This document shows positions 1-64,000 of a stretch of 64,000 bases of DNA, piece by piece (within the stretch, counting starts at the first letter, position 1; every line of letters starts with the position of its first letter). The DNA lies in assembly GCF_018129025.1 (NCBI RefSeq), contig NZ_JAAEDI010000004.1, forward strand, positions 1 through 64,000. Reading direction: 5' to 3'. The position numbers and the translations under genes are program-made. Origin of the DNA: Neoroseomonas terrae (lineage in GTDB: Bacteria; Pseudomonadota; Alphaproteobacteria; Acetobacterales; Acetobacteraceae). The notes below the pieces were generated by a model that saw only the letters and a program-made list of their open reading frames with translations, made no database searches and had not been told where the DNA came from.

Positions 1-378
1 CGGCCCACGGCCCGGGGGTTTTGCACTTTGCGCGCACCTCCAACCAAAGCAGCAACGGCCAACACAACTCGCAGAATGCGGGCAACCCGACGCTTCTGGC
101 TCCGTTCAGAATGCGAGGCGTGGGGAATGAAACGGTGACGAACGATGGTCGAGGAGCGAGCCACCCGCTGTACGCAAGTTCTGTAACGATCTGCGTAGCA
201 CAAGCCGGCGGGAGCTACCGGCCATTGAGAGTCGTTCACCACGATGCAAACCTCGCGGCCTCCTCAAGCGGCCGGTCGCGCACCGGCGGCGTTCTCGTGC
301 TGCCGAACCCCGTGGAGACTGGCAAGACGCTCTGGTTCGAGCGCCACATCGGCTCCCTGAAGGGCCTCGCGGCTCGAC
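1..378. other. Left-edge non-coding stretch
   Basis: No convincing gene lies here. Forward frames 1 and 2, read in from the left edge, close within about 140 bases. A 121-codon open frame (21-386, +) has a composition-driven sequence with no recognisable motif. The stretch probably holds the promoter and leader of the first glgX, but I see no clear -35/-10 pair. Confidence 0.5.
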
Positions 379-2247
379 ATGGATGAGGGCGACCTCAGGC
401 CGTTCGGCGTGCATGCAGTAACGGGCGGCGCGACCGCTGCAATACCCGCACCCGGCGCCGAAGGTATCGACTCCTGCATCTTCGACGATCGCGAAACGCG
501 CTGCCGACTGTCGGGACGAACCGGGAACGTCTTCCACGCTTACCTCCCCGGCCTCGCTGAAGGCACGCACTATGGCCTTGGCGCTCATGGTTCCCGTGTT
601 TTGCGGCTCAATCCCCGAAAGCTGTTGCTTGACCCCTGGGCGCGGGAGATCAACCGGCCCTTCACGATCAACGCCGCGCTGTTCGACGATGATCCGGCCG
701 ATAGCGCACCTTTTGTGCCAGCTCCTCGATCTGCCGCAAGGAAGGGGGCGGTTAGCGTTTATGAACTGCACGTCCGCGGCTTCAGCAGGCATAACCCGGA
801 GATCCCCGATCGAATTCGCGGGACCTTCGCGGCCCTCGGGCACCCCGCCTCAATGGCCTATCTGCGCGGACTCGGCGTCACTCCTGTCGAGATCATGCCC
901 GCGGCGGCCTGGGCCGACGAGCAGCACCTTGGACCTCTCAGACTCACCAACTACTGGGGTTACAACCCGATCGGCTGGCTGGCGCCGGTGGCCGCACTTT
1001 CCGAGGCCGTCGATGTGATTCTGGACGTCGTACTGAACCATAGCGCGGAGGGAGGGCCGAGCGGCCCAACCCTTTCGCTGCGTGGGTTGCACGATGCGAG
1101 CTTGTACCGCGCTCAGGACGGCGGCTACGCGAACGAGACAGGCTACGGCAATAGCCGCGCCCTCGACAGTCCCTTTGCGCTGCACCTCGCCATAGATGCG
1201 ATGCGTCATTGGCTCGATCAGGCGGGGCTGGCGGGGCTGCGGCTCGACCTCGCTACAACGCTGGGCCGCCGTGCGATGGGCTTCGATCCGGACGCGCCGC
1301 TGCTACAGGCGATACGGCAGGACCCGCTGCTTTCACAATGCTGGATCATTGCCGAACCCCGGGATGTTGGACCCGGCGGCTATCAACTGGGCGCGTTCCC
1401 CCCGGGCTGGGGCGAGTGGAATGACCGTTTCCGCGACGACGTCCGACGCTTCTGGCGAGGCGATGCGGGCAGTTTGAACGCGATGGTGACGCGGCTTACG
1501 GGATCACGCGACGTGTTCGGCACCCGGCCCGCGACGGATCCGGTGAATTTCATCACGGCGCATGACGGCTTCATTCTCGCCGCCCTCGTCAGCCATGAAC
1601 ACAAGCACAATGAAGCGGATGGCGAGGACAACCGCGACGGTGCCGATTGCAACCTTTCTTGGAGCCACGGGGTGGAAGGGCCGAGCGACGCGCTGCGCGG
1701 GCGCCGCATCTCCGACGTCCGAGCATTGCTTGCGACGCTGTTGGCAGCACGCGGCACGCCGATGCTGTCCATGGGCGATGAGGCCGGTCGCAGCCAGCAG
1801 GGCAACAACAACGCCTGGTGCCAGGATAATGCGCTGTCCTGGTTTGACTGGCTCGGCGCGGATGCGGAGCTGACGGCATTCACCACGCGCCTCATTGCAG
1901 CGCGTAGCGCTCATCCCGCGCTGCATGCCCCGGCGCCGCTGCTGGGGCTGGCGCATGAATCCGACGAGGCGGACGTGCGCTGGCTCCGCCTGGATGCATC
2001 GCCGATGGCTGAGGCGGATTGGAACGACCGCGCTGGGCGTAGCGTAGTGATGCTGCTGCATGCCTTCGGTGATCGCGTGCTGGTGGCGCTCCACGGAGAC
2101 TGCACTGAAGCCCGCCTTCGCTTGCCGCAGGCGCGCGCTGGCCATCGTTGGCGCATCCTCGCGGACACTGCCGATCCCGCGCGTTGCAGCATCGCAGTCG
2201 AGGAGGTGCGGTTGGCGCCCGCTCCGTTCTGTGGTGTGCCGAGATGA
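379..2247 (+). CDS. glgX: Glycogen debranching enzyme GlgX, divergent paralogue
   Basis: GH13 isoamylase-type debranching enzyme, 622 aa, expected to hydrolyse alpha-1,6 branches of glycogen or limit dextrin in the cytoplasm. A short CBM48-like N-terminal region is followed by the GH13 barrel. The four conserved GH13 regions are visible: DVVLNHSAEGG, the nucleophile in LRLDLATTLG (Asp290), the acid/base in IIAEPRDVGPGGY (Glu326), and FITAHDGF (His395, Asp396). It is shorter than the second GlgX at 13202-15265 and lacks the usual HGPW motif of the N-terminal part (here AHGSRVLRLNP), so its substrate preference may differ. The ATG start is the first possible one in frame and aligns with the GlgX N-terminus. 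Its stop overlaps the malQ start (ATGA), so the two are probably translated together. Function as a debranching enzyme is confident; the exact substrate is not. Confidence 0.88.
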   Translation: MDEGDLRPFGVHAVTGGATAAIPAPGAEGIDSCIFDDRETRCRLSGRTGNVFHAYLPGLAEGTHYGLGAHGSRVLRLNPRKLLLDPWAREINRPFTINAALFDDDPADSAPFVPAPRSAARKGAVSVYELHVRGFSRHNPEIPDRIRGTFAALGHPASMAYLRGLGVTPVEIMPAAAWADEQHLGPLRLTNYWGYNPIGWLAPVAALSEAVDVILDVVLNHSAEGGPSGPTLSLRGLHDASLYRAQDGGYANETGYGNSRALDSPFALHLAIDAMRHWLDQAGLAGLRLDLATTLGRRAMGFDPDAPLLQAIRQDPLLSQCWIIAEPRDVGPGGYQLGAFPPGWGEWNDRFRDDVRRFWRGDAGSLNAMVTRLTGSRDVFGTRPATDPVNFITAHDGFILAALVSHEHKHNEADGEDNRDGADCNLSWSHGVEGPSDALRGRRISDVRALLATLLAARGTPMLSMGDEAGRSQQGNNNAWCQDNALSWFDWLGADAELTAFTTRLIAARSAHPALHAPAPLLGLAHESDEADVRWLRLDASPMAEADWNDRAGRSVVMLLHAFGDRVLVALHGDCTEARLRLPQARAGHRWRILADTADPARCSIAVEEVRLAPAPFCGVPR

Positions 2248-4028
2248 CCAACGTGCGGCGAGCGGACACGTCGTCCGACCCCGTGCTGCTGGGAGATTTG
2301 GCGCGCGCCGCCGGTATCGATACGGACTGGCAGGACGTCGACGGACGGCGCCACGTCGTGCCGGCCGAGACTCTCCGGGGCGTGCTTGCGGCGCTGGATC
2401 TACCGGCGAATAGTGCGGCGCAAGCACGTGACAGCCTTGCTCGGCGCCGCGCGTTGCCCGTCGTGCCGACCCCCGGGTCGGGGCATTGCTACCCGCCGCC
2501 CGAGGGGCGCCGGTATGCCATCGTGGCGCAGACCTTCTCGTTGCGTCGTAGCACGGATCAAGGCATCGGCGATTACACGGCACTGGCCGAACTGGGGGCA
2601 GGGGCTCCGGGTGCGGCGCTCATCGGTCTCAGCCCTCCCCATGCGCTGATGCCGGTGGAGCGCGATCGAGCGAGCCCATATCAGCCGTCCGACCGACGCT
2701 TCCTCGAACCTGTTCTGCTCGACCTGGCCGCACTGGCGCCGATGGGGGAGACGGTGGCTGCCGCGCTCGACGTTGCTGAACCGGCCTTTGCGGCGCTCCG
2801 CGAATGCACGTGCGTCGACTATCCAGCCGTCTGGGCGACCAAGCGACCCGTGCTGGAGGCGGCATTTCGCGCCGCGCCGCGAAAGGAACTCGATGCCTTC
2901 CATCGCGCGGGTGGTCGGGTGCTAGATGATTTCGCGACCTTCGCCGCGTTGTCCGATCGCTTCGGTCCCCGACGCGCTTGGCCGGCTGGCTTTGAACATC
3001 CCGGCGACGCGGGCATCGCCGCATTTCGTGCCAATGCGACGGACGCAATCCGCTTCCATGTCTTTCTGCAGTGGCTGTGTGATCGCCAGCTAAAGGAGGC
3101 TGCAGCAGCCGGGCCCGGTCTCTATCGCGATCTTGCTGTCGGTGCGGCACCTGACGGATCGGAGGTCTGGTCGCAACCCACCCGCTTCCTACGTGGCTTT
3201 TCCATTGGTGCGCCGCCCGATCCGTATTCGGTTTCAGGCCAGATCTGGGGCATTCCGGTGCCGGACCCGCATCGTTCGGCAGCGGAGGGGCACGCCGGCT
3301 TCGCCGCACTGGTCGCCGCCAACATGCGCCACGCCCGCGCGCTGCGCCTCGATCACGCCATGGGTCTCGAACGGCTGTTCGTGATTCCGGACGGCGCGGA
3401 GGCGCGCGACGGCTGCTACCTGCGCTATGACGCCGGCGGACTGATGACAGCCCTCGCTCGCGAGAGCCGCGCGGCGCAGTGCAGCGTCATAGGCGAGGCG
3501 CTGGGCACTGTGCCGGAAGGCTTTAGGGACCGGCTCGCGACCGCGGGCGTGCTCGCTTACCGAGTGCTGTGGTTCGAGCGGGATGCCGCAGGCCTGCGGC
3601 ATCCCAAGCATTGGCCTGCCTTCGCTGCCTGCTGCGTGTCCACCCATGACCTGCCACCTCTGGCCGGTTGGTGGCAGGGCAGTGACATTGCCGAAGCTGA
3701 AGCGCTCGGCCTGCTTGCCCCAGCGGGTGCCATCCTGGCGCGGCAGCACCGTGCGGAAGACCGCGCCGCGGTCGCCGCGGCCGCTGGTACGGATGTCGCC
3801 ACCTTCAATCCCGACGCGGCGGGCGCTGTCTATCGCCACGTCTCCCAAGCGCCCTGCGCCCTGCTGCTGGTGCCCACGGAAGACCTGATCGGCGAGACGA
3901 ATGGCGTGAACCGGCCAGGCACCGACAAGGAACGCCCGAACTGGCGACTGCGCCATCCGGTTACCATGGATGCGCTGTTCGCGAATCCCTATGCCACGGC
4001 GATCATGAACGCCATCGGTCGCCACTGA
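2244..4028 (+). CDS. malQ: 4-alpha-glucanotransferase (amylomaltase)
   Basis: GH77 amylomaltase, 594 aa, which transfers maltooligosaccharide segments between alpha-1,4-glucans and releases glucose. Family motifs appear in order: DQGIGDYTALAELG, SPYQPSDRRFLEP, the nucleophile in LRLDHAMGLERL (Asp370), the acid/base in IGEALGT (Glu418), and CVSTHDLPPLAGWW (His468, Asp469). The ATG at 2244 overlaps the glgX stop by four bases. A longer in-frame extension to 2148 is possible but lies entirely inside glgX and has no family similarity. With glgX1 it would recycle the short linear chains released by debranching. It converges on glgB with only six bases between the stops. Confidence 0.93.
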   Translation: MTNVRRADTSSDPVLLGDLARAAGIDTDWQDVDGRRHVVPAETLRGVLAALDLPANSAAQARDSLARRRALPVVPTPGSGHCYPPPEGRRYAIVAQTFSLRRSTDQGIGDYTALAELGAGAPGAALIGLSPPHALMPVERDRASPYQPSDRRFLEPVLLDLAALAPMGETVAAALDVAEPAFAALRECTCVDYPAVWATKRPVLEAAFRAAPRKELDAFHRAGGRVLDDFATFAALSDRFGPRRAWPAGFEHPGDAGIAAFRANATDAIRFHVFLQWLCDRQLKEAAAAGPGLYRDLAVGAAPDGSEVWSQPTRFLRGFSIGAPPDPYSVSGQIWGIPVPDPHRSAAEGHAGFAALVAANMRHARALRLDHAMGLERLFVIPDGAEARDGCYLRYDAGGLMTALARESRAAQCSVIGEALGTVPEGFRDRLATAGVLAYRVLWFERDAAGLRHPKHWPAFAACCVSTHDLPPLAGWWQGSDIAEAEALGLLAPAGAILARQHRAEDRAAVAAAAGTDVATFNPDAAGAVYRHVSQAPCALLLVPTEDLIGETNGVNRPGTDKERPNWRLRHPVTMDALFANPYATAIMNAIGRH

Positions 4029-4034
4029 CGCGTC

Positions 4035-6180
<2,146 letters not shown>

Positions 6181-6188
<8 letters not shown>

Positions 6189-9100
6189 GCGCCGTCTCCG
6201 GGCCCAGGACGCGCGCGGCGAGTTCATCGAAGCCACGCAGCGGAATGTGCAGCCAGCCGGGACGATTGGCGGCCTCGTAGCAGATTTCGTAGGCTGCCTT
6301 CTCCAGAAGGAAGAGATCGAGCAGTGCTTGCTCGCCCTCCGGAACGATCCACGGTCTTGGCGCGAGGGCATGGGCGCCGCGATAGGCAGCGACGAAGGCT
6401 TCGCTCGCGCTCTCGCGGAAATTCATCAGGAGTTCGGCGATGCGTTCGTTCGGCACGCCCTGGCCACTTTCCCGCTCCGCACGAACGCCGGCGGCCGCGT
6501 AATCGAAGGATCGCAGCAGGCCCGCGACGTCGCGCAGGGGGGACGACTTCGCGCGACGCTGCTGAAGTGGCTTCGCCGGCTCTCCTTCAAAATCAATGAT
6601 GCAGGCGTCGCCCTGGACGACCAAGGCCTGGCCGAGATGGAAATCACCATGGACGCGGGTCTTTAGCGTCCTCTCCGCCGAGGTCCCGAGCCGCACCGCC
6701 GCGGCGAGCAGTGCGTCCCGTCGCGCGATCAGGCCGTCAGCGAGCCGCTGCTGTGCCTCCGTCTCCCAGTTCGCGACGCCTTCCAGCGCCGTGAGTGCCA
6801 GCGCGATTTGGGCGGCCGCTGCCTCCCCCCACGCCTGCGCATCGGCAGACGTAGCGAGTTCAGGCCGAAAGGCCGGGTCGTCGCTTTCCTCCGCGAGCAT
6901 CGAATGCATCTCCGCCAGCCGCCGACCGAGCGCACTCGCGAAGGTCAGGTAGTTGTCGAACACCCCATCGCCTGCTTGCCTCGGAGGATCGGCCAAAGCT
7001 TCGGCATCGAGCATCCGGCTGAGGAACTCCGTCGTCCACGTCCATCCATCACCCTGATTCCGAACGAAGCCCTGCAGCACCACCAGCGTCCGAGGTATCC
7101 CATCCGGCGAGATCCTCACGACTTCTCCAAGCAGCGGCGCCGTTTGGCCGAAGCCGCGCTCGGTCAGGTAGCGTGTCATCTCCGTTTCCGGACTGATGCC
7201 CTCCGTCACGCGCCGCACCAGCTTCAGCACGGCGTGCTCTCCAATAATCAGGGAAGAGTTCGATTGCTCGGCGGAGAGGCGCCGGATCTCCGGATCCTCG
7301 GGAAATTCGACGGCGTCGAAGATCGACGTCGGCAGGAAGTGGATCTCACCCTGTCGCAGGGGAATCACCGAGCGGTCCCGCATGCCGCGAAGGACCGAGC
7401 CTGGCAAAACGTCCAGCGCAAAGGCGTCCGTCAGCACGCCGACGCGCCGACCGCGGCGGACCCGCGCGAGTGCAAGCTGCTGCGGCAGTGCCGCAGTTGT
7501 TTCGTCCTCCCAAGCGATGCCCATAGGCAGGAGGTAGGAGCCGGTGCCCGCCGCGTCATTCGCCTCCACTTCAGCGAGTAGGACCTCCCGACCATCGGCG
7601 CCGGCAATCGGTTCCGCGAAGCCAAGGCGAGCTCGGACCGCCGCTGCCTTACCAGCGAACCACCGCCGGCGCGTGAGGTAGGGCGGCAGGATGTCGGTCT
7701 CGATGATCTTTCGCGCTGCCGGCTCGAGAATCTCGGCCAGACTCTTTCGCAAGACCAGGGTCGATAGCTCCGACATGGGCTCGGGCGCGGGCGCGTGCCA
7801 GTTAGGCAAGGCTGCCTCCGTGGCGAGTAGGAACCAGTAGAAGCCGTAAGGCGGCAGGGTCACCAGATAGGCGAGCTGTCCGATAGGCGGAAAGGATGCA
7901 CCGCCAACAAGTTCAACAGGGACGCGGCCGGCAAATGGCGCCAGGTCGAGCTCCACGGCTTGCGCCGTGCGGGAAAGATTAGATACGCAAAGGATAGTCT
8001 CGCCGTCATGTTCACGCAGATAGGCGAGGATCTTGCGATTGCCGGGATAGAGGTAGCTGAAGCTGCCGCGGCCGAAGGCGCGATGACGCTTACGCACCGT
8101 CAGCATGCGGCGCATCCAATTCAGCAGGGAATGTTGGTTGCTCGACTGCGCCTCAACATTGACCGCCTCGTATCCATAAACCGGGTCCATGATCGACGGC
8201 AGAACCAAGCTGGCAGGGTCGCTGCGGCTGAAACCACCATTGCGGTCAGGTGACCATTGCATCGGCGTGCGCACGCCATCGCGGTCGCCGAGATGGATGT
8301 TGTCACCCATGCCGATCTCGTCGCCATAATACAGCACCGGCGTCCCCGGCATCGACAGCAAGAGCGAGTTCATCAGTTCGATGCGGCGCCGGTCATTCTC
8401 GAGAAGCGGTGCGAGCCGGCGCCTTATGCCGAGATTGATCCGTGCGCGACGGTCCGAGGCGTAGGTATCCCAGAGATAGTCGCGCTCCTTGTCCGTTACC
8501 ATTTCGAGCGTCAGCTCGTCGTGGTTACGTAGGAAGATGGCCCATTGGCAGTTGGGCGGAATTTCCGGCGTCTGGCGCAAGATGTCGGTAATCGGGAAGC
8601 GGTCCTCCTGCGCCATCCCCATGTACATGCGCGGCATCAGCGGGAAGTGGAAGGACATGTGGCACTCGTCGCCATCGCCGAAGTAGAGCTGCGTATCCTC
8701 AGGCCACTGGTTCGCCTCGGCGAGCAGCATGCGGCCCGGCGCGATACGATCCAGCTCGGCGCGGATCTTCTTCAGGACGGCATGTGTCTCCGGCAGGTTC
8801 TCGTTGTTCGTACCATCGCGCTCGATCAGGTATGGGATGGCATCCAGGCGCAATCCATCCACACCGGCATCGAGCCAGAACCGCATGACCGAGAGGACCT
8901 CCTTCAACACACGCGGATTATCGAAATTCAGGTCGGGCTGGTGGCTGTAGAAGCGGTGCCAGAAATAGGCCCCCGCCACGGGATCCCAGGTCCAGTTCGA
9001 CTTCTCGGTGTCGAGGAAGATGATGCGCGTACCGTCATACTTTCGATCGTCGTCGGACCAGACGTAGAAATCACGATGCACCGAACCCTTCCTCGCGTGG

Positions 9101-9486
9101 CGTGCACGCTGGAACCAAGGGTGCTGGTCGGAGGTATGATTGATGACCAGTTCCGTGATGACGCGAATGCCACGCTCATGCGCCGCGGCGATCAGTCGGC
9201 GGATATCGGCCATGTCTCCATATTCAGGATGCACCATCTTGTATTCGGCAATGTCGTACCCGTCATCGCGCCGCGGCGACGGGTAGAATGGCAACATCCA
9301 TATCGTGTCAACGCCGAGATCGGCGATGTAATCGAGCTTCTGGAGCAGACCTGGAATGTCGCCGGAGCCGTCATTGTTGGAATCGAAGAAGGATTTGATG
9401 TGGAGCTGATAGATGACTGCGTCCTTGTACCAGAGCGGGTCACGCTCAGCCATGGAGGCGACTGCATCGGGCGTCCTGCGCGGCAT
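6181..9486 (-). CDS. treS: Trehalose synthase-maltokinase fusion (TreS-Mak)
   Basis: Bifunctional protein of 1101 aa. Residues about 20-560 are the GH13 trehalose synthase, which interconverts trehalose and maltose; it shows [46 protein letters not shown] (nucleophile Asp215), [11 protein letters not shown] (Glu257) and [13 protein letters not shown] (Asp323). The C-terminal half, from about residue 600, is maltokinase (Pep2-like), which makes maltose-1-phosphate with ATP; it shows [10 protein letters not shown] (catalytic Asp near 948) and [11 protein letters not shown]. Fusion of the two domains is known in many proteobacteria and channels maltose to GlgE. The ATG at 9486, four bases after the glgE stop, is preferred over an upstream start that would run inside glgE; an internal Met at 9453 has a poorer ribosome site. 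The product is the donor for the neighbouring GlgE. Confidence 0.94.
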
Positions 9487-9490
9487 CGAT

Positions 9491-12400
9491 TCAGATCCTG
9501 TCAGCGGCGCGAAGGCGCCAGATCGCGAAGGGCAGCGCCTGCGCATCCAGGCGAAGGTGGCGATGGGACCCTTCCCATCGTTCCTCGCCGCCGGTCATGA
9601 GGTTCTCAGCAAGGAGAGCCGCGCCGTGGGGGAGCCCCAAGATGGCCTGCGGCAGCTCGATATGGGTCTCTACCGCCGTGCGAGGCGCCATGGAGACTGC
9701 GACGAGTACGACGTTCGACCGGTCGGGGGTCGCCTTCACATAGAGCAGGACACCGTCGTGGCCGGATGCGAGTACCGTGGTGCCGAGATGTGTATGTAGC
9801 GCTGGGTTCTGTCGTCGCAGACGATTCAGCGCGGTGATCTCTGCCTTGATGTTACCGGGTCGGTCATGATCCCAGACGCGGAGTTCATACTTCTCACTGT
9901 CTAAATACTCCTCCTTGCCCGCTCGCAGCGGCGTCGCCTCGCACAGCTCGAAACCGTTATAGACACCCCATAAGCCGGACAGTGTCGCGGCGAGAGCCGC
10001 GCGAACCAGATGGCCCGCCCGCCCCGACTGCTGCAGGAAGGTTGGATTGATGTCCGGCGTGTTTACGAAGAAGTGCGGGCGAAAGAATTCAGACACCGGC
10101 GCGCGGTTGAGTTCGGTCATGTACTCGCCGAGCTCCCACGCCTCATTGCGCCAGGTGAAGTAGGTATAGGATTGCGAGAAGCCGACCTTGGCCAGGCGGT
10201 ACATCACCTTGGGCCGCGTGAACGCCTCGGAGAGGAAGACGCAGTCTGGCTCCCGTGCGCGGACCTCGCCGATCATCCATTCCCAGAATGGCAGTGGCTT
10301 CGTATGCGGATTGTCGACGCGGAATAGCTTCACGCCCTGCCTGACCCAGAATAGCACGACGTCTCGCAGAGCGATCCACAGATCGGGCACTGCGCTCTTC
10401 GCATAGAACTCGACGTTGACGATGTCCTCGTATTTCTTCGGTGGGTTCTCCGCGTAGCGGATCGAGCCGTCGGGCCGATAGGCGAACCAGCCCGGATGCT
10501 CCTTCAGCCACGGATGGTCGGGTGAGCACTGGATCGCGAAATCCAGAGCGATCTCCAGCCCATGATCCAGCGCGGCGGCGACCAGGCGCTGGAAGTCTTC
10601 AAGCGTCCCGAGCGCCGGATGCAGCGCGTCATGACCGCCGGCCTCGGCGCCGATGGCATAGGGGCTGCCTGGGTCGCCGGGGCTGGCCGTCAGGCTGTTG
10701 TTGCGGCCCTTGCGATTCTTCTTTCCGATCGGATGGATCGGCGGGAAGTAGAGAACGTCGAAGCCCATCTCCCGCACGCGCGGCAGCTGCGCAATGACAT
10801 CGTCCAGGGTGCCGTGGCGGTTCGCGTCGTCGCTCTGCGAGCGCGGGAAGATCTCGTACCAGGATGCGAAGCCTGCTGCGCGCCGTTCTGCGTCAAGTGG
10901 CAATACTGGTTCGTGGATCAGCTCGAAGGGACGCTGATCGGCAGCTTGCATCAGTTCCATGATGTCGGGGCGGCCGAACAGCGCCACCGCCGCCGAGGCC
11001 TCCATGTCCGGCATTGCGGCGAGTGCCGCATTGATGCGCGCGGCGCCCATAGTGCAAAGATGAGGACGGCTGGCCTCGAGCAACGTCATGCCCTCGCGCC
11101 GTTCCAACGCGATGTCGATGCCGGCGCCATGCTTGGCCCGGATTTCATCGAGGAAGGCACCGTAAGCATCGACCCAGGCGCAGATGGTATAGGCGTACCG
11201 GCCAACTCGTTCTGGCACGAATTCCGCCGTGTAGACGTCATTCCCCATGTGGCGCATCGGAACTTCACGCCAATCAGTCTCGTCGGCAGCACGCCAGCGC
11301 AGCCGCACGGCGAGTTTCGTCGCTCCGTCAGTGAAGACGTCGGCGGAGACTGTCACGGGATGGCCCACGATGCGCTTCACCGTGAAGCGGCCGCCATCGA
11401 CCGTCGGCGTAACTGCCTCGATCGCGATGCGGGGCGATTGCGCGAAGGCGCGGACGCCAGCGTCACCAAGATCGGGGGAAGAGCGTATCGGGTGGCTTTC
11501 CCCGATGAGAAGGCTCCGCACCTCGGCTGGCTGCAACTCAAGCCGAACATGCCCCTGCATGGAGCCCGCGGTTGGCAACGCTTCGGCGATCTGCCCGGCT
11601 GTTGCCGCCGCGCCGCGATGCAGGGACTTGTTCACCAGCACCAGCATGCGCCTGCCATCGTCGTGCTGCCGCAACACCTGCGTCACGGGCGCACGAGGGC
11701 CCGATATCACGATAGGCGGGCCGCTGGAGGCCGCTCCTCGTTGCAGCCGTCGTTCCCGATTGGCGTCCCGGATGACCTCGAGGAGATCGATCCGAGGGGA
11801 TTGTCGAAGCGCTTCGAAAGCGCGGGCCTGTCCCGGCCCATGACCCATCCGGTTCAGATCGCCGTACTCGAACCCCATCGGCATAAGCCAGGCAGCTCCG
11901 GTCAACGCTGCGAACCTCAGCGCACGCGCGGCCGCTCGCTCTGCCCCGTCGGTATGGCGGCTGGCCAGCCTTGGCGCGAAGGGAGCTTCCGGCATGGCCA
12001 GCACCGGCGCCACCAGAGCCAGCCGCGCGCCTTCCTCACCCCACCAGGCGTCCTCGAAATTCCACCAAGGAAGCGACGAGACAGTGAAGTCGAAGCCCGC
12101 GCTCTTGAGATCGTTGACTTCGGCCGGGCTCAGGCCCGGCGTCCATGCGATGAACTGGATACTACTCCGATCTGCGCGCGCGGCATCGATCAGCGGCTTC
12201 CAGAATCGACAACCGAGCCCGGCATCGAGGCAACGGAACCCTGCGATGCCTGTGTCCGTCCAACGTATGACGCGCCGCGACCACCATTCGATAAGTGCCT
12301 CCGGCGCCGGATCTCGAAGCCGTGCGCCGGGGTCTGACAGCCGCCGCGGATCATGCATCTGATCCGCTTCGGCACCCGCGTGGCGCCATTCGGGATGCTC

Positions 12401-12718
12401 GCGGAGAACAGCGGCGTCGTCATCCACGAGAGCGGTTCGCAGGTCCAGCAACGCCTGCAGCCCCGCGCCTCGCGCCATCTCACAGATGCTTGCCAACCAT
12501 TCGGTGGCATCACCGCCGCCGATACACGCATGCAACTTGTCATGGTCCGATGACAGAAATAGCGTGCCGTCGCGTCCCGCGGCGAAGGGCGGAGCGATGA
12601 GGATGGCGTCGAATCCCAGATCCGCGATGCGCGCCAACGCTCCAGGCCAGAGATCCAGCGCCGGCATCGCGAGCGGGTTGACATAGTAGTATGCGTTAGC
12701 TTGTGCGGCATCCGCCAC
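9491..12718 (-). CDS. glgE: Maltose-1-phosphate maltosyltransferase GlgE with N-terminal degenerate GlgE-like domain
   Basis: Transfers maltose from maltose-1-phosphate to the non-reducing end of alpha-1,4-glucan. The protein is 1075 aa, against roughly 650-700 for mycobacterial and streptomycete GlgE. Residues about 425-1075 are the canonical enzyme: an N-terminal beta-sandwich (TVDGGRFTVKRIVGHPVTV), PPIHPIGKKNRKGRNNS, nucleophile in FRVDNPHTKP (Asp802), acid/base in FLSEAFTRP (Glu831) and NTPDINP (Asp889), with the spacing of characterised GlgE. Residues 1-420 are a second GH13-like domain that repeats GlgE landmarks (HDKLHA, LREHPEW, SLPWWNFEDAWW) but lacks the catalytic pair. The start is GTG, supported by a GAAAGGGGG ribosome site just upstream. 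It leads the treS-mak and glgB unit. Confidence 0.92.
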   Translation of the reverse strand: MADAAQANAYYYVNPLAMPALDLWPGALARIADLGFDAILIAPPFAAGRDGTLFLSSDHDKLHACIGGGDATEWLASICEMARGAGLQALLDLRTALVDDDAAVLREHPEWRHAGAEADQMHDPRRLSDPGARLRDPAPEALIEWWSRRVIRWTDTGIAGFRCLDAGLGCRFWKPLIDAARADRSSIQFIAWTPGLSPAEVNDLKSAGFDFTVSSLPWWNFEDAWWGEEGARLALVAPVLAMPEAPFAPRLASRHTDGAERAAARALRFAALTGAAWLMPMGFEYGDLNRMGHGPGQARAFEALRQSPRIDLLEVIRDANRERRLQRGAASSGPPIVISGPRAPVTQVLRQHDDGRRMLVLVNKSLHRGAAATAGQIAEALPTAGSMQGHVRLELQPAEVRSLLIGESHPIRSSPDLGDAGVRAFAQSPRIAIEAVTPTVDGGRFTVKRIVGHPVTVSADVFTDGATKLAVRLRWRAADETDWREVPMRHMGNDVYTAEFVPERVGRYAYTICAWVDAYGAFLDEIRAKHGAGIDIALERREGMTLLEASRPHLCTMGAARINAALAAMPDMEASAAVALFGRPDIMELMQAADQRPFELIHEPVLPLDAERRAAGFASWYEIFPRSQSDDANRHGTLDDVIAQLPRVREMGFDVLYFPPIHPIGKKNRKGRNNSLTASPGDPGSPYAIGAEAGGHDALHPALGTLEDFQRLVAAALDHGLEIALDFAIQCSPDHPWLKEHPGWFAYRPDGSIRYAENPPKKYEDIVNVEFYAKSAVPDLWIALRDVVLFWVRQGVKLFRVDNPHTKPLPFWEWMIGEVRAREPDCVFLSEAFTRPKVMYRLAKVGFSQSYTYFTWRNEAWELGEYMTELNRAPVSEFFRPHFFVNTPDINPTFLQQSGRAGHLVRAALAATLSGLWGVYNGFELCEATPLRAGKEEYLDSEKYELRVWDHDRPGNIKAEITALNRLRRQNPALHTHLGTTVLASGHDGVLLYVKATPDRSNVVLVAVSMAPRTAVETHIELPQAILGLPHGAALLAENLMTGGEERWEGSHRHLRLDAQALPFAIWRLRAADRI

Positions 12719-13201
12719 TAATGCGGCCCCCTTTCAACCTGCCACGATCGAATCCCGCAGCAGGGGGATAACCGCGCGGAACGGCCCAGGTTTCCCGCGC
12801 GAGATGGTCGCTTCCTGGTGAGGACGGGGCCTGGCGGCGAAAATGCACGGCGCAGAGCCTGCAACTGCTATCGTCCCGGGCGGTTGTAGGATTGGCGCTT
12901 TCCGTCCGGGCGCCCCAGCGAGGATATTGATGTCAGTCTGCGCGCCGAATCTTGAGGAGCGGCTCCCCGGCCGGATTCACAGGTGCAAGCCTCCTCCATC
13001 CGCCAGGGGGCTGCGCTTTTTGCGATCTAACGACGGGGCCTTCGATGCTGGGGAGCAGGCCGACTCTCGCGGGTGCTTGGATGCGGCGCTTTCGCTTATG
13101 GAAAAAAACCCCGACGTTGGTGTGTCGGCCGAACGGTGCGCCGACAAAAGGCAGGCACGGCACGTGACACCGTCCCGGCGTCGTCACAAGCACGTGCGGC
13201 G
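12719..13201. promoter_or_regulatory. Divergent intergenic region between glgE and glgX2 units
   Basis: The 483 bases separate divergently transcribed glgE and glgX2, so both promoters should lie here. Short open frames exist on both strands (for example 12843-13205 + and 12933-13208 -) but have no motif or good ribosome site. The only gene-linked signal I can point to is the GAAAGGGGG Shine-Dalgarno sequence of glgE close to its GTG start. No clear -35/-10 pair or operator repeat was seen. Confidence 0.45.
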
Positions 13202-15265
13202 ATGACAATATCCGAACCTGGGGCGCCGTTTCCCTTCGGTGCCTCGATCACGCAACGCGGTACAAACTTCGCGCTATTTTCGGATAATGCCGACGAGGTT
13301 GAGCTTTGTCTCTTCGACAACCATGGCGACCGGGAAACGGAACGCCTCTCCGTGACCGAATGCACGGACGGCGTATGGCATTGCCATCTTCGCGGGATCG
13401 GACGCGGCCAGGTCTACGGCTGGCGTGTGCATGGTCCCTGGGCGCCGGAGCAGGGTTACCGCTTCAATCCTGCCAAGCTCCTTCTTGACCCCTACGCGCG
13501 GCAACTCGTGGGCGACCTGCGTTGGAACGATGCTCTGCACGCCTACCCTGTCGGCGCGGGCGAGGATGCGGATCTCATCAGGGATGAACGCGACAGCGCT
13601 CAATTCATGCCGAAGGCCCGAGTTGTTGCCGAACTGCTACTCACTGCTACGGCCAAGCCGCGGAATCATTGGCCCAAGACCATCATCTACGAAGGTCATC
13701 TGCGCGGATTGACCATGCGGCATCCGCTGGTGCCGGAAGATGTTCGCGGGACCTTCGCAGCCCTGGGTTCCGCACCGATGATCGAGCATCTGCTCAAGCT
13801 CGGCATCACGGCGGTCGAACTCCTGCCCGTGCAGGCCTTTGCTCAGGACAGGGTCCTCGTCGATCGCGGCCTGCGCAACTACTGGGGCTACAATACCCTG
13901 GGATTCTTCGCGCCGGAGCCGCGCTATCTAGGCGCCGGCGGCTTGGACGAAATTGCGATGGCGGTCGACCGGCTCCATCAAGCTGGGATCGAGGTGATCC
14001 TCGATGTCGTTTACAACCATACCTGCGAAGGAAACCACCTCGGCCCGACATTGTCGTGGCGCGGCATCGACAACACCAGCTATTATCGGCTCCAGCCCGG
14101 CGAACCACGTTACTACGACAACCTCACCGGATGCGGGAACGCGCTGAATACCGAACACCCGCGCGTGCTGCAGATGGTGATGGACAGCCTTCGGCTCTGG
14201 GCGACGGTTTATGGCGTCGACGGTTTCCGCTTCGATCTAGCGACGACGCTCGGTCGTCGGGCCGACGGCTTCGACCCGGGACATCCACTGTTTCACGCGA
14301 TGCGCCAGGACCCCGTGCTGGGTCGCGCCAAGCTGATCATGGAGCCATGGGACATCGGCCCCGGCGGCTACCAGCTCGGCAATTTCCCTCCCGGCTTTTC
14401 GGAGTGGAACGGCGACTACCGCGACGTGGTGCGAGAGTTCTGGACGGGGTCGGAGGGCCTGCTACCGGCGTTCGCGACGCGCTTTGCTGCCTCCTCGGAC
14501 CTCTTCGGTGAGGGCCGGCGACGCCCCTGGTCGAGCGTCAACTTTGTCACCGCGCATGACGGCTTCACGCTGCAGGATCTCGTTTCCTACGAGCAGAAGC
14601 ATAACGAAGCGAATGGCGAGGATAATCGCGACGGCCATGACGACAGCAGGAGTTGGAACTGCGGCGCCGAGGGTGACACCGACGATGTGGACGTACTGGC
14701 CTGCCGGGCGCGCCAGAAGCGCAACCTCCTCGCGACGCTGCTGCTCTCTCAGGGCGTGCCGATGCTGCTGGCGGGTGACGAGATCGGCAACTCCCAGGGT
14801 GGGAACAACAATGCCTATTGCCAGGACAACGAGATCGGCTGGGTGGACTGGACTCGTCAGGATGCGGCGCTGACCGACTTCGTCGCTCGCCTCACGGATC
14901 TGCGCCTGCGCCGAAGTGCATTGTCACGGCCGGCCTTCCTCACGGGCGCCCGGAACGAACGCGGCGTGCCGGATGTTGCCTGGTTTGGCGCCAACGCCGC
15001 GCGGATGACCGAAGGCGAGTGGAATACGCCGCATGCGAAGTGCCTCGTCGTTCGGCTCGCGCCGGCCCAGGCCGGTGATGTTTCTATGCTCATTATGCTG
15101 AACGCTGCGAACCACGGCGTCGAATTGCTGATACCGCCCGGCGGAACAGGGCAGTGGGAGGCCGTGCTAGACACGGCGGAGCAGCTCGAAGGCCAGCGCC
15201 GTGCCGCGGGCGAGAATGTGATCGCGGAGGCTCGATCTCTCGTCGTCTGGGAATCAAGGGCGTGA
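13202..15265 (+). CDS. glgX: Glycogen debranching enzyme GlgX
   Basis: GH13 isoamylase-type debranching enzyme, 687 aa, the canonical copy of the two in this window. It has an N-terminal CBM48 region with FPFGASITQRGTNFALFS and WRVHGPWAPEQGYRFNP, then the barrel with LDVVYNHTCEGNH, GFRFDLATTLGR (nucleophile Asp345), LIMEPWDIGPGGYQ (Glu381) and FVTAHDGFTLQDLVSYE (Asp453). The ATG at 13202 matches the family N-terminus; the frame stays open to 13073 through a GTG but the extra residues look unrelated. It is the first gene of glgX-treZ-treY. This is a classic arrangement in which debranched glucan is fed to TreY/TreZ to make trehalose. Its stop overlaps the treZ GTG start. Confidence 0.94.
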   Translation: MTISEPGAPFPFGASITQRGTNFALFSDNADEVELCLFDNHGDRETERLSVTECTDGVWHCHLRGIGRGQVYGWRVHGPWAPEQGYRFNPAKLLLDPYARQLVGDLRWNDALHAYPVGAGEDADLIRDERDSAQFMPKARVVAELLLTATAKPRNHWPKTIIYEGHLRGLTMRHPLVPEDVRGTFAALGSAPMIEHLLKLGITAVELLPVQAFAQDRVLVDRGLRNYWGYNTLGFFAPEPRYLGAGGLDEIAMAVDRLHQAGIEVILDVVYNHTCEGNHLGPTLSWRGIDNTSYYRLQPGEPRYYDNLTGCGNALNTEHPRVLQMVMDSLRLWATVYGVDGFRFDLATTLGRRADGFDPGHPLFHAMRQDPVLGRAKLIMEPWDIGPGGYQLGNFPPGFSEWNGDYRDVVREFWTGSEGLLPAFATRFAASSDLFGEGRRRPWSSVNFVTAHDGFTLQDLVSYEQKHNEANGEDNRDGHDDSRSWNCGAEGDTDDVDVLACRARQKRNLLATLLLSQGVPMLLAGDEIGNSQGGNNNAYCQDNEIGWVDWTRQDAALTDFVARLTDLRLRRSALSRPAFLTGARNERGVPDVAWFGANAARMTEGEWNTPHAKCLVVRLAPAQAGDVSMLIMLNAANHGVELLIPPGGTGQWEAVLDTAEQLEGQRRAAGENVIAEARSLVVWESRA

Positions 15266-17007
15266 CGCGGTTCGGTCCTGTGCTCCTGCCCGGTGGCGGC
15301 GTGATGTTCCGCCTCTGGGCGCCGGATGCGTGCAGCGTTGCCGTGGCTCTGCCAGGGCGATCCCCCATAGCGATGGAAGCAACCTCAGATGGCTTCTTCA
15401 GCCTGACTGTTTCCGACGCGGGTCCGGGCCAGCGCTATCGGTTCCGCATCGGCGAGCACGAGGTGCCGGATCCCGCCTCGCGCCGGCAGGATGGCGATCC
15501 GGCGGGATGGAGCGTCGTCCAGGCTCCCCTGCCGCCCATGCGCCAGGCCTCTCCGCCGCGCCCCTGGCACGAGGTGATCCTGACCGAGTTGCATGTCGGA
15601 ACGGCGACTCCCGAGGGCACCTTCGAAGGCATCGCGGCGCGCCTTGATCATTTCGCTGCAGCCGGGTTCACCGCGATTGAGCTCATGCCAGTCGCCGAGT
15701 TTCCCGGGTGCCGAAACTGGGGGTACGATGCGGTCTTGCCGTTCGCTCCCGACGAGGCTTACGGCTCTCCCGCAGCTTTGCGCGACCTCGTCGATGCTGC
15801 GCATCATCGTGGCCTCGGCATGGTGCTCGACGTCGTCTACAATCACTTCGGTCCGGAGGGGAACTATGTTTCCCTTTTCGCGGCGCGGTTCTTTAACGCC
15901 GCGCACACCACACCGTGGGGCGACGCTATCGATCTTGGTGAGCCGCTTGTACGGCGGTACTTCATCGAGAACGCGCTCATGTGGCTCACCGAGTACGATT
16001 TCGACGGTCTACGGTTCGATGCCGTGCATGCCTTCGCCGCACCGGGCGGTGACGTGTTTTTGCGTGAGCTCGCGGAGGCCTGCCGCTCTGTGAAGCCAGA
16101 CGCCTGGCTAGTGCTGGAGAATGACGACAACGCGGCGCGCTGGCTCGAACGCGACACAATGGGACGCCCACGCTTCTTCACCGCACAGTGGAACGACGAC
16201 GCGCACCACGCGCTGCACGTCGCCTCGACAGGCGAGCGCCGAGGCTACTACGCCGATTTCTCCAAGGACCCGATTGCGGATGTCCAGCGCGCGCTGGCTG
16301 AGGGCTTCGTCTATCAGGACAACCCCTCAACCCACCGCGGCGGCAAGCGTCGAGGCGAGCCGTCCCGACACCTGCCGCCCACGGCGTTCGTCAACTTCGT
16401 GCAGAACCACGATCAGATAGGCAATCGCCCCCGGGGCGATCGACTGGCGGCAAGCATGGATGCCGCACGTCTCGACCTGCTGCGCTTCCTGTTGCTGCTC
16501 GAACCGGCGGTTCCCTTGTTCTTTCAAGGAGAGGAGGCGGCGCTCGATACGCCCTTTCCATTCTTCTGCGACTTCGCGGGCGAACTTGGGGAGGCGGTGC
16601 GCCGCGGGCGCCGCGAGGAATTCCGGGATCTCTTCCACGGCACCGCCGAGGTTCCTGATCCGCTCGATCCCGCCACGATGGAATCGGCGAAGCTGGCATG
16701 GGATGCGTTGACGCCCACGGCGACGGCGCCGTTCCGCGACCTCGTCGCACATCGCGAGCGCCTTGTCATACCACTGCTTGGCACAGCATACCTTGGCGCG
16801 AGCACCATACGAGAAGGCGCCGCTCTCGTTTGGAGGTGGCGCTTTGCATCCGGGACGCTCTGCCTGGCCGCCAATCTGGACACCATCGCCGTGGATCTGG
16901 ATGTGACACCAACCGCGGGATCCGTGTCGGTTGGCGACGCAGACTTCGACGGAAGCGCGTTGAGGCTGGGAGCGTGGTCGGGTTGCGCCTGGGCCGAGCC
17001 GGCGTGA
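15262..17007 (+). CDS. treZ: Malto-oligosyltrehalose trehalohydrolase
   Basis: GH13 enzyme, 581 aa, which releases free trehalose from maltooligosyltrehalose made by TreY. It shows FRLWAPDACSVAV at the N-terminus, then ELHVGTATPEGTFEGIAARL, NWGYDAVLPFAPDEAYG, LDVVYNHFGPEGNY, GLRFDAVHAF (nucleophile Asp253), LVLENDDNAARWL (acid/base Glu286) and FVNFVQNHDQIGNR. These TreZ-specific versions of the GH13 regions separate it from GlgB. The chosen start is a GTG at 15262 that overlaps the glgX2 stop (GTGA); the frame is open further upstream only inside glgX2. The same kind of overlap links it to treY, so the three genes are very probably one translationally coupled unit. The 581-residue length is normal. 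Confidence 0.93.
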   Translation: MTRFGPVLLPGGGVMFRLWAPDACSVAVALPGRSPIAMEATSDGFFSLTVSDAGPGQRYRFRIGEHEVPDPASRRQDGDPAGWSVVQAPLPPMRQASPPRPWHEVILTELHVGTATPEGTFEGIAARLDHFAAAGFTAIELMPVAEFPGCRNWGYDAVLPFAPDEAYGSPAALRDLVDAAHHRGLGMVLDVVYNHFGPEGNYVSLFAARFFNAAHTTPWGDAIDLGEPLVRRYFIENALMWLTEYDFDGLRFDAVHAFAAPGGDVFLRELAEACRSVKPDAWLVLENDDNAARWLERDTMGRPRFFTAQWNDDAHHALHVASTGERRGYYADFSKDPIADVQRALAEGFVYQDNPSTHRGGKRRGEPSRHLPPTAFVNFVQNHDQIGNRPRGDRLAASMDAARLDLLRFLLLLEPAVPLFFQGEEAALDTPFPFFCDFAGELGEAVRRGRREEFRDLFHGTAEVPDPLDPATMESAKLAWDALTPTATAPFRDLVAHRERLVIPLLGTAYLGASTIREGAALVWRWRFASGTLCLAANLDTIAVDLDVTPTAGSVSVGDADFDGSALRLGAWSGCAWAEPA

Positions 17008-19532
17008 CCGGTGTCTCGGACTGGCGGGCCACCTACCGGTTGCAGTTCCACGCCGGCTTCACCTTTGACGACGCGCTTCGCGTCCTTCCCTACCTGTGCC
17101 GCCTCGGCATCAGCCATGTCTATGCATCGCCTATACAGGGCGCACGGCCGGGATCGACGCATGGTTATGACCAAGTCGATCCCACCTGCATCAACCCGGA
17201 GCTTGGCGGCGAGTTGGGCTTCGAGCGCTTCAGCGATGCGCTGCGCGCGGCTGGCCTCGGCCTGCTGGTGGATATCGTCCCCAACCACATGGCGGCGCAC
17301 CGCACTAACCCATGGTGGATGAGCGCGCTCGCCGGCGGTCCCGAGGGGCCCGCTGCGGGCATCTTCGATATCGACTGGGATCGCCATAGCCAGGTTCTGC
17401 TGCCAGTGCTTGGCGGTACCTTGGCCGAGACGCTGCAGAAGGGCGATATAGCGCTGTCGGTGGATCCGGCAGGGTGGCTGGTCGCCTGCGCCTATGGTGA
17501 GCATGCTTGGCCGTTGCGCGCTGAGGATACCAGCGACCTGCTGGAGGCGGCGGCGCTGCCGGAGGTCGCAAGGCAATGGCGAGAAGATCAGAGCCCGGAG
17601 CGCGCCAAGGCGCGCGAAGCCGTCCGCCGCGTTGACGCAGCCGGCCGTGAGCGGCTCGCGGCGCTTCTGGCCAAGCAGGACCTATCGACGCTGATCGCGC
17701 GGCAGCATTGGCGGCCCACGCATTGGCGCGCGGGCCGGGATGCACTTTCAACCCGCCGCTTCTTCAACATCAATGATTTGATCGGCGTTCGGGTTGAGGC
17801 GGAGAGCGTCTTCGCGCTCATGCATCAGCTTCCGTTGGCACTCCTACGCGCCGGTCGAATAGACGGCCTCCGCATCGACCATATCGACGGCCTTGCTGAC
17901 CCTGCTGGATATTGCGCGCGGTTGCGATCGGAGGCGGGCGCCGAGGCGCTGATCGTTGTCGAGAAGATCCTTGGCGAAGGAGAAGGTCTTCGAACCGATT
18001 GGCCGGTGGACGGGACCACAGGCTATGAGCGGCTCAATATGATCAATCGCCTTTTTGTCTGCCCGGTGGGCCATCGCGCCTTGGCGCAGTCACTCGCGAG
18101 CGATGATGGCGCGGTCGCGGGTGATCCCACGCGGCGGCTTGCCGCCGCGAAGCGCCAGGTGCTGGAGGAGAGTTTCACACCGGAGATCGAGCAGCTCACC
18201 GAGTTGGCTGTCGGCGCGGCGGCGTCCGATCCGGCGCTGGAGTTCGCGGCGCCTACGCTGCGCGCAGCGCTCACCGAGCTGATCGTCCATTTCCCGGTGT
18301 ACCGGAGCTATCTCGTCGCCGCGGAGCCGGCAGCGCCCGACCGGGATCTCTACGCAGCCAGCCTGAGTGCCGCGGAGGCTTGCGGCGATCCATGGATCAC
18401 CGCAGCCGCGAATTGGATAGCTGACACGATCCTGCACGGCTCGGGCCGTGATGCCGCGGCGCTACGCCGCCGGTTTCAGCAGCTTACCGGTCCGCTCATG
18501 GCGAAGGGGCTGGAGGATACGGAGTTTTATCGGAGCGTAGCGCTGCTTTCTCCGAACGAAGTGGGAGGAGATCCCGCATCGCCAAGTATTTCGATCCCCG
18601 CCTTCCACACGTGGGCGGCGCGCCGCGGACTGACGGAGCCGCGCGATATCACCCCGCTGGCGACCCACGACACGAAGCGAGGCGCGGAGACGCGCGCGCG
18701 CCTAAATTTGTTGTCGCATGCACCTGCCGAATGGATTGGAAGGGTGGCACGCTGGCGCAGGATGAATGCAGGCCTGCACGGAAAGGATCGCCCTGACACG
18801 ACGGATCAATGGCTGGTCTATCAGACGCTATTCGGCGCCTGGCCCATCTGCGCCGACCGGCTGTGCACGTTTGTCGTGAAGGCGCTGCGTGAAGCGAAGC
18901 GCCATACCCGCTGGGAGAACCCGAACGAGGTTTATGAGAGGTCGGCTCTCGACTTCGCAGAGGCGCTCCTCGAACATCCGGACGCGGCGGCGTTCCGGTC
19001 AGAGATGGACGCCATCGTCGCGGAGACGGCTTTGGCAGCGCGATACAACGGCTTGGCCCAAGCAGTGCTGCAGCTGACGCTTCCGGGCGTTGTCGACATC
19101 TACCAAGGAACAGAGTTCTGGGACTTTTCCCTCGTCGATCCCGACAACCGGAGACTGGTGGACTACGAACAAAGAGAAGATGGCCTTGGGATGCCCCTGC
19201 CGCCGATCGCGAACGATGAGGTCGGGCTGGTCAAGCAACGCCTGGTCCAAAGGCTGCTCCACCTGCGGCAGTCGCGACCTGAGCTATTTCGTGGCTACGC
19301 GGCGATCCCGTCTCAGGAGGACGGATGGATCGTCTTCACAAGAGGCGGCGGGCGAATGGTTGTGGCGGTGTCCTCGCGGAATTTAGGGGCAGGCGCCTTA
19401 CCGCGGCTACCGGACGGGGTGTGGCATGACGTCCTTGCGGATATGGGGGCGGATGTCCGACAGGCGGTCCGGATCCTTGTGAAGCGGGACGGAACGATAG
19501 CGGACCGGGCCGTGAAACAGCTGAGCGGATAG
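17004..19532 (+). CDS. treY: Malto-oligosyltrehalose synthase
   Basis: GH13 enzyme, 842 aa, which isomerises the reducing-end alpha-1,4 bond of a maltooligosaccharide to the alpha,alpha-1,1 bond of trehalose. TreY hallmarks are present: ATYRLQFHAGFTFDDA, YASPIQGARPGSTHGYD, LVDIVPNHMA, GLRIDHIDGLADP (nucleophile Asp292), VVEKILGEGE (acid/base Glu320), ATHDTKRGAETRARL (His555, Asp556) and the C-terminal DIYQGTEFWDFSLVDPDNRR. The GTG start at 17004 overlaps the treZ stop and places the conserved Tyr-Arg-Leu-Gln-Phe near the N-terminus. The frame is open upstream only inside treZ. It is the last gene of the trehalose-forming unit and acts on the chains freed by GlgX. Confidence 0.94.
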   Translation: MTGVSDWRATYRLQFHAGFTFDDALRVLPYLCRLGISHVYASPIQGARPGSTHGYDQVDPTCINPELGGELGFERFSDALRAAGLGLLVDIVPNHMAAHRTNPWWMSALAGGPEGPAAGIFDIDWDRHSQVLLPVLGGTLAETLQKGDIALSVDPAGWLVACAYGEHAWPLRAEDTSDLLEAAALPEVARQWREDQSPERAKAREAVRRVDAAGRERLAALLAKQDLSTLIARQHWRPTHWRAGRDALSTRRFFNINDLIGVRVEAESVFALMHQLPLALLRAGRIDGLRIDHIDGLADPAGYCARLRSEAGAEALIVVEKILGEGEGLRTDWPVDGTTGYERLNMINRLFVCPVGHRALAQSLASDDGAVAGDPTRRLAAAKRQVLEESFTPEIEQLTELAVGAAASDPALEFAAPTLRAALTELIVHFPVYRSYLVAAEPAAPDRDLYAASLSAAEACGDPWITAAANWIADTILHGSGRDAAALRRRFQQLTGPLMAKGLEDTEFYRSVALLSPNEVGGDPASPSISIPAFHTWAARRGLTEPRDITPLATHDTKRGAETRARLNLLSHAPAEWIGRVARWRRMNAGLHGKDRPDTTDQWLVYQTLFGAWPICADRLCTFVVKALREAKRHTRWENPNEVYERSALDFAEALLEHPDAAAFRSEMDAIVAETALAARYNGLAQAVLQLTLPGVVDIYQGTEFWDFSLVDPDNRRLVDYEQREDGLGMPLPPIANDEVGLVKQRLVQRLLHLRQSRPELFRGYAAIPSQEDGWIVFTRGGGRMVVAVSSRNLGAGALPRLPDGVWHDVLADMGADVRQAVRILVKRDGTIADRAVKQLSG

Positions 19533-19856
19533 GGTCGATGGCGGCCCGTCTTGTGCAGGATGTTGGCTACTGTCCGTGATTGTTCAGCCACGTGGTAATG
19601 GTCTGTGTGGTAGGCCTTATCGCCCCCTAGGCACCGCGGCGTGGTCGCTATGGGAGGGGGGTGTTCGAACCGAGATGCGGAACCAAGCCTGCTGTTGGTC
19701 CTGCCGGCGGTTCAGGGTTCGCACGGTCACATACTAGTCTCGACAAGCGCTCATCTTGCCGTGCTCATTCGCTCTGCTTGCCCCATGAACTCCTGCCATG
19801 CCAGCATCACCGCAACCTGGCCTGAGCCAGGACAAGAAGGGTGGGAGCGCGCGGAT
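19533..19856. other. Intergenic region before the ABC transporter operon
   Basis: The 324 bases between treY and the binding-protein gene hold no recognisable gene. The next gene's frame is open back to 19641 but that part has no family similarity. A promoter for the transporter operon is expected here. I find no clear -35/-10 pair and no strong terminator hairpin for treY. A TTCGAACC string near 19664 resembles a tRNA T-loop but lacks the paired stem. Confidence 0.5.
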
Positions 19857-21797
19857 ATGGACAATATCGGTCTCAATCGCCGACGCCTGTTTCAAGGGGC
19901 GGCAGCCATAGCCCTGGCCGGCAGCCTACCCACCGAACCTAGGGCTCAAGCCGTGGCAGCGCGCGAGGCGCCCGAACTGTCCACACTGGTTCAGCAGAAC
20001 CGCTTGCCCTCGCTTGCCGAGCGGGTCGGCACCGCGCCGCTCGTCGTCACACCCAATGAGCAGAACCCGCGATATGGCGGCACGCTGCGCCGCGGCCTTC
20101 GCGGTGGCTCCGACCACAACGGCATCCTGCGCCTGGTCGGCAACCAGGGGCTGACGCGATGGAACATGGAGTTCACCGACGTCCTCCCGGGCGTCGCCCA
20201 ATCCTGGGACGTCAGCGCTGACAGCAAGATCTTCACCTTCAGGCTCCGTCCGGGCATGCGCTGGTCCGATGGCGCTCCGTTCACCGCCGACGACATCCTG
20301 TTCTCGATCAACGACTGTATCCTGAACAGCGAACTGTACCGTTCCCCGCCGAGCCTTTGGGTGATCGACGGCCAGCCGGTTCGCTGCGAGAAGGTCGACG
20401 ACACGACCGTGCGCTTCACCTTCGCCGGTCCCTACGGCCTGTTTCTTCAACAGATGGCCACGCCGCTCGGCCAGCATCCGACGCTGTTCGCCAAGCACTA
20501 TTGTTCGCGTTTCCATCCCAAGTACAACAATGACCTTGCGGCGCAGCTTCGCGCGGCGAACGTCTCGGACTGGGCGCAGCTTTTCCGCCAGCGCTGCGGT
20601 GATATCGAGATCCCGTCCCGCTGGTCGAACCCGGAGAAGCCAACCCTCGAGCCCTGGGTCATCGAGGAGCCCTACCAGGGCGGCGCGACCCGCGTGACCA
20701 TGAAGCGCAACCCCTTCTTCTGGCAGGTGGATACGGCGGGGCGGCAGCTGCCCTACATCGATCGCCTGAACTTCCAGATCTATCAGGATGTCGAGAGCCT
20801 GATGCTCGACGTGATCGGCGGCCGGCTCGACTTGCAGGAGCGCCACATCGACACGCTCGCGAACAAGCCGGTTGTGTCGCAGAACCAGCAGCGCGGCGGC
20901 TACCGGATGTTCGAGACGGTCGCATCCCTCTCGAACTCAATGACGATATACCCGAACATCACCCATAAGGACCCGAAGCTGCGGGAGATGCTCGGGAACA
21001 AGGACTTCCGACGCGCTCTGTCCCTCGGGATCAATCGTGCCGAGATTGTCGACATCGTCTATCTCGGCCAGAGCGAGCCCTGGCAGATCGGGCCGCGCCC
21101 GACTCATCCGTGGTATCATGAGAAGCTCGCCCGCCAGTTCACCGACCACGACCAGGCGGAGGCGAACCGCATCCTCGACCGCCTCGGCTACAACCGGCGC
21201 GACGCCCAGCGCTTCCGCCTGCGCCCCGACGGGCAGCGCGTGTTCTTTACCATCGACGTCATTACCGCGCTCTATCCCGACAACAACGATGCGCTGGAGC
21301 TGATCAAGCGGCACTGGGAGGAGATCGGCATCGATCTGAAGATCAATGCCATCGACCGATCACTCTACTACACGCGCGGTGACAACAACGATCCCGACAT
21401 GGCGGTCTGGCCCGGGCCAGGCGGGCTGGAGCCCATGCTCGATCCGCGGGACTATTTCGCCCAGCATCCGCAGGGCACGCGCTACGCCATCCCCTGGGCG
21501 GTCTGGTACGCCTCCGGTGGCAAGGATGGCATGGAGCCGCCGGACCACCAGAAGGAACGCATGCGGCTTTACGATGCCGCGCGTTCGACCGCGGACACCG
21601 CTGAACAGGGCCGGCTGATGAAGCAGGTCTTCGACATCGCGGCCGAGCAGTTCGAATGCCTCGGCGTCGCCATGGCGCCGAACACCTTCGGCGTCGCCTC
21701 CAACCGCCTGCGCGGCGTGCCGGCGAGCATGCCCAACAGCTGGTCCTGGCCGCATCCGGCGCCGTCCCTGCCGCAGCAGTTCTTCTTCACCGGTTGA
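19857..21797 (+). CDS. Tat-exported family-5 ABC transporter substrate-binding protein
   Basis: Periplasmic binding protein of the DppA/OppA superfamily (SBP family 5), 646 aa. The N-terminus has a twin-arginine signal (NRRRLFQGAAAIALA) followed by an Ala-rich stretch, so export by the Tat system is likely. Family signatures are QSWDVSADSKIFTFRLRPGM and RWSDGAPFTADDILFSINDC. It is longer than typical dipeptide-binding proteins (about 530 aa) and belongs to the long subgroup; the ligand cannot be read from sequence and could be a peptide, oligosaccharide or other solute. ATG 19857 is preferred because it starts the signal peptide and follows a GGGAG-type ribosome site. It leads a four-gene transporter operon with six bases to the first permease. 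Confidence 0.87.
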   Translation: MDNIGLNRRRLFQGAAAIALAGSLPTEPRAQAVAAREAPELSTLVQQNRLPSLAERVGTAPLVVTPNEQNPRYGGTLRRGLRGGSDHNGILRLVGNQGLTRWNMEFTDVLPGVAQSWDVSADSKIFTFRLRPGMRWSDGAPFTADDILFSINDCILNSELYRSPPSLWVIDGQPVRCEKVDDTTVRFTFAGPYGLFLQQMATPLGQHPTLFAKHYCSRFHPKYNNDLAAQLRAANVSDWAQLFRQRCGDIEIPSRWSNPEKPTLEPWVIEEPYQGGATRVTMKRNPFFWQVDTAGRQLPYIDRLNFQIYQDVESLMLDVIGGRLDLQERHIDTLANKPVVSQNQQRGGYRMFETVASLSNSMTIYPNITHKDPKLREMLGNKDFRRALSLGINRAEIVDIVYLGQSEPWQIGPRPTHPWYHEKLARQFTDHDQAEANRILDRLGYNRRDAQRFRLRPDGQRVFFTIDVITALYPDNNDALELIKRHWEEIGIDLKINAIDRSLYYTRGDNNDPDMAVWPGPGGLEPMLDPRDYFAQHPQGTRYAIPWAVWYASGGKDGMEPPDHQKERMRLYDAARSTADTAEQGRLMKQVFDIAAEQFECLGVAMAPNTFGVASNRLRGVPASMPNSWSWPHPAPSLPQQFFFTG

Positions 21798-21803
21798 ACA
21801 TTC

Positions 21804-22790
21804 ATGGCCGGCTTCATCCTCCGCCGCGTGCTGTGGATGATCCCGTCGCTGCTGGCGGTGAGCTTCCTTGCCTTCTTCCTGATCCAGCTGCCGCCGGGGG
21901 ACTACGTCACGACCTATGTGGCGACCCTCGCGGCATCGAACGAGATCGTCGACCAGCGCACCGCCGCCGAACTGCGGGACCGCTTCGGCCTGAACCAGCC
22001 CTTCATTGTCCAGTACTGGCTGTGGATCAGTGGCATCCTGCTGCGGGGCGACTTCGGCCTCTCCTTCGAATGGCAGCAGCCCGTCTCCGGCCTCATCTGG
22101 GAACGGATGGGCCTCACGCTGCTGCTGACGACGTCGACGCTGCTGCTTACCTGGGCCATCGCGCTACCGATCGGCGTGCTCTCCGCAGTCCGGCAGTACA
22201 GCTTCGCCGACTACGTCTTCACCTTCATCGCCTTCCTCGGCCTCGCCATCCCATCCTTCCTGTTGGCGCTGGTGTTGATGTATGTCGCTGTCGTCTATCT
22301 CGGGCAGGATGTTTCCGGCCTGTTCAGCGAGGCATACCAGACTGCGCCGTGGTCGCTGGCGAAGGTGCAGGACCTCCTGGCCCATCTGTGGGTGCCGGTC
22401 ACCATCCTGGCGGTCAACGGCACGGCGGGGCTCATCCGCGTGATGCGGGCGAACATGCTGGATGAGCTGCACCGCCCCTATGTCGTGACCGCGCGCGCCA
22501 AAGGCCTTTCCGAATTCCGGCTGCTGCTGAAGTATCCCGTACGCCTCGCGATCAACCCGCTGGTCTCCACCATCGGCTGGATGCTGCCGCAGCTGATATC
22601 CGGTGCCACCATCGTCGCGGTGGTGATGAGTCTGCCGATCGCCGGGCCGCTGTTGTTGCAGGCCCTGATGGCGCAGGACATGTACCTCGCCGGCGCCTTC
22701 CTGTTGCTGATGTGCACGCTCACCCTCGTGGGCATGCTGCTGTCGGACATCCTGCTCGCGCTGATCGATCCGCGGATCCGGTTCGACTGA
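21804..22790 (+). CDS. ABC transporter permease, DppB/OppB type
   Basis: Inner-membrane permease of 328 aa with about six membrane segments, beginning FILRRVLWMIPSLLAVSFLA as in DppB/OppB proteins. The cytoplasmic EAA-type loop that contacts the ATPase is recognisable as VVTARAKGLSEFRLLLKYP, followed by RLAINPLVSTIGWMLPQL. It pairs with the second permease, whose start overlaps its stop by one base (TGATG). The substrate is set by the preceding binding protein and is unknown. The assignment to the binding-protein-dependent transport permease family is firm. Confidence 0.9.
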   Translation: MAGFILRRVLWMIPSLLAVSFLAFFLIQLPPGDYVTTYVATLAASNEIVDQRTAAELRDRFGLNQPFIVQYWLWISGILLRGDFGLSFEWQQPVSGLIWERMGLTLLLTTSTLLLTWAIALPIGVLSAVRQYSFADYVFTFIAFLGLAIPSFLLALVLMYVAVVYLGQDVSGLFSEAYQTAPWSLAKVQDLLAHLWVPVTILAVNGTAGLIRVMRANMLDELHRPYVVTARAKGLSEFRLLLKYPVRLAINPLVSTIGWMLPQLISGATIVAVVMSLPIAGPLLLQALMAQDMYLAGAFLLLMCTLTLVGMLLSDILLALIDPRIRFD

Positions 22791-23935
22791 TGGACCAACC
22801 GCTTACGACCGCCGCGGCGCCGGAACTGAAGCCCGCTGACCAGCGCCTCGCCGTCGCGTCGCAGTGGCGGCTGATGTGGTGGAGCTTCCGGCGGCACCGC
22901 CTCGCCATGCTGGGCGGTATCATCGTGTTGTTCCTCTATCTCGTCGCTGCCGTTCCCGGCTTCTTCGCCATGAACGAGCCCGGCCGGCAGAATGCACGCG
23001 CCGTCTTCCACCCGCCGCAGGCACTGCATTGGATCGACACCGCCGAAGACGGATCCTGGCGTTTCCGACCCCACGTCCAGGCGATGCGCATGGTCCGCGA
23101 TCCAGTGACGCTGGCGCCGAGCTTCCGCCCCGACGGCACCCGCAAGATCTACCTGACGTTCTTCGCGCGAGGCTACGAGCACAATCTTGTCGGGCTGGTC
23201 CCAAGCACCACGCATCTGCTCGGCCCAGAGAACCCGCGCGACCAGGTCTATCTCCTCGGTGCCGACCGGCTGGGCCGTTGCGTCTACAGCCGCATGATGG
23301 TGGCCGCGCAGACCTCGCTCCTGATCGGTCTCGCCGGCGTTTTCCTGTCTCTCGTCATCGGCCTGCTTCTCGGCGGCATCTCCGGCTACTATGGCGGCCG
23401 CATCGACTTCTTCGTGCAGCGGGTGATCGAGTTCGTCCTGTCGCTGCCGACCATCCCGATCTGGCTTGCCCTCGCTGCAGCCCTGCCGCAGAACTGGCCG
23501 CCGGAGCGCATCTACCTGACCATCACCGTCATACTCAGCCTCGTCGGCTGGGCCCAACTGGCGCGCGTTGTGCGCGGCCGCTTCCTGTCGCTGCGGACGG
23601 AGGATTTCGTTACCGCTGCACGGCTCGATGGCGTGTCCGAGAAGCGTATCATCTTCCGACACATGCTGCCGTCCTTCGCGTCCCACATCATCGCCTCAGT
23701 CACGCTGGCTATCCCGGCGATGATCCTGGCGGAGACGGCGCTGTCCTTCCTCGGCCTCGGCCTGCAACCGCCGGTCATCTCCTGGGGCGTGCTGCTGCGG
23801 GAGGCGCAGAACATCCGCTCGATCGCGACGGCGCCGTGGCTCTTCGCGCCCGGCGGCGCCGTGGTGTTGGCGGTGCTGGCCCTCAACTTCCTGGGCGACG
23901 GGTTGCGCGATGCCGCGGACCCCTATCAGAAATGA
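22790..23935 (+). CDS. ABC transporter permease, DppC/OppC type
   Basis: Second inner-membrane permease, 381 aa. It has the OppC N-terminal pattern (WWSFRRHRLAMLGGIIVLFL) and a long periplasmic insertion before the core segments, with HLLGPENPRDQVYLLGADRLGR, the usual 'LGTDxxGRD' position of DppC proteins. The EAA loop reads FVTAARLDGVSEKRIIFRHM. ATG 22790 shares a base with the stop of the upstream permease; an upstream in-frame extension would lie inside that gene. It overlaps the ATPase gene by four bases (ATGA). The unusually long region between the first two membrane segments (about 100 residues) is typical of the long-SBP subgroup of these transporters. Confidence 0.9.
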   Translation: MDQPLTTAAAPELKPADQRLAVASQWRLMWWSFRRHRLAMLGGIIVLFLYLVAAVPGFFAMNEPGRQNARAVFHPPQALHWIDTAEDGSWRFRPHVQAMRMVRDPVTLAPSFRPDGTRKIYLTFFARGYEHNLVGLVPSTTHLLGPENPRDQVYLLGADRLGRCVYSRMMVAAQTSLLIGLAGVFLSLVIGLLLGGISGYYGGRIDFFVQRVIEFVLSLPTIPIWLALAAALPQNWPPERIYLTITVILSLVGWAQLARVVRGRFLSLRTEDFVTAARLDGVSEKRIIFRHMLPSFASHIIASVTLAIPAMILAETALSFLGLGLQPPVISWGVLLREAQNIRSIATAPWLFAPGGAVVLAVLALNFLGDGLRDAADPYQK

Positions 23936-25635
23936 CCGACGACCTCGCGCTCGACATCCAGGACCTGCACGTCTCTTTTCCGACCCGCGCCGGGTTGGTG
24001 CGGGCGGTCGATGGCGTGTCGCTTTCGCTCGTCCGCGGCAAGACGACCTGCGTCGTCGGTGAATCCGGCTCGGGCAAGAGCGTTACCGCCCGCGCGATCC
24101 TCCAGATCATTGATCCCCCGGGGCGCATCACCGGCGGGCGCATCCTGCTGCGCCGGGAAGGCGAACCCGAACTCGATGTCGCTACGCTCGGTCCCCGCAG
24201 CCGCGCCATCCGCGAGCTGCGCGGTCACGACATCGCGATGATCTTCCAGGAACCGATGTCCTCGCTCTCCCCTGTGCACCGCATCGGCGACCAGATCGGC
24301 GAGGCCGTCCGGCTGCATCTCGGCGTATCGCGACGCGAGGCCCGGTCGCGCGCCGCGGAGCTGTTGGCCCAGGTGGAAATCCCGGACCCACGCAACGCCA
24401 TCGATCGCTATACCTTCGAGTTCTCGGGCGGCATGCGGCAGCGCGCGATGATCGCGATGGCCCTGGCCTGCAACCCATCGATCCTGATCGCCGATGAGCC
24501 CACCACGGCCCTCGACGTGACGACCCAGGCGGAGATCCTGGATCTGCTGCGCCGCCTCCAGGACGCGCGCGGCATGACCATGATGTTCATCACTCACGAC
24601 ATGGGCGTGGTGGCGGAGATCGCCCACGACGTCGTGGTGATGGAGCGCGGCCAGGTGCGCGAGCGCGGCCCGGTGCATACCCTGTTCGCCGATCCGCGCG
24701 ATGCCTACACGCGCATGCTGCTCGGCAACGTGACGAAGCTCGAGAGCCCGTCGGCGATCCGGCTGGCGCGCCCGTCGCGCCCGATCGGCCCGCCAGTCCT
24801 CAGCCTGCGCGACGTCGAGATGCGCTTCGGCGGCCGCAAGGGCCTGTTCCGGCGCGGCGGCGCGGAGGTGCGCGCCGTGGATGGGATATCCCTTGACGTG
24901 CGGGCCGGCGAAACGCTGGGCGTCGTCGGCGAAAGCGGTTCGGGTAAGACGACGCTTGGCCGCTGCATCCTGCGTGTCCTCGACCCCACGGGTGGGGCGA
25001 TCGACTACCGCCGCCGCGATGGCTCGGTGATTGACCTGGTCAACGCGGAGAATGATGCGCTGCGCGCTGCGCGGCGCGAGATCCGCATGGTGTTCCAGGA
25101 CCCCTTCGCCAGCCTGAACCCGCGCATGACTGTCGCGCAGATCGTCGGCGAGCCGCTGCTGGTGAACGGCCTGGCGCGGGGCGCCGTGTTGCAGGGAAAG
25201 GTCGCTTCGCTGCTGGAGCGTGTGGGCATCGACCCGAACTCGGCCGAACGCTATCCGCATGCCTTCTCGGGCGGGCAGCGGCAGCGGATCGGCATCGCGC
25301 GCGCCCTTGCGCTGTCGCCGCGCGTGATCGTGGCCGACGAGCCGACCTCTGCTCTCGACGTTTCCATCCGCGCGCGGACCCTCGACCTGCTGCTCGAACT
25401 TCAGGACGAGCTTGACCTCGCGCTGATCCTGATCAGCCACGACATCTCGGTGATCCGCTACATGTGCGATCGTGTCGCGGTGATGCATCGCGGCCGCGTC
25501 GTGGAAACCGGCGAGACCATCCAGGTCTGCGACGATCCGCAGCATGCCTATACGAAGGCGCTGCTGTCGGCCGTACCGCGCCCGGATCCGACAGCGCGTC
25601 GTATGCATTTGCGGCACCGCTACACATCGGCGTAA
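23932..25635 (+). CDS. Fused ABC transporter ATP-binding protein (DppD-DppF type)
   Basis: 567-residue protein with two complete nucleotide-binding domains in tandem. The first has Walker A GESGSGKS at about 43-50, signature [14 protein letters not shown] and Walker [13 protein letters not shown]. The second has Walker [10 protein letters not shown] at about 333-341, signature [14 protein letters not shown] and Walker [13 protein letters not shown]. Each is the OppD/OppF kind that powers dipeptide-family importers. The fused form replaces the usual separate DppD and DppF. The start ATG overlaps the upstream permease stop. The gene ends seven bases before the convergent ketopantoate reductase-like gene, so no independent terminator fits between them. 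Confidence 0.93.
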
Positions 25636-25642
25636 GGGGCAC

Positions 25643-26536
25643 TCAGGCGGCCTTGGCCTCCGCGGCCTTGACCAGCGTATGGAGCACGCGATTGACCGGC
25701 GTCGGGATGCCGAGCGTCGCGCCGCGTCGAACGACGAAACCGTTCAGGAAGTCGATCTCGGTCGGCTTGCCGCGTGCCAGGTCCTGCGCCGTCGAGGATC
25801 GCTGATCCGGCATGGTGGCGGCCAGCCCCAACACTGCGGCCAGGATATCCTGTGGAACCGAGACGCCGGATGCATCGGCGACGGCAACGGCCTCCGCGAC
25901 AATGTCCTTCATCACGCCCTCCACCTCTGCCGTACGGATCATCCGGGCATAGGGAAGCTGTGTCAGTGCGGATAAGGCGTTGTAGGCACAATTCACGATC
26001 AGCTTTGCCCATAGCGCGTCGATCGCATTGGCGGAGACGCGGGTGGGAATGCCAGCCGCTTCGAAGTGCGCAGCGATCTCCGCATCTCGCGGGCAGGGGC
26101 CCATCACCAGCTCGCCGCGCCCGTGGTGCTGGACGTGCCCCGGCCCGGCCATCGCCGTCGCCACATAGACCGCCACGGGTACGACGGTGCCTCCGGTGAC
26201 GGCCCGCAGCCGGTCGGGATTGTCCACGCCGTTCTGGAAGCTCAGCACCGCGGCGTCAGGGCGCAGATGCGGGGTGATCTCCCGGCCGACCGATTCCGTA
26301 TCGCCCGATTTCACGCAGAACAGCACCACCTCGGCATCCGCGACGCCGACCGGGTCAGTCGTTGCCTGCATCGGCACGACGTGACGCTCGCCGCCCATCT
26401 CCAGGACCAGCCCGCGCTCCGTGACCGCATCGACATGCTGCCGGCGTCCGATCAGCGTGACAGGCACGCCCGAGCGCGCCAGCAGCCCGCCGAAGTAGCA
26501 CCCGATCGAACCGGCCCCCATGACGGCGACTTTCAT
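25643..26536 (-). CDS. 2-dehydropantoate 2-reductase family protein (ketopantoate reductase-like)
   Basis: 297-residue NADPH-dependent reductase of the PanE/ApbA family. The N-terminal Rossmann motif is GAGSIGCYFGGLLA (residues 8 on). The C-terminal helical domain has the family's active-site lysine in LWAKLIVNCAYNALSAL and the conserved GKPTEIDFLNG. PanE reduces ketopantoate to pantoate for coenzyme A, but the family has many paralogues acting on other 2-oxo acids. Here the gene is last in a row with an amidohydrolase, a transaminase and a TetR regulator rather than with pan genes, so a catabolic role on a different oxo acid is possible. The start follows an AGGGGCAGG ribosome-site sequence. 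Family is firm; the panE role is uncertain. Confidence 0.85.
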   Translation of the reverse strand: MKVAVMGAGSIGCYFGGLLARSGVPVTLIGRRQHVDAVTERGLVLEMGGERHVVPMQATTDPVGVADAEVVLFCVKSGDTESVGREITPHLRPDAAVLSFQNGVDNPDRLRAVTGGTVVPVAVYVATAMAGPGHVQHHGRGELVMGPCPRDAEIAAHFEAAGIPTRVSANAIDALWAKLIVNCAYNALSALTQLPYARMIRTAEVEGVMKDIVAEAVAVADASGVSVPQDILAAVLGLAATMPDQRSSTAQDLARGKPTEIDFLNGFVVRRGATLGIPTPVNRVLHTLVKAAEAKAA

Positions 26537-26606
26537 GACCTGCCCCTCATCAGCTTCTCGTGCCCGAAGCATGCCATGCCTGACCGCCATGCCGCCAATA
26601 GCTGCC

Positions 26607-27230
26607 TCAGACCAGCAAGGGCGCCGAACGCTTCTCCACATGGATGCCAACATATAGGCCGAGATAGGCGAGCCTTGCCCGCAGCGCCTCCCGTGCCATG
26701 GCTGGCTCGATCGCGCCGCTGCGCGCGAAGGAAAGCGCCCAGACCGCATCGGATATCGTGACCGATACGGCGAATGCCTCCTCGAGAACGGTGCTCTCCG
26801 CGACGATGAAATGCTGGATCAGCTTGCGATAGTAGATGCCGCCGATTCGCCGGTTCGCGGCGTGGTCGGCCGCACGGATCTCCCAGCCGCATTCTGGCCC
26901 GAGCAGCAGTCGCATGGCGACCGGATGTTCGCCGTAGAAGCGCAGGGCGAGATCGGCATGGAAGGCGCAGAGGTCGCTCCAGGCCGTGATCCCATCATGA
27001 TCGAGCGGCCGTGCCGCCAGCGTCTCGAAGGCCGCGAGGTAGCGCTGCGCCAGTTGCAGCAGCAGTGCTTGGCTGGTGGGGAAGTAATGATACAGCGACG
27101 CCGGCGGCAACCCGGCTTCCTGAGCGACGTCTTGGAGACTGGCCCCCGCCACGCCCCGGCGTCGCGTCACCGCATCCGCGGCGTCGAGGATCTGCTCCAT
27201 CCGCAGGCGGCCTCTGGCCTGGCGCTGCAC
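26607..27230 (-). CDS. TetR-family transcriptional regulator
   Basis: 207-residue regulator. The N-terminal helix-turn-helix reads MEQILDAADAVTRRRGVAGA, then SLQDVAQEAGLPPASLYHYF, the TetR recognition-helix pattern; the remainder is a variable ligand-binding domain. The frame is open further upstream, but that part overlaps the transaminase gene. I chose the GTG at 27230, seven bases after the transaminase stop, giving a normal TetR length; an ATG at 27200 is an alternative. It lies between the transaminase and the ketopantoate reductase-like gene on the same strand, so it may regulate this cluster. The ligand is unknown. Confidence 0.85.
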   Translation of the reverse strand: MQRQARGRLRMEQILDAADAVTRRRGVAGASLQDVAQEAGLPPASLYHYFPTSQALLLQLAQRYLAAFETLAARPLDHDGITAWSDLCAFHADLALRFYGEHPVAMRLLLGPECGWEIRAADHAANRRIGGIYYRKLIQHFIVAESTVLEEAFAVSVTISDAVWALSFARSGAIEPAMAREALRARLAYLGLYVGIHVEKRSAPLLV

Positions 27231-27237
27231 GGTGGTG

Positions 27238-28152
27238 TCAGTCGTCGTAGGGAACGGGCGTGCAGAGCGCGTCGTCCTCGTGGCGCTTCCAGTAGAGTTC
27301 CGTGATCCGCCGGGTGAGCGAACCCGGCCGTCCGTCACCGATCGCCCGACCCTCATAGACAGTGACCGGCGAAACGCCACCGGCCGTGCTGGTGACGAAG
27401 ATCTCGTCTGCCGCGACGACTTCCTCGGCGTGCACCGCGCGCACGTCGCAGCGCAGTTGAAGATCGGCGGCGATCTCCATTACCGTCCGCCGGGTGATGC
27501 CTTCGAACAGCCCGCGGTGCGGCGTCGCCAGTGCACCATCCTTCACGACGAAGATGTTGAAGCCCGGCCCCTCGGTGATCGTGCCGTCGGCGGCGGGCAT
27601 GGCGCAGACCGTGGCGTCCCGGTCATAGGCCTCGAAGACGCCCATGGTCAGGTCCAGCCAGTGGAAGTTCTTGATCCGCTGGTCGAGTGCTTCCGGCGGG
27701 ATGCGCTGCGTGCCGGACAGGATCATGCGCAAACCGTCGCGGCGTTGCTGCTCATCGGCGATCCAGACGAAAGGCTGAGCGAAGGCGTAAAGGCGGTTGC
27801 GGCACAGCCGCGGGTCACGAGTGCCCGGCGGCGGCAGGCCGCGCGTGCAGGTCACCTGCACATAGGCGTCGCGCAGGCCCGCCCGGCTGGCGCAGCCGAT
27901 CATGATGTCAGCGATCTCCTGCGCGGAGTAGGGCAGGGACATGCGCAGCCCCGCCATCGAGGCCTGGAAGCGCTCCACATGGTCCATCAGCCGGAAGAAG
28001 CGCCCCTTCCAGACATGCGCGACGTCATAAGTCGCATCCGACCGGACGAAGCCGCGATCGAGGATCGGCACCGAGGCTTCCGCGAGTGGCATCCAGCGTC
28101 CATCCATGAAGGCGACGCCTTTCACGGCGGCCATCTCGTCCACGACGTTCAT
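27238..28152 (-). CDS. Fold-type IV PLP aminotransferase, (R)-amine transaminase-like
   Basis: 304-residue class IV aminotransferase (family of branched-chain and D-amino acid transaminases). The PLP lysine is Lys161 in RIKNFHWLDL; other landmarks are Glu194 in TEGPGFNIFVV, LFEGITRRTV for cofactor-phosphate binding, and TSTAGGVSPVT. The N-terminal segment (DRGFVRSDATYDVAHVWKG followed by RFFRLMDHVERF) and the end (LCTPVPY) resemble, as I remember them, (R)-selective amine transaminases such as the Aspergillus terreus enzyme more than IlvE or bacterial D-alanine transaminase. Its start overlaps the stop of the amidohydrolase gene by four bases (ATGA), so it may handle the amine that enzyme releases. 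Family certain; stereochemistry and substrate inferred. Confidence 0.85.
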   Translation of the reverse strand: MNVVDEMAAVKGVAFMDGRWMPLAEASVPILDRGFVRSDATYDVAHVWKGRFFRLMDHVERFQASMAGLRMSLPYSAQEIADIMIGCASRAGLRDAYVQVTCTRGLPPPGTRDPRLCRNRLYAFAQPFVWIADEQQRRDGLRMILSGTQRIPPEALDQRIKNFHWLDLTMGVFEAYDRDATVCAMPAADGTITEGPGFNIFVVKDGALATPHRGLFEGITRRTVMEIAADLQLRCDVRAVHAEEVVAADEIFVTSTAGGVSPVTVYEGRAIGDGRPGSLTRRITELYWKRHEDDALCTPVPYDD

Positions 28153-29186
28153 GCTGCGCTCTCCCTGTTCTCGAAGCCCGCGAGCGCGCCGGCGACGCAG
28201 CGCGCGATGGTGTCGATGTTGTACCCGCCTTCCTGAACCAGCACCGTCGGCAGGCCGAGGCCGGCAAGCCGAGCGCTGATGCGGCGGAACCCCTCGACGG
28301 TGAGGGCGAGGCCCGCGGTCGGGTCATCCTCATGCGCATCAACGCCGAGCGAGACAACCAGCGCATCCGGCGAGAACGCCGCAATGCGCGCACAGGCGGT
28401 CTCGAGCGCCGCGAGATAGCCGGCATCCGTGGTGCGCACCGGCAGCGGCAGGTTCAGGTTGAAGCCGAGGCCCGCGCCCCGCCCGCGTTCCTGCGCATGG
28501 CCGGTGAAATAAGGGTGGTAGTCGACCGGGTCCCGATGCAGCGAGACGAACAGCACGTCGTCCCGATCGTAGAAGATGCCCTGTGACCCATTGCCGTGGT
28601 GCACATCCACATCGATCAGCGCGACCCGCCCCAGCTTGCATCGCAGGTACTGCACCGCGATGGCGGCATTGTTGAGGAAGCAGTTTCCACCGCCCATATC
28701 CGCGAAGGCGTGATGGCCCGACGGGCGGCACAGCGCATAGGCGGCCGATGCGCCGTCCAGGACGTGACCGGCGGCCGCTACGGCAAGGTTCGCCGAGCCG
28801 ATGGCGACATCCCACGTATGCTGGCCGATTGGCGCCCACAGATCCTGCATGTGATACCCGGCCTGGCCGACGACCGACGTCGGGTAGCCGTGATCCATGC
28901 CGCGCACGGGAAAGACATAGGGAAACACCTCTGCCGAGGCTCCCTCGATGCGCTGCCACTCGACCCAGGCGGTTCTCAGGAAAGCGAGGTATTCCGGCGT
29001 ATGGACGGCGGCGACCGGTGCGATGCCGAAGGGCCGCGCCTCATCCGCCGTATGCCCGTCACGGCGCAGTGCATCGAGGATACGGTCTGCGCGGGCCGGC
29101 GTGTCGCGGCTTTCCACGAACTGACCGTGCCGGATGAAGCGGCTGGAATGGTGCCCCGCGTGGTGGGGGGAGCAGAAGACCTGCAT
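28149..29186 (-). CDS. Acetylpolyamine amidohydrolase / histone deacetylase superfamily protein
   Basis: 345-residue zinc deacetylase closely matching the layout of bacterial acetylpolyamine amidohydrolases (APAH), which remove acetyl from N-acetylputrescine, -cadaverine or -spermidine. Visible are the catalytic His dyad in CRPSGHHAFADMGGGNCF (158-159), zinc ligands in IDVDVHHGNGSQ (Asp194, His196) and SLGVDAHEDDP (Asp283), and the EGGYN tyrosine motif. The fit to APAH rather than eukaryotic-type HDACs comes from the AAVHTPEYLAFLRTAW region and VFPVRGMDHG. ATG 29186 is preferred for its GGGAGG ribosome site; an in-frame ATG lies at 29219. It is first in a likely operon with the transaminase, TetR and reductase genes. 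Confidence 0.88.
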   Translation of the reverse strand: MQVFCSPHHAGHHSSRFIRHGQFVESRDTPARADRILDALRRDGHTADEARPFGIAPVAAVHTPEYLAFLRTAWVEWQRIEGASAEVFPYVFPVRGMDHGYPTSVVGQAGYHMQDLWAPIGQHTWDVAIGSANLAVAAAGHVLDGASAAYALCRPSGHHAFADMGGGNCFLNNAAIAVQYLRCKLGRVALIDVDVHHGNGSQGIFYDRDDVLFVSLHRDPVDYHPYFTGHAQERGRGAGLGFNLNLPLPVRTTDAGYLAALETACARIAAFSPDALVVSLGVDAHEDDPTAGLALTVEGFRRISARLAGLGLPTVLVQEGGYNIDTIARCVAGALAGFENRESAA

Positions 29187-29345
29187 GGGCGGACCTCCCG
29201 GCTGAAACTCGATATTCATCGAGAATGATGGGAGAATGTCAGCGATCAGGCGGCGCTTCAAGCGATCGAAGCTGGCACTATTCGAATTTGCCCGAAGGAA
29301 GGGTGCCCGACGTGGCCCGCGTGGAACGGCGCCGGGCGGCCAGGG

Positions 29346-29813
29346 TTATCGTGCCTTGATCGGCCGGTCGCCGTGGCTGTCCTGTGGCACACCGCGGCCG
29401 AGCGACATGTGGCTGTGCACACCCAGCCACCGACCGTCCGGCTGCTTCTGCAGCACGATGGTCGCGCGGCCCGGTCGGTCGAACTCGGTACCGTCCTTGT
29501 TCCAGCCAGTGCTGGTCCACGGGAGGATCGCCACGGCCATCGAACCGTCGCCTGACAGCAGCACCTCCGTGTTCTTCGCGTCGAGCGTGAAGTCCTTGGT
29601 GCGCGGCCAGACGTTCGACCACTGCGTGTCGGTCCAGGCCTGCCGCGAGCGCACCAATTCCTGGAAGGTGCCGAAGATGACGATGTTGTCGTGCCAGAAC
29701 GGGTAGGCGGATTTGAAATCCACCTCCCGCACGCAGACGAAGAAGCGTTCCAGCCAGTCGATGATCTCCGCCTTGGTGGCGGGATCGGCGTCGGGGATAG
29801 GCAGGTTCGGCAC
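29346..29813 (-). CDS. NTF2-like / SnoaL-like domain protein
   Basis: 155-residue soluble protein of the nuclear-transport-factor-2-like fold (DUF4440/SnoaL group). It begins with a helix carrying IIDWLERFFVCVREVD, then a sheet-rich half containing FKSAYPFWHDNIVIFG and GRATIVLQKQPDGRWLGVHSHMSL, the usual shape of these cone-shaped domains. The fold binds small hydrophobic ligands or acts as an isomerase or hydrolase, but no specific function can be assigned. The GTG start is supported by a GAAAGGGAA ribosome site. It sits 14 bases downstream of the VUT transporter gene and is probably the last gene of the queuosine operon. Confidence 0.75.
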   Translation of the reverse strand: MPNLPIPDADPATKAEIIDWLERFFVCVREVDFKSAYPFWHDNIVIFGTFQELVRSRQAWTDTQWSNVWPRTKDFTLDAKNTEVLLSGDGSMAVAILPWTSTGWNKDGTEFDRPGRATIVLQKQPDGRWLGVHSHMSLGRGVPQDSHGDRPIKAR

Positions 29814-29827
29814 GGAGTTCCCTTTCG

Positions 29828-30385
29828 TCAGGCGGGCTGGATGCCGAGGCGCTCGTCGCGCTTGCGCAGCAGGTGCACGAAGGGCAGGGCGGCCAGCACC
29901 ATCCAGGCCTTGCCGATCACCTGCCCGGCCAGGAAGTCGAGACTGCCGAAGGCCAGCCACAGGAAAGCGATGGAATCCACGACCAGCCCGACGACGGAAG
30001 ACGCCAGCACCGCCATCACCAGCCCGCGCTTCTGCAGTGGCGTATAGACGGCGAGATCGGCGAACTCGCTGAGCAGGAAGGCGACGGCCGAGGCGATCAC
30101 CAGCGCCGGCGGGGCGAGGAACCCGGACAGCGCCGCACCGGCCAGCACCGCCGCCGCCGAGAAGCCCACGCCCAGCCGCCGCTGGACCAGGTCCCGCAGC
30201 ACCAGGGCGAGGCCGATCATCAGCACGCCTGACGGCGCCATCAGCCCTGGCGCGACCGGCACCAGGCACGGCCCGCTCGGCACGCAATAGGTTCCTACGT
30301 GGCCGATTAGCCAGTTCGCCGCCGGGATGCAGAGGCCGAAACCGATGAGGGCCAGCACGCCTTCGGCGCGGGGGGTCAGGCTCAT
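29828..30385 (-). CDS. VUT-family transporter, probable queuosine-precursor transporter (YhhQ-like)
   Basis: 185-residue integral membrane protein with about six hydrophobic segments, of the vitamin-uptake-transporter (VUT) family that includes YhhQ, shown in E. coli to import queuosine precursors. Family features are [21 protein letters not shown] in the third segment region and [20 protein letters not shown]. The ATG overlaps the queC stop by four bases. Its place at the end of a queA-tgt-queF-queG-queC run supports a role in preQ0/preQ1 salvage. The substrate is inferred from family and context. Confidence 0.82.
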
Positions 30386-31082
30386 AGTCTCTCCGACACG
30401 AAATCCTGCCAGCCCTTGGCGCGCAACTCGCAGGCCGGGCAGGTGCCGCAGCCGAAGCCCCAGGGGTGGCGATGGGTCCGGTCACCCAGATAGCAGGTAT
30501 GGGTGTGCTCGACCACGGTCCGGACCAAGCCCTCGCTTCCCAACCGTTCCGCGAGCCGCCAGGTGTCGCCCTTGGTCAGCCACATCAGCGGCGTCTCGAT
30601 CACGAAGCGGCGCTCCATGCCGAGGTTCAGCGCCACCTGAAGCGCCTTCAGGGTGTCGTCCCGGCAGTCGGGGTAGCCGGAGAAATCGGTCTCGCACATG
30701 CCGCCGACGATCCGCCTCAGCCCCCGCCGGTACGCGATGGTCGCAGCGAAGGTGAGGAACAGCAGGTTGCGACCCGGGACGAAGGTGTTGGGCAGTCCCT
30801 CGTCGCCCATGCGGATCTCGGCCTCGCGGGTCAGGGCCGTGTCGGACACCTCGGCCAGGGCGTCGAGCCGCAGCGTGTGGTCGGGCCCGAGCCGCGCGCC
30901 CCAGTCGGGGTTCAACTGCGCGACGGCAGCGCGGAAGGCTCCGCGGCAGTCGAGTTCCACGCGATGCCGTTGGCCGTAGTCGAAGCCAAGGGTCTCGACA
31001 TGGCGGAACCGGTCCAGCGCCCAGGCGAGGCAGGTCGCGGAATCCTGCCCGCCGCTGAACAGTACCAGGGCAGCGTCGTCCT

Positions 31083-31086
<4 letters not shown>
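30382..31086 (-). CDS. queC: 7-cyano-7-deazaguanine synthase
   Basis: 234-residue enzyme that converts 7-carboxy-7-deazaguanine to preQ0 with ATP and ammonia. It has the PP-loop [10 protein letters not shown] at residues 11-20, [12 protein letters not shown], and a C-terminal zinc site with four cysteines (Cys in [16 protein letters not shown], then [14 protein letters not shown]). ATG 31086 overlaps the queG stop by four bases and puts the P-loop at the usual distance from the N-terminus. The presence of queC without queD or queE nearby is notable, since QueC needs their product; those genes must lie elsewhere if the de novo route is complete. Confidence 0.94.
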
Positions 31087-32169
<1,083 letters not shown>

Positions 32170-32177
<8 letters not shown>

Positions 32178-32631
32178 GCCCACGATAGGGCTGCACCTCC
32201 TGCGGTGGGATCCACACACCCTCCGGCGGCGCGCCGGATTGCCAGAATACGTCGATGGGCATGCCGCCGCGCGGATACCAATACCCGCCGATGCGGAACC
32301 ACACCGGGTCGAGCAACGACACGAGCCGCTGCGCGATGTCGAGCGTGCACGCCTCGTGGAAGGCACCGTGATTGCGGAAGGAGGCCAAGTAGTTCTTGAG
32401 CGACTTGCTCTCCACGATCCATTCGGCCGGGGCGTAGTCGATCACCAGATGCGCGAAGTCCGGCTGTCCGGTCAGCGGGCACAGCGAGGTGAATTCCGGT
32501 GCCGTGAAGCGCACGACGTAGCGCAGCCCCCGATGCGGCGCCGGAACCCGCTCCAGCACCGCCTCGTCCGGGCTCGCCGGCAGGCGGGTCGGCTGGCCAA
32601 GCTGTGTTAGGCCCGAATAGTCCCCGGTCAT
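32170..32631 (-). CDS. queF: NADPH-dependent preQ0 reductase (7-cyano-7-deazaguanine reductase)
   Basis: 153-residue unimodular QueF that reduces the nitrile preQ0 to preQ1. The thioimide-forming cysteine is Cys51 in [15 protein letters not shown] with Asp58 seven residues on, and the QueF motif [20 protein letters not shown] follows. It is the short Bacillus-type form, not the long E. coli form. ATG 32631 overlaps the tgt stop (ATGA); the frame is open upstream only inside tgt. It acts between QueC and Tgt in the pathway, and all three are encoded in this operon. Confidence 0.95.
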
Positions 32632-33755
32632 GCGGCCTTCTCCTCCTCGCCGCGGTGCCACCCCGCCTCGATCAGAGCCGCGGTCGCCGCGAAGGTGCCG
32701 GCCAGGATGGCGCCGCGGAGCTCCGCCATCAGGTCCTGATAGTACTGGATATTGTGCCACGTCAGCAGCATTGGGCCGAGCATCTCCCCTGCCTTGAACA
32801 GGTGATGGATATAGGCTCGCGAATGGCGTGCGCAGGCCGGGCACGCGCAGCCAGGGTCGATCGGGCCGCCGTCGTCGGCATGGCGCGCATTGCGCATGTT
32901 CATCACGCCCGCGCGCGTGTAGGCGCGGCCAGTACGCCCCGAGCGCGTCGGCATGACGCAGTCGAACATGTCGATGCCGCGCGCCACGGCGCCCATGAGG
33001 TCGGACGGTGTCCCGACGCCCATGAGGTAGCGCGTCTTCGCCGCGGGGAGGCGAGGGAGCGTGCCATCCAGCACCGTGAACATCGTCTCCTGTCCCTCGC
33101 CGACCGCGAGGCCGCCGACCGCGTATCCCTCGAAGCCGATGCCGGTCAGGGCGTCCACGCTCTCGGCGCGCAGATCGGGATGCACACCCCCCTGCACGAT
33201 GCCGAACAGCCCATAGCCCTCACGCGGCGTGAAGGCAGCGCGGCAGCGCGCTGCCCAGCGCATGGACAGGCGCATGGAGTCAGCCGCCTGCTTTTCTGTC
33301 GCCGGGAAGGGCGTGCATTCGTCGAGGCACATGGTCACGTCCGCATCGAGCAGATGCTGGATCTCGACGGAACGCTCGGGCGTGAGGCGGTGCTTCGACC
33401 CGTCGATGTGACTCTGGAAGGTGACGCCCTGCTCGTTCATCTGGCGCAGGCCGGACAGGGACATGACCTGGAAGCCGCCGGAATCCGTCAGGATCGGGCC
33501 GGGCCAGTCCATCATCTTATGCAGCCCGCCGAGGCGCGCGACGCGCTCCGCTCCCGGGCGCAGCATCAGGTGATAGGTGTTGCCGAGCACCATCCGAGCG
33601 CCGGTGGACCGCACCGCATCGGCGGTCATCGCCTTCACCGTCCCGGCCGTACCGACGGGCATGAAGACGGGCGTCGGCACGTCGCCATGCGCTGTGTGCA
33701 GCACGCCGGCGCGGGCGGCGCCGTCGGTCGCTTCCGATGTCCAGTGCAACGTCAT
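32628..33755 (-). CDS. tgt: tRNA-guanine transglycosylase (queuine tRNA-ribosyltransferase)
   Basis: 375-residue enzyme that swaps guanine 34 in the anticodon of Asp, Asn, His and Tyr tRNAs for preQ1. Motifs include [12 protein letters not shown] (Asp91), [16 protein letters not shown], the nucleophile in [20 protein letters not shown] (Asp265) and the zinc ligands CACPAC (303-308) with a later His in [13 protein letters not shown] 33755 overlaps the queA stop by four bases. Length is typical of bacterial Tgt. It is second in the queuosine operon and its product tRNA is the substrate of the upstream-encoded QueA. Confidence 0.97.
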
Positions 33756-34801
33756 GCCGCGCGCTCCAGCAGCGAAGCATCGCCATAGGAATAGAAGCGA
33801 TACCCCTTCGTGATCGCATGGGCATAGGCGGCCTTCATCCGATCCATGCCGGCGAAGGCGCAGACCAGCATGAACAGCGTGCTTTTCGGCAGGTGGAAGT
33901 TCGTCATCAGCAGATCGGCCGTGCGGAAGCGGTGGCCGGGCAACAGGAACAGGTCCGTTAGCCCGCGGAAGGGGTGGATACGGCCCGCGTTGTCCGTGGC
34001 GGATTCCAGCAGGCGCAGGGCGGTCGTGCCGATGGCGACGATCCGTCCGCCTGAGCCGCGCGCGGCATTGATGACTGCCGCAGCCTCGGTCGAGACCTCG
34101 CCCCACTCGGCATGGAGACGGTGCGCACGCGGATCGTCGCTGCGCAAAGGTAGGAAGGTGCCGGCCCCGACATGCAGCGTGACGGTCGCCCGCGAGACCC
34201 CGCGCGCCGCCAGTGCACTGAGCAGCGCTTCAGTGAAATGGAGGCTCGCGGTGGGCGCGGCGACGGCACCGGGACGTTCGGCGAAGATGGGCTGGTAGTC
34301 CGCGGCGTCCTCCGGCCGAGGGCCGTCGGGGCGCGCGATGTAGGGGGGCAGGGGGATCTCGCCCGCCCGTTCCAGCGCGCGGGCCAGCGCCGCCTGATCC
34401 GGGCCGAAGTCGAGCAGCGCGGCGCCGCCTTCGGGTGCACCCATCACCCTGGCCGTGCAGTCCTCGGCGCCCTCAATGGTCACCACATCGCCGTCCCGCA
34501 GCCGGCGGGCATTGCGGATCAGCGCATGCCACACGCCGCCGCCTTCGGCGCGGTTCAGCATCACCTCGATGCGTGCCTCCCCGCGGCGGGCATGCAGCCG
34601 GGCTGGAATGACGCGCGTGTCGTTCACCACCATCACGTCGCCCGGGCGCAACAGGGACGGCAGGTCGCCCACCCCGGCATCGCGCAGCGCATCGGCCACC
34701 ACCAGCATCCGCGCCGCATCGCGCGGTCGGGCGGGTGCCTGGGCGATCAGTGCCTCGGGCAGGTCGAAATCGAAATCGGCGGTGCGGAGCGGCGTGGTCA
34801 C
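33752..34801 (-). CDS. queA: S-adenosylmethionine:tRNA ribosyltransferase-isomerase
   Basis: 349-residue enzyme that moves the ribosyl part of S-adenosylmethionine onto preQ1 in tRNA, giving epoxyqueuosine. QueA signatures are [69 protein letters not shown] and [17 protein letters not shown]. The best start is a GTG at 34801 just before the conserved [12 protein letters not shown]; no strong ribosome site is visible. It heads the queuosine operon, with a promoter expected in or before the 83-base gap to the upstream small secreted-protein gene. Confidence 0.96.
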
Positions 34802-34884
34802 GCGCGGGGCGGTACCCCCTGCTGCCCTGCGGCGCAACAGTCCGGCGCGCGCGCCCGTTCAGCGGCCGCGCGCAGCCGCCGGCA

Positions 34885-35271
34885 TCAGTTCCGCCGCCGG
34901 CGCATCTGGAAGGAGCGGATGCACTCGGCCCCGGTGAAGGTCGCGGTCAGCTCCGATCCCGTGGCGCGGCCCTGGAAGCGGTTCTGCCCGTTGACCAGGT
35001 CGAAACTGCCATCCGCTTGGATCGGACCGCTGAAACTGATGCCGTGGCGGGTGTCATATGGAAAGCTGATCTGCCCGTTCTGGATGGTGAAGCGCCGGTT
35101 GGTGTCTTCTGCTGAACATGCTGTGCCGCGCCCGCGCCGCCCGGTCAGGGTACCGGTGCCGGACCACGTGCCGTCGAAGGCCGTGGTTGCCTGGACGAGG
35201 AGGCGTTGCGCCGGCGGCGCTGGTATGGGGACCAAGGCGATGGCCAGGGCGGTCAGGAGCGCTGCGGTCAT
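34885..35271 (-). CDS. Small secreted protein, unknown function
   Basis: 128-residue protein with a probable signal peptide (MTAALLTALAIALVPIPAPPA) and a beta-rich remainder containing FDGTWSGTGTLTGRRGRGTA, FTIQNGQISFPYD, ISFSGPIQADGSFDLVNGQ and RATGSELTATFTGAECIRSF. The Gly-Thr-Trp-Ser-Gly opening and repeated strands recall small periplasmic beta-barrel-like domains, but I recognise no named family. Two cysteines in the mature part could form a disulfide. ATG 35271 is chosen because it begins the signal peptide; an earlier in-frame start exists at 35319. It is transcribed toward queA with an 83-base gap and could share its transcript. Confidence 0.7.
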   Translation of the reverse strand: MTAALLTALAIALVPIPAPPAQRLLVQATTAFDGTWSGTGTLTGRRGRGTACSAEDTNRRFTIQNGQISFPYDTRHGISFSGPIQADGSFDLVNGQNRFQGRATGSELTATFTGAECIRSFQMRRRRN

Positions 35272-35499
35272 GGAGGTCTCGGAGAGTGCGGACACCGCAT
35301 CGTTGCAGAATAAGTACAATTCGGCCAGGGGTCAGGTGCCCCGTGCGGCGGCACTCCTATCCTTGCCTGCCGCCGCGGTCGGCACTGCCATCCTCCCATG
35401 CCTATTCGCAGCGCCGACACCCCCTCGACGCGAGTGGCGGTGGCGTGATGCAGTAGCCGGCGCGGGCAAGCGTCCCGCCAACCGATGAAGGATCGTGCG

Positions 35500-36570
35500 A
35501 TGCTGCGACACCTCCTGGCTGGGCTGGCCGTCTCGGCGGCCGCCATCCTTCCCGCCCTGGCTCAGGCGCCGAGCCTGCCGCCCGGCCCGCCGGTCCGCAT
35601 CTCCGCGGTCACGCAGCCTCTGCCGACCCAGCCGCAATACACCCGCGTCGATCAGGCGATCCTTCGCGATGCCTCCGCCCAACGCAGCAACGGGCGCGTC
35701 CAGGTCACGCTATCGACCCATGCTGAGCGCAACCTCGCCGGCAACGAGATCGTCCGCCTCGTTCGCTCAGGGCAGGTCGAGATCGGTGCCGGCACCCTCA
35801 CCACATTGTCGGGCGACGTGCCGATCCTCGACGGCGTGGACCTGGCCGGGCTCGCGCCGGACATCGCCGATGCGAAGCGCATCGCAGAGGCCATCATCCC
35901 CGTCGCGAACCGCGACCTGGAACGCTTCGGCGTCCGGCTCGTCGCGCTCTATCCGTTCCCCGCCCAGGTGGTGTTCTGCCGCACGCCCTTCACGAGCCTG
36001 TCCGACCTGCGCGGGCGCCGCATCCGGACCTTCGGCAATTCGCTGGTGGACTACTTTACCGCGCTCGGCGCGCAGCCGGTCAGCATCGGCTTCCCCGAGG
36101 TGTATTCCGCGCTCGAACGCGGGGTCGTGGACTGCGCCATCACTGGCACCGGTTCGGGCGCGGCCGCGCGCTGGCCGGAGGTGACGACTCACGTCTCCGC
36201 CATGCCCGTCTCCTGGGCCGTCGCCGGCTACATGGTGAACCTCGCCTGGTGGAACCGGCTCGATCCCCAGGTCCGTACCTTCCTGGAAGCCACCATGAAG
36301 GAAGTCTCGGACGCGCAATGGGCGCTCGGCGAGGCCGCGACGCGTGACGGCATCGACTGCAACATCGGCCGCGCTGCCGAATGCCGTATCCACAGTGTCG
36401 CCGCCCGCCCGATGACCGAGGTGGTGCCGACTGACGCCGACCGTGCCGAGACGCGCCGTATCTTCCGCGAGGTGGTCCTGCCCGGCTGGATCCGCCGCTG
36501 CGGAGCGCGGTGCGGGGAGGTGTATAACGAAACGATCGCCCCGATCTCCGGCGTGCGCTTCGGCGGGTGA
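35500..36570 (+). CDS. TRAP transporter substrate-binding protein, DctP family
   Basis: 356-residue periplasmic solute receptor of a TRAP transporter. A signal peptide (LLAGLAVSAAAILPALAQA) precedes the mature domain. The DctP-fold signatures are NEIVRLVRSGQVEIGAGTL, TPFTSLSDLRGRRIRTFGNS and GFPEVYSALERGVVDCAITG; the conserved arginine that grips a ligand carboxylate is probably in RGRRIRTFG. Two C-terminal Cys pairs (RRCGARCGE and DCNIGRAAEC) are unusual. ATG 35500 is preferred over 35485 because it follows GAAGGA at good spacing. It begins a transporter operon that runs on into hyuA/hyuB, suggesting import of an amide- or hydantoin-like acid. Confidence 0.88.
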   Translation: MLRHLLAGLAVSAAAILPALAQAPSLPPGPPVRISAVTQPLPTQPQYTRVDQAILRDASAQRSNGRVQVTLSTHAERNLAGNEIVRLVRSGQVEIGAGTLTTLSGDVPILDGVDLAGLAPDIADAKRIAEAIIPVANRDLERFGVRLVALYPFPAQVVFCRTPFTSLSDLRGRRIRTFGNSLVDYFTALGAQPVSIGFPEVYSALERGVVDCAITGTGSGAAARWPEVTTHVSAMPVSWAVAGYMVNLAWWNRLDPQVRTFLEATMKEVSDAQWALGEAATRDGIDCNIGRAAECRIHSVAARPMTEVVPTDADRAETRRIFREVVLPGWIRRCGARCGEVYNETIAPISGVRFGG

Positions 36571-37202
36571 GCGGCGCAGTCGGGCCGGCCCCGGCGCCGC
36601 TGCGCGCCGCCCGCGCGCTACGGCGCGGGACGGCGGCGGCGGCGGCGCTGATGGCCCACATCGCCGGCTGGGCCTATGTGGCCGGGGCCCTGTTCATCAC
36701 CTTCGACATCGTCGCGCGATCCTTCCTCGGCTTTTCCTCCCAGGCGACGGTCGAGGTCACCGGCTACCTGTTGGCGGGCGGCATCGCGTGGTCGCTGGCG
36801 CATACGCTGTTCCGCCGCGCGCATATCCGCGTCGACGTGTTCGTAAGCCGCCTGCCGGTGCGCATCCGCGCGCCCTTGCACCTGTTCTCCCTCGCGCTGC
36901 TGACGGCGATGTCGATCCTTTTCGCCTGGGCGGCGTGGGAACTGGTGGACGAGAGCGCGCTGTTTCAGGCCCATGACAACTCCGCGCTGCATATCGAGAT
37001 GGTCTGGCCGCAGGGCATCTGGGCCGTGGGCATCTCCGCCTTCGTCGTCGCCTGCCTCGTCCTGATGCTGGAGGCGACGCTCGTCCTGTTCTGCGGCCGC
37101 GGCGCGGCGCTCGACGGGCTGCTCGGTTCCCGCACGCTCGAGGATGAGACGGAGGAAGCTCTGGAAGCGGTGGCCATGGCACATGAGGGTGACAAGCGGT
37201 GA
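36567..37202 (+). CDS. TRAP transporter small permease, DctQ family
   Basis: 211-residue membrane protein with four predicted membrane segments, matching TRAP small subunits. The segment FITFDIVARSFLGFSSQATVEVTGYLLAGGIAWSLAHTLFRRAHIRVDVF is the typical DctQ core, with the family's RAHIRVD motif after the second segment. The GTG start overlaps the dctP stop (GTGA) and the end overlaps the dctM start in the same way. The extreme N-terminus is Ala/Arg rich and poorly conserved, so the true start could be slightly downstream. It forms the membrane complex with DctM. Confidence 0.88.
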   Translation: MSGAVGPAPAPLRAARALRRGTAAAAALMAHIAGWAYVAGALFITFDIVARSFLGFSSQATVEVTGYLLAGGIAWSLAHTLFRRAHIRVDVFVSRLPVRIRAPLHLFSLALLTAMSILFAWAAWELVDESALFQAHDNSALHIEMVWPQGIWAVGISAFVVACLVLMLEATLVLFCGRGAALDGLLGSRTLEDETEEALEAVAMAHEGDKR

Positions 37203-38563
37203 TTGCCATCGTCTTCCTGCTCGCGCTGCTCGGCGTGACGATCTTCGCCGCGGCCACCACCGGCCAGGCGCTGCCGATCGCCGAGATCCTGATGCTGATC
37301 GGCGTCTTCCTGCTGTTCTTCGGTTCCGGCGTCTATATCGCCGCGGTTCTGGGTGCGCTCGGCGTGTTGACGGGGCTGATGTTCTCGGACCGGCCCTGGT
37401 GGGCGTTCCTGGGACAGACGCTGTGGGCGCCATCGTCCAATTTCGTGCTGGTGGCGGTGCCGCTCTTCCTGCTGATGGGGGAGATATTGCTGCGCGCCGG
37501 CCTGTCCGACCGGCTGTATCGCGCGCTGAACGTCTGGCTCAACCGCATGCCGGGCGGGCTGCTGCACACCAATATCGTCTCCTGCGCGGTGTTCTCGGCG
37601 ATCTCGGGCTCCTCCGTCGCGACGGCGGCCACGATGGGGTCGGTGGCGCTGCCCTACTTCCAGGACACGAAGTACAGCCAGCGCATGGTGCTCGGTTCGC
37701 TCGCCGCCGGCGGTGCGCTGGGCAACCTGATCCCGCCCGGGATCACCTTCATCATCTACGGGCTGATCACCGAGACCTCGGTCGGCGCACTCTATATCGC
37801 TGCACTCATCCCCTCGATCCTGGTCACAGGGCTGTTCATCCTGGTGATCCTGGCGCACGGCCTGCGCAGCCCAATGCAGAAGCCGGAGCCCCTTCCGCTC
37901 GGGATGAAGATCCGCGCACTGGCCGGCCTCATCCCGACCGTGCTGCTGATCCTGCTGGTGTTGGGCTCGATCTATGGCGGCTTCGCCACGCCGACCGAGG
38001 CGGCGGCCCTCGGCGTCGTCGGCGCGGCGGCGTTTGCTGCGCTCGAAGGGAAGCTGACCTTCCGCATGCTGAACGCCTCGGCCGAGGCGACGGCGCGCAA
38101 CACCGCGCTGCTCGGGCTGATTCTCTTCGGCGCCTATCTGCTGAACTACACCCTAACGCTGATCAACGTGCCGCAGGCACTGGCGGCGCTGATCGCCGAC
38201 CTGCCGATCCCGCCGTGGGGCATCATGCTGTGCATCATCGCCCTCTACATCGCGCTTGGCACGTTCATGGAGGGCTTCTCACTGATCATCACCACCGTGC
38301 CAGTGGTGTTCCCGATCGTGGTGGCGCTGGGCTACGACCCCATCTGGTTCGGCGTGATCGTGACAATGCTGGTCGAGATCGCCCAGATCAGCCCACCCGA
38401 CGGTACTGTGATGTATGTCCTGCAAGGCATGCGAAAGCGGGCCGGGCCGATCACCGATGTCTTCATCGGTGTGATGCCCTTCCTCGGGGCCTATCTTCTC
38501 GCCGTCCTCCTGCTCATGATCTTCCCAGGCTTGGCGCTGTGGCTGCCGAGCGTGATGGGTTGA
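37199..38563 (+). CDS. TRAP transporter large permease, DctM family
   Basis: 454-residue integral membrane protein with about 12 hydrophobic segments, the sodium-coupled translocation subunit of the TRAP transporter. Family signatures include VAVPLFLLMGEILLRAGLSDRLY, ISGSSVATAATMGSVALPYF, NLIPPGITFIIYGLITETSVG, GGFATPTEAAALGVVGAA and EIAQISPPDGTVMYVLQGM. The GTG start overlaps dctQ by four bases. A 22-base gap follows before the hydantoinase genes on the same strand. Confidence 0.93.
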   Translation: MIAIVFLLALLGVTIFAAATTGQALPIAEILMLIGVFLLFFGSGVYIAAVLGALGVLTGLMFSDRPWWAFLGQTLWAPSSNFVLVAVPLFLLMGEILLRAGLSDRLYRALNVWLNRMPGGLLHTNIVSCAVFSAISGSSVATAATMGSVALPYFQDTKYSQRMVLGSLAAGGALGNLIPPGITFIIYGLITETSVGALYIAALIPSILVTGLFILVILAHGLRSPMQKPEPLPLGMKIRALAGLIPTVLLILLVLGSIYGGFATPTEAAALGVVGAAAFAALEGKLTFRMLNASAEATARNTALLGLILFGAYLLNYTLTLINVPQALAALIADLPIPPWGIMLCIIALYIALGTFMEGFSLIITTVPVVFPIVVALGYDPIWFGVIVTMLVEIAQISPPDGTVMYVLQGMRKRAGPITDVFIGVMPFLGAYLLAVLLLMIFPGLALWLPSVMG

Positions 38564-38585
38564 TCGCTTCCCGGGAACAATCTGC

Positions 38586-40655
38586 GTGACAAGCAATGAT
38601 ACGGCCCGTCCCGTCCGCATCGCGGTCGATATCGGCGGCACCTTTACCGACCTCCAGGTCCTCGATGCGCGGGACGGCGTGGCCCGAGCCTGGAAGACGC
38701 CGACAACGCCAGAGGACCCCTCCATCGGCCTGCTGCGTGGCGTGGCCGAGGCCGCTGACCGCTTCGGCTTCGCGCTGTCCGATGTCGGCCTGCTGCTGCA
38801 TGGTACGACCATCGCAACCAACGCGGTGCTGGAGCGGAAACTCGCGAACGGCGTACTGCTGACGACCGCGGGCTTCGAGGATGTGCTGGAGATCAACCGC
38901 CACGTCCGCCGGGACATCTACGGCCTGGCACCCGAGCCTTTCCCGACGCTGATCCCGCGCGACCGCCGCCTTGGCGTCACAGAACGCATGCGCGCGGACG
39001 GCAGCGCCGAAGCATCCCTGGACGAGACCTGCGTGCCGGCGCTCCTCGACCGCATCGCCGCGCTGGGAGCGGACTGCGTCGCGGTGTCGCTGCTGCATGC
39101 CTATACCAACCCCGCACATGAACGGCGCCTCGCCGGACTGCTGTACGCGGCACGACCAGATCTGCCGGTGTCGCTGTCCTCCGACATCTCGCCCGAGATC
39201 CGCGAATACGAACGCACCAGCACGACTGTGCTGAACGCGCTGCTGATGCCCGTGGTGAAGGCTTACCTGACCCGCCTGGAGGCGCGGCTCGGGGAGGGCG
39301 GGTTCTGCCCGCTGGTCTTCCTGGTCCAGTCGAATGGCGGCGTGTGCAGCCTGCGCATGGCGGCCGAGCAGCCCGCACGGCTGCTGCTGTCGGGGCCTTC
39401 GGGCGGCACGCTGGCGGCGGGGCGGCTCTCCGCCGTGCTGGCTCGGCCGAACCTGGTCGCCGTGGACATGGGCGGCACCTCCTATGACGTGTCGGTGGTG
39501 CAGGGTGGGCGCGTCTCCGTCGTCACCCAAGGCGAGATCGATCGGCTGCCTGTACGCCTGCCGATGGTCGAGATGCGCACCATCGGCGCGGGCGGCGGGT
39601 CCATCGCCGCCGTGGATGCCGGCGGTAGGCTGACTGTTGGCCCGCGGAGCGCTGGCGCGCGGCCGGGCCCTGTCTCCTACGGACGCGGCGGCACCGAACC
39701 GACCGTGACGGACGCCAACCTTGCGCTCGGGCGCCTCGATCCTGAGTTCTTTCTCGGCGGGATGATGAAGCTCGACATGGACGGCACGCGCGCGGCGCTG
39801 GAGGCGTGCGTGGGCAAGCCGCTCGGCCTTGGCGTGGAACAGGCCGCGGAAGGCGTCCTCACAGTCACCAACGCCAACCTTGGCGCGGCGATCCGGCTGT
39901 CGCTGTTCGAGAAAGGTCTCGATCCGCGCGATTTCTGCCTGCTGTCCTTCGGCGGCGCTGGCGGGCTGCATGCGACGGAGGTCGCCGCGGAGCTCGGCAT
40001 GACCGAGGTCGCCTTCCCGCGCGAGCCCGGGACGCTATCCGCTTTCGGCATCCTCTTCTCCGACCTCACGCAGGACATCGCGCGGACGCGGCTGACCCGC
40101 GCCGAGCCGGCCCGGTTGCCCGCTCTGGCCGAGACCATCGCCGCCCTGCGCGCCGAAGCCGATGCGCGCCTTGCCGCTGACGGCATCGCGCCCGGTCAGC
40201 GGCGCGTCGTGATCGCCGCCGACATGCGCTATCACGGCCAGGCCTTCGAACTACTCATCCCCTGGGGCGAGATTGCCACGCCGGACGAGGCTGCGCTTGC
40301 AGCGCTGGTGGAGCGGTTCCATGCCATGCACCGGCAGCGCTTCTCCTACGCCAACCCCGGCGATCCGGTGGAGATCGTGACGCTGCGCGCCATCGCGACC
40401 GGCGTGCTGGACAAGCCCGAGCCCGGCGACCCGCCGCCGGCCGATCGCCCGGCCCGCAAGGGCTCGCGGTGCATCTTCGAAACCGGCGCCTGGCGTGACG
40501 TACCGGTCTGGGACCGCGATGCCCTCACCGCCGCCGAAGCAATCGAGGGCCCCGCTGTGGTGGAGGAAACCTTCGCCACTCATTGGATTGCGCGGGGCTG
40601 GACGGCGCGGCTCGGCGCCGCCGGGACGCTGATCGCGAAGAAGGAGGCGGCGTGA
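38586..40655 (+). CDS. Hydantoinase/oxoprolinase subunit A (HyuA-like)
   Basis: 689-residue ATP-dependent subunit of the hydantoinase/oxoprolinase family, which opens hydantoin or 5-oxoproline rings, or carboxylates acetone or acetophenone in related complexes. The ASKHA-type nucleotide fold shows VDIGGTFTDLQVL near residue 15, GTTIATNAVLERKLANG, RLLLSGPSGGTLAAG, VDMGGTSYDVSVV, ARPGPVSYGRGGTEPTVTDA and LLSFGGAGGLHATEVA. The start is a GTG 22 bases after dctM. The ring substrate cannot be told from sequence alone; the TRAP receptor upstream suggests an acidic solute. Its stop touches the hyuB start (TGATG). Confidence 0.88.
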   Translation: MTSNDTARPVRIAVDIGGTFTDLQVLDARDGVARAWKTPTTPEDPSIGLLRGVAEAADRFGFALSDVGLLLHGTTIATNAVLERKLANGVLLTTAGFEDVLEINRHVRRDIYGLAPEPFPTLIPRDRRLGVTERMRADGSAEASLDETCVPALLDRIAALGADCVAVSLLHAYTNPAHERRLAGLLYAARPDLPVSLSSDISPEIREYERTSTTVLNALLMPVVKAYLTRLEARLGEGGFCPLVFLVQSNGGVCSLRMAAEQPARLLLSGPSGGTLAAGRLSAVLARPNLVAVDMGGTSYDVSVVQGGRVSVVTQGEIDRLPVRLPMVEMRTIGAGGGSIAAVDAGGRLTVGPRSAGARPGPVSYGRGGTEPTVTDANLALGRLDPEFFLGGMMKLDMDGTRAALEACVGKPLGLGVEQAAEGVLTVTNANLGAAIRLSLFEKGLDPRDFCLLSFGGAGGLHATEVAAELGMTEVAFPREPGTLSAFGILFSDLTQDIARTRLTRAEPARLPALAETIAALRAEADARLAADGIAPGQRRVVIAADMRYHGQAFELLIPWGEIATPDEAALAALVERFHAMHRQRFSYANPGDPVEIVTLRAIATGVLDKPEPGDPPPADRPARKGSRCIFETGAWRDVPVWDRDALTAAEAIEGPAVVEETFATHWIARGWTARLGAAGTLIAKKEAA

Positions 40656-42277
40656 TGCTCGGCCCCATCGAAATCGAGGTGATCCGCAATGCCCTGACCG
40701 CAGCGGCCGCGGAGATGGACATCACTATCTGGCGTACCAGCCGTTCGACCACGGTTCGGGAGTTGCTGGACTATTCGACGGCGGTGTTCGACGCCGAAGG
40801 CAACAACGTCGCGCAATCCGCCCGCATCCCGCAGCACCTGAATTCCATGGGTGCGGCGCTGCGCACGCTGCTCGACCGCTTCGTCGATGCCGCGGATTGG
40901 AACGCCGATGACGTAGTCATCACCAACGATCCCTATTGCGGCGGACAGCACCTGAACGACGTGCTGGCCTTCAAGCCGGTCGAGCATGAGGGTAAGCGAA
41001 TCGCCTATGTCGGTTCGCTGTGCCACCATATCGACATGGGCGGCATGGCGCCGGGCTCCTACGCCGCGACCGCCACGGAAGTGTTCCAGGAAGGGCTGCG
41101 CATCCCGCCGCTGAAGCTCATCGAGGGCGGCGTGCTGAACAAGTCGATCTGGGCGATGATCGGCCAGAACGTCCGCAAGCCGGCGCTGATGCTCGGGGAT
41201 CTGCAATCCCAGCTTGCGAGCCTCGAGGTCGGCGCAGCATCCATCGCGCGTCTCGCCACGCGCTACGGGGCCGATGCGCTGCTGGAGGCGACGGCGCGTA
41301 TCCTCGACATGAGCGAGGCGGCGATGCGTGCGGCGATCCGCGCCATGCCGGATGGGCGCTACGAGTTCGAGGATTTCCTCGACGATGACGGCGTGACCGG
41401 CGATCCAATACGGCTGCATGCCGTGCTGGCCGTGGCGGGGGACGAGATCACCGTCGATCTGACCGGCTGTGCCGACCAGCAGCGCGGGCCGATCAACTGC
41501 ACGCCGGCGATGTCGAACTGCGCGGTGTACTATTCGATCATGGCAGCGACGGATGGCGCGATGCCCGCCAATGCGGGCTGCTACCGCCCCGTGCGGATCA
41601 TCCATCGCGACGGCAGCGTGACATCCTGCCGCGCGCCGGCCTCGGTCGCGCATCGTGTCGCCGTCTCGCATCGCCTGGCGAATGTGATGTTCGGCTGTCT
41701 GCACCAGGCGCTGCCGGACCGCATGCCCGCGGCCTACTACGGCGGCTCCTACGTCGCGACCTTCCAGACTGAGGGCGAGGACGGGTCGCGCGAAGTGCTG
41801 GTCGAGATCGAGATCGGCGGCACCGGCGCGAGTCCCGGCCGGGACGGCGTTAGCGCCTGGTCCTTCGGCATGCACAACAACTCGAACATCCCGATCGAGA
41901 TGATCGAGAGCCAGATGCCCCTGACCATCACGCATTACGGCCTGGTATCCGGCTCGGGCGGGGCAGGGGCGCATCGCGGCGGGCTCGGCCTCGTGCGCGA
42001 ATGGCGGCTGGACAGCCCGGCGGGCATTTTCACCGCGAATATGGACCGCTTCCGGTTCGCCCCCTACGGCCTCGCGGGCGGGCAGCCGGGTAGTCTGGGC
42101 AGGCTGTCGCGTATCCGCGACGGCATCACGACGCCCATCGCACCGAAGTCGGATGGCGTCCGGCTGCTGGAAGGCGATATCGTGCGGCTGGAAACGTCCG
42201 GCGGCGGCGGCTTCGGCGATCCGGCCGGGCGCGACGCTGCGGATACGGCGCGCGACAAGGCCCTAGGATACACATGA
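40655..42277 (+). CDS. Hydantoinase/oxoprolinase subunit B (HyuB-like)
   Basis: 540-residue second subunit of the hydantoinase/oxoprolinase complex. Family sequence includes EIEVIRNALTAAAAEMDITI, SRSTTVRELLDYSTAVFD, VITNDPYCGGQHLNDVLAF and YVGSLCHHIDMGG, GEDGSREVLVEIEIGG and the Gly-rich end RLETSGGGGFGDP. I chose ATG 40655, which has an AAGGAGG site seven bases upstream, over the adjoining GTG at 40652. It overlaps the MaoC-like gene by four bases. Together with HyuA it should form an ATP-dependent amidohydrolase or carboxylase of unknown substrate. Confidence 0.9.
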   Translation: MLGPIEIEVIRNALTAAAAEMDITIWRTSRSTTVRELLDYSTAVFDAEGNNVAQSARIPQHLNSMGAALRTLLDRFVDAADWNADDVVITNDPYCGGQHLNDVLAFKPVEHEGKRIAYVGSLCHHIDMGGMAPGSYAATATEVFQEGLRIPPLKLIEGGVLNKSIWAMIGQNVRKPALMLGDLQSQLASLEVGAASIARLATRYGADALLEATARILDMSEAAMRAAIRAMPDGRYEFEDFLDDDGVTGDPIRLHAVLAVAGDEITVDLTGCADQQRGPINCTPAMSNCAVYYSIMAATDGAMPANAGCYRPVRIIHRDGSVTSCRAPASVAHRVAVSHRLANVMFGCLHQALPDRMPAAYYGGSYVATFQTEGEDGSREVLVEIEIGGTGASPGRDGVSAWSFGMHNNSNIPIEMIESQMPLTITHYGLVSGSGGAGAHRGGLGLVREWRLDSPAGIFTANMDRFRFAPYGLAGGQPGSLGRLSRIRDGITTPIAPKSDGVRLLEGDIVRLETSGGGGFGDPAGRDAADTARDKALGYT

Positions 42278-42753
42278 CGGCATTCGACCCCGCGACACAC
42301 CGCATGGTGCCGCAGCAGCGCTGGTTTGAGGATTTTGCGGTCGGCGAACGTTTCGTCTTGCCGAGCCGCACGATGACGGAAGCGATCTTCCTCGCCTTCC
42401 AGGCTGCCTCCGGCGACAACCACCCGGTGCACTACGACGCCGAATACTGTCGGGCGCGGGGCATGCCCCACATGCTCGCCCACGGTTTCCAGATCGTGAT
42501 TCAGACGGCGGCGGGGGCCGGAATGTTCCCCCACTTGGTCGAGGAATCTCTCAAGGGCTTCCTCGAGCAATCAAGCCGCTTTCTGCACCCAGTCTTCGTC
42601 GGCGACACGCTCTACGCCGCGCTGGAGGTCGACGAGGTCACGCCGCAGCGCACGACCGGCGTGGTCGGGCTGCGCAGCACCGTGCACAACCAGAAGGGCG
42701 TGCTCGTGATGGACGGCCGCCAGCGCTATCTGCTGCGTCGCCGCCCGGCCTGA
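42274..42753 (+). CDS. MaoC-like hotdog-fold dehydratase
   Basis: 159-residue protein of the MaoC/(R)-hydratase group. The hydratase motif is seen as FLAFQAASGDNHPVHYDAEY with the Asp-His pair, followed by PHMLAHGFQIVIQTAAGAG. MaoC proteins hydrate or dehydrate enoyl thioesters, but many standalone members in catabolic operons have other substrates. It overlaps hyuB (ATGA), so it is likely part of the same pathway, perhaps acting on a product after ring opening. No CoA-ligase gene is nearby, which leaves its substrate unclear. Confidence 0.82.
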   Translation: MTAFDPATHRMVPQQRWFEDFAVGERFVLPSRTMTEAIFLAFQAASGDNHPVHYDAEYCRARGMPHMLAHGFQIVIQTAAGAGMFPHLVEESLKGFLEQSSRFLHPVFVGDTLYAALEVDEVTPQRTTGVVGLRSTVHNQKGVLVMDGRQRYLLRRRPA

Positions 42754-42807
42754 CTTCACGCGGCGCAGCCACCGCGCCAAACTCGGCGGGACGGAGGAAC
42801 CGAACCC

Positions 42808-43332
42808 ATGGCCCGCATTCCCTACGCCGACCCGGCGCATCCCGACCATGTCGATGCGGCGGGACACATCGTCGCCTCGCGCAAGAAGCTCGGGCATCTG
42901 CACCGCATGTTGCTGCACGCCCCGCCCATCGCGAAGGGCTGGATCACCATGTTCGACGCGGTGCGCTGGGATTCCACCCTGTCGGGAAGGATCCGCGAAC
43001 TCGTCATGTGCCGCGTCGCCGCGATCAACGACGCACCCTATGAATGGGAGGCACACGCGCCGCTCGCCCTGAAAGAGGGCGCGACCCAGGCGCAGCTGGA
43101 TGCTTTGCGGGATTGGGAGAAGAGCGACGCCTTCGATGCGACGGAACGCGCCGCGCTCGCCTATTGCGATGCGATGACGAAGCAGGTGCATGTGCCCGAC
43201 GACGTCGCCGCGAAAGTCCGGAGCATCTTCCCGCCGCGCGAACTGGTCGAACTGACCGTGACCATCGCCGGCTACAACTGCGTCTCCCGCGTGCTCGAAG
43301 CCCTCGACATCAAGGGCACCGATCCGCTCTGA
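42808..43332 (+). CDS. Carboxymuconolactone decarboxylase-like protein without CxxC
   Basis: 174-residue all-alpha protein of the carboxymuconolactone decarboxylase/AhpD superfamily. The core runs SGRIRELVMCRVAAINDAPY then EWEAHAPLALKEGATQAQLDAL. Members that reduce peroxides have a CxxC pair before the helix His; here the position reads YEWEAH, so thiol peroxidase activity is not expected. The start has a GGAGGA ribosome site at good spacing. It lies 54 bases after the MaoC-like gene in the same direction and ends three bases before the convergent amidohydrolase. Confidence 0.8.
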   Translation: MARIPYADPAHPDHVDAAGHIVASRKKLGHLHRMLLHAPPIAKGWITMFDAVRWDSTLSGRIRELVMCRVAAINDAPYEWEAHAPLALKEGATQAQLDALRDWEKSDAFDATERAALAYCDAMTKQVHVPDDVAAKVRSIFPPRELVELTVTIAGYNCVSRVLEALDIKGTDPL

Positions 43333-43335
43333 CGG

Positions 43336-44787
43336 TCACGCCGCGCGCCGGAGCAGCTTTCCGGCGCGCGCGCCCGTCACGCCCTTCCCGTGCACGTAGG
43401 CGGACTCACCGTTCACCCAGGTCTCGACGATCCCATCCGCCGGCTGGATCGGGTCTTCCCATGTCGCCCGGTCTGCCACCGTCGCCGCGTCGAGCAGCAC
43501 CAGATCGGCGAAGGCGCCTTCCCGGATGATCCCGCGATCGGGCATGCCGAAGACCATCGCCGTGCGCCCGGTCATCTTGTGGATGGCGGTTTCGAGCGCC
43601 ATCAGCTTCAACTCGCGCACATAATGCCCGAGCACGCGCGGAAACGTCCCCCACAGCCGCGGGTGCGGCTTGCTGGCGAGCGGCCCGCCGTCGCTGCCGA
43701 TCATCGACAGCGGATGCGCCATGATGCGACGGACATCTCCCTCCGCCATGTTGTGGAACACGCCCGTGGCGGGCAGCAGTCGGTCGCGCGCTTCGATCAG
43801 CGACACGCCCCATCCCGCTGCGACATCCGCCAGCGCGCGGCCGGCGAGTTCCGGGTGCGGCACGGAGTTGGTAACGATGATCGGCACATCCGGCCGCGGG
43901 TCGCGTGCCGCGAGTGACGTGGACGACGCCGTGTAGGGATAGACGTCAAAGGCAACCGGATGCCGCGCGGCTGCTGTCTCGATCATCGGCAGGGTTTCCA
44001 GCGACCGGCCGTGGTTCTCCGGCTGCGCGCATTTGTGATGGCTGATGATCACGGGGACGCCGACGGCATCCCCGATCCGCAGCGTCTCGGCGATGCTGTC
44101 GAGCACGCCATCGGCCTCGTCGCGCATATGCGTCGCGTAGAGGCCGCGATGGGCGCGCAGCGCCTCGGCAATGGCTATCACCTCCTCGGTCGGCGCATGC
44201 TTCGAGGGCGGGTAGAACAGGCCCGTGGAGAAACCCGCCGCGCCCTCGGCCAGGCTTTCAGCAAGCCAGCCACGCATGCGCTCCGCTTCGGCATCCGTCG
44301 CGGCGCGCTGGGTGTCCCCGTTCATCGCGCCCACGCGCAGCGACATGTGCCCGATCAGCGCGAGCGTGTTCACCGCCGGCGGTTCGCGCCGCAGGTGGTC
44401 GGCGTACTCGCCGAAGGACCCGAAGCGCCACCATTCCGGCGCGCAGACCTGATCAAGCGGCGCCGGCGGCCGCACGGCCATGCGCACCGGGGAGAGGCTG
44501 ATGCCGCAATTGCCGACGACGACGCTGGTCACGCCCTGCGACAGCTTGCAGCACATGCAGGCCGCGCCCTGCAGGACGATCTGGTCGTCATGGGTGTGCG
44601 CATCGATGAAGCCGGGCGCGAGGACGCGGCCCTGCGCCCGCACCTCCCGCGCGCCCACGGCCGCGCCGAGGTCGCCGACGGCGGCGATGCGGTCGCCCCC
44701 CACGGCGACGTCGCCGCGGAACCCCGGGCGCCCGGAACCGTCGATGATCGTCGCGTCGCGGATGATGAGGTCGCAGCGAAGTGTCAT
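43336..44787 (-). CDS. D-aminoacylase / N-acyl-D-amino-acid deacylase family amidohydrolase
   Basis: 483-residue amidohydrolase of the D-aminoacylase type, which removes the acyl group from N-acyl-D-amino acids (or N-carbamoyl relatives). Metal and active-site landmarks are PGFIDAHTHDD (His64, His66), the bridging cysteine in VVVGNCGISLSP (Cys94), LYATHMRDE, VPVIISHHKC and the catalytic Asp in MIGSDGGPLASKPHPR. The C-terminal region ends with FADLVLLDAATVAD and GIVETWVNGESAYVHGK, usual for the family. It converges on the carboxymuconolactone-like gene. Context with hydantoinase genes suggests a role in amide or amino-acid derivative breakdown. Confidence 0.87.
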   Translation of the reverse strand: MTLRCDLIIRDATIIDGSGRPGFRGDVAVGGDRIAAVGDLGAAVGAREVRAQGRVLAPGFIDAHTHDDQIVLQGAACMCCKLSQGVTSVVVGNCGISLSPVRMAVRPPAPLDQVCAPEWWRFGSFGEYADHLRREPPAVNTLALIGHMSLRVGAMNGDTQRAATDAEAERMRGWLAESLAEGAAGFSTGLFYPPSKHAPTEEVIAIAEALRAHRGLYATHMRDEADGVLDSIAETLRIGDAVGVPVIISHHKCAQPENHGRSLETLPMIETAAARHPVAFDVYPYTASSTSLAARDPRPDVPIIVTNSVPHPELAGRALADVAAGWGVSLIEARDRLLPATGVFHNMAEGDVRRIMAHPLSMIGSDGGPLASKPHPRLWGTFPRVLGHYVRELKLMALETAIHKMTGRTAMVFGMPDRGIIREGAFADLVLLDAATVADRATWEDPIQPADGIVETWVNGESAYVHGKGVTGARAGKLLRRAA

Positions 44788-44957
44788 GCGTCGATCTGCC
44801 AGAACAGCCCTGTCAGCATGCCGTAGGGATCGCGATGCCGAAAGGCCGAGGCATGCGCTCGCGTCTCACCCGGTCGGGCCCGCCGTCATCGCCATCGCGC
44901 ATCTTGCCGCGCCCGATTTCGCGCCGCAGCATGACGCACCGGAGAAGGAACCCGCCC

Positions 44958-46160
44958 ATGCCCCGCATCGACGCCGAGCGTTTTCTGCGCGACCTGAACG
45001 AACTCCGGAAGATTGGTGCGTACAGGACCGGCGTGCACCGCCCGACCTACTCGCCGCAAGACATGGAATCGCGGCGCTGGCTGATGGAGCGCCTGGCCGA
45101 ATGCGGGCTGGAACCTTCCATCGACGGCATCGGCAACGTCTATGGCCGGCACAAGGGGCCGGGCCCGCACCTGCTGGTCGGCAGCCACATCGAGAGCCAG
45201 AACCAGGCCGGCTGGCTGGACGGCGCGCTCGGCGTGATGACGGGCGTCGCGCTCGCTCGCGCCGGCCTGCCCGTCGATGTCTGCGCCTTCGCCGATGAGG
45301 AAGGGCATTTCGAGGGCGGCTTCCTCGGCTCCCGCTCCATCATCGGCGAATTGTCCGAGGACGACATCGACCGTTCTCGCAGCCGCAACGACGGCCAGCC
45401 CCTGCGCGATGCGCTGGCCGCCGCGGGGCTCGCCGGCAAACCGCGGATGCAGCTCGAGCCCGGTCGCCACAAGGGCTTTTTCGAGATGCATATCGAACAG
45501 GGCACGCAACTTGAATCGAAGGGCCTACGCGTCGGTGTGGTGACCGGTATCGTGGCCATCTGGCAGTGGCTCATCCACTTCGACGGCCAGCAGGACCACG
45601 CCGGCGGTACCACGATGGCCGAGCGCAAGGACGCCGGCCTGTCGGCGGTGCGGCTGCTCGCCGCCATCGATCAGGAATTCCACCGCGTCTGCGGCGAACG
45701 CTCCACTTGGACCACCGGCCGGATCAGCCTGGACCCGGGCGCGCCCTCCATCATTCCTGGTTCGGCCGAGGTGCTTTTCCAGTTCCGTGACGTCTCGGTT
45801 CCGATACTGGAGCGCATGGAAGCGACACTGCGTGCGTTGGTGCAGGAGAGCAACCGGCGCGAGAAGTGCCCGGCGACGCTCTCGCAGAAATCCCGCGCCA
45901 CGCCCGCCATCTGCGACGCCGCCATGATGTTGGCGCTGGAGGCGGCCGCCGAGGCGGAAGCGCCTGGCGTGTGGACGCGCATGCCCTCTGGCGCAGGCCA
46001 CGACGCGCAGTACATCGCGAAGCGCATGCCCGCCGCGATGCTATTCACGCCCTCCATCGGCGGCATCAGCCACCACTGGGCCGAGGATACAAAGGAGGAG
46101 GATCTGGCGCTGTGCTGCCAGGTCCTCGGCACCGCCGCGGAGAAGTTCCTGGCATCGTGA
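44958..46160 (+). CDS. M20-family Zn-dependent amidase (N-carbamoyl-L-amino-acid hydrolase / allantoate amidohydrolase type)
   Basis: 400-residue dinuclear-metal hydrolase of the HyuC/AllC subgroup. Metal ligands are seen in LLVGSHIESQNQAGWLDGAL (His77, Asp88), CAFADEEGHFEGGFLGSRS (Glu114 and Glu115 as metal/general base), FFEMHIEQGTQLE and GGISHHWAEDT near the end. The dimerisation domain includes DHAGGTTMAERKDAGLSAVR. HyuC enzymes cleave N-carbamoyl-L-amino acids, the product of hydantoin ring opening, which fits the nearby hyuA/hyuB genes. The ATG follows GGAGAAGGAA. A 170-base gap without a gene separates it from the divergent D-aminoacylase, so both promoters probably lie there. Confidence 0.88.
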   Translation: MPRIDAERFLRDLNELRKIGAYRTGVHRPTYSPQDMESRRWLMERLAECGLEPSIDGIGNVYGRHKGPGPHLLVGSHIESQNQAGWLDGALGVMTGVALARAGLPVDVCAFADEEGHFEGGFLGSRSIIGELSEDDIDRSRSRNDGQPLRDALAAAGLAGKPRMQLEPGRHKGFFEMHIEQGTQLESKGLRVGVVTGIVAIWQWLIHFDGQQDHAGGTTMAERKDAGLSAVRLLAAIDQEFHRVCGERSTWTTGRISLDPGAPSIIPGSAEVLFQFRDVSVPILERMEATLRALVQESNRREKCPATLSQKSRATPAICDAAMMLALEAAAEAEAPGVWTRMPSGAGHDAQYIAKRMPAAMLFTPSIGGISHHWAEDTKEEDLALCCQVLGTAAEKFLAS

Positions 46161-46318
46161 CGAGCGCCGCCGGTGTGACCCAGCGCACGCCGGCGGAAAG
46201 CTGCGGAAAGTACCGGAAAGGTCTGACGGTGGCGCTGGACGGGTGCCTCCACCATCCTGCGTTCCAGCCCGAAGCAGCCGGCGTGCGCCGGCGATGCGAT
46301 GCGGCGAGGAACGACAAC

Positions 46319-47257
46319 ATGGTCCAGCACACGAACGCCCAAGCTGCGGTGGCGTGGCCGCGCAAGACGCGCGAACTGCACAACCATCACTTCGATTCCA
46401 CGGTGTGGAACGACCTTACGCTCCGCGACGGCGACATCGTCGTCGCGACCTATGCGAAGTCAGGCACCACCTGGACGCAGCAGATCGTCGGCCAACTTCT
46501 GTCGGGTGGCGATCCCGACATGGATGTCGCCGCCATCTCGCCTTGGGTCGACCTGCGCGTGCCGCCCAAGGCGGAGAAGATCGCCGCGATCGATGCGCAG
46601 CAGGGACGGCGCTTCCTTAAGACACACCTGCCGGTCGACGCGCTCGCCTACTCGCCGGTCGCGAAGTACCTCTATATCGCGCGGGACGGTCGCGACGTGG
46701 TCTGGAGCATGCATAACCACCACGCCAATGCGAACGCGCTCTGGTACCAGGCGCTGAACGAAACGCCGGGCCGCGTCGGCCCGCCGATCGGCCTGCCGCC
46801 AGCCTCGGTGCGGGATTACTTCCTCGAATGGCTGGCGCGTGACGGGCATCCCTTCTGGCCCTTCTGGGAAAACGTCCGGTCCTGGTGGGGCATCCGCCAC
46901 CTACCCAACCTCATGCTGCTGCATTTCGAGGCGCTGAAGGCCGACCTTCCCGGACAGATGCGGCGCATCGCCGATTTCCTGGAGATCGAGGTCGATGCGC
47001 AGCGCTGGCCCGCCATCGTCGAGCATTGCAGCTTCGCGTGGATGAAGGCGCATGCCACCAAGGCCGCGCCGCTCGGCGGCGTCTTCTGGGATGGCGGCGC
47101 GGAGACCTTCATCAACAAGGGCGTCAATGGCCGCTGGCGCGACGTGCTTACGGTCGAGGACAGCCTTGCGTATGAGGCAACGGCGCGGGCCGAACTCGGC
47201 GAGGATTGCGCCACCTGGCTTGCGACCGGCGTTGCGCCCATCCGGGAGGCCGCGTGA
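46319..47257 (+). CDS. Cytosolic-type sulfotransferase
   Basis: 312-residue PAPS-dependent sulfotransferase (Sulfotransfer_1 family). The 5'-phosphosulfate loop is VVATYAKSGTTWTQQIVGQL (about 45-52), the probable catalytic histidine is His103 in FLKTHLPVDAL, the 3'-phosphate site is YIARDGRDVVWSMHNH (Arg122, Ser130), and the C-terminal loop is FINKGVNGRWRDVL in place of the eukaryotic KGxxGDWKN. It would move sulfate from PAPS to a hydroxyl or amine of an unknown acceptor. The ATG has a GAGGAA ribosome site. It lies 158 bases after the M20 amidase on the same strand; any shared pathway is speculative. Confidence 0.85.
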   Translation: MVQHTNAQAAVAWPRKTRELHNHHFDSTVWNDLTLRDGDIVVATYAKSGTTWTQQIVGQLLSGGDPDMDVAAISPWVDLRVPPKAEKIAAIDAQQGRRFLKTHLPVDALAYSPVAKYLYIARDGRDVVWSMHNHHANANALWYQALNETPGRVGPPIGLPPASVRDYFLEWLARDGHPFWPFWENVRSWWGIRHLPNLMLLHFEALKADLPGQMRRIADFLEIEVDAQRWPAIVEHCSFAWMKAHATKAAPLGGVFWDGGAETFINKGVNGRWRDVLTVEDSLAYEATARAELGEDCATWLATGVAPIREAA

Positions 47258-47268
47258 CAGCCGTCGAG

Positions 47269-47298
47269 GGACCGACCGCTTTACACCGGCGTCGGTCC
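47269..47298. terminator. Inverted repeat between convergent genes, terminator-like
   Basis: Perfect eight-base arms GGACCGAC and GTCGGTCC flank a 14-base loop in the 59-base gap between the convergent sulfotransferase and GFA-like genes. It could act as a terminator in both directions. There is no run of T on either side, so a simple intrinsic terminator is not proven. Confidence 0.45.
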
Positions 47299-47316
47299 GG
47301 TACCCGCGACAATCCT

Positions 47317-47664
47317 CTACCGGCTCGCCCCGTCAAAGTGCTGGATCTCCAGCGCATCGAGGTCGATCGCCGGTACGCAGCGCAGGTTGATCGCGACGGT
47401 CCGCGTGCCGTCGGGCGCGGTCCCGACGGCGAAGGGCTCGATGCCGCAGGTCGTGCAGAACTGATGTGCGATCTTGTGCGTGTGGAAATGATACTCGCGC
47501 AGCGCGTCCTTGCCCCGGATCGTCATGCTGCTGCGCGGCCCGAAGGCAAGCATCACCCCAGTCCTGCGGCACATCGAGCAATTGCAGACCATGGCCTTTG
47601 CCGGCGCATCGCCTTCCACCGAGAAGGTGACCGCGCCGCAATGGCAACTCCCCTCATAGGCCAT
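47317..47664 (-). CDS. GFA/CENP-V-family zinc protein
   Basis: 115-residue protein of the glutathione-dependent formaldehyde-activating (GFA) family. Conserved cysteines supply two zinc sites: SCHCGAVTF (Cys7, Cys9), VCNCSMCRR (27, 29, 32) and CTTCGIEP. The founding member promotes addition of glutathione to formaldehyde, but most family proteins are uncharacterised, so function is open. It starts eight bases after the phosphoesterase gene on the same strand and may be co-transcribed with the DNA-repair pair. Confidence 0.85.
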   Translation of the reverse strand: MAYEGSCHCGAVTFSVEGDAPAKAMVCNCSMCRRTGVMLAFGPRSSMTIRGKDALREYHFHTHKIAHQFCTTCGIEPFAVGTAPDGTRTVAINLRCVPAIDLDALEIQHFDGASR

Positions 47665-47672
47665 GTCTCACC

Positions 47673-48428
47673 TCATCCGTTGCGCAGTTTGATCCCTGCA
47701 AGAACCGGCAGTTCCGCCCCGCCGCCGCCGAAGCTGGACACCGGCAGGTTCGCCATGGTCGGCCGCGGCGCAAGCGGGAAGGAGTAGAGCCGCTCGCCAC
47801 CGAGCAGGAAGGCGCGCCCGCCGCGCGGAAACAGCCCGGCGATCGCGCGGTCCGTGGTGTCGAGCCCGCCCGTATACGCCCCGAAGGCCGGCAGCAGGAC
47901 ACGCCGTCCGTCGCTGACGAAACAGGGCCGTGCGACGCCACCGGCGCGCGTCGGCGCCGTGGCACGCGGATGGAGATGCCCCGCGATCTCGCCCGCCGCG
48001 CGCGGCTGCGGAATGTGGCGGAAGGTGAGGGGCCCGTCGCGCAGTTCCTCGACCGCGGCACCCGGCAGGCCGACCGGCGGCGCCGGATCGTGGTTGCCCG
48101 CGACCCAGGTGACATCGACGCCCGCCAGTGCTGCGACCAGCGCGGCGCGGTCCTGATCGCCGAGCCGGGCGCAGCCCTCCGCATCGTGGAAGGAATCCCC
48201 CAGGAAGACGACGCGGCGCGGGCTGTACAGCCGCAGCACCGGCAGCAGACGCGCCAGCGTCTCCCGCGTGTCATAGGGTGGCACCAGCCGTCCGCGCGTC
48301 GCGAAGGCGCTGCCCTTCTCGAAATGCAGGTCGGCAACCACGAGCATCCGCTGCGCCGGCCAGTGCAGCACGCCGGCCGGGTCGAGCATCAGCCGCTCGC
48401 CCGCCACATGAACCGGTGCTGCCACCAT
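47673..48428 (-). CDS. pdeM: Ligase-associated DNA damage response endonuclease/phosphoesterase PdeM
   Basis: 251-residue calcineurin-like metallophosphoesterase. The metal motifs occur in order: LVVADLHFEKGSA (Asp33, His35), VFLGDSFHDAEG, WVAGNHDPAPP and EIAGHLHPRAT. It matches the PdeM-type phosphoesterase found with a Lhr-like helicase, an exonuclease and an ATP-dependent ligase in bacterial DNA-repair cassettes. ATG 48428 shares a base with the helicase stop (TGATG); a longer open frame upstream lies inside the helicase gene. It probably trims nucleic-acid ends for the ligase, as inferred from the cassette. Confidence 0.87.
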   Translation of the reverse strand: MVAAPVHVAGERLMLDPAGVLHWPAQRMLVVADLHFEKGSAFATRGRLVPPYDTRETLARLLPVLRLYSPRRVVFLGDSFHDAEGCARLGDQDRAALVAALAGVDVTWVAGNHDPAPPVGLPGAAVEELRDGPLTFRHIPQPRAAGEIAGHLHPRATAPTRAGGVARPCFVSDGRRVLLPAFGAYTGGLDTTDRAIAGLFPRGGRAFLLGGERLYSFPLAPRPTMANLPVSSFGGGGAELPVLAGIKLRNG

Positions 48429-50968
48429 CAGCCCGTCACCATCTTCGGCGCGTGGCGGACGTGGCGCGACCGGCGGCGGTCGCGCGACGCGGACCGTGCG
48501 ACGGAGGTGCCGCGGACCGGCAACTCGTCCGTCAGCTCGGCGAGCGTCTCGGCGAAATGCTCGGCGCCGTCGGTCGCTTCCTCGACCAGCGCGGCGGCCT
48601 CGGCAAGCAGCGCATCCTCGGCGCCGCCCGCCACCCATTCGCGCCCTTCCTCGATCAGCGCCGGCACGGCGAGCGGGGAGACCTGCTTCAGCACCCGATG
48701 CCGGATGCGCCCCTTCACCCGCGCGAGCAGGGACGCGATGCGGGCCACGTCGGTCAGCCCCTGCGCGGCCTCGGCACGCGTCGCGCGCAGCAGGATGTGG
48801 TCCGGCTGGTGCCGCCGCAGCACGTCGTAGATCAGGTCGGAATTCATCGTCATCTGGCGGCCCGATTTCTGCGCCCCGGGGTGGCTCTTCTCGATCAGCC
48901 CGGCAATGGTTGCGATGTTGCGGAAGGTGCGGCGGAGCATGCTGGACTCGGCCAGCCATTCCTCCATCTCGTCGCCTAATATGTCCTCGGCGAACAGGCC
49001 GGCCACGTCCCTGGGCTCGAAGGCGGACCAGATCGCCAGGACATAGTCGGTGCCGACATAGCCGAGCGGCGCCATGCCAAGCTTCTCCATCCGCTTGGTG
49101 ACGAGCATGCCAAGTGTCTGATGCGCCAGGCGGCCCTCGAAGGTGTAGGCAATCAGGAACCACTTGCCGCCGCGCGGGAAGGTCTCGATCAGCAGCCCGT
49201 CCTTCGGCGGCAGCTCCGACTTCAGGCGTTGCAGGCGCAGCCATTCGATGACCGGCTGCGGCAGATGCCGCCAGCGTCGGGGATCATGCAGGATGGCCCG
49301 CACCCGGGCAGCGAGATACGTCGTGAGCGGCATCCGGCTGCCGGCATAGACCGGCACGCGCGGCTCCCCATCGCCGCCGCGCGAGACGATCACCGCACCC
49401 GGATCGAGCCGCTCGTACCGCAGCACCTGGCCACCGAACAGGAAACAGTCGCCGGGTTCGAGCGTGGCGACGAAGTACTCCTCCACCTCGCCGACGACGC
49501 CCCCGCCGCGCAGTCGCACCTTCAGCAGCGGCGTCTCGACGATGGTGCCGAGGTTCATCCGCAGCTGCCGCTCCACCTGCTTGCCGCGCACATGCAGCCG
49601 ACCCTCGGCATCGCGGAACAGCCGGCGGAAACGATCATAGGCCTGGAGCGCGTAGCCGCCATCCTCGACGAAACGCACGACATCGTCGAAATCCCGCCGC
49701 GTCAGTCCGGCATAGGGGCCGGCGCGCGTCACCTCGGCGTAAAGTTCGTCCTCGCGAAAGGGCGCGGAACAGGCCATGGCGAGGACATGCTGCGCCAGCA
49801 CGTCGAGCCCGCCGGGCCGGGGCGGCTCGCCATCGAGGTCGCCCGCCTCTACGGCTTCCGTGGCGGCAACGCATTCCACCACCTCGAACCGGTTGGCCGG
49901 CACCAGCACGGCGCGGGATGGCTCGTCCATCCGATGGTTCGCGCGGCCCACCCGCTGCAGCAGCCGCGACACGCCCTTGGGCGCGCCGACCTGGATCACC
50001 TGGTCCACATCGCCCCAGTCGATGCCGAGGTCGAGCGACGCCGTGGCGACGACCGCCCGCAGCCGCCCCTCGGCCATCGCGGCTTCAACCTTGCGGCGCA
50101 ATCCGATCTCCAGGCTGCCGTGGTGCATGGCGATCGGCAGCGCGGCCTCGTTCAGCCGCCACAGGGCCGCGAAGACCAGCTCGGCCTGCGCGCGGGTGTT
50201 GACGAAGACGATCGTCACGCGCGCCGCTTCGATCCGCCGGTAGATATCGGGCGCCGAGGCAAGACCCATATGCCCGCCCCAGGGCAGCCGGCCCTCCGGC
50301 AGTTGCAGCGCGAACACGGGCGCCGCGCCGCCCCGTGTCTCCACCAGCTTGACCTGGTCGGCCTGCGCGGTCGGCGACAGCCAGGCTCGCAGCGCCTGCG
50401 GATGCGCGACCGTGGCGGACAGGCCGACGCGCCGCGCCTCGGGCGCGAGCGCGGCCAGACGGGACATGCACAGCGCCAGCTGATCGCCTCGCTTGGTCCC
50501 GGCCAGCGCATGCGCCTCATCCACCACGATGGCCGACAGGCCGGCGAACATCGTCGGCGCATCGGGTAGGGACAGCAGCAGCGTCAGGCTCTCCGGTGTG
50601 GTCAGCAGCAGGTTGGGCGGGTCCTCGCGCTGCCGCTGGCGGCGGTTGACCGGCGTGTCGCCGGTGCGCGTCTCGATGCGGATGGCCAAGCCCATCTCCT
50701 CGACGGGCTGGGTCAGGTTGCGCGCGATGTCGACCGCCAGCGCCTTCAGCGGGGAAATATAGAGCGTGTGCAGCCCCGCCCGCGGCCGCGCCGCCAGGTC
50801 GAGGAGGGACGGCAGGAACCCGGCCAGCGTCTTGCCGCCGCCGGTCGGCGCGAGGAGCAGAACGTGCTCTCCACGCGCTGCGGCGTCCAGCAGCGCGAGC
50901 TGATGCGGGCGCGGCGACCAGCCGCGCGAGACGAACCAGCCAGCGAATGGTTCTGGCAATGTTCTCAT
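48428..50968 (-). CDS. Ligase-associated DNA damage response DEXH-box helicase (Lhr-like)
   Basis: 846-residue superfamily 2 helicase. It has Walker A LLLAPTGGGKTLAG (40-47), TLYISPLKALAVD (motif Ia), LTTPESLTLLLS, IVVDEAHALAGTKRGDQL (DEAH at 150-153), GLSATVAHP (motif III) and the C-terminal helicase motifs VVATASLDLGIDWGDVDQVIQ and QRVGRANHR. A Lhr-type winged-helix region follows. This size and layout match the helicase of the four-gene ligase-associated set; the other members flank it here. It would unwind or remodel DNA for repair. The start codon ATG is followed by RTLPEPFAGWFVSRGW, normal for the family. Confidence 0.93.
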   Translation of the reverse strand: MRTLPEPFAGWFVSRGWSPRPHQLALLDAAARGEHVLLLAPTGGGKTLAGFLPSLLDLAARPRAGLHTLYISPLKALAVDIARNLTQPVEEMGLAIRIETRTGDTPVNRRQRQREDPPNLLLTTPESLTLLLSLPDAPTMFAGLSAIVVDEAHALAGTKRGDQLALCMSRLAALAPEARRVGLSATVAHPQALRAWLSPTAQADQVKLVETRGGAAPVFALQLPEGRLPWGGHMGLASAPDIYRRIEAARVTIVFVNTRAQAELVFAALWRLNEAALPIAMHHGSLEIGLRRKVEAAMAEGRLRAVVATASLDLGIDWGDVDQVIQVGAPKGVSRLLQRVGRANHRMDEPSRAVLVPANRFEVVECVAATEAVEAGDLDGEPPRPGGLDVLAQHVLAMACSAPFREDELYAEVTRAGPYAGLTRRDFDDVVRFVEDGGYALQAYDRFRRLFRDAEGRLHVRGKQVERQLRMNLGTIVETPLLKVRLRGGGVVGEVEEYFVATLEPGDCFLFGGQVLRYERLDPGAVIVSRGGDGEPRVPVYAGSRMPLTTYLAARVRAILHDPRRWRHLPQPVIEWLRLQRLKSELPPKDGLLIETFPRGGKWFLIAYTFEGRLAHQTLGMLVTKRMEKLGMAPLGYVGTDYVLAIWSAFEPRDVAGLFAEDILGDEMEEWLAESSMLRRTFRNIATIAGLIEKSHPGAQKSGRQMTMNSDLIYDVLRRHQPDHILLRATRAEAAQGLTDVARIASLLARVKGRIRHRVLKQVSPLAVPALIEEGREWVAGGAEDALLAEAAALVEEATDGAEHFAETLAELTDELPVRGTSVARSASRDRRRSRHVRHAPKMVTG

Positions 50969-51128
50969 TCGTGGGCAATATGGCGGCGGTTCACCGCGGG
51001 GGGAAGCCGCCTATTCGAGCGTTGGCCGTATCGTTTGGGAACGGGTGCCGTGCCAACGCGTGCGAAAGGCCTGCGTAGCTCAGAGAGTCGCGCGCATCGG
51101 GCGCCGCCGCGCGCCTCAGTCTCCCGGC

Positions 51129-52133
51129 TCAGTGCTGACCAACTCGTCTAATAGCCGCGGCGGAACCGCGCACCCCCTGCGCCGCGGCGATGCGGTAGAG
51201 TCTGACCGCCTCGCTCTCGTCAGGCGGCACGCCGCGACCCGTCTCGTACATGGTTCCGAGGCGAAAAGCGATGTCCCCGAAGCCCGTGCGAACGGCGAGG
51301 CGATAGAGCCTAGCGGCCTCGGCATCGTCCTGCGGCACGCCGCGGCCATCCTCGTACATCCGCCCAAGCTGCGCCTGCGCGAGCGCTTCGCCGCGGTCGG
51401 CGGCGAGGTGGAGGAATCGGGCGGCCTCTCCGTCGTCGCGCGGAACGCGGCGACCCTCCGCATACATGCTTCCGAGTATGTATGGGGCGAAGGCATCGCC
51501 TAGCTCGGTAGCGCGGCAGTTGAGCCTGATCGACATGGCAAGGTCCAGCGGCACGCCATCGCCCCTACTGTACAGGCTCGCGAGGATACGGTGGGCGCGG
51601 GCATCATCCTGGTCGGCGGCGAGACGGAGGACCCTTACTGCCTCGGTGTAGTCGGGCGGCTCACTGTTCACATAGATGCTCCCGAGGGCGGCCTGCGCTG
51701 GCGCATATCCCTGTTCGGCGGCGAGGCGGTAAAGGTGGATGGCGCCGGACCCTTCGCGACTATTGCGAAACAAGGCACCCAAGCTGAACTGTGCCGGCGC
51801 ATACCCCTGTTCGGCGGCGAGGCGATGGAGCCGTATCGCTTCGGCGTAGTCCTGCGGGGCGCCTCGCCCAGTCGCGTGCATGAGCGCGAGGTTGTGCTGG
51901 CCCTCCGGGTCGCCCTGTCCGGCGGCAGCCCGGAAGCGCCTGGCGGCCTCTGCATCATGGTAGAGTGGGGGGCGGGTCTCCACACGGATCGGCCCGCAGC
52001 CAGGCTGAGGTTCCGGATCGTCGCGCTGCAACGCAACGTTCGTCAGAAGCGTCGTGACGACAGCCCAGCCGACACCCAGCATCCATTTTGGCGCGTTTAG
52101 CTTCGGCAAGTACTTCGCGATATTCGGCACCAT
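51129..52133 (-). CDS. Sel1-repeat protein with N-terminal membrane segment
   Basis: 334-residue protein with a short cytoplasmic head, one membrane or signal-anchor segment (WMLGVGWAVVTTLLTNVAL, about 17-35), and around seven Sel1-like repeats. Each repeat has the pattern A-x-x-x-LG-x-MY-x-x-G-x-GVP-x-D-x-x-EA-x-x-x-x-x-x-AA-x-x-G, as in AQAQLGRMYEDGRGVPQDD. Such solenoids mediate protein-protein contacts at the envelope. It stands between the two halves of the ligase-associated repair cassette but has no known link to it. The start ATG is preceded by an AT-rich stretch that probably holds its promoter. Confidence 0.85.
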   Translation of the reverse strand: MVPNIAKYLPKLNAPKWMLGVGWAVVTTLLTNVALQRDDPEPQPGCGPIRVETRPPLYHDAEAARRFRAAAGQGDPEGQHNLALMHATGRGAPQDYAEAIRLHRLAAEQGYAPAQFSLGALFRNSREGSGAIHLYRLAAEQGYAPAQAALGSIYVNSEPPDYTEAVRVLRLAADQDDARAHRILASLYSRGDGVPLDLAMSIRLNCRATELGDAFAPYILGSMYAEGRRVPRDDGEAARFLHLAADRGEALAQAQLGRMYEDGRGVPQDDAEAARLYRLAVRTGFGDIAFRLGTMYETGRGVPPDESEAVRLYRIAAAQGVRGSAAAIRRVGQH

Positions 52134-52149
52134 TGCCTGACGACCACCC

Positions 52150-52200
52150 GCTTCATAAATCTATCATAGCATAACGAGAATGTTACGTACCTTTAAATCG
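52150..52200 (-). promoter_or_regulatory. AT-rich probable promoter region of the Sel1 gene
   Basis: A markedly AT-rich block stands out from the GC-rich surroundings just upstream of the Sel1 gene. Read on the minus strand it contains TATGAT, a good -10 candidate, but no matching -35 at normal spacing. It lies in the 269-base gap between the divergent Sel1 and exonuclease genes, which has no other feature. Confidence 0.4.
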
Positions 52201-52402
52201 GGGGTCGACGCGGCCGCCTTGAGGAGCGGAGGTCGGATTGAGGGCCATGGCTGGTCGACGCTAGCGATCACGCGAGGCTACCGACGTTCTCCAGGGGTAG
52301 CTTCTCCGGCTCGGTGAGCGGAGACCCGCCGGCCAAGCCCACGCGCGGGAAGCGATGTCCGGTTTCCGCATCGGCCGGCGAACCCATATCCACCGAGTGA
52401 GC

Positions 52403-53434
52403 ATGCCCCATCCCGACACCTGGCTGAAGGTCACTCCCGGCGGGCTGTATTGCGAGCCCGGCGGCTTCTACGTGGACCCGACCCGGGCCGTGGACCGCGC
52501 CGTCATCACCCACGGCCATTCCGACCATGCCCGGCCCGGTCACGCCCATGTTCTCGCAACGCGCGAGACGCTGGCCATCATGACGACCCGGATGGGGGAG
52601 GGCAGGGCTGGCGAGACGCAGCAGGCGCTCGGCTACGGTGAATCGCTCACCATCAATGGCGTCAGGCTGTGGCTGCGGCCGGCCGGGCACGTGCTGGGTT
52701 CCGCGCAGGTTTGCCTGGAATGGCAGGGGTCCCGCGCCGTCATCTCCGGCGACTACAAGCGGCAGGCCGACCCGACCGCCATGCGGTTCGAACCCGAACG
52801 CTGCGACGTCTTCGTCACCGAGGCGACCTTTGCCCTCCCGGTGTTCCGCCATCCGCCGCCCGAAGCGGAACTGGCCAAGCTGCTGCGTTCCGTTGCGCTG
52901 TTCCCCGAGCGCACCCACGTCGTCGGCTGTTACTCCCTCGGCAAATGCCAGCGGCTGATTGCCATGCTGCGCGAGGCCGGCTGGGACCGGCCCGTGCATC
53001 TCCATGGCGCGCATGTGGCTCTGTGCCGGACCTATGAAGCCCTCGGCGTCCCTCTCGGCGACCTGCGCACCGCGACGGTCGCGAAGAAGGAGGACCTGAA
53101 GGGCGCCATCGTGCTCGCACCGCCTTCCGCCGTCGCCGATCGCTGGGCACGACGACTCAACGAGCCGGTTCCCGCCGTCGCCTCCGGATGGATGCGCGTG
53201 CGGCAGCGCGCCAAGCAGGGCGGCGTGGAGTTGCCGCTCGTCATCTCCGATCACGCCGACTGGGACGAATTGCTCGCCACCGCCGCTGAGGTCCAGGCGC
53301 CCGAGATCTGGGTGACGCATGGCCGGGAGGATGCGCTGATCCACGCCCTCGGCCTGCGTGGCATTCGCGGCCGCGCCCTGCATCTGATCGGCTTCGGGGA
53401 GGAGGATGAGGCCGAGGAGACCGTCGCCGCATGA
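52403..53434 (+). CDS. Ligase-associated DNA damage response exonuclease (metallo-beta-lactamase fold)
   Basis: 343-residue MBL-fold nuclease. The metal motif is VITHGHSDHARPGHAHV (His37, His39, Asp41, His42), followed by RPAGHVLGSAQVCLEW, AVISGDYKRQADPTA and LPLVISDHADWDEL, the beta-CASP pattern of mRNA/DNA processing nucleases. It matches the exonuclease member of the ligase-associated repair set. ATG 52403 (MPHPDTWLKVTPGG) is chosen because the family begins there; the frame extends to 52355 without similarity. The stop overlaps the ligase start (ATGA). Confidence 0.9.
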   Translation: MPHPDTWLKVTPGGLYCEPGGFYVDPTRAVDRAVITHGHSDHARPGHAHVLATRETLAIMTTRMGEGRAGETQQALGYGESLTINGVRLWLRPAGHVLGSAQVCLEWQGSRAVISGDYKRQADPTAMRFEPERCDVFVTEATFALPVFRHPPPEAELAKLLRSVALFPERTHVVGCYSLGKCQRLIAMLREAGWDRPVHLHGAHVALCRTYEALGVPLGDLRTATVAKKEDLKGAIVLAPPSAVADRWARRLNEPVPAVASGWMRVRQRAKQGGVELPLVISDHADWDELLATAAEVQAPEIWVTHGREDALIHALGLRGIRGRALHLIGFGEEDEAEETVAA

Positions 53435-55020
53435 GCCTCCCGGCCTTCGCCGAATTGCTGGAACGCCTCGTCTTCACGCCGGGCCGCAACGCCAAGCTCG
53501 CTTTGTTGCAGCAATGGTTCGCCGAGCAGCCCGATCCGGACCGCGGCATCGGCCTCGCTGCCCTCACCGGCGAGCTGGTGTTCTCCGTGGCCAAGCCGGG
53601 CATGATCCGGGACCTCGTCGCCAGCCGCACCGACCCGGAGCTGTGGCGCCTGTCCTACGATTATGTCGGTGACCTCGCCGAGGCCGTCGCGCTGATCTGG
53701 CAGTCCCGCGCCGGCGTGAACGCGCCGCCGCCCACCTTGGCCGAGGTCGTGGAGGCGCTGGAGACCACACCGAAGGCCGAACTCCCGGCCCTGATCGCCG
53801 GCTGGCTCGACACGCTCGACGCCAGCGCGCGCTTGGCCCTGATCAAGCTGGTGGCGGGCGGGTTGCGCGTCGGCGTCTCGGCGCGGCTGGCGCGCGTGGC
53901 CCTCGCGGAGTGGTCCGGCCAGCCCGTCGAGGACATAGAGGAGGTCTGGCACGGCGTAGCGGTACCCTATGAGCCGCTGTTCCACTGGCTGGACGGCCGC
54001 GGGCCCCGCCCGGACCCGCGCGACGCGCCGATCTTCCGGCCGCTGATGCTCGCGCATCCGCTTGAGGACGCCGATCTGGCGGCGCTGCAGCCCCAGGATT
54101 GGCGGGCCGAGTGGAAGTGGGACGGCATTCGCGTGCAGCTCACTGCCGGACCGGGCGGCAGGCGAATCTTCTCCCGCGGCGGGGAGGACATCTCCAACGC
54201 CTTCCCCGAAATCCTCGACGCCATGACCTTCCATGGCGTGCTGGATGGGGAACTGCTGGTGATCCGCGACGGCACCGTCGCCCCGTTCGCCGATCTGCAG
54301 CAACGGCTGAACCGGAAGGCGGTCACCGCGCGCATGCAGCGCGACTTCCCCGCCGCCGTGCGGCTCTACGACCTGCTGTTCGACGGCCATGAGGATCTGC
54401 GCACACAACCCTTCGACATCCGGCGGGCGCGCCTGGAAGCGTGGTTCGCTCGCACCGCGCCGCCGCTGATGGATGTCTCCGCCCTTATACCCTTCGACGG
54501 CATCGAGGCGCTGTCGGCGATCCGTGACGGTGCTCGTGCCGCATCCATCGAAGGGCTGATGCTCAAGCGCGCCGACGCGCCCTACGTCGCGGGCCGCGTG
54601 AAGGGGCTCTGGTGGAAGTGGAAGCGCGACCCGCTCACCGTCGATGCCGTGCTGATGTATGCCCAGCGCGGCCACGGCAAGCGGTCGAGCTTCTATTCCG
54701 ACTACACCTTCGGCGTCTGGCGCGAGGACGGGCAGCTGGTGCCGATCGGCAAGGCCTATTCCGGCTACACGGATGAGGAACTGCTCTGGCTCGACCGGTG
54801 GATCCGCAATAACACCATCAACCGCTTCGGCCCGGTGCGGGAAGTTGATCGCGGCATCGTCTTCGAGGTCGCCTTCGACGCCGCGCAGCTTTCCACGCGG
54901 CACAAGTCGGGCGTGGCGCTGCGCTTCCCCCGCATTGCCCGCATCCGTCGCGACAAGCCGGTCGAGGAGGCGGACCGTCTCGAAACGGTGATGGCGCTGG
55001 TCGAGACGCGCGCCAGTTGA
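53431..55020 (+). CDS. ATP-dependent DNA ligase (cassette-associated)
   Basis: 529-residue ATP-dependent DNA ligase. The adenylation lysine is Lys229 in motif I (EWKWDGIRVQ). Further motifs are SRGGEDISNAFPEI (III), GVLDGELLVIRDG and GLMLKRADAPYVAGR (IV), and WWKWKRDPLTVDAVLMYAQ (V), then an OB domain with FGVWREDGQLVPIGKAYSG. An N-terminal helical DNA-binding domain occupies about residues 1-200, as in archaeal or LigB-like ligases. It overlaps the exonuclease gene by four bases and completes the four-gene repair set. It is in addition to the NAD-dependent LigA expected elsewhere. Confidence 0.93.
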   Translation: MSLPAFAELLERLVFTPGRNAKLALLQQWFAEQPDPDRGIGLAALTGELVFSVAKPGMIRDLVASRTDPELWRLSYDYVGDLAEAVALIWQSRAGVNAPPPTLAEVVEALETTPKAELPALIAGWLDTLDASARLALIKLVAGGLRVGVSARLARVALAEWSGQPVEDIEEVWHGVAVPYEPLFHWLDGRGPRPDPRDAPIFRPLMLAHPLEDADLAALQPQDWRAEWKWDGIRVQLTAGPGGRRIFSRGGEDISNAFPEILDAMTFHGVLDGELLVIRDGTVAPFADLQQRLNRKAVTARMQRDFPAAVRLYDLLFDGHEDLRTQPFDIRRARLEAWFARTAPPLMDVSALIPFDGIEALSAIRDGARAASIEGLMLKRADAPYVAGRVKGLWWKWKRDPLTVDAVLMYAQRGHGKRSSFYSDYTFGVWREDGQLVPIGKAYSGYTDEELLWLDRWIRNNTINRFGPVREVDRGIVFEVAFDAAQLSTRHKSGVALRFPRIARIRRDKPVEEADRLETVMALVETRAS

Positions 55021-55078
55021 CACTCTCGCCGCGCGCGCGGCCTGATGAGCGCTGCAATCCTTGCCGGAGGATGCCGCC

Positions 55079-56647
55079 ATGCGTTCAGTCCGCCTCGCCG
55101 TCGCCCTGTCGCTGCTCGCCGCCTTGCCGGCCGCCGCCCAGACGCTGACCATCGGCCTCGCGACGCCGCCGACCGCACTCGATCCGCACTACCACGCGCA
55201 CGCGCAATCCAGCGCGACGGCAGCCCACGTCTTCGAGGCGCTGCACAAGCCGGACGCGGCCATGCAACTCACCCCGCAACTCGCGACCGATGCGACCACG
55301 ACCAACGGCATCGTCTGGAACGTGCGGCTGCGCGAAGGCGTCCGCTGGCATGACGGCACGCCCTTCACTGCCGATGACGTCGTCTTCTCCCTTCAGCGCG
55401 CCGGCAACGTCCCGAACAGCCCCGGAAGCTTCGGCACCTACACGCGGGAGGTCCGCACGGTCGAGGTTACCGGCCCGCACAGCCTGCGCATCACGGCGAC
55501 CGCCCCGGCGCCGCTGCTGATGGCGAACCTGTCGAACATCTTCATCGTCTCGCGACGCCATGGTGAAGGCGCCAGCACCGACGACTACAATTCCGGCAAG
55601 GCGATGATCGGCACCGGCCCCTACCGCTTCGCCCGCTGGTCGGCCGGCACCGAGGTCCACTACGCCCGCAACGACGCCTATTGGGGCGAACGCGAACCGT
55701 GGGAGCGCGCCTCCTTCCGCGTCATCGCCAACAACACCGCGCGTACCGCGGCGCTGCTTGCGGGCGATGTCGACCTGATCGCGGACATTCCATCGACGGA
55801 TGTCGCGCGCATCCGCGCCGATCGCCGCTTCCAGGTGGTCACCGTCGCGTCCAACCGGCTGGTCTTCCTTGGCTACGATCGCACGGAGGAGGCGCTGGCG
55901 ACCGGCCATGTCCGCGCGGCCGAGGGAGCGCCGGCACTGACGCGGAACCCGCTGGCCGATGTACGGGTGCTGCGTGCGCTGTCGATGGCGATCGACCGTC
56001 GCGCCCTGGTCGAGCGTATCAACGAAGGCCAGGCCATCGCGACCGGCCAGTTCCTGCCCGAGGGCTTCTTCGGCTACTTCGCCGACATTCCCGTCGAGCG
56101 TGCCGACCCCGAGGCGGCGCGGCGCCTGCTCGCCGAGGCCGGCTACCCGGACGGCTTTCGCCTGACGCTCACCACTTCCAACGACCGCATCGTCAACAGC
56201 GCGCGGATGGTGCAGGCGATCGGGCAGATGTGGACGCGCATCGGCGTTGCGACCTCGGTCGAGACCATGCCGCATGCTATCTTCACGCCGCGGCGCAACC
56301 GTTATGAGCTCCCGGTCTTCCTCTCCTCCTGGGGCAACCAGACGGGGGAGGCGCTTTACACGCTTGTGCCACAGCTCGGCACGCGGGGGCAGGGCGGGCT
56401 CGGCAACGCCAACCGTATCCGCTACTCGAACCCCGCGCTCGACCGGCTGCTGGTCGCTGCGAGCACCGAGATCGACGCCCCGCGCCGTCTGGCCCTGATC
56501 CGTCAGGCGACGGACCTCGCCTTGGCCGAGGGCGTCATGCAACCCCTGCTGCTCCAGGTGAACAACTGGGGTGCGCGGCAGGGCCTGGCCATGACGCCGC
56601 GTATCGACCAGTACACCCTGGCGATGAGCGTCCGCCCGGCGGATTGA
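55079..56647 (+). CDS. Family-5 ABC transporter substrate-binding protein, lone gene
   Basis: 522-residue periplasmic binding protein of the DppA/OppA superfamily. Signal peptide MRSVRLAVALSLLAALPAAA precedes the mature domain with LREGVRWHDGTPFTADDVVF, YRFARWSAGTEVHYARNDAY and VRVLRALSMAIDRRALVERI. No permease or ATPase gene adjoins it, so it either uses a transporter encoded elsewhere or is a free-standing receptor. ATG 55079 has a GGAGG ribosome site. It is followed at 55 bases by an HpcH/HpaI aldolase gene on the same strand. The ligand is unknown. Confidence 0.87.
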   Translation: MRSVRLAVALSLLAALPAAAQTLTIGLATPPTALDPHYHAHAQSSATAAHVFEALHKPDAAMQLTPQLATDATTTNGIVWNVRLREGVRWHDGTPFTADDVVFSLQRAGNVPNSPGSFGTYTREVRTVEVTGPHSLRITATAPAPLLMANLSNIFIVSRRHGEGASTDDYNSGKAMIGTGPYRFARWSAGTEVHYARNDAYWGEREPWERASFRVIANNTARTAALLAGDVDLIADIPSTDVARIRADRRFQVVTVASNRLVFLGYDRTEEALATGHVRAAEGAPALTRNPLADVRVLRALSMAIDRRALVERINEGQAIATGQFLPEGFFGYFADIPVERADPEAARRLLAEAGYPDGFRLTLTTSNDRIVNSARMVQAIGQMWTRIGVATSVETMPHAIFTPRRNRYELPVFLSSWGNQTGEALYTLVPQLGTRGQGGLGNANRIRYSNPALDRLLVAASTEIDAPRRLALIRQATDLALAEGVMQPLLLQVNNWGARQGLAMTPRIDQYTLAMSVRPAD

Positions 56648-56702
56648 CCATCCATCGCCCGCATGGTGGCGTGGCCCCGCAGCCAATTCGGGGAAACGCA
56701 CC

Positions 56703-57488
56703 ATGCCCATCGCACCTAACCTCGCTCGCCGCCGTCTCGAGAAGGGCCAACTCGCCCTCGGCTTCGGCGTGCATCACCTCCGCACCCCCGCCGTCGGGAT
56801 GATCGCCGCCGCCGGCGGCTTCGACTGGCTGTTCATCGACATGGAACACGGCGCGATGAGCGTCGACGACGCCACGCGCATGTGCATGGCCGCGCTTTCG
56901 CAGGGCGTCACGCCGATCGTGCGCTGCTGTAAGGATGCGCTGTTCGAGGGCACGCGCTGCCTCGACAACGGCGCCATGGGCGTGGTCGTCCCGCATATCG
57001 ACACCAAGGAGGAAGCCGAGGCTGTCGTCCGCGCCTTCCGTTACCCGCCGGTCGGCGAACGCTCCTGGGGCGGCCCGCCCGCGCAGTACGGCTTCATGGT
57101 GTCCGACACCGCCGCCGCGCAGGTCGAGCTGAACAAGGAGATCCTGGTCTGCGTGATGATCGAGACGCCGGAGGCCGTCGCCAATGCCGACGTCATCGCC
57201 GCCGTCCCGGGCGTGGACAGCCTGATGATCGGCACCTCAGACCTCACCGCCTCGATGGGCATCGCCGGCCAGATCGGTCATCCGGATGTCCGCGCTGCCT
57301 ATGCCAAGGTCGCCGACGCCTGCAAGAAGCACGGCAAGCACATGGGCATGGGCGGCGTGTACGATGAGAAGGTTGCCCCCGACTATATCGCCCTCGGCGC
57401 CCGCTTCCTGCTCTCCGGCTCGGATCACGCCTTCCTGATGGCGGGCAGCGGCGCACGCGCGAAGTTCCTTCGCGGATTGCAGAAGTAG
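56703..57488 (+). CDS. HpcH/HpaI-family aldolase
   Basis: 261-residue class II, metal-dependent pyruvate aldolase-fold protein. Family landmarks are GFGVHHLRTPAVGMIAAAGG, WLFIDMEHGAMSVDDATRM, GAMGVVVPHIDTKEEAEAVV, VCVMIETPEAVANADVIA (metal Glu) and MIGTSDLTASMG (metal Asp). HpaI cleaves 4-hydroxy-2-oxoheptanedioate to pyruvate and succinate semialdehyde; other members act on 2-keto-3-deoxy sugar acids, citramalyl- or malyl-type compounds. The substrate here is not clear. The start lies after GGGGAAA. It may be co-transcribed with the upstream binding-protein gene. Confidence 0.87.
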   Translation: MPIAPNLARRRLEKGQLALGFGVHHLRTPAVGMIAAAGGFDWLFIDMEHGAMSVDDATRMCMAALSQGVTPIVRCCKDALFEGTRCLDNGAMGVVVPHIDTKEEAEAVVRAFRYPPVGERSWGGPPAQYGFMVSDTAAAQVELNKEILVCVMIETPEAVANADVIAAVPGVDSLMIGTSDLTASMGIAGQIGHPDVRAAYAKVADACKKHGKHMGMGGVYDEKVAPDYIALGARFLLSGSDHAFLMAGSGARAKFLRGLQK

Positions 57489-57535
57489 CGATGGAGCGGG
57501 CAGGGGGCCGGCGTCGCCGGTACCCCTGCTGCGCA

Positions 57536-57573
57536 TGCGAATGCATCGCAACTTGCCTTGCGAACGCATCGCA
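57536..57573. promoter_or_regulatory. Tandem 15-bp dyad repeats upstream of fbpA, candidate iron-responsive operator
   Basis: Two near-identical 15-base elements, TGCGAATGCATCGCA (57536-57550) and TGCGAACGCATCGCA (57559-57573), lie 23 bases apart in direct order. Each has inverted ends TGCGA/TCGCA. A further TGCG-like element follows (GATGCGAT at 57574-57581). They sit about 40-75 bases before the iron-binding protein gene, where a Fur- or Irr-type regulator would be expected. The regulator is inferred from context only. Confidence 0.5.
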
Positions 57574-57611
57574 GATGCGATACTCGGCGGAGGATCAACG
57601 ACGAGGCTCCC

Positions 57612-58631
57612 ATGCTCCGCCGCTCCCTTCTGGCCCTGGCCGTCATCGCCGCACCTGCCGCCGCCCAGGCGCAGGGTGAGGTGAACCTCTACAACGCGCG
57701 CCACTATGACAGTGACGCCGCGATTTATGAGGCCTTCACGCGCGAAACCGGCATCCGCGTCCGCATTATCCAGGGCGATGCCGACCAGCTCATGGCCCGC
57801 ATCCAATCGGAAGGCGCGAACAGCCCCGCCGATGTCTTCATCACGGTCGATGCGACGCGTCTGGCCCGTGCCGCCCAGGCCGGCATCCTCCAGCCCTATG
57901 CGATGCCGGAGGTCGATGCCCGCGTTCCCGAAGGACGCCGCGACCCGAACGGGATGTGGTTCGCCATCACCATGCGCGGCCGCGTCATCATGTACGACAA
58001 GCAGGCCGGCCGTCCCGAAGGCCTGAACCGCTACGAGGATCTCGCGAACGAGCGCTTCCGCGGCCAGATCTGTGTCCGCGCCTCGAACCATCCCTACAAC
58101 GTGGCGCTCGCTACCTCGATCCTCGCCGCCGACGGCGTGGCCGAGACCGAGGCGTGGGCTCGCGGCGTCGCTGCGAATCTGGCCCGCCCGCCGCAAGGTG
58201 GCGACCGCGACCAGTTCCGCGCCATCCCCGCCGGCCAGTGCCGCCTTGCCATCTCCAACACCTACTATCTTGGCCATGTCGGCGCCTCGCAGCGCCCCGA
58301 GGACCGCGCGGTGTTCGAACGCATCGGCGTGATCTTCCCGAACCAGGCATCGGGCGACCGTGGCACGCATGTGAACGTCTCCGGCGCGGCGCTTGTGAAG
58401 ACCTCACCGAACGCGGCCAATGCGCGGCGCCTGCTGCAGTTCCTGGTGTCCGATGAAGCGCAGGCTGCCCTCGCCCAGGGCAACATGGAATACCCATCGG
58501 TGCCGGGCGCTCCGGTCAGCCCGATCCTTCGGAGCTTGGGCGAGTTCCGCGCCGAGCCGATCACTCCGCTGCTGGATGCGAACCGGGCCGCGGAAGCGCT
58601 GCAGATCATGCAGCGCGCCGGCTGGCGCTGA
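57612..58631 (+). CDS. fbpA: Ferric iron ABC transporter substrate-binding protein (FbpA/FutA-like)
   Basis: 339-residue periplasmic iron-binding protein. Signal peptide MLRRSLLALAVIAAPAAAQA is followed by VNLYNARHYDSDAAIYEAF, typical of the FbpA/AfuA/FutA family. The iron-coordinating tyrosine pair appears in AISNTYYLGHVG (Tyr218-Tyr219 of the precursor), with GVIFPNQASGDRGTHVNVSG after it. It would bind Fe3+ and deliver it to an FbpB permease, encoded at 59485-61152 on the other strand. No ATPase (FbpC) is in the window. ATG 57612 begins the signal peptide; a GGAGG lies further upstream than ideal. Tandem dyad repeats in its leader suggest iron control. Confidence 0.9.
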   Translation: MLRRSLLALAVIAAPAAAQAQGEVNLYNARHYDSDAAIYEAFTRETGIRVRIIQGDADQLMARIQSEGANSPADVFITVDATRLARAAQAGILQPYAMPEVDARVPEGRRDPNGMWFAITMRGRVIMYDKQAGRPEGLNRYEDLANERFRGQICVRASNHPYNVALATSILAADGVAETEAWARGVAANLARPPQGGDRDQFRAIPAGQCRLAISNTYYLGHVGASQRPEDRAVFERIGVIFPNQASGDRGTHVNVSGAALVKTSPNAANARRLLQFLVSDEAQAALAQGNMEYPSVPGAPVSPILRSLGEFRAEPITPLLDANRAAEALQIMQRAGWR

Positions 58632-58652
58632 GGACGAGGGCCAGCACGCTCC

Positions 58653-58832
58653 ATGGTCGTTTGCCACTGCAATCGCCTGACCGCGGCCCAGATCGCCGCG
58701 GTCATCGCCGCGGGCGCGTCGCGCCCGGCGGAGGTCTATGCCGGCTGCGGCTGCGGCGCCCAATGTGGGTGCTGCTGCCAGACGATCCTCGGTCTGCTGC
58801 GCGCGGGCCCGGAGGGTTGCAAGTCCAACTGA
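58653..58832 (+). CDS. bfd: Bacterioferritin-associated ferredoxin-like protein, cysteine-rich
   Basis: 59-residue BFD-type [2Fe-2S] protein. The start reads MVVCHCNRLTAAQIAAVI, the BFD fold helix, and the second half GCGCGAQCGCCCQTILGLL. Cysteines at 4, 6, 38 and 41 sit exactly where E. coli Bfd places its cluster ligands. Five more cysteines (32, 34, 40, 42, 56) are unusual. Bfd reduces and releases iron from bacterioferritin, and bfr follows 119 bases downstream. It starts 21 bases after fbpA, so it may be on the same iron-regulated transcript. A competing frame (58661-58879) overlaps it but lacks any motif. Confidence 0.85.
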   Translation: MVVCHCNRLTAAQIAAVIAAGASRPAEVYAGCGCGAQCGCCCQTILGLLRAGPEGCKSN

Positions 58833-58858
58833 GAATGCGCATCAAGCGCATTATTCAG
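58829..58858. promoter_or_regulatory. Inverted repeat at the bfd stop, upstream of the bfr promoter
   Basis: Arms CTGAGAATGCGC and GCGCATTATTCAG flank the loop ATCAA; the inner AATGCGC/GCGCATT pairing is perfect. It overlaps the bfd stop codon and lies 18 bases before the bfr -35. It could be a terminator for fbpA-bfd, though no T-run follows, or a Fur-like operator for bfr (TGAGAAT is a common Fur half-site). Confidence 0.45.
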
Positions 58859-58875
58859 CAATTTCAATGGCTTGC

Positions 58876-58904
58876 TTGACATCCCGGCGCATCGTTCCTC
58901 TATT
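58876..58904 (+). promoter_or_regulatory. Sigma-70-type promoter for bfr
   Basis: A consensus -35 TTGACA (58876-58881) is followed after 17 bases by TCTATT (58899-58904), matching four of six positions of the -10 box. It is about 48 bases before the bfr start and is the clearest promoter in the window. Confidence 0.65.
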
Positions 58905-58912
58905 GGAGAGGA

Positions 58913-58934
58913 GCGACGCACCGGGATGCGTCGC
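58913..58934 (+). promoter_or_regulatory. Hairpin in the bfr leader
   Basis: Perfect eight-base arms GCGACGCA and TGCGTCGC flank CCGGGA, just after the predicted transcription start and before the GGAGG ribosome site. It could be a 5' stabilising hairpin or an operator over the start of transcription. Confidence 0.5.
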
Positions 58935-58951
58935 GTTGGATGGAGGCTGCC

Positions 58952-59440
58952 ATGCTCCGCGACCCGAAGGTGATCGAGCACCTGAACACCCAGCTCACCA
59001 ATGAGCTGACGGCCATCAACCAGTACTTCCTGCATGCGCGGATGCTTCGCCACTGGGGCGTGACCAAGCTCGGCAAGCACGAGTACGAGGAATCGATCGA
59101 GGAGATGCGCCACGCCGACGCGCTCATCGAACGCATCCTGTTCCTCGGCGGCCATCCCAACGTGCAGCGCCTGAACTCGGTGCTGATCGGGGAGGGTGTG
59201 CGCGAGGTTCTGGAATGCGACCAGAAGCTTGAGGAGAAGGCGATCGCCGACCTGCGTGAGGCCATCGCCTATTGCGAACAGGCCCGCGACTTCGTCTCGC
59301 GCGACCTTTTCCTGAGCATCCTGAAGGACGAGGAGAAGCACGCCGACTTCGTCGACACGCAGTTCGACCTCATCGAGAAGATCGGCATCGAGCGCTACAC
59401 GCTGCTGAATTCCGACGCCGCGCCCGACCAGGGACACTGA
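58952..59440 (+). CDS. bfr: Bacterioferritin
   Basis: 162-residue heme-containing ferritin that stores iron in a 24-subunit shell. All ferroxidase ligands are at canonical numbers: Glu18 (TNELTAINQYF), Glu51 and His54 (EEMRHAD), Glu94, Glu127 and His130 (LKDEEKHADF). The heme ligand Met52 is also present, so it is a true Bfr, not a ferritin or Dps. ATG 58952 follows GGAGG. It has its own promoter and a GC hairpin after the stop. With bfd upstream it forms the iron-storage and mobilisation pair beside iron-uptake genes. Confidence 0.96.
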   Translation: MLRDPKVIEHLNTQLTNELTAINQYFLHARMLRHWGVTKLGKHEYEESIEEMRHADALIERILFLGGHPNVQRLNSVLIGEGVREVLECDQKLEEKAIADLREAIAYCEQARDFVSRDLFLSILKDEEKHADFVDTQFDLIEKIGIERYTLLNSDAAPDQGH

Positions 59441-59445
59441 TCGCC

Positions 59446-59465
59446 GGGCGCCCGGAAGGGCGCTC
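59446..59465 (+). terminator. GC-rich hairpin after bfr
   Basis: An eight-base-pair stem (one G-T pair) with loop GGAA, built on GCGCCC/GGGCGC, begins five bases after the bfr stop in the 44-base gap to the convergent fbpB. It is well placed as the bfr terminator but lacks a T-run. Confidence 0.5.
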
Positions 59466-59484
59466 CCCTCTGCGCCGGCGGCGG

Positions 59485-61152
59485 TCAGTCCCGCCGCCGC
59501 ATCGCCCGCGTCAGCACCGCCACCGGCAACAGGCCGACGACGACGATCAGCAGCGCCGCGGTAGATGCTTCGGCCAGCTTTTCGTCCGATGCCAGGTTGT
59601 AGACACGTACCGCCAGCGTATCGAAGTCGAACGGCCGCACGATTAACGTCGCTGGCAGTTCCTTCATCGTATCGACGAAGACGAGCACGGCTCCGGTCAA
59701 CAGGGCACCGCGGGCGAGCGGCAACTCCACCGCCCGCACCGCCTGGCCCGGCGACCGGCCCAGCACCCGCGCCGCCGCGAACAGGGACGGCTTCAGCCGC
59801 GCCAGTCCCGATTCCACCGAGGACAGCGCCACGCCGAGGAATCGCACCAGATAGGCGAAAACCAGCGCAATGATCGTCCCGGACAGCAACAGTCCGGTCG
59901 AGACGTCGAAGCGCTGCCGCATCCAGGCGTCCAGTGCGTTGTCGAACACGCCGAAGGGCACCAGCGTGCCGACCGCGATCACCGATCCGGGCAGCGCATA
60001 TCCAAGCGCAGCGATCCGGTTCGCCGTCCGACGCACCGGGGACGGGTGCAACCGCGCCGCCCAGGCCATCATCGCGGCCAGCGCGACGGCCAGCACTGCA
60101 GTAAGGCTTGCCAAGACCAGCGAATTCCGCGCGAAGGGCAGAAACTGGTGGGAGGGTAGCGGATCGCCGGCCGTCGCCGCCAGCCACGCCAGGCTGCCGG
60201 CCGGCACCACGAAGCCGAGCGCCACCGGCATACCGCAGGCAACGATGGCGGCCAGCGCCTTCCAGCCGTGCAGCACTACGGGCCGAAGCGGTGGTTGGCG
60301 CGTCGTCGTCGGGTGGAAGCGCCGCCCGCCCCGCGATACGTATTCCAGCGCCAGAGCCAGGAAGACGCAGGCGAGCAACGCCACGGAGAGCTGCGCCGCC
60401 GCCCCTCGGTCGCCCATGCCGAACCAGGCCTCGTAGATGCCGGTCGTGAAGGTGCGCACGCCGAAATGCTGGACTGTCCCGAAATCCGACAGTGTCTCCA
60501 TCAGGACGAGGCCGACCCCCGCCACGATCGCCGGCCGCGCCAGTGGCACCGCCACATGAACGAAGGTGCGCGGCAGCCCGTGCCCTAGCGTTCGCGACGC
60601 TTCCACCAGGCATACGCTCTGTTGCAGGAAGGCGGCGCGGCAGAGCAGGTACACATAGGGGTAGAGCACCATCGCCAGCATCACCGCCGCGCCGGGGAGG
60701 GACCGGATCTCCGGCATCCAGTACTGCCCGTACCGCAACCCCGTCAGCTCGCGGAAACTCGTCTGCATCGGCCCGGCAACGTCGAGTAGCCACGTGTACA
60801 CATAGCCGTTCAGGTAGGCCGGGATCGCCAGCGGCAGTAGCAGCGCGACTTCGAGGAATCGTCGTCCCCGGAAGTCGCAGGTCGACACGATCCATGCCGA
60901 TACCGCGCCTGCCGACCCCGCCATCAGCGCGACCAGCAGGACCAGCAGCGCCGAGTTGGCGAGCATCTCCGGCAGCGTCGTGGTCGCGATGTGGATGAAG
61001 CTGGCATCGGGCCAGGTGGCGGCGGTCAGCACCACGGCCAGCATCGGCGCGGTGATGGCACCGGCGATCACGAGGGAGCCCCAGGCCCAGGCCGGGACAC
61101 CGCGCCGCCGCGGCACGGCCGCCGGCTGATCCATTGTCAGAGTGCGAGGCAT
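59485..61152 (-). CDS. fbpB: Ferric iron ABC transporter permease (FbpB-like)
   Basis: 555-residue inner-membrane permease with about 12 segments in two homologous halves, as in FbpB/SfuB. Each half carries an EAA-type ATPase-contact loop: VEASRTLGHGLPRTFVHVAV with PLARPAI, and FAAARVLGRSPGQAVRAVEL with PLARGAL. It would accept Fe3+ from FbpA; the needed ATPase gene is not in the window. Two starts are possible, ATG 61152 and ATG 61134. The first lies inside a perfect inverted repeat that may affect translation. It follows a membrane-protein gene on the same strand by 46 bases and converges on bfr. Confidence 0.9.
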   Translation of the reverse strand: MPRTLTMDQPAAVPRRRGVPAWAWGSLVIAGAITAPMLAVVLTAATWPDASFIHIATTTLPEMLANSALLVLLVALMAGSAGAVSAWIVSTCDFRGRRFLEVALLLPLAIPAYLNGYVYTWLLDVAGPMQTSFRELTGLRYGQYWMPEIRSLPGAAVMLAMVLYPYVYLLCRAAFLQQSVCLVEASRTLGHGLPRTFVHVAVPLARPAIVAGVGLVLMETLSDFGTVQHFGVRTFTTGIYEAWFGMGDRGAAAQLSVALLACVFLALALEYVSRGGRRFHPTTTRQPPLRPVVLHGWKALAAIVACGMPVALGFVVPAGSLAWLAATAGDPLPSHQFLPFARNSLVLASLTAVLAVALAAMMAWAARLHPSPVRRTANRIAALGYALPGSVIAVGTLVPFGVFDNALDAWMRQRFDVSTGLLLSGTIIALVFAYLVRFLGVALSSVESGLARLKPSLFAAARVLGRSPGQAVRAVELPLARGALLTGAVLVFVDTMKELPATLIVRPFDFDTLAVRVYNLASDEKLAEASTAALLIVVVGLLPVAVLTRAMRRRD

Positions 61153-61178
61153 TCTCAGGCTGCCGATAGCATGCCTCG
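61145..61178 (-). promoter_or_regulatory. Inverted repeat covering the fbpB start codon
   Basis: Perfect eight-base arms CGAGGCAT and ATGCCTCG are separated by 18 bases. On the fbpB transcript the downstream arm begins with the AUG at 61152, so a hairpin would hide that start. Whether it is an operator, an RNA control element or chance is open. Confidence 0.4.
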
Positions 61179-61198
61179 ACAGATGGCGGGAGGGTGGC

Positions 61199-62017
61199 TC
61201 AGCGGGCCGGCGGCGGCGGTATGGTTATGCCGCCCGCGAATCCCTGGATTGTCCAGTCGAGCGCGTCGGTACCGATTCGCACCGAGCCCAGACGTGCCGA
61301 CCCCAGATCGAGGATGACGACCGTCGTCACCGTCCACATGCCCAGCAGCAGCAACGACAGCAGCCGCAGGGGCCGCTGCCGCAGTCCGAGCTGAAAGCCG
61401 AGTGCCGCCATCGAGATGGCGGTCATCCCCACGAGCAGCCAGAACAGCTGCGGCGGGAGCGTCGTCGAGAAGGCGAAGCGGGAGGCCGTCGACATGTCGA
61501 ACGTCGCGTTGACCGCATTCATCAGCGAGACGGCGGCAGGGCCCGGCTGCTCCCGCACGATTGCCGCGACATGGCCCCAGATCGCCGATTGCAGGGCATT
61601 GGTCTGTGCCGTCGTCTCCGCCACCAGTGGGGAGCCGAGATCGGCGCGCATGAAGTCCCGCCGCTGCTGGGCATAGGATTCGAGAAGCCGCGCGATCTCC
61701 GCACCGCGCGGGTCGCCAATCGCCCCCGCTTGCAGCCACGCGGTGCCGATCGCGTTGGCCTCGGCCAGCATGTCGTTGCGCCGCTCCTGGTATCGGCCGG
61801 AGGAGAAAGACAGGGTTAGGGCCAGCACGAAGGCCAGCAGGCCGAGCATGCCGCCCACCACGACGCCCACGCCGTCGCCGAGGCTCTCCTGGCGCTGCGC
61901 GATGCGGAAGCCGACGAAGTATCCGGCTTCCTTGGCGACGAGCTGGATCGCCACCAGCAGCAGGGCGAAGTACCCTACACCCTGGGCAGCGAGGTGAATG
62001 ATTACGTCGTTGAGCAT
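61199..62017 (-). CDS. DUF4239-like membrane protein
   Basis: 272-residue membrane protein with two N-terminal segments (HLAAQGVGYFALLLVAIQLV; LGLLAFVLALTLSFSS) and two near the C-terminus (FWLLVGMTAISMAALGF; LLSLLLLGMWTVTTVVIL), separated by a soluble helical region containing RYQERRNDMLAEANAIGTAW. The RYxxRRxxxxxEANAIGTAW element is typical of DUF4239 (bestrophin-like) proteins. Function is unknown. ATG 62017 is chosen since it starts the first segment. It is divergent from glcF with a 104-base gap and precedes fbpB on the same strand. Confidence 0.75.
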   Translation of the reverse strand: MLNDVIIHLAAQGVGYFALLLVAIQLVAKEAGYFVGFRIAQRQESLGDGVGVVVGGMLGLLAFVLALTLSFSSGRYQERRNDMLAEANAIGTAWLQAGAIGDPRGAEIARLLESYAQQRRDFMRADLGSPLVAETTAQTNALQSAIWGHVAAIVREQPGPAAVSLMNAVNATFDMSTASRFAFSTTLPPQLFWLLVGMTAISMAALGFQLGLRQRPLRLLSLLLLGMWTVTTVVILDLGSARLGSVRIGTDALDWTIQGFAGGITIPPPPAR

Positions 62018-62121
62018 GACGCAGACCCACGGACCGGCCGCCACGATAGGACTGCCACTCGGCGTTGGTCCATGCCGCGCCGTGCTGGCGGCGGGCCGTG
62101 GGCGATCCTAAGATCGGCGCG

Positions 62122-63438
62122 ATGCAGACGACCTTCTCGCCGGCCCAGCTGGCCGATCCCGACACGGCGGAGAGCAACCGCATCCTGCGCAGCTGCGTCC
62201 ATTGCGGGATGTGCACGGCGACCTGCCCGACCTTCCTGCTGCTCGGCGATGAGCTCGATTCCCCGCGCGGCCGCATCTACCTGATCAAGGAGATGCTGGA
62301 GCGCGGCGAGCCCGCGACCGAGCAGGTGGTGCGCCATGTGGACCGCTGCCTGTCCTGCCTATCCTGTATGACGACCTGCCCCTCGGGCGTGCACTACATG
62401 CACCTCGTCGATCACGCGCGCGCCTACATCCAGCAAACCTACCGCCGGCCGTGGCCAGAACGGGCGTTGCGGCGCCTTCTCTCCGCCGTGTTGCCCTATC
62501 CGGGCCGCTTCCGCCTGGCCCTCAGCGGAGCACGGCTGGCGCGGCCCTTCGCGGGGCTCGTCGCCGGCCGGTCCGCGACCGCGCAGCGTGTGCGGGCGAT
62601 GCTGTCGCTCGCTCCCCGGGCGGTGCCGCCCGCATCGAACACCGCGAAGCCGCAACGGCATGCGGCCATCGGGCGGCGCCGCGCGCGCGTCGGGCTGCTG
62701 ACCGGCTGCGCGCAGCAGGTCCTCGCGCCATCCATCAACGAGGCGACGATCCGCCTCCTGACCCGCATGGGCATCGAGGTCGTTGTCACGCGGGACCAGG
62801 GCTGTTGCGGCGCGCTCGACCACCATATGGGCCATCATGACTCAGCGATGCGCCTCGCCCGCGCGAACATCGCCACCTGGAGCCGGGAGATGGCACGGGA
62901 GGGGCTGGATGCGATCGTCATCAACGCATCGGGATGCGGCACGACGGTGAAGGACTACGGGTTCATGTTTCGTGAGGAGCCGGAGCGCGAGGCCGCCGCG
63001 AAGGTTGCCGCACTGGCGGCCGACATCAGCGAGGTGCTGACGCGCTTCGGCTACGCGCCGACCCGCGAGGCGCCGGGGCTGACCGTCGCCTACCACGCCG
63101 CGTGCTCCCTGCAGCACGGTCAGAAGATCACCGCCGAGCCCAAGGCGCTGCTGAAGACCGCGGGTTTCACCGTGAAGGAACCCGCCGAAGGGCATATCTG
63201 CTGCGGATCGGCCGGCACCTACAACTTGCTGCAGCCCGAGATCGCCAGCCAGTTGAAGGAGCGCAAGCAGGCCAACATCGCCCGCACCGGCGCGGCGTTG
63301 GTTGCCTCGGGCAACATCGGCTGCCTGACGCAACTCGGGGACGGAACCATTCCCGCCGTGCACACGGTCGAGCTGCTCGACTGGATGGCGGGCGGGCCGA
63401 TGCCGGCGGCCGTCGCACTCGTGGGGGTCGCAGCGTGA
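62122..63438 (+). CDS. glcF: Glycolate oxidase iron-sulfur subunit
   Basis: 438-residue subunit with two N-terminal 4Fe-4S ferredoxin motifs (CVHCGMCTATCPTF and CLSCLSCMTTCPSG) and two C-terminal CCG-domain cysteine sets (LTGCAQQVLAP and GCCGALDHH; HAACSLQHGQK and HICCGSAGTYNL). It carries electrons from the flavin subunits GlcD/GlcE, which oxidise glycolate to glyoxylate, to the quinone pool. glcD and glcE are not next to it in this window. ATG 62122 places the first cluster near residue 25 as usual. Its stop overlaps the next gene's GTG (GTGA). Confidence 0.93.
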   Translation: MQTTFSPAQLADPDTAESNRILRSCVHCGMCTATCPTFLLLGDELDSPRGRIYLIKEMLERGEPATEQVVRHVDRCLSCLSCMTTCPSGVHYMHLVDHARAYIQQTYRRPWPERALRRLLSAVLPYPGRFRLALSGARLARPFAGLVAGRSATAQRVRAMLSLAPRAVPPASNTAKPQRHAAIGRRRARVGLLTGCAQQVLAPSINEATIRLLTRMGIEVVVTRDQGCCGALDHHMGHHDSAMRLARANIATWSREMAREGLDAIVINASGCGTTVKDYGFMFREEPEREAAAKVAALAADISEVLTRFGYAPTREAPGLTVAYHAACSLQHGQKITAEPKALLKTAGFTVKEPAEGHICCGSAGTYNLLQPEIASQLKERKQANIARTGAALVASGNIGCLTQLGDGTIPAVHTVELLDWMAGGPMPAAVALVGVAA

Positions 63439-64000
63439 CCGGATTGCGCCCGGCCCTGCTCGCTCTTTCACTGCTGATGCTGCCTGGCTCCGTCGCGGCG
63501 CAGCCACCGCCGAGCCGTCAGGAGAATAGGCGCGCCGAGCTCGACACCCTGTTCGAAAGCCTGCGCACCGCGCCGGACGAGGCGAGCGCCGTGATGATCG
63601 AGGCGCGCATCCGCACGCTTTGGATCGAATCCGCCTCACCGGCAGCCGTGCTGCTGCTGCGTCGCGGCGCGCGCAACCTCGCCGCCCGCACGCATGGCGA
63701 GGCGCTGGAGGACTACGATGCAGCCATCATCCTCAGCCCGGACAGCGCCGAGGCGTGGCACCAGCGGGCCCAGGCCTATGCCGCCATGGGGGACGCTACG
63801 GCTGCGGCGCGCGACCTGCAGGAAGCGCTCCGGCTGGAGCCGCGGCATTTCGGGGCGTTGCTGACCCTGTCGATGCTCCAGGAGGAGCGCGGGGACGCCC
63901 GGGCTGCGCTGCGCAGCATGGAGGCCGCGCTGGCGCTGCATCCGAAGCTGCACGGCGGGGCCGAACGCGTACGCGAACTGCGCCGCAAGGCGGAGGGCGA
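63435..64000 (+). CDS. Exported TPR-repeat protein, truncated by window edge
   Basis: The frame is open from a GTG overlapping the glcF stop to the end of the window, so the gene is partial (188 codons seen). The start encodes a signal peptide (LRPALLALSLLMLPGSVAAQ). The rest has at least two tetratricopeptide-like units, seen in EALEDYDAAIILSPDSAEAW and then HQRAQAYAAMGDATAAARDL with QEALRLEP. It is likely a small periplasmic TPR protein. Coupling to glcF by GTGA suggests co-expression; function unknown. Confidence 0.8.
   Translation, partial: MTGLRPALLALSLLMLPGSVAAQPPPSRQENRRAELDTLFESLRTAPDEASAVMIEARIRTLWIESASPAAVLLLRRGARNLAARTHGEALEDYDAAIILSPDSAEAWHQRAQAYAAMGDATAAARDLQEALRLEPRHFGALLTLSMLQEERGDARAALRSMEAALALHPKLHGGAERVRELRRKAEG

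Follow-up and report, generated by a model that had tools for sequence, protein, structure and literature searches.

A long GlgE carries an inactivated GH13 half that most likely stems from a separate enzyme family

What is the N-terminal half of the GlgE protein encoded by Neoroseomonas terrae, and where does it come from? The gene lies at 9491–12718 on the minus strand of the window, the 64,000-nucleotide stretch analysed here, and the list of open reading frames gives it as a single uninterrupted frame of 1075 amino acids. A broken reading frame is ruled out, as there is no internal stop. The C-terminal half reads as a complete GlgE (alpha-1,4-glucan:maltose-1-phosphate maltosyltransferase, subfamily GH13_3), and an earlier, sequence-only reading had proposed that the N-terminal half is a duplicated, catalytically dead copy of it. 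Among the relatives listed here, many proteobacterial GlgE proteins exceed 1000 amino acids and bear this additional domain. GlgE is central to a glycogen route that is widespread in bacteria and whose regulation is largely unknown according to a review (PMC11046441).

The gene sits in a glycogen and trehalose cluster. The next gene on the same strand encodes a TreS-maltokinase fusion (6181–9546, TIGR02456 and TIGR02457) that, if called from its first ATG, overlaps glgE by 56 bases, and the branching enzyme GlgB (4035–6371) also lies on the minus strand. The debranching enzyme GlgX (13073–15265), divergent from glgE, TreZ (15154–17007) and TreY (16698–19532) are on the plus strand. A second, shorter GlgX-like protein of 622 amino acids is encoded at 379–2247 on the plus strand, overlapping a MalQ at 2148–4028. 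It scores 606.6 bits against TIGR02100, below the cut-off of 640.9, and an alignment of four GlgX sequences suggests that its triad D290, E326 and D396 is kept, with deletions.

By Pfam, residues 429–1067 form an ordinary GlgE. Domains N and S span residues 429–612 (10883–11434; PF11896, E 1.5e-47), the catalytic barrel, placed by Pfam and alignments, covers residues ∼613–985 (9764–10882), and the C-terminal domain covers residues 986–1067 (9518–9763; PF21702). The catalytic triad D802/E831/D889 is kept, and is invariant across a 33-sequence alignment. Ahead of this core, the N-half comprises a GH13 (beta/alpha)8 barrel (residues ∼8–330, 11729–12697), a beta domain taken from predicted secondary structure (residues ∼331–408, 11495–11728; GH13-chain alignments stop at model residue 403–411) and a linker (residues 409–428, 11435–11494). 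The low confidence of this linker (pLDDT below 50 at residues 409–418) and a full-length pTM of 0.54, in a structure prediction from the 33-sequence alignment, suggest that a flexible connection probably joins the two halves; the low pTM might, however, also stem from the shallow alignment and from parts of the GlgE barrel being modelled with low confidence.

The N-half is poorly recognized by profile and sequence searches. By themselves, residues 1–423 have no Pfam match with an E of 1 or below, their best hit among PDB sequences is the alpha-amylase 3dhu at only E 0.026, and PF11896 is found in the window protein only at residues 429–612, with none in the N-half. The resemblance to GlgE that had been noted nonetheless holds: BLASTP aligns the N-half to its own GlgE barrel at 24% identity over 226 amino acids (E 2e-6), and structure prediction, a step that the sequence-only reading had recommended, gives a full GH13 barrel with a C-terminal beta domain at pLDDT 92 (input: the window protein and 47 of 49 selected relatives, L044 and L047 being left out). 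The 13 best PDB matches of this model in Foldseek are all GlgE, and its VIA Z scores are a tie between 3dhu (33.5) and GlgE (32.8). On the predicted model, GlgE is thus the nearest or joint-nearest fold.

All three catalytic residues have been lost. The positions of D802, E831 and D889 correspond in the N-half to L164 (12227–12229), W192 (12143–12145) and F247 (11978–11980), the places of the nucleophile Asp, the acid/base Glu and the transition-state-stabilizing Asp respectively, as placed by alignments and, for L164, by BLASTP of the two halves. The pairing of Glu831 with Trp192 and of Asp802 with Leu164, and the description of a dead domain fused to a live GlgE, were therefore correct. R162, the GH13 invariant Arg two residues ahead of the nucleophile place, is present.

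I searched 385 alphaproteobacterial genomes with the window protein, and a contig scan yielded 294 relatives, the best 80 of which include Roseomonas, Rhizobium, relatives of both, and Ralstonia. N-terminal regions were collected after removing duplicate loci (L126, L127, L135, L136, L149) and N-parts below 150 amino acids, giving 123, and 116 once seven identical ones were dropped; these include L025, an unrelated open frame lying upstream. Among the 116 distinct regions 14 have an intact triad, 11 of them fused to GlgE and three encoded by a separate gene. These three (L113, L114 and L115), from three of the 385 genomes, all keep Asp/Glu/Asp, and are interspersed with the fused intact members in the N-half tree; they may never have been fused, or may have separated again. 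PF11896 is absent from them and occurs once, ahead of the GlgE barrel, in the five fused proteins among the eight Pfam-scanned relatives. Their best Pfam match is hDGE_amylase (glycogen debranching enzyme glucanotransferase domain, PF14701), at 6e-16 to 5e-14 and above the cut-off, but the best stretch covers ∼95 residues of the 439-position profile, the window N-half has no match to it, and this family is absent from the trees; NCBIfam matches are far below cut-off. Elsewhere in the N. terrae genome, no PF14701 relative is found at E≤0.001 and no second N-half copy at E≤10.

The gene neighbors of these intact members were also compared. The order is KaiC, histidine kinase, GH13, TreZ and TreY in L113, and KaiC, GH13, TreZ and TreY in L115 (the L113 kinase, KaiC and TreY were identified by eye from translations, the other neighbors by NCBIfam). 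This position between a KaiC-like gene, with a histidine kinase in L113, and treZ-treY hints at signal-controlled trehalose synthesis. In genome G317 (L211), TreZ and MalQ-TreY precede, on one strand, a fused gene with an intact triad (L015). In L114 (5595–9196) the N-half gene is directly upstream of glgE, which is itself divided over two overlapping frames, whether genuinely or through an assembly error. Three remoter separate genes with triad-like motifs (L192–L194) join the N-half family as well. Proteins with an intact fused N-half are probably bifunctional. Most simply read, the intact members mean that an active enzyme preceded the dead domain.

I then considered whether a tandem duplication of the GlgE barrel, followed by decay of the copy, gave rise to the N-half. 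The BLASTP match between the halves and the Foldseek ranking both speak for it, and in a 54-row tree the N-half family and GlgE join at 100/98, while a grouping of the N-half family with 3dhu-type amylases is rejected (p 0.005). However, a 45-row tree places the N-half family and the GlgE barrels each in a single clade, at 100/100 and without nesting (rows of both trees were hand-chosen, with for instance 10 of the 14 intact N-halves, and 15 and 13 of 25 GlgE barrels). The N-half family unites with the free-standing intact members at 100/100 in the 45-row tree, and at 99/97 with distant members in the 54-row tree. When the dead rows are left out along with L194 and TreZ, the N-half family and GlgE still join at 99/98.5, and neither the amylase grouping (p 0.145) nor the other alternative (p 0.106) is rejected. 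The profile comparison is divided: a profile of the dead N-halves prefers GlgE (162, against 130 for 3dhu-like amylases), as the sequence-only reading would have it, but one of the intact N-halves prefers amylases (262, against 233 for GlgE), and GlgE itself scores highest against amylases (281). The existence of free-standing intact members without domains N and S, and the tie in VIA Z, also argue against duplication, which I regard as very improbable. As the immediate origin of the N-half, self-duplication of GlgE is rejected on the trees together with the profile comparison; kinship at the level of families remains plausible.

On these sequences the N-half family and GlgE most likely, though not decisively, represent two related GH13 families that are sisters. 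The N-half shares with GlgE the GH13 barrel and C-domain, and the trees place it closest to that family, but it lacks domains N and S as well as the triad, and belongs to its own clade. In the window protein, then, no full triad is retained and GlgE is the best-supported neighbor family, again not decisively. The 3dhu-type alpha-amylases (3dhu, 4gkl) form a clade separate from the N-half family in the 54-row tree, and differ in that the window N-half is dead.

To place the loss of activity, a tree was built from 69 of the 116 N-terminal regions and two outgroup rows, after dropping those more than 72% identical to a kept row or shorter than 250 amino acids. A single change divides the 11 intact from the 58 dead rows. 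The dead side has an SH-aLRT support of 87 when the eroded L027 is included, and of 99 for the other 57 rows. In a tree of the C-halves, for which rhizobia were thinned by hand, 55 of the 57 GlgE with a dead N-half form one clade with one unscored duplicate (SH-aLRT 100), leaving L027 and L029 outside; presence or absence of the N-half changes four times on this tree. These trees indicate that activity was lost once for nearly all dead forms. In L029 (G048:C1:2698498-2701068) the fused N-half reads N/E/D, with an Asn at the nucleophile place and the Glu and Asp kept. It groups with the intact L020 in the C-half tree, was dropped from the N-half tree by the identity cut, and is apparently a second, independent and recent inactivation.

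The dead form is itself conserved. I compared 48 dead N-halves, being the 58 nonredundant ones minus 10 that I judged eroded or shortened, to the 11 intact members. The acid/base Glu is replaced by Trp (W192) in 44 of 48, the transition-state Asp by Phe (F247) in 39 and Tyr in five, and the His preceding it by Pro (P246) in 47, while the Asn-His pair of region I is changed to Asp in 32 and to Arg in 33. Trp and Phe together occupy the second and third triad places in 77 of all 116 rows. The nucleophile place, in contrast, is variable (Leu in 26 of 48; conservation rank 195 of 384). R162 (46/48), W218 (46/48), W219 (48/48) and W225 (48/48) are kept, and none of the four varies among the 11 intact members; two polar residues, R125 (45/47) and E229 (46/48), are fixed in dead forms and not in intact ones. 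Across the former active-site shell (68 columns of my own selection), mean entropy in dead forms is 1.43 versus 2.29 elsewhere (p 3e-11), compared to 0.57 versus 1.41 in intact forms. The catalytic set of the dead forms has changed in concert.

Selection was estimated as the median NG86 dN/dS per group, given here for the N-half and then the GlgE part; groups were hand-picked and named by me, and some include other genera. Values are 0.066/0.081 for the Ralstonia set, 0.173/0.072 for the R. etli set, 0.280/0.087 for the R. leguminosarum set, 0.096/0.048 and 0.114/0.089 for two more rhizobial sets, 0.296/0.169 for the Roseococcus set and 0.321/0.169 for L010, L012 and L013. Full-length dead N-halves thus range from 0.066 to 0.321 across seven groups. 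A shortened Pseudoroseomonas set gives 0.570/0.288 (3 pairs), and the intact set L128–L131, which covers just part of the GlgE half, gives 0.300/0.234. These estimates point to purifying selection on the dead domain, less constrained than the core in eight of the nine groups.

A neutral relic in the process of being lost would fit the 10 of 58 nonredundant dead N-halves that I judged eroded or shortened, the value of 0.57 in one shortened group, and the four presence/absence changes. I nevertheless hold this improbable: dN/dS is far below 1 in full-length dead forms, with the Ralstonia N-half below even its GlgE part, and neutrality is rejected for them on this ground. Combined with the conserved Trp and Phe (or Tyr) replacements, it indicates that the full-length dead form is not freely decaying. 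A retained domain might act as a structural scaffold or oligomerization domain that binds no sugar, which is possible, if not the reading I favor. The hydrophobic refill of the catalytic pocket (W192, F247 and often L164) would suit such a role, and R125 and E229, fixed in dead forms alone, could form new contacts. Non-catalytic GH13 proteins such as plant isoamylase ISA2 and human 4F2hc/rBAT have kept the fold as a partner without the catalytic residues, but these are separate subunits, whereas the dead domain studied here shares a chain with GlgE. Against a scaffold, the kept R162, W218, W219 and W225 are also invariant in the intact, presumably sugar-binding members, and the full-length pTM gives no fixed docking onto the GlgE core. 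Finally, an allosteric role, in which the N-half would sense glucan or maltose 1-phosphate and so control GlgE, is unlikely: the pocket remodelling is concerted and conserved, and regulation of the GlgE pathway is very sparsely studied, its mediation being largely unknown (PMC11046441), but no sign of a phosphate site was seen in the sequence.

The explanation I favor, with a probability of about 0.8, is that the N-half is a pseudoenzyme, derived from a GH13 enzyme of a separate family that was joined to GlgE and later inactivated, and that it now most likely serves as a non-catalytic glucan-docking arm. At the level of residues and trees, this comprises a separate family with intact members, loss of the triad through one intact-to-dead change, purifying selection on the full-length dead form, and consistent substitution at two triad places together with neighbors in the active site. 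Since intact relatives exist both free-standing and fused, and the clades are separate, I infer that a whole, once catalytic enzyme would have been fused to the N-terminus of a proteobacterial GlgE, and then inactivated, once for nearly all dead forms. The dead barrel would be a flexibly tethered arm whose kept aromatic residues dock alpha-glucan chains, or else the glycogen particle, to serve the GlgE active site; the chief alternative is a regulatory contact or a scaffold role alone. A tethered amylase-like arm with kept aromatics may most simply be seen as a glucan-docking module for a chain-extending enzyme, although the refilled pocket would permit a scaffold role almost equally well; in the former −1 subsite, the Trp, the Phe and the frequent Leu may block the pocket, arguing against sugar binding there. 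More speculative, and rather doubtful, is the broader proposal of an apparently undescribed, treZ-treY-linked GH13 family, sister to GlgE and captured by it, its site rebuilt (Glu to Trp, His-Asp to Pro-Phe, Asn-His to Asp-Arg) into a non-catalytic glucan-sensing or docking module that would set GlgE activity in alpha- and betaproteobacteria.

Should the N-half dock glucan or have a regulatory role, findings on short enzymes may not transfer directly to long GlgE. With a natural series from free-standing intact through fused intact, fused dead and eroded to absent, it can be tested directly how a pseudoenzyme domain arose. The intact relatives, some of which neighbor trehalose genes, represent an enzyme family for which no assay was found in the literature searched. 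Nor was a described role for the GlgE N-half found there, although most subscription papers fell outside the search and an earlier description is possible; a 2011 study by Chandra et al. reportedly deals with GlgE distribution. The accessible parts of PMC11046441, PMC7935935 and PMC5042117 do not mention an additional N-terminal half.

Matches to the window protein occur in 41 of the 385 alphaproteobacterial genomes, one of which (G359) has an amylase-like gene by hand tally. In the other 40, a fused N-half, full or eroded, is present in 22 (seven with an intact triad), a separate gene in three and fragments in one, and 14 have none, as judged from frame length and absence of a match, also by hand. 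These 14 GlgE-bearing genomes indicate that the N-half is dispensable in many lineages. Within the genus of the window, just two of 34 other genomes have a match (G011 and G012; L002 and L003), and the G011 copy is only 50% identical to that of the window, which suggests patchy or horizontal inheritance.
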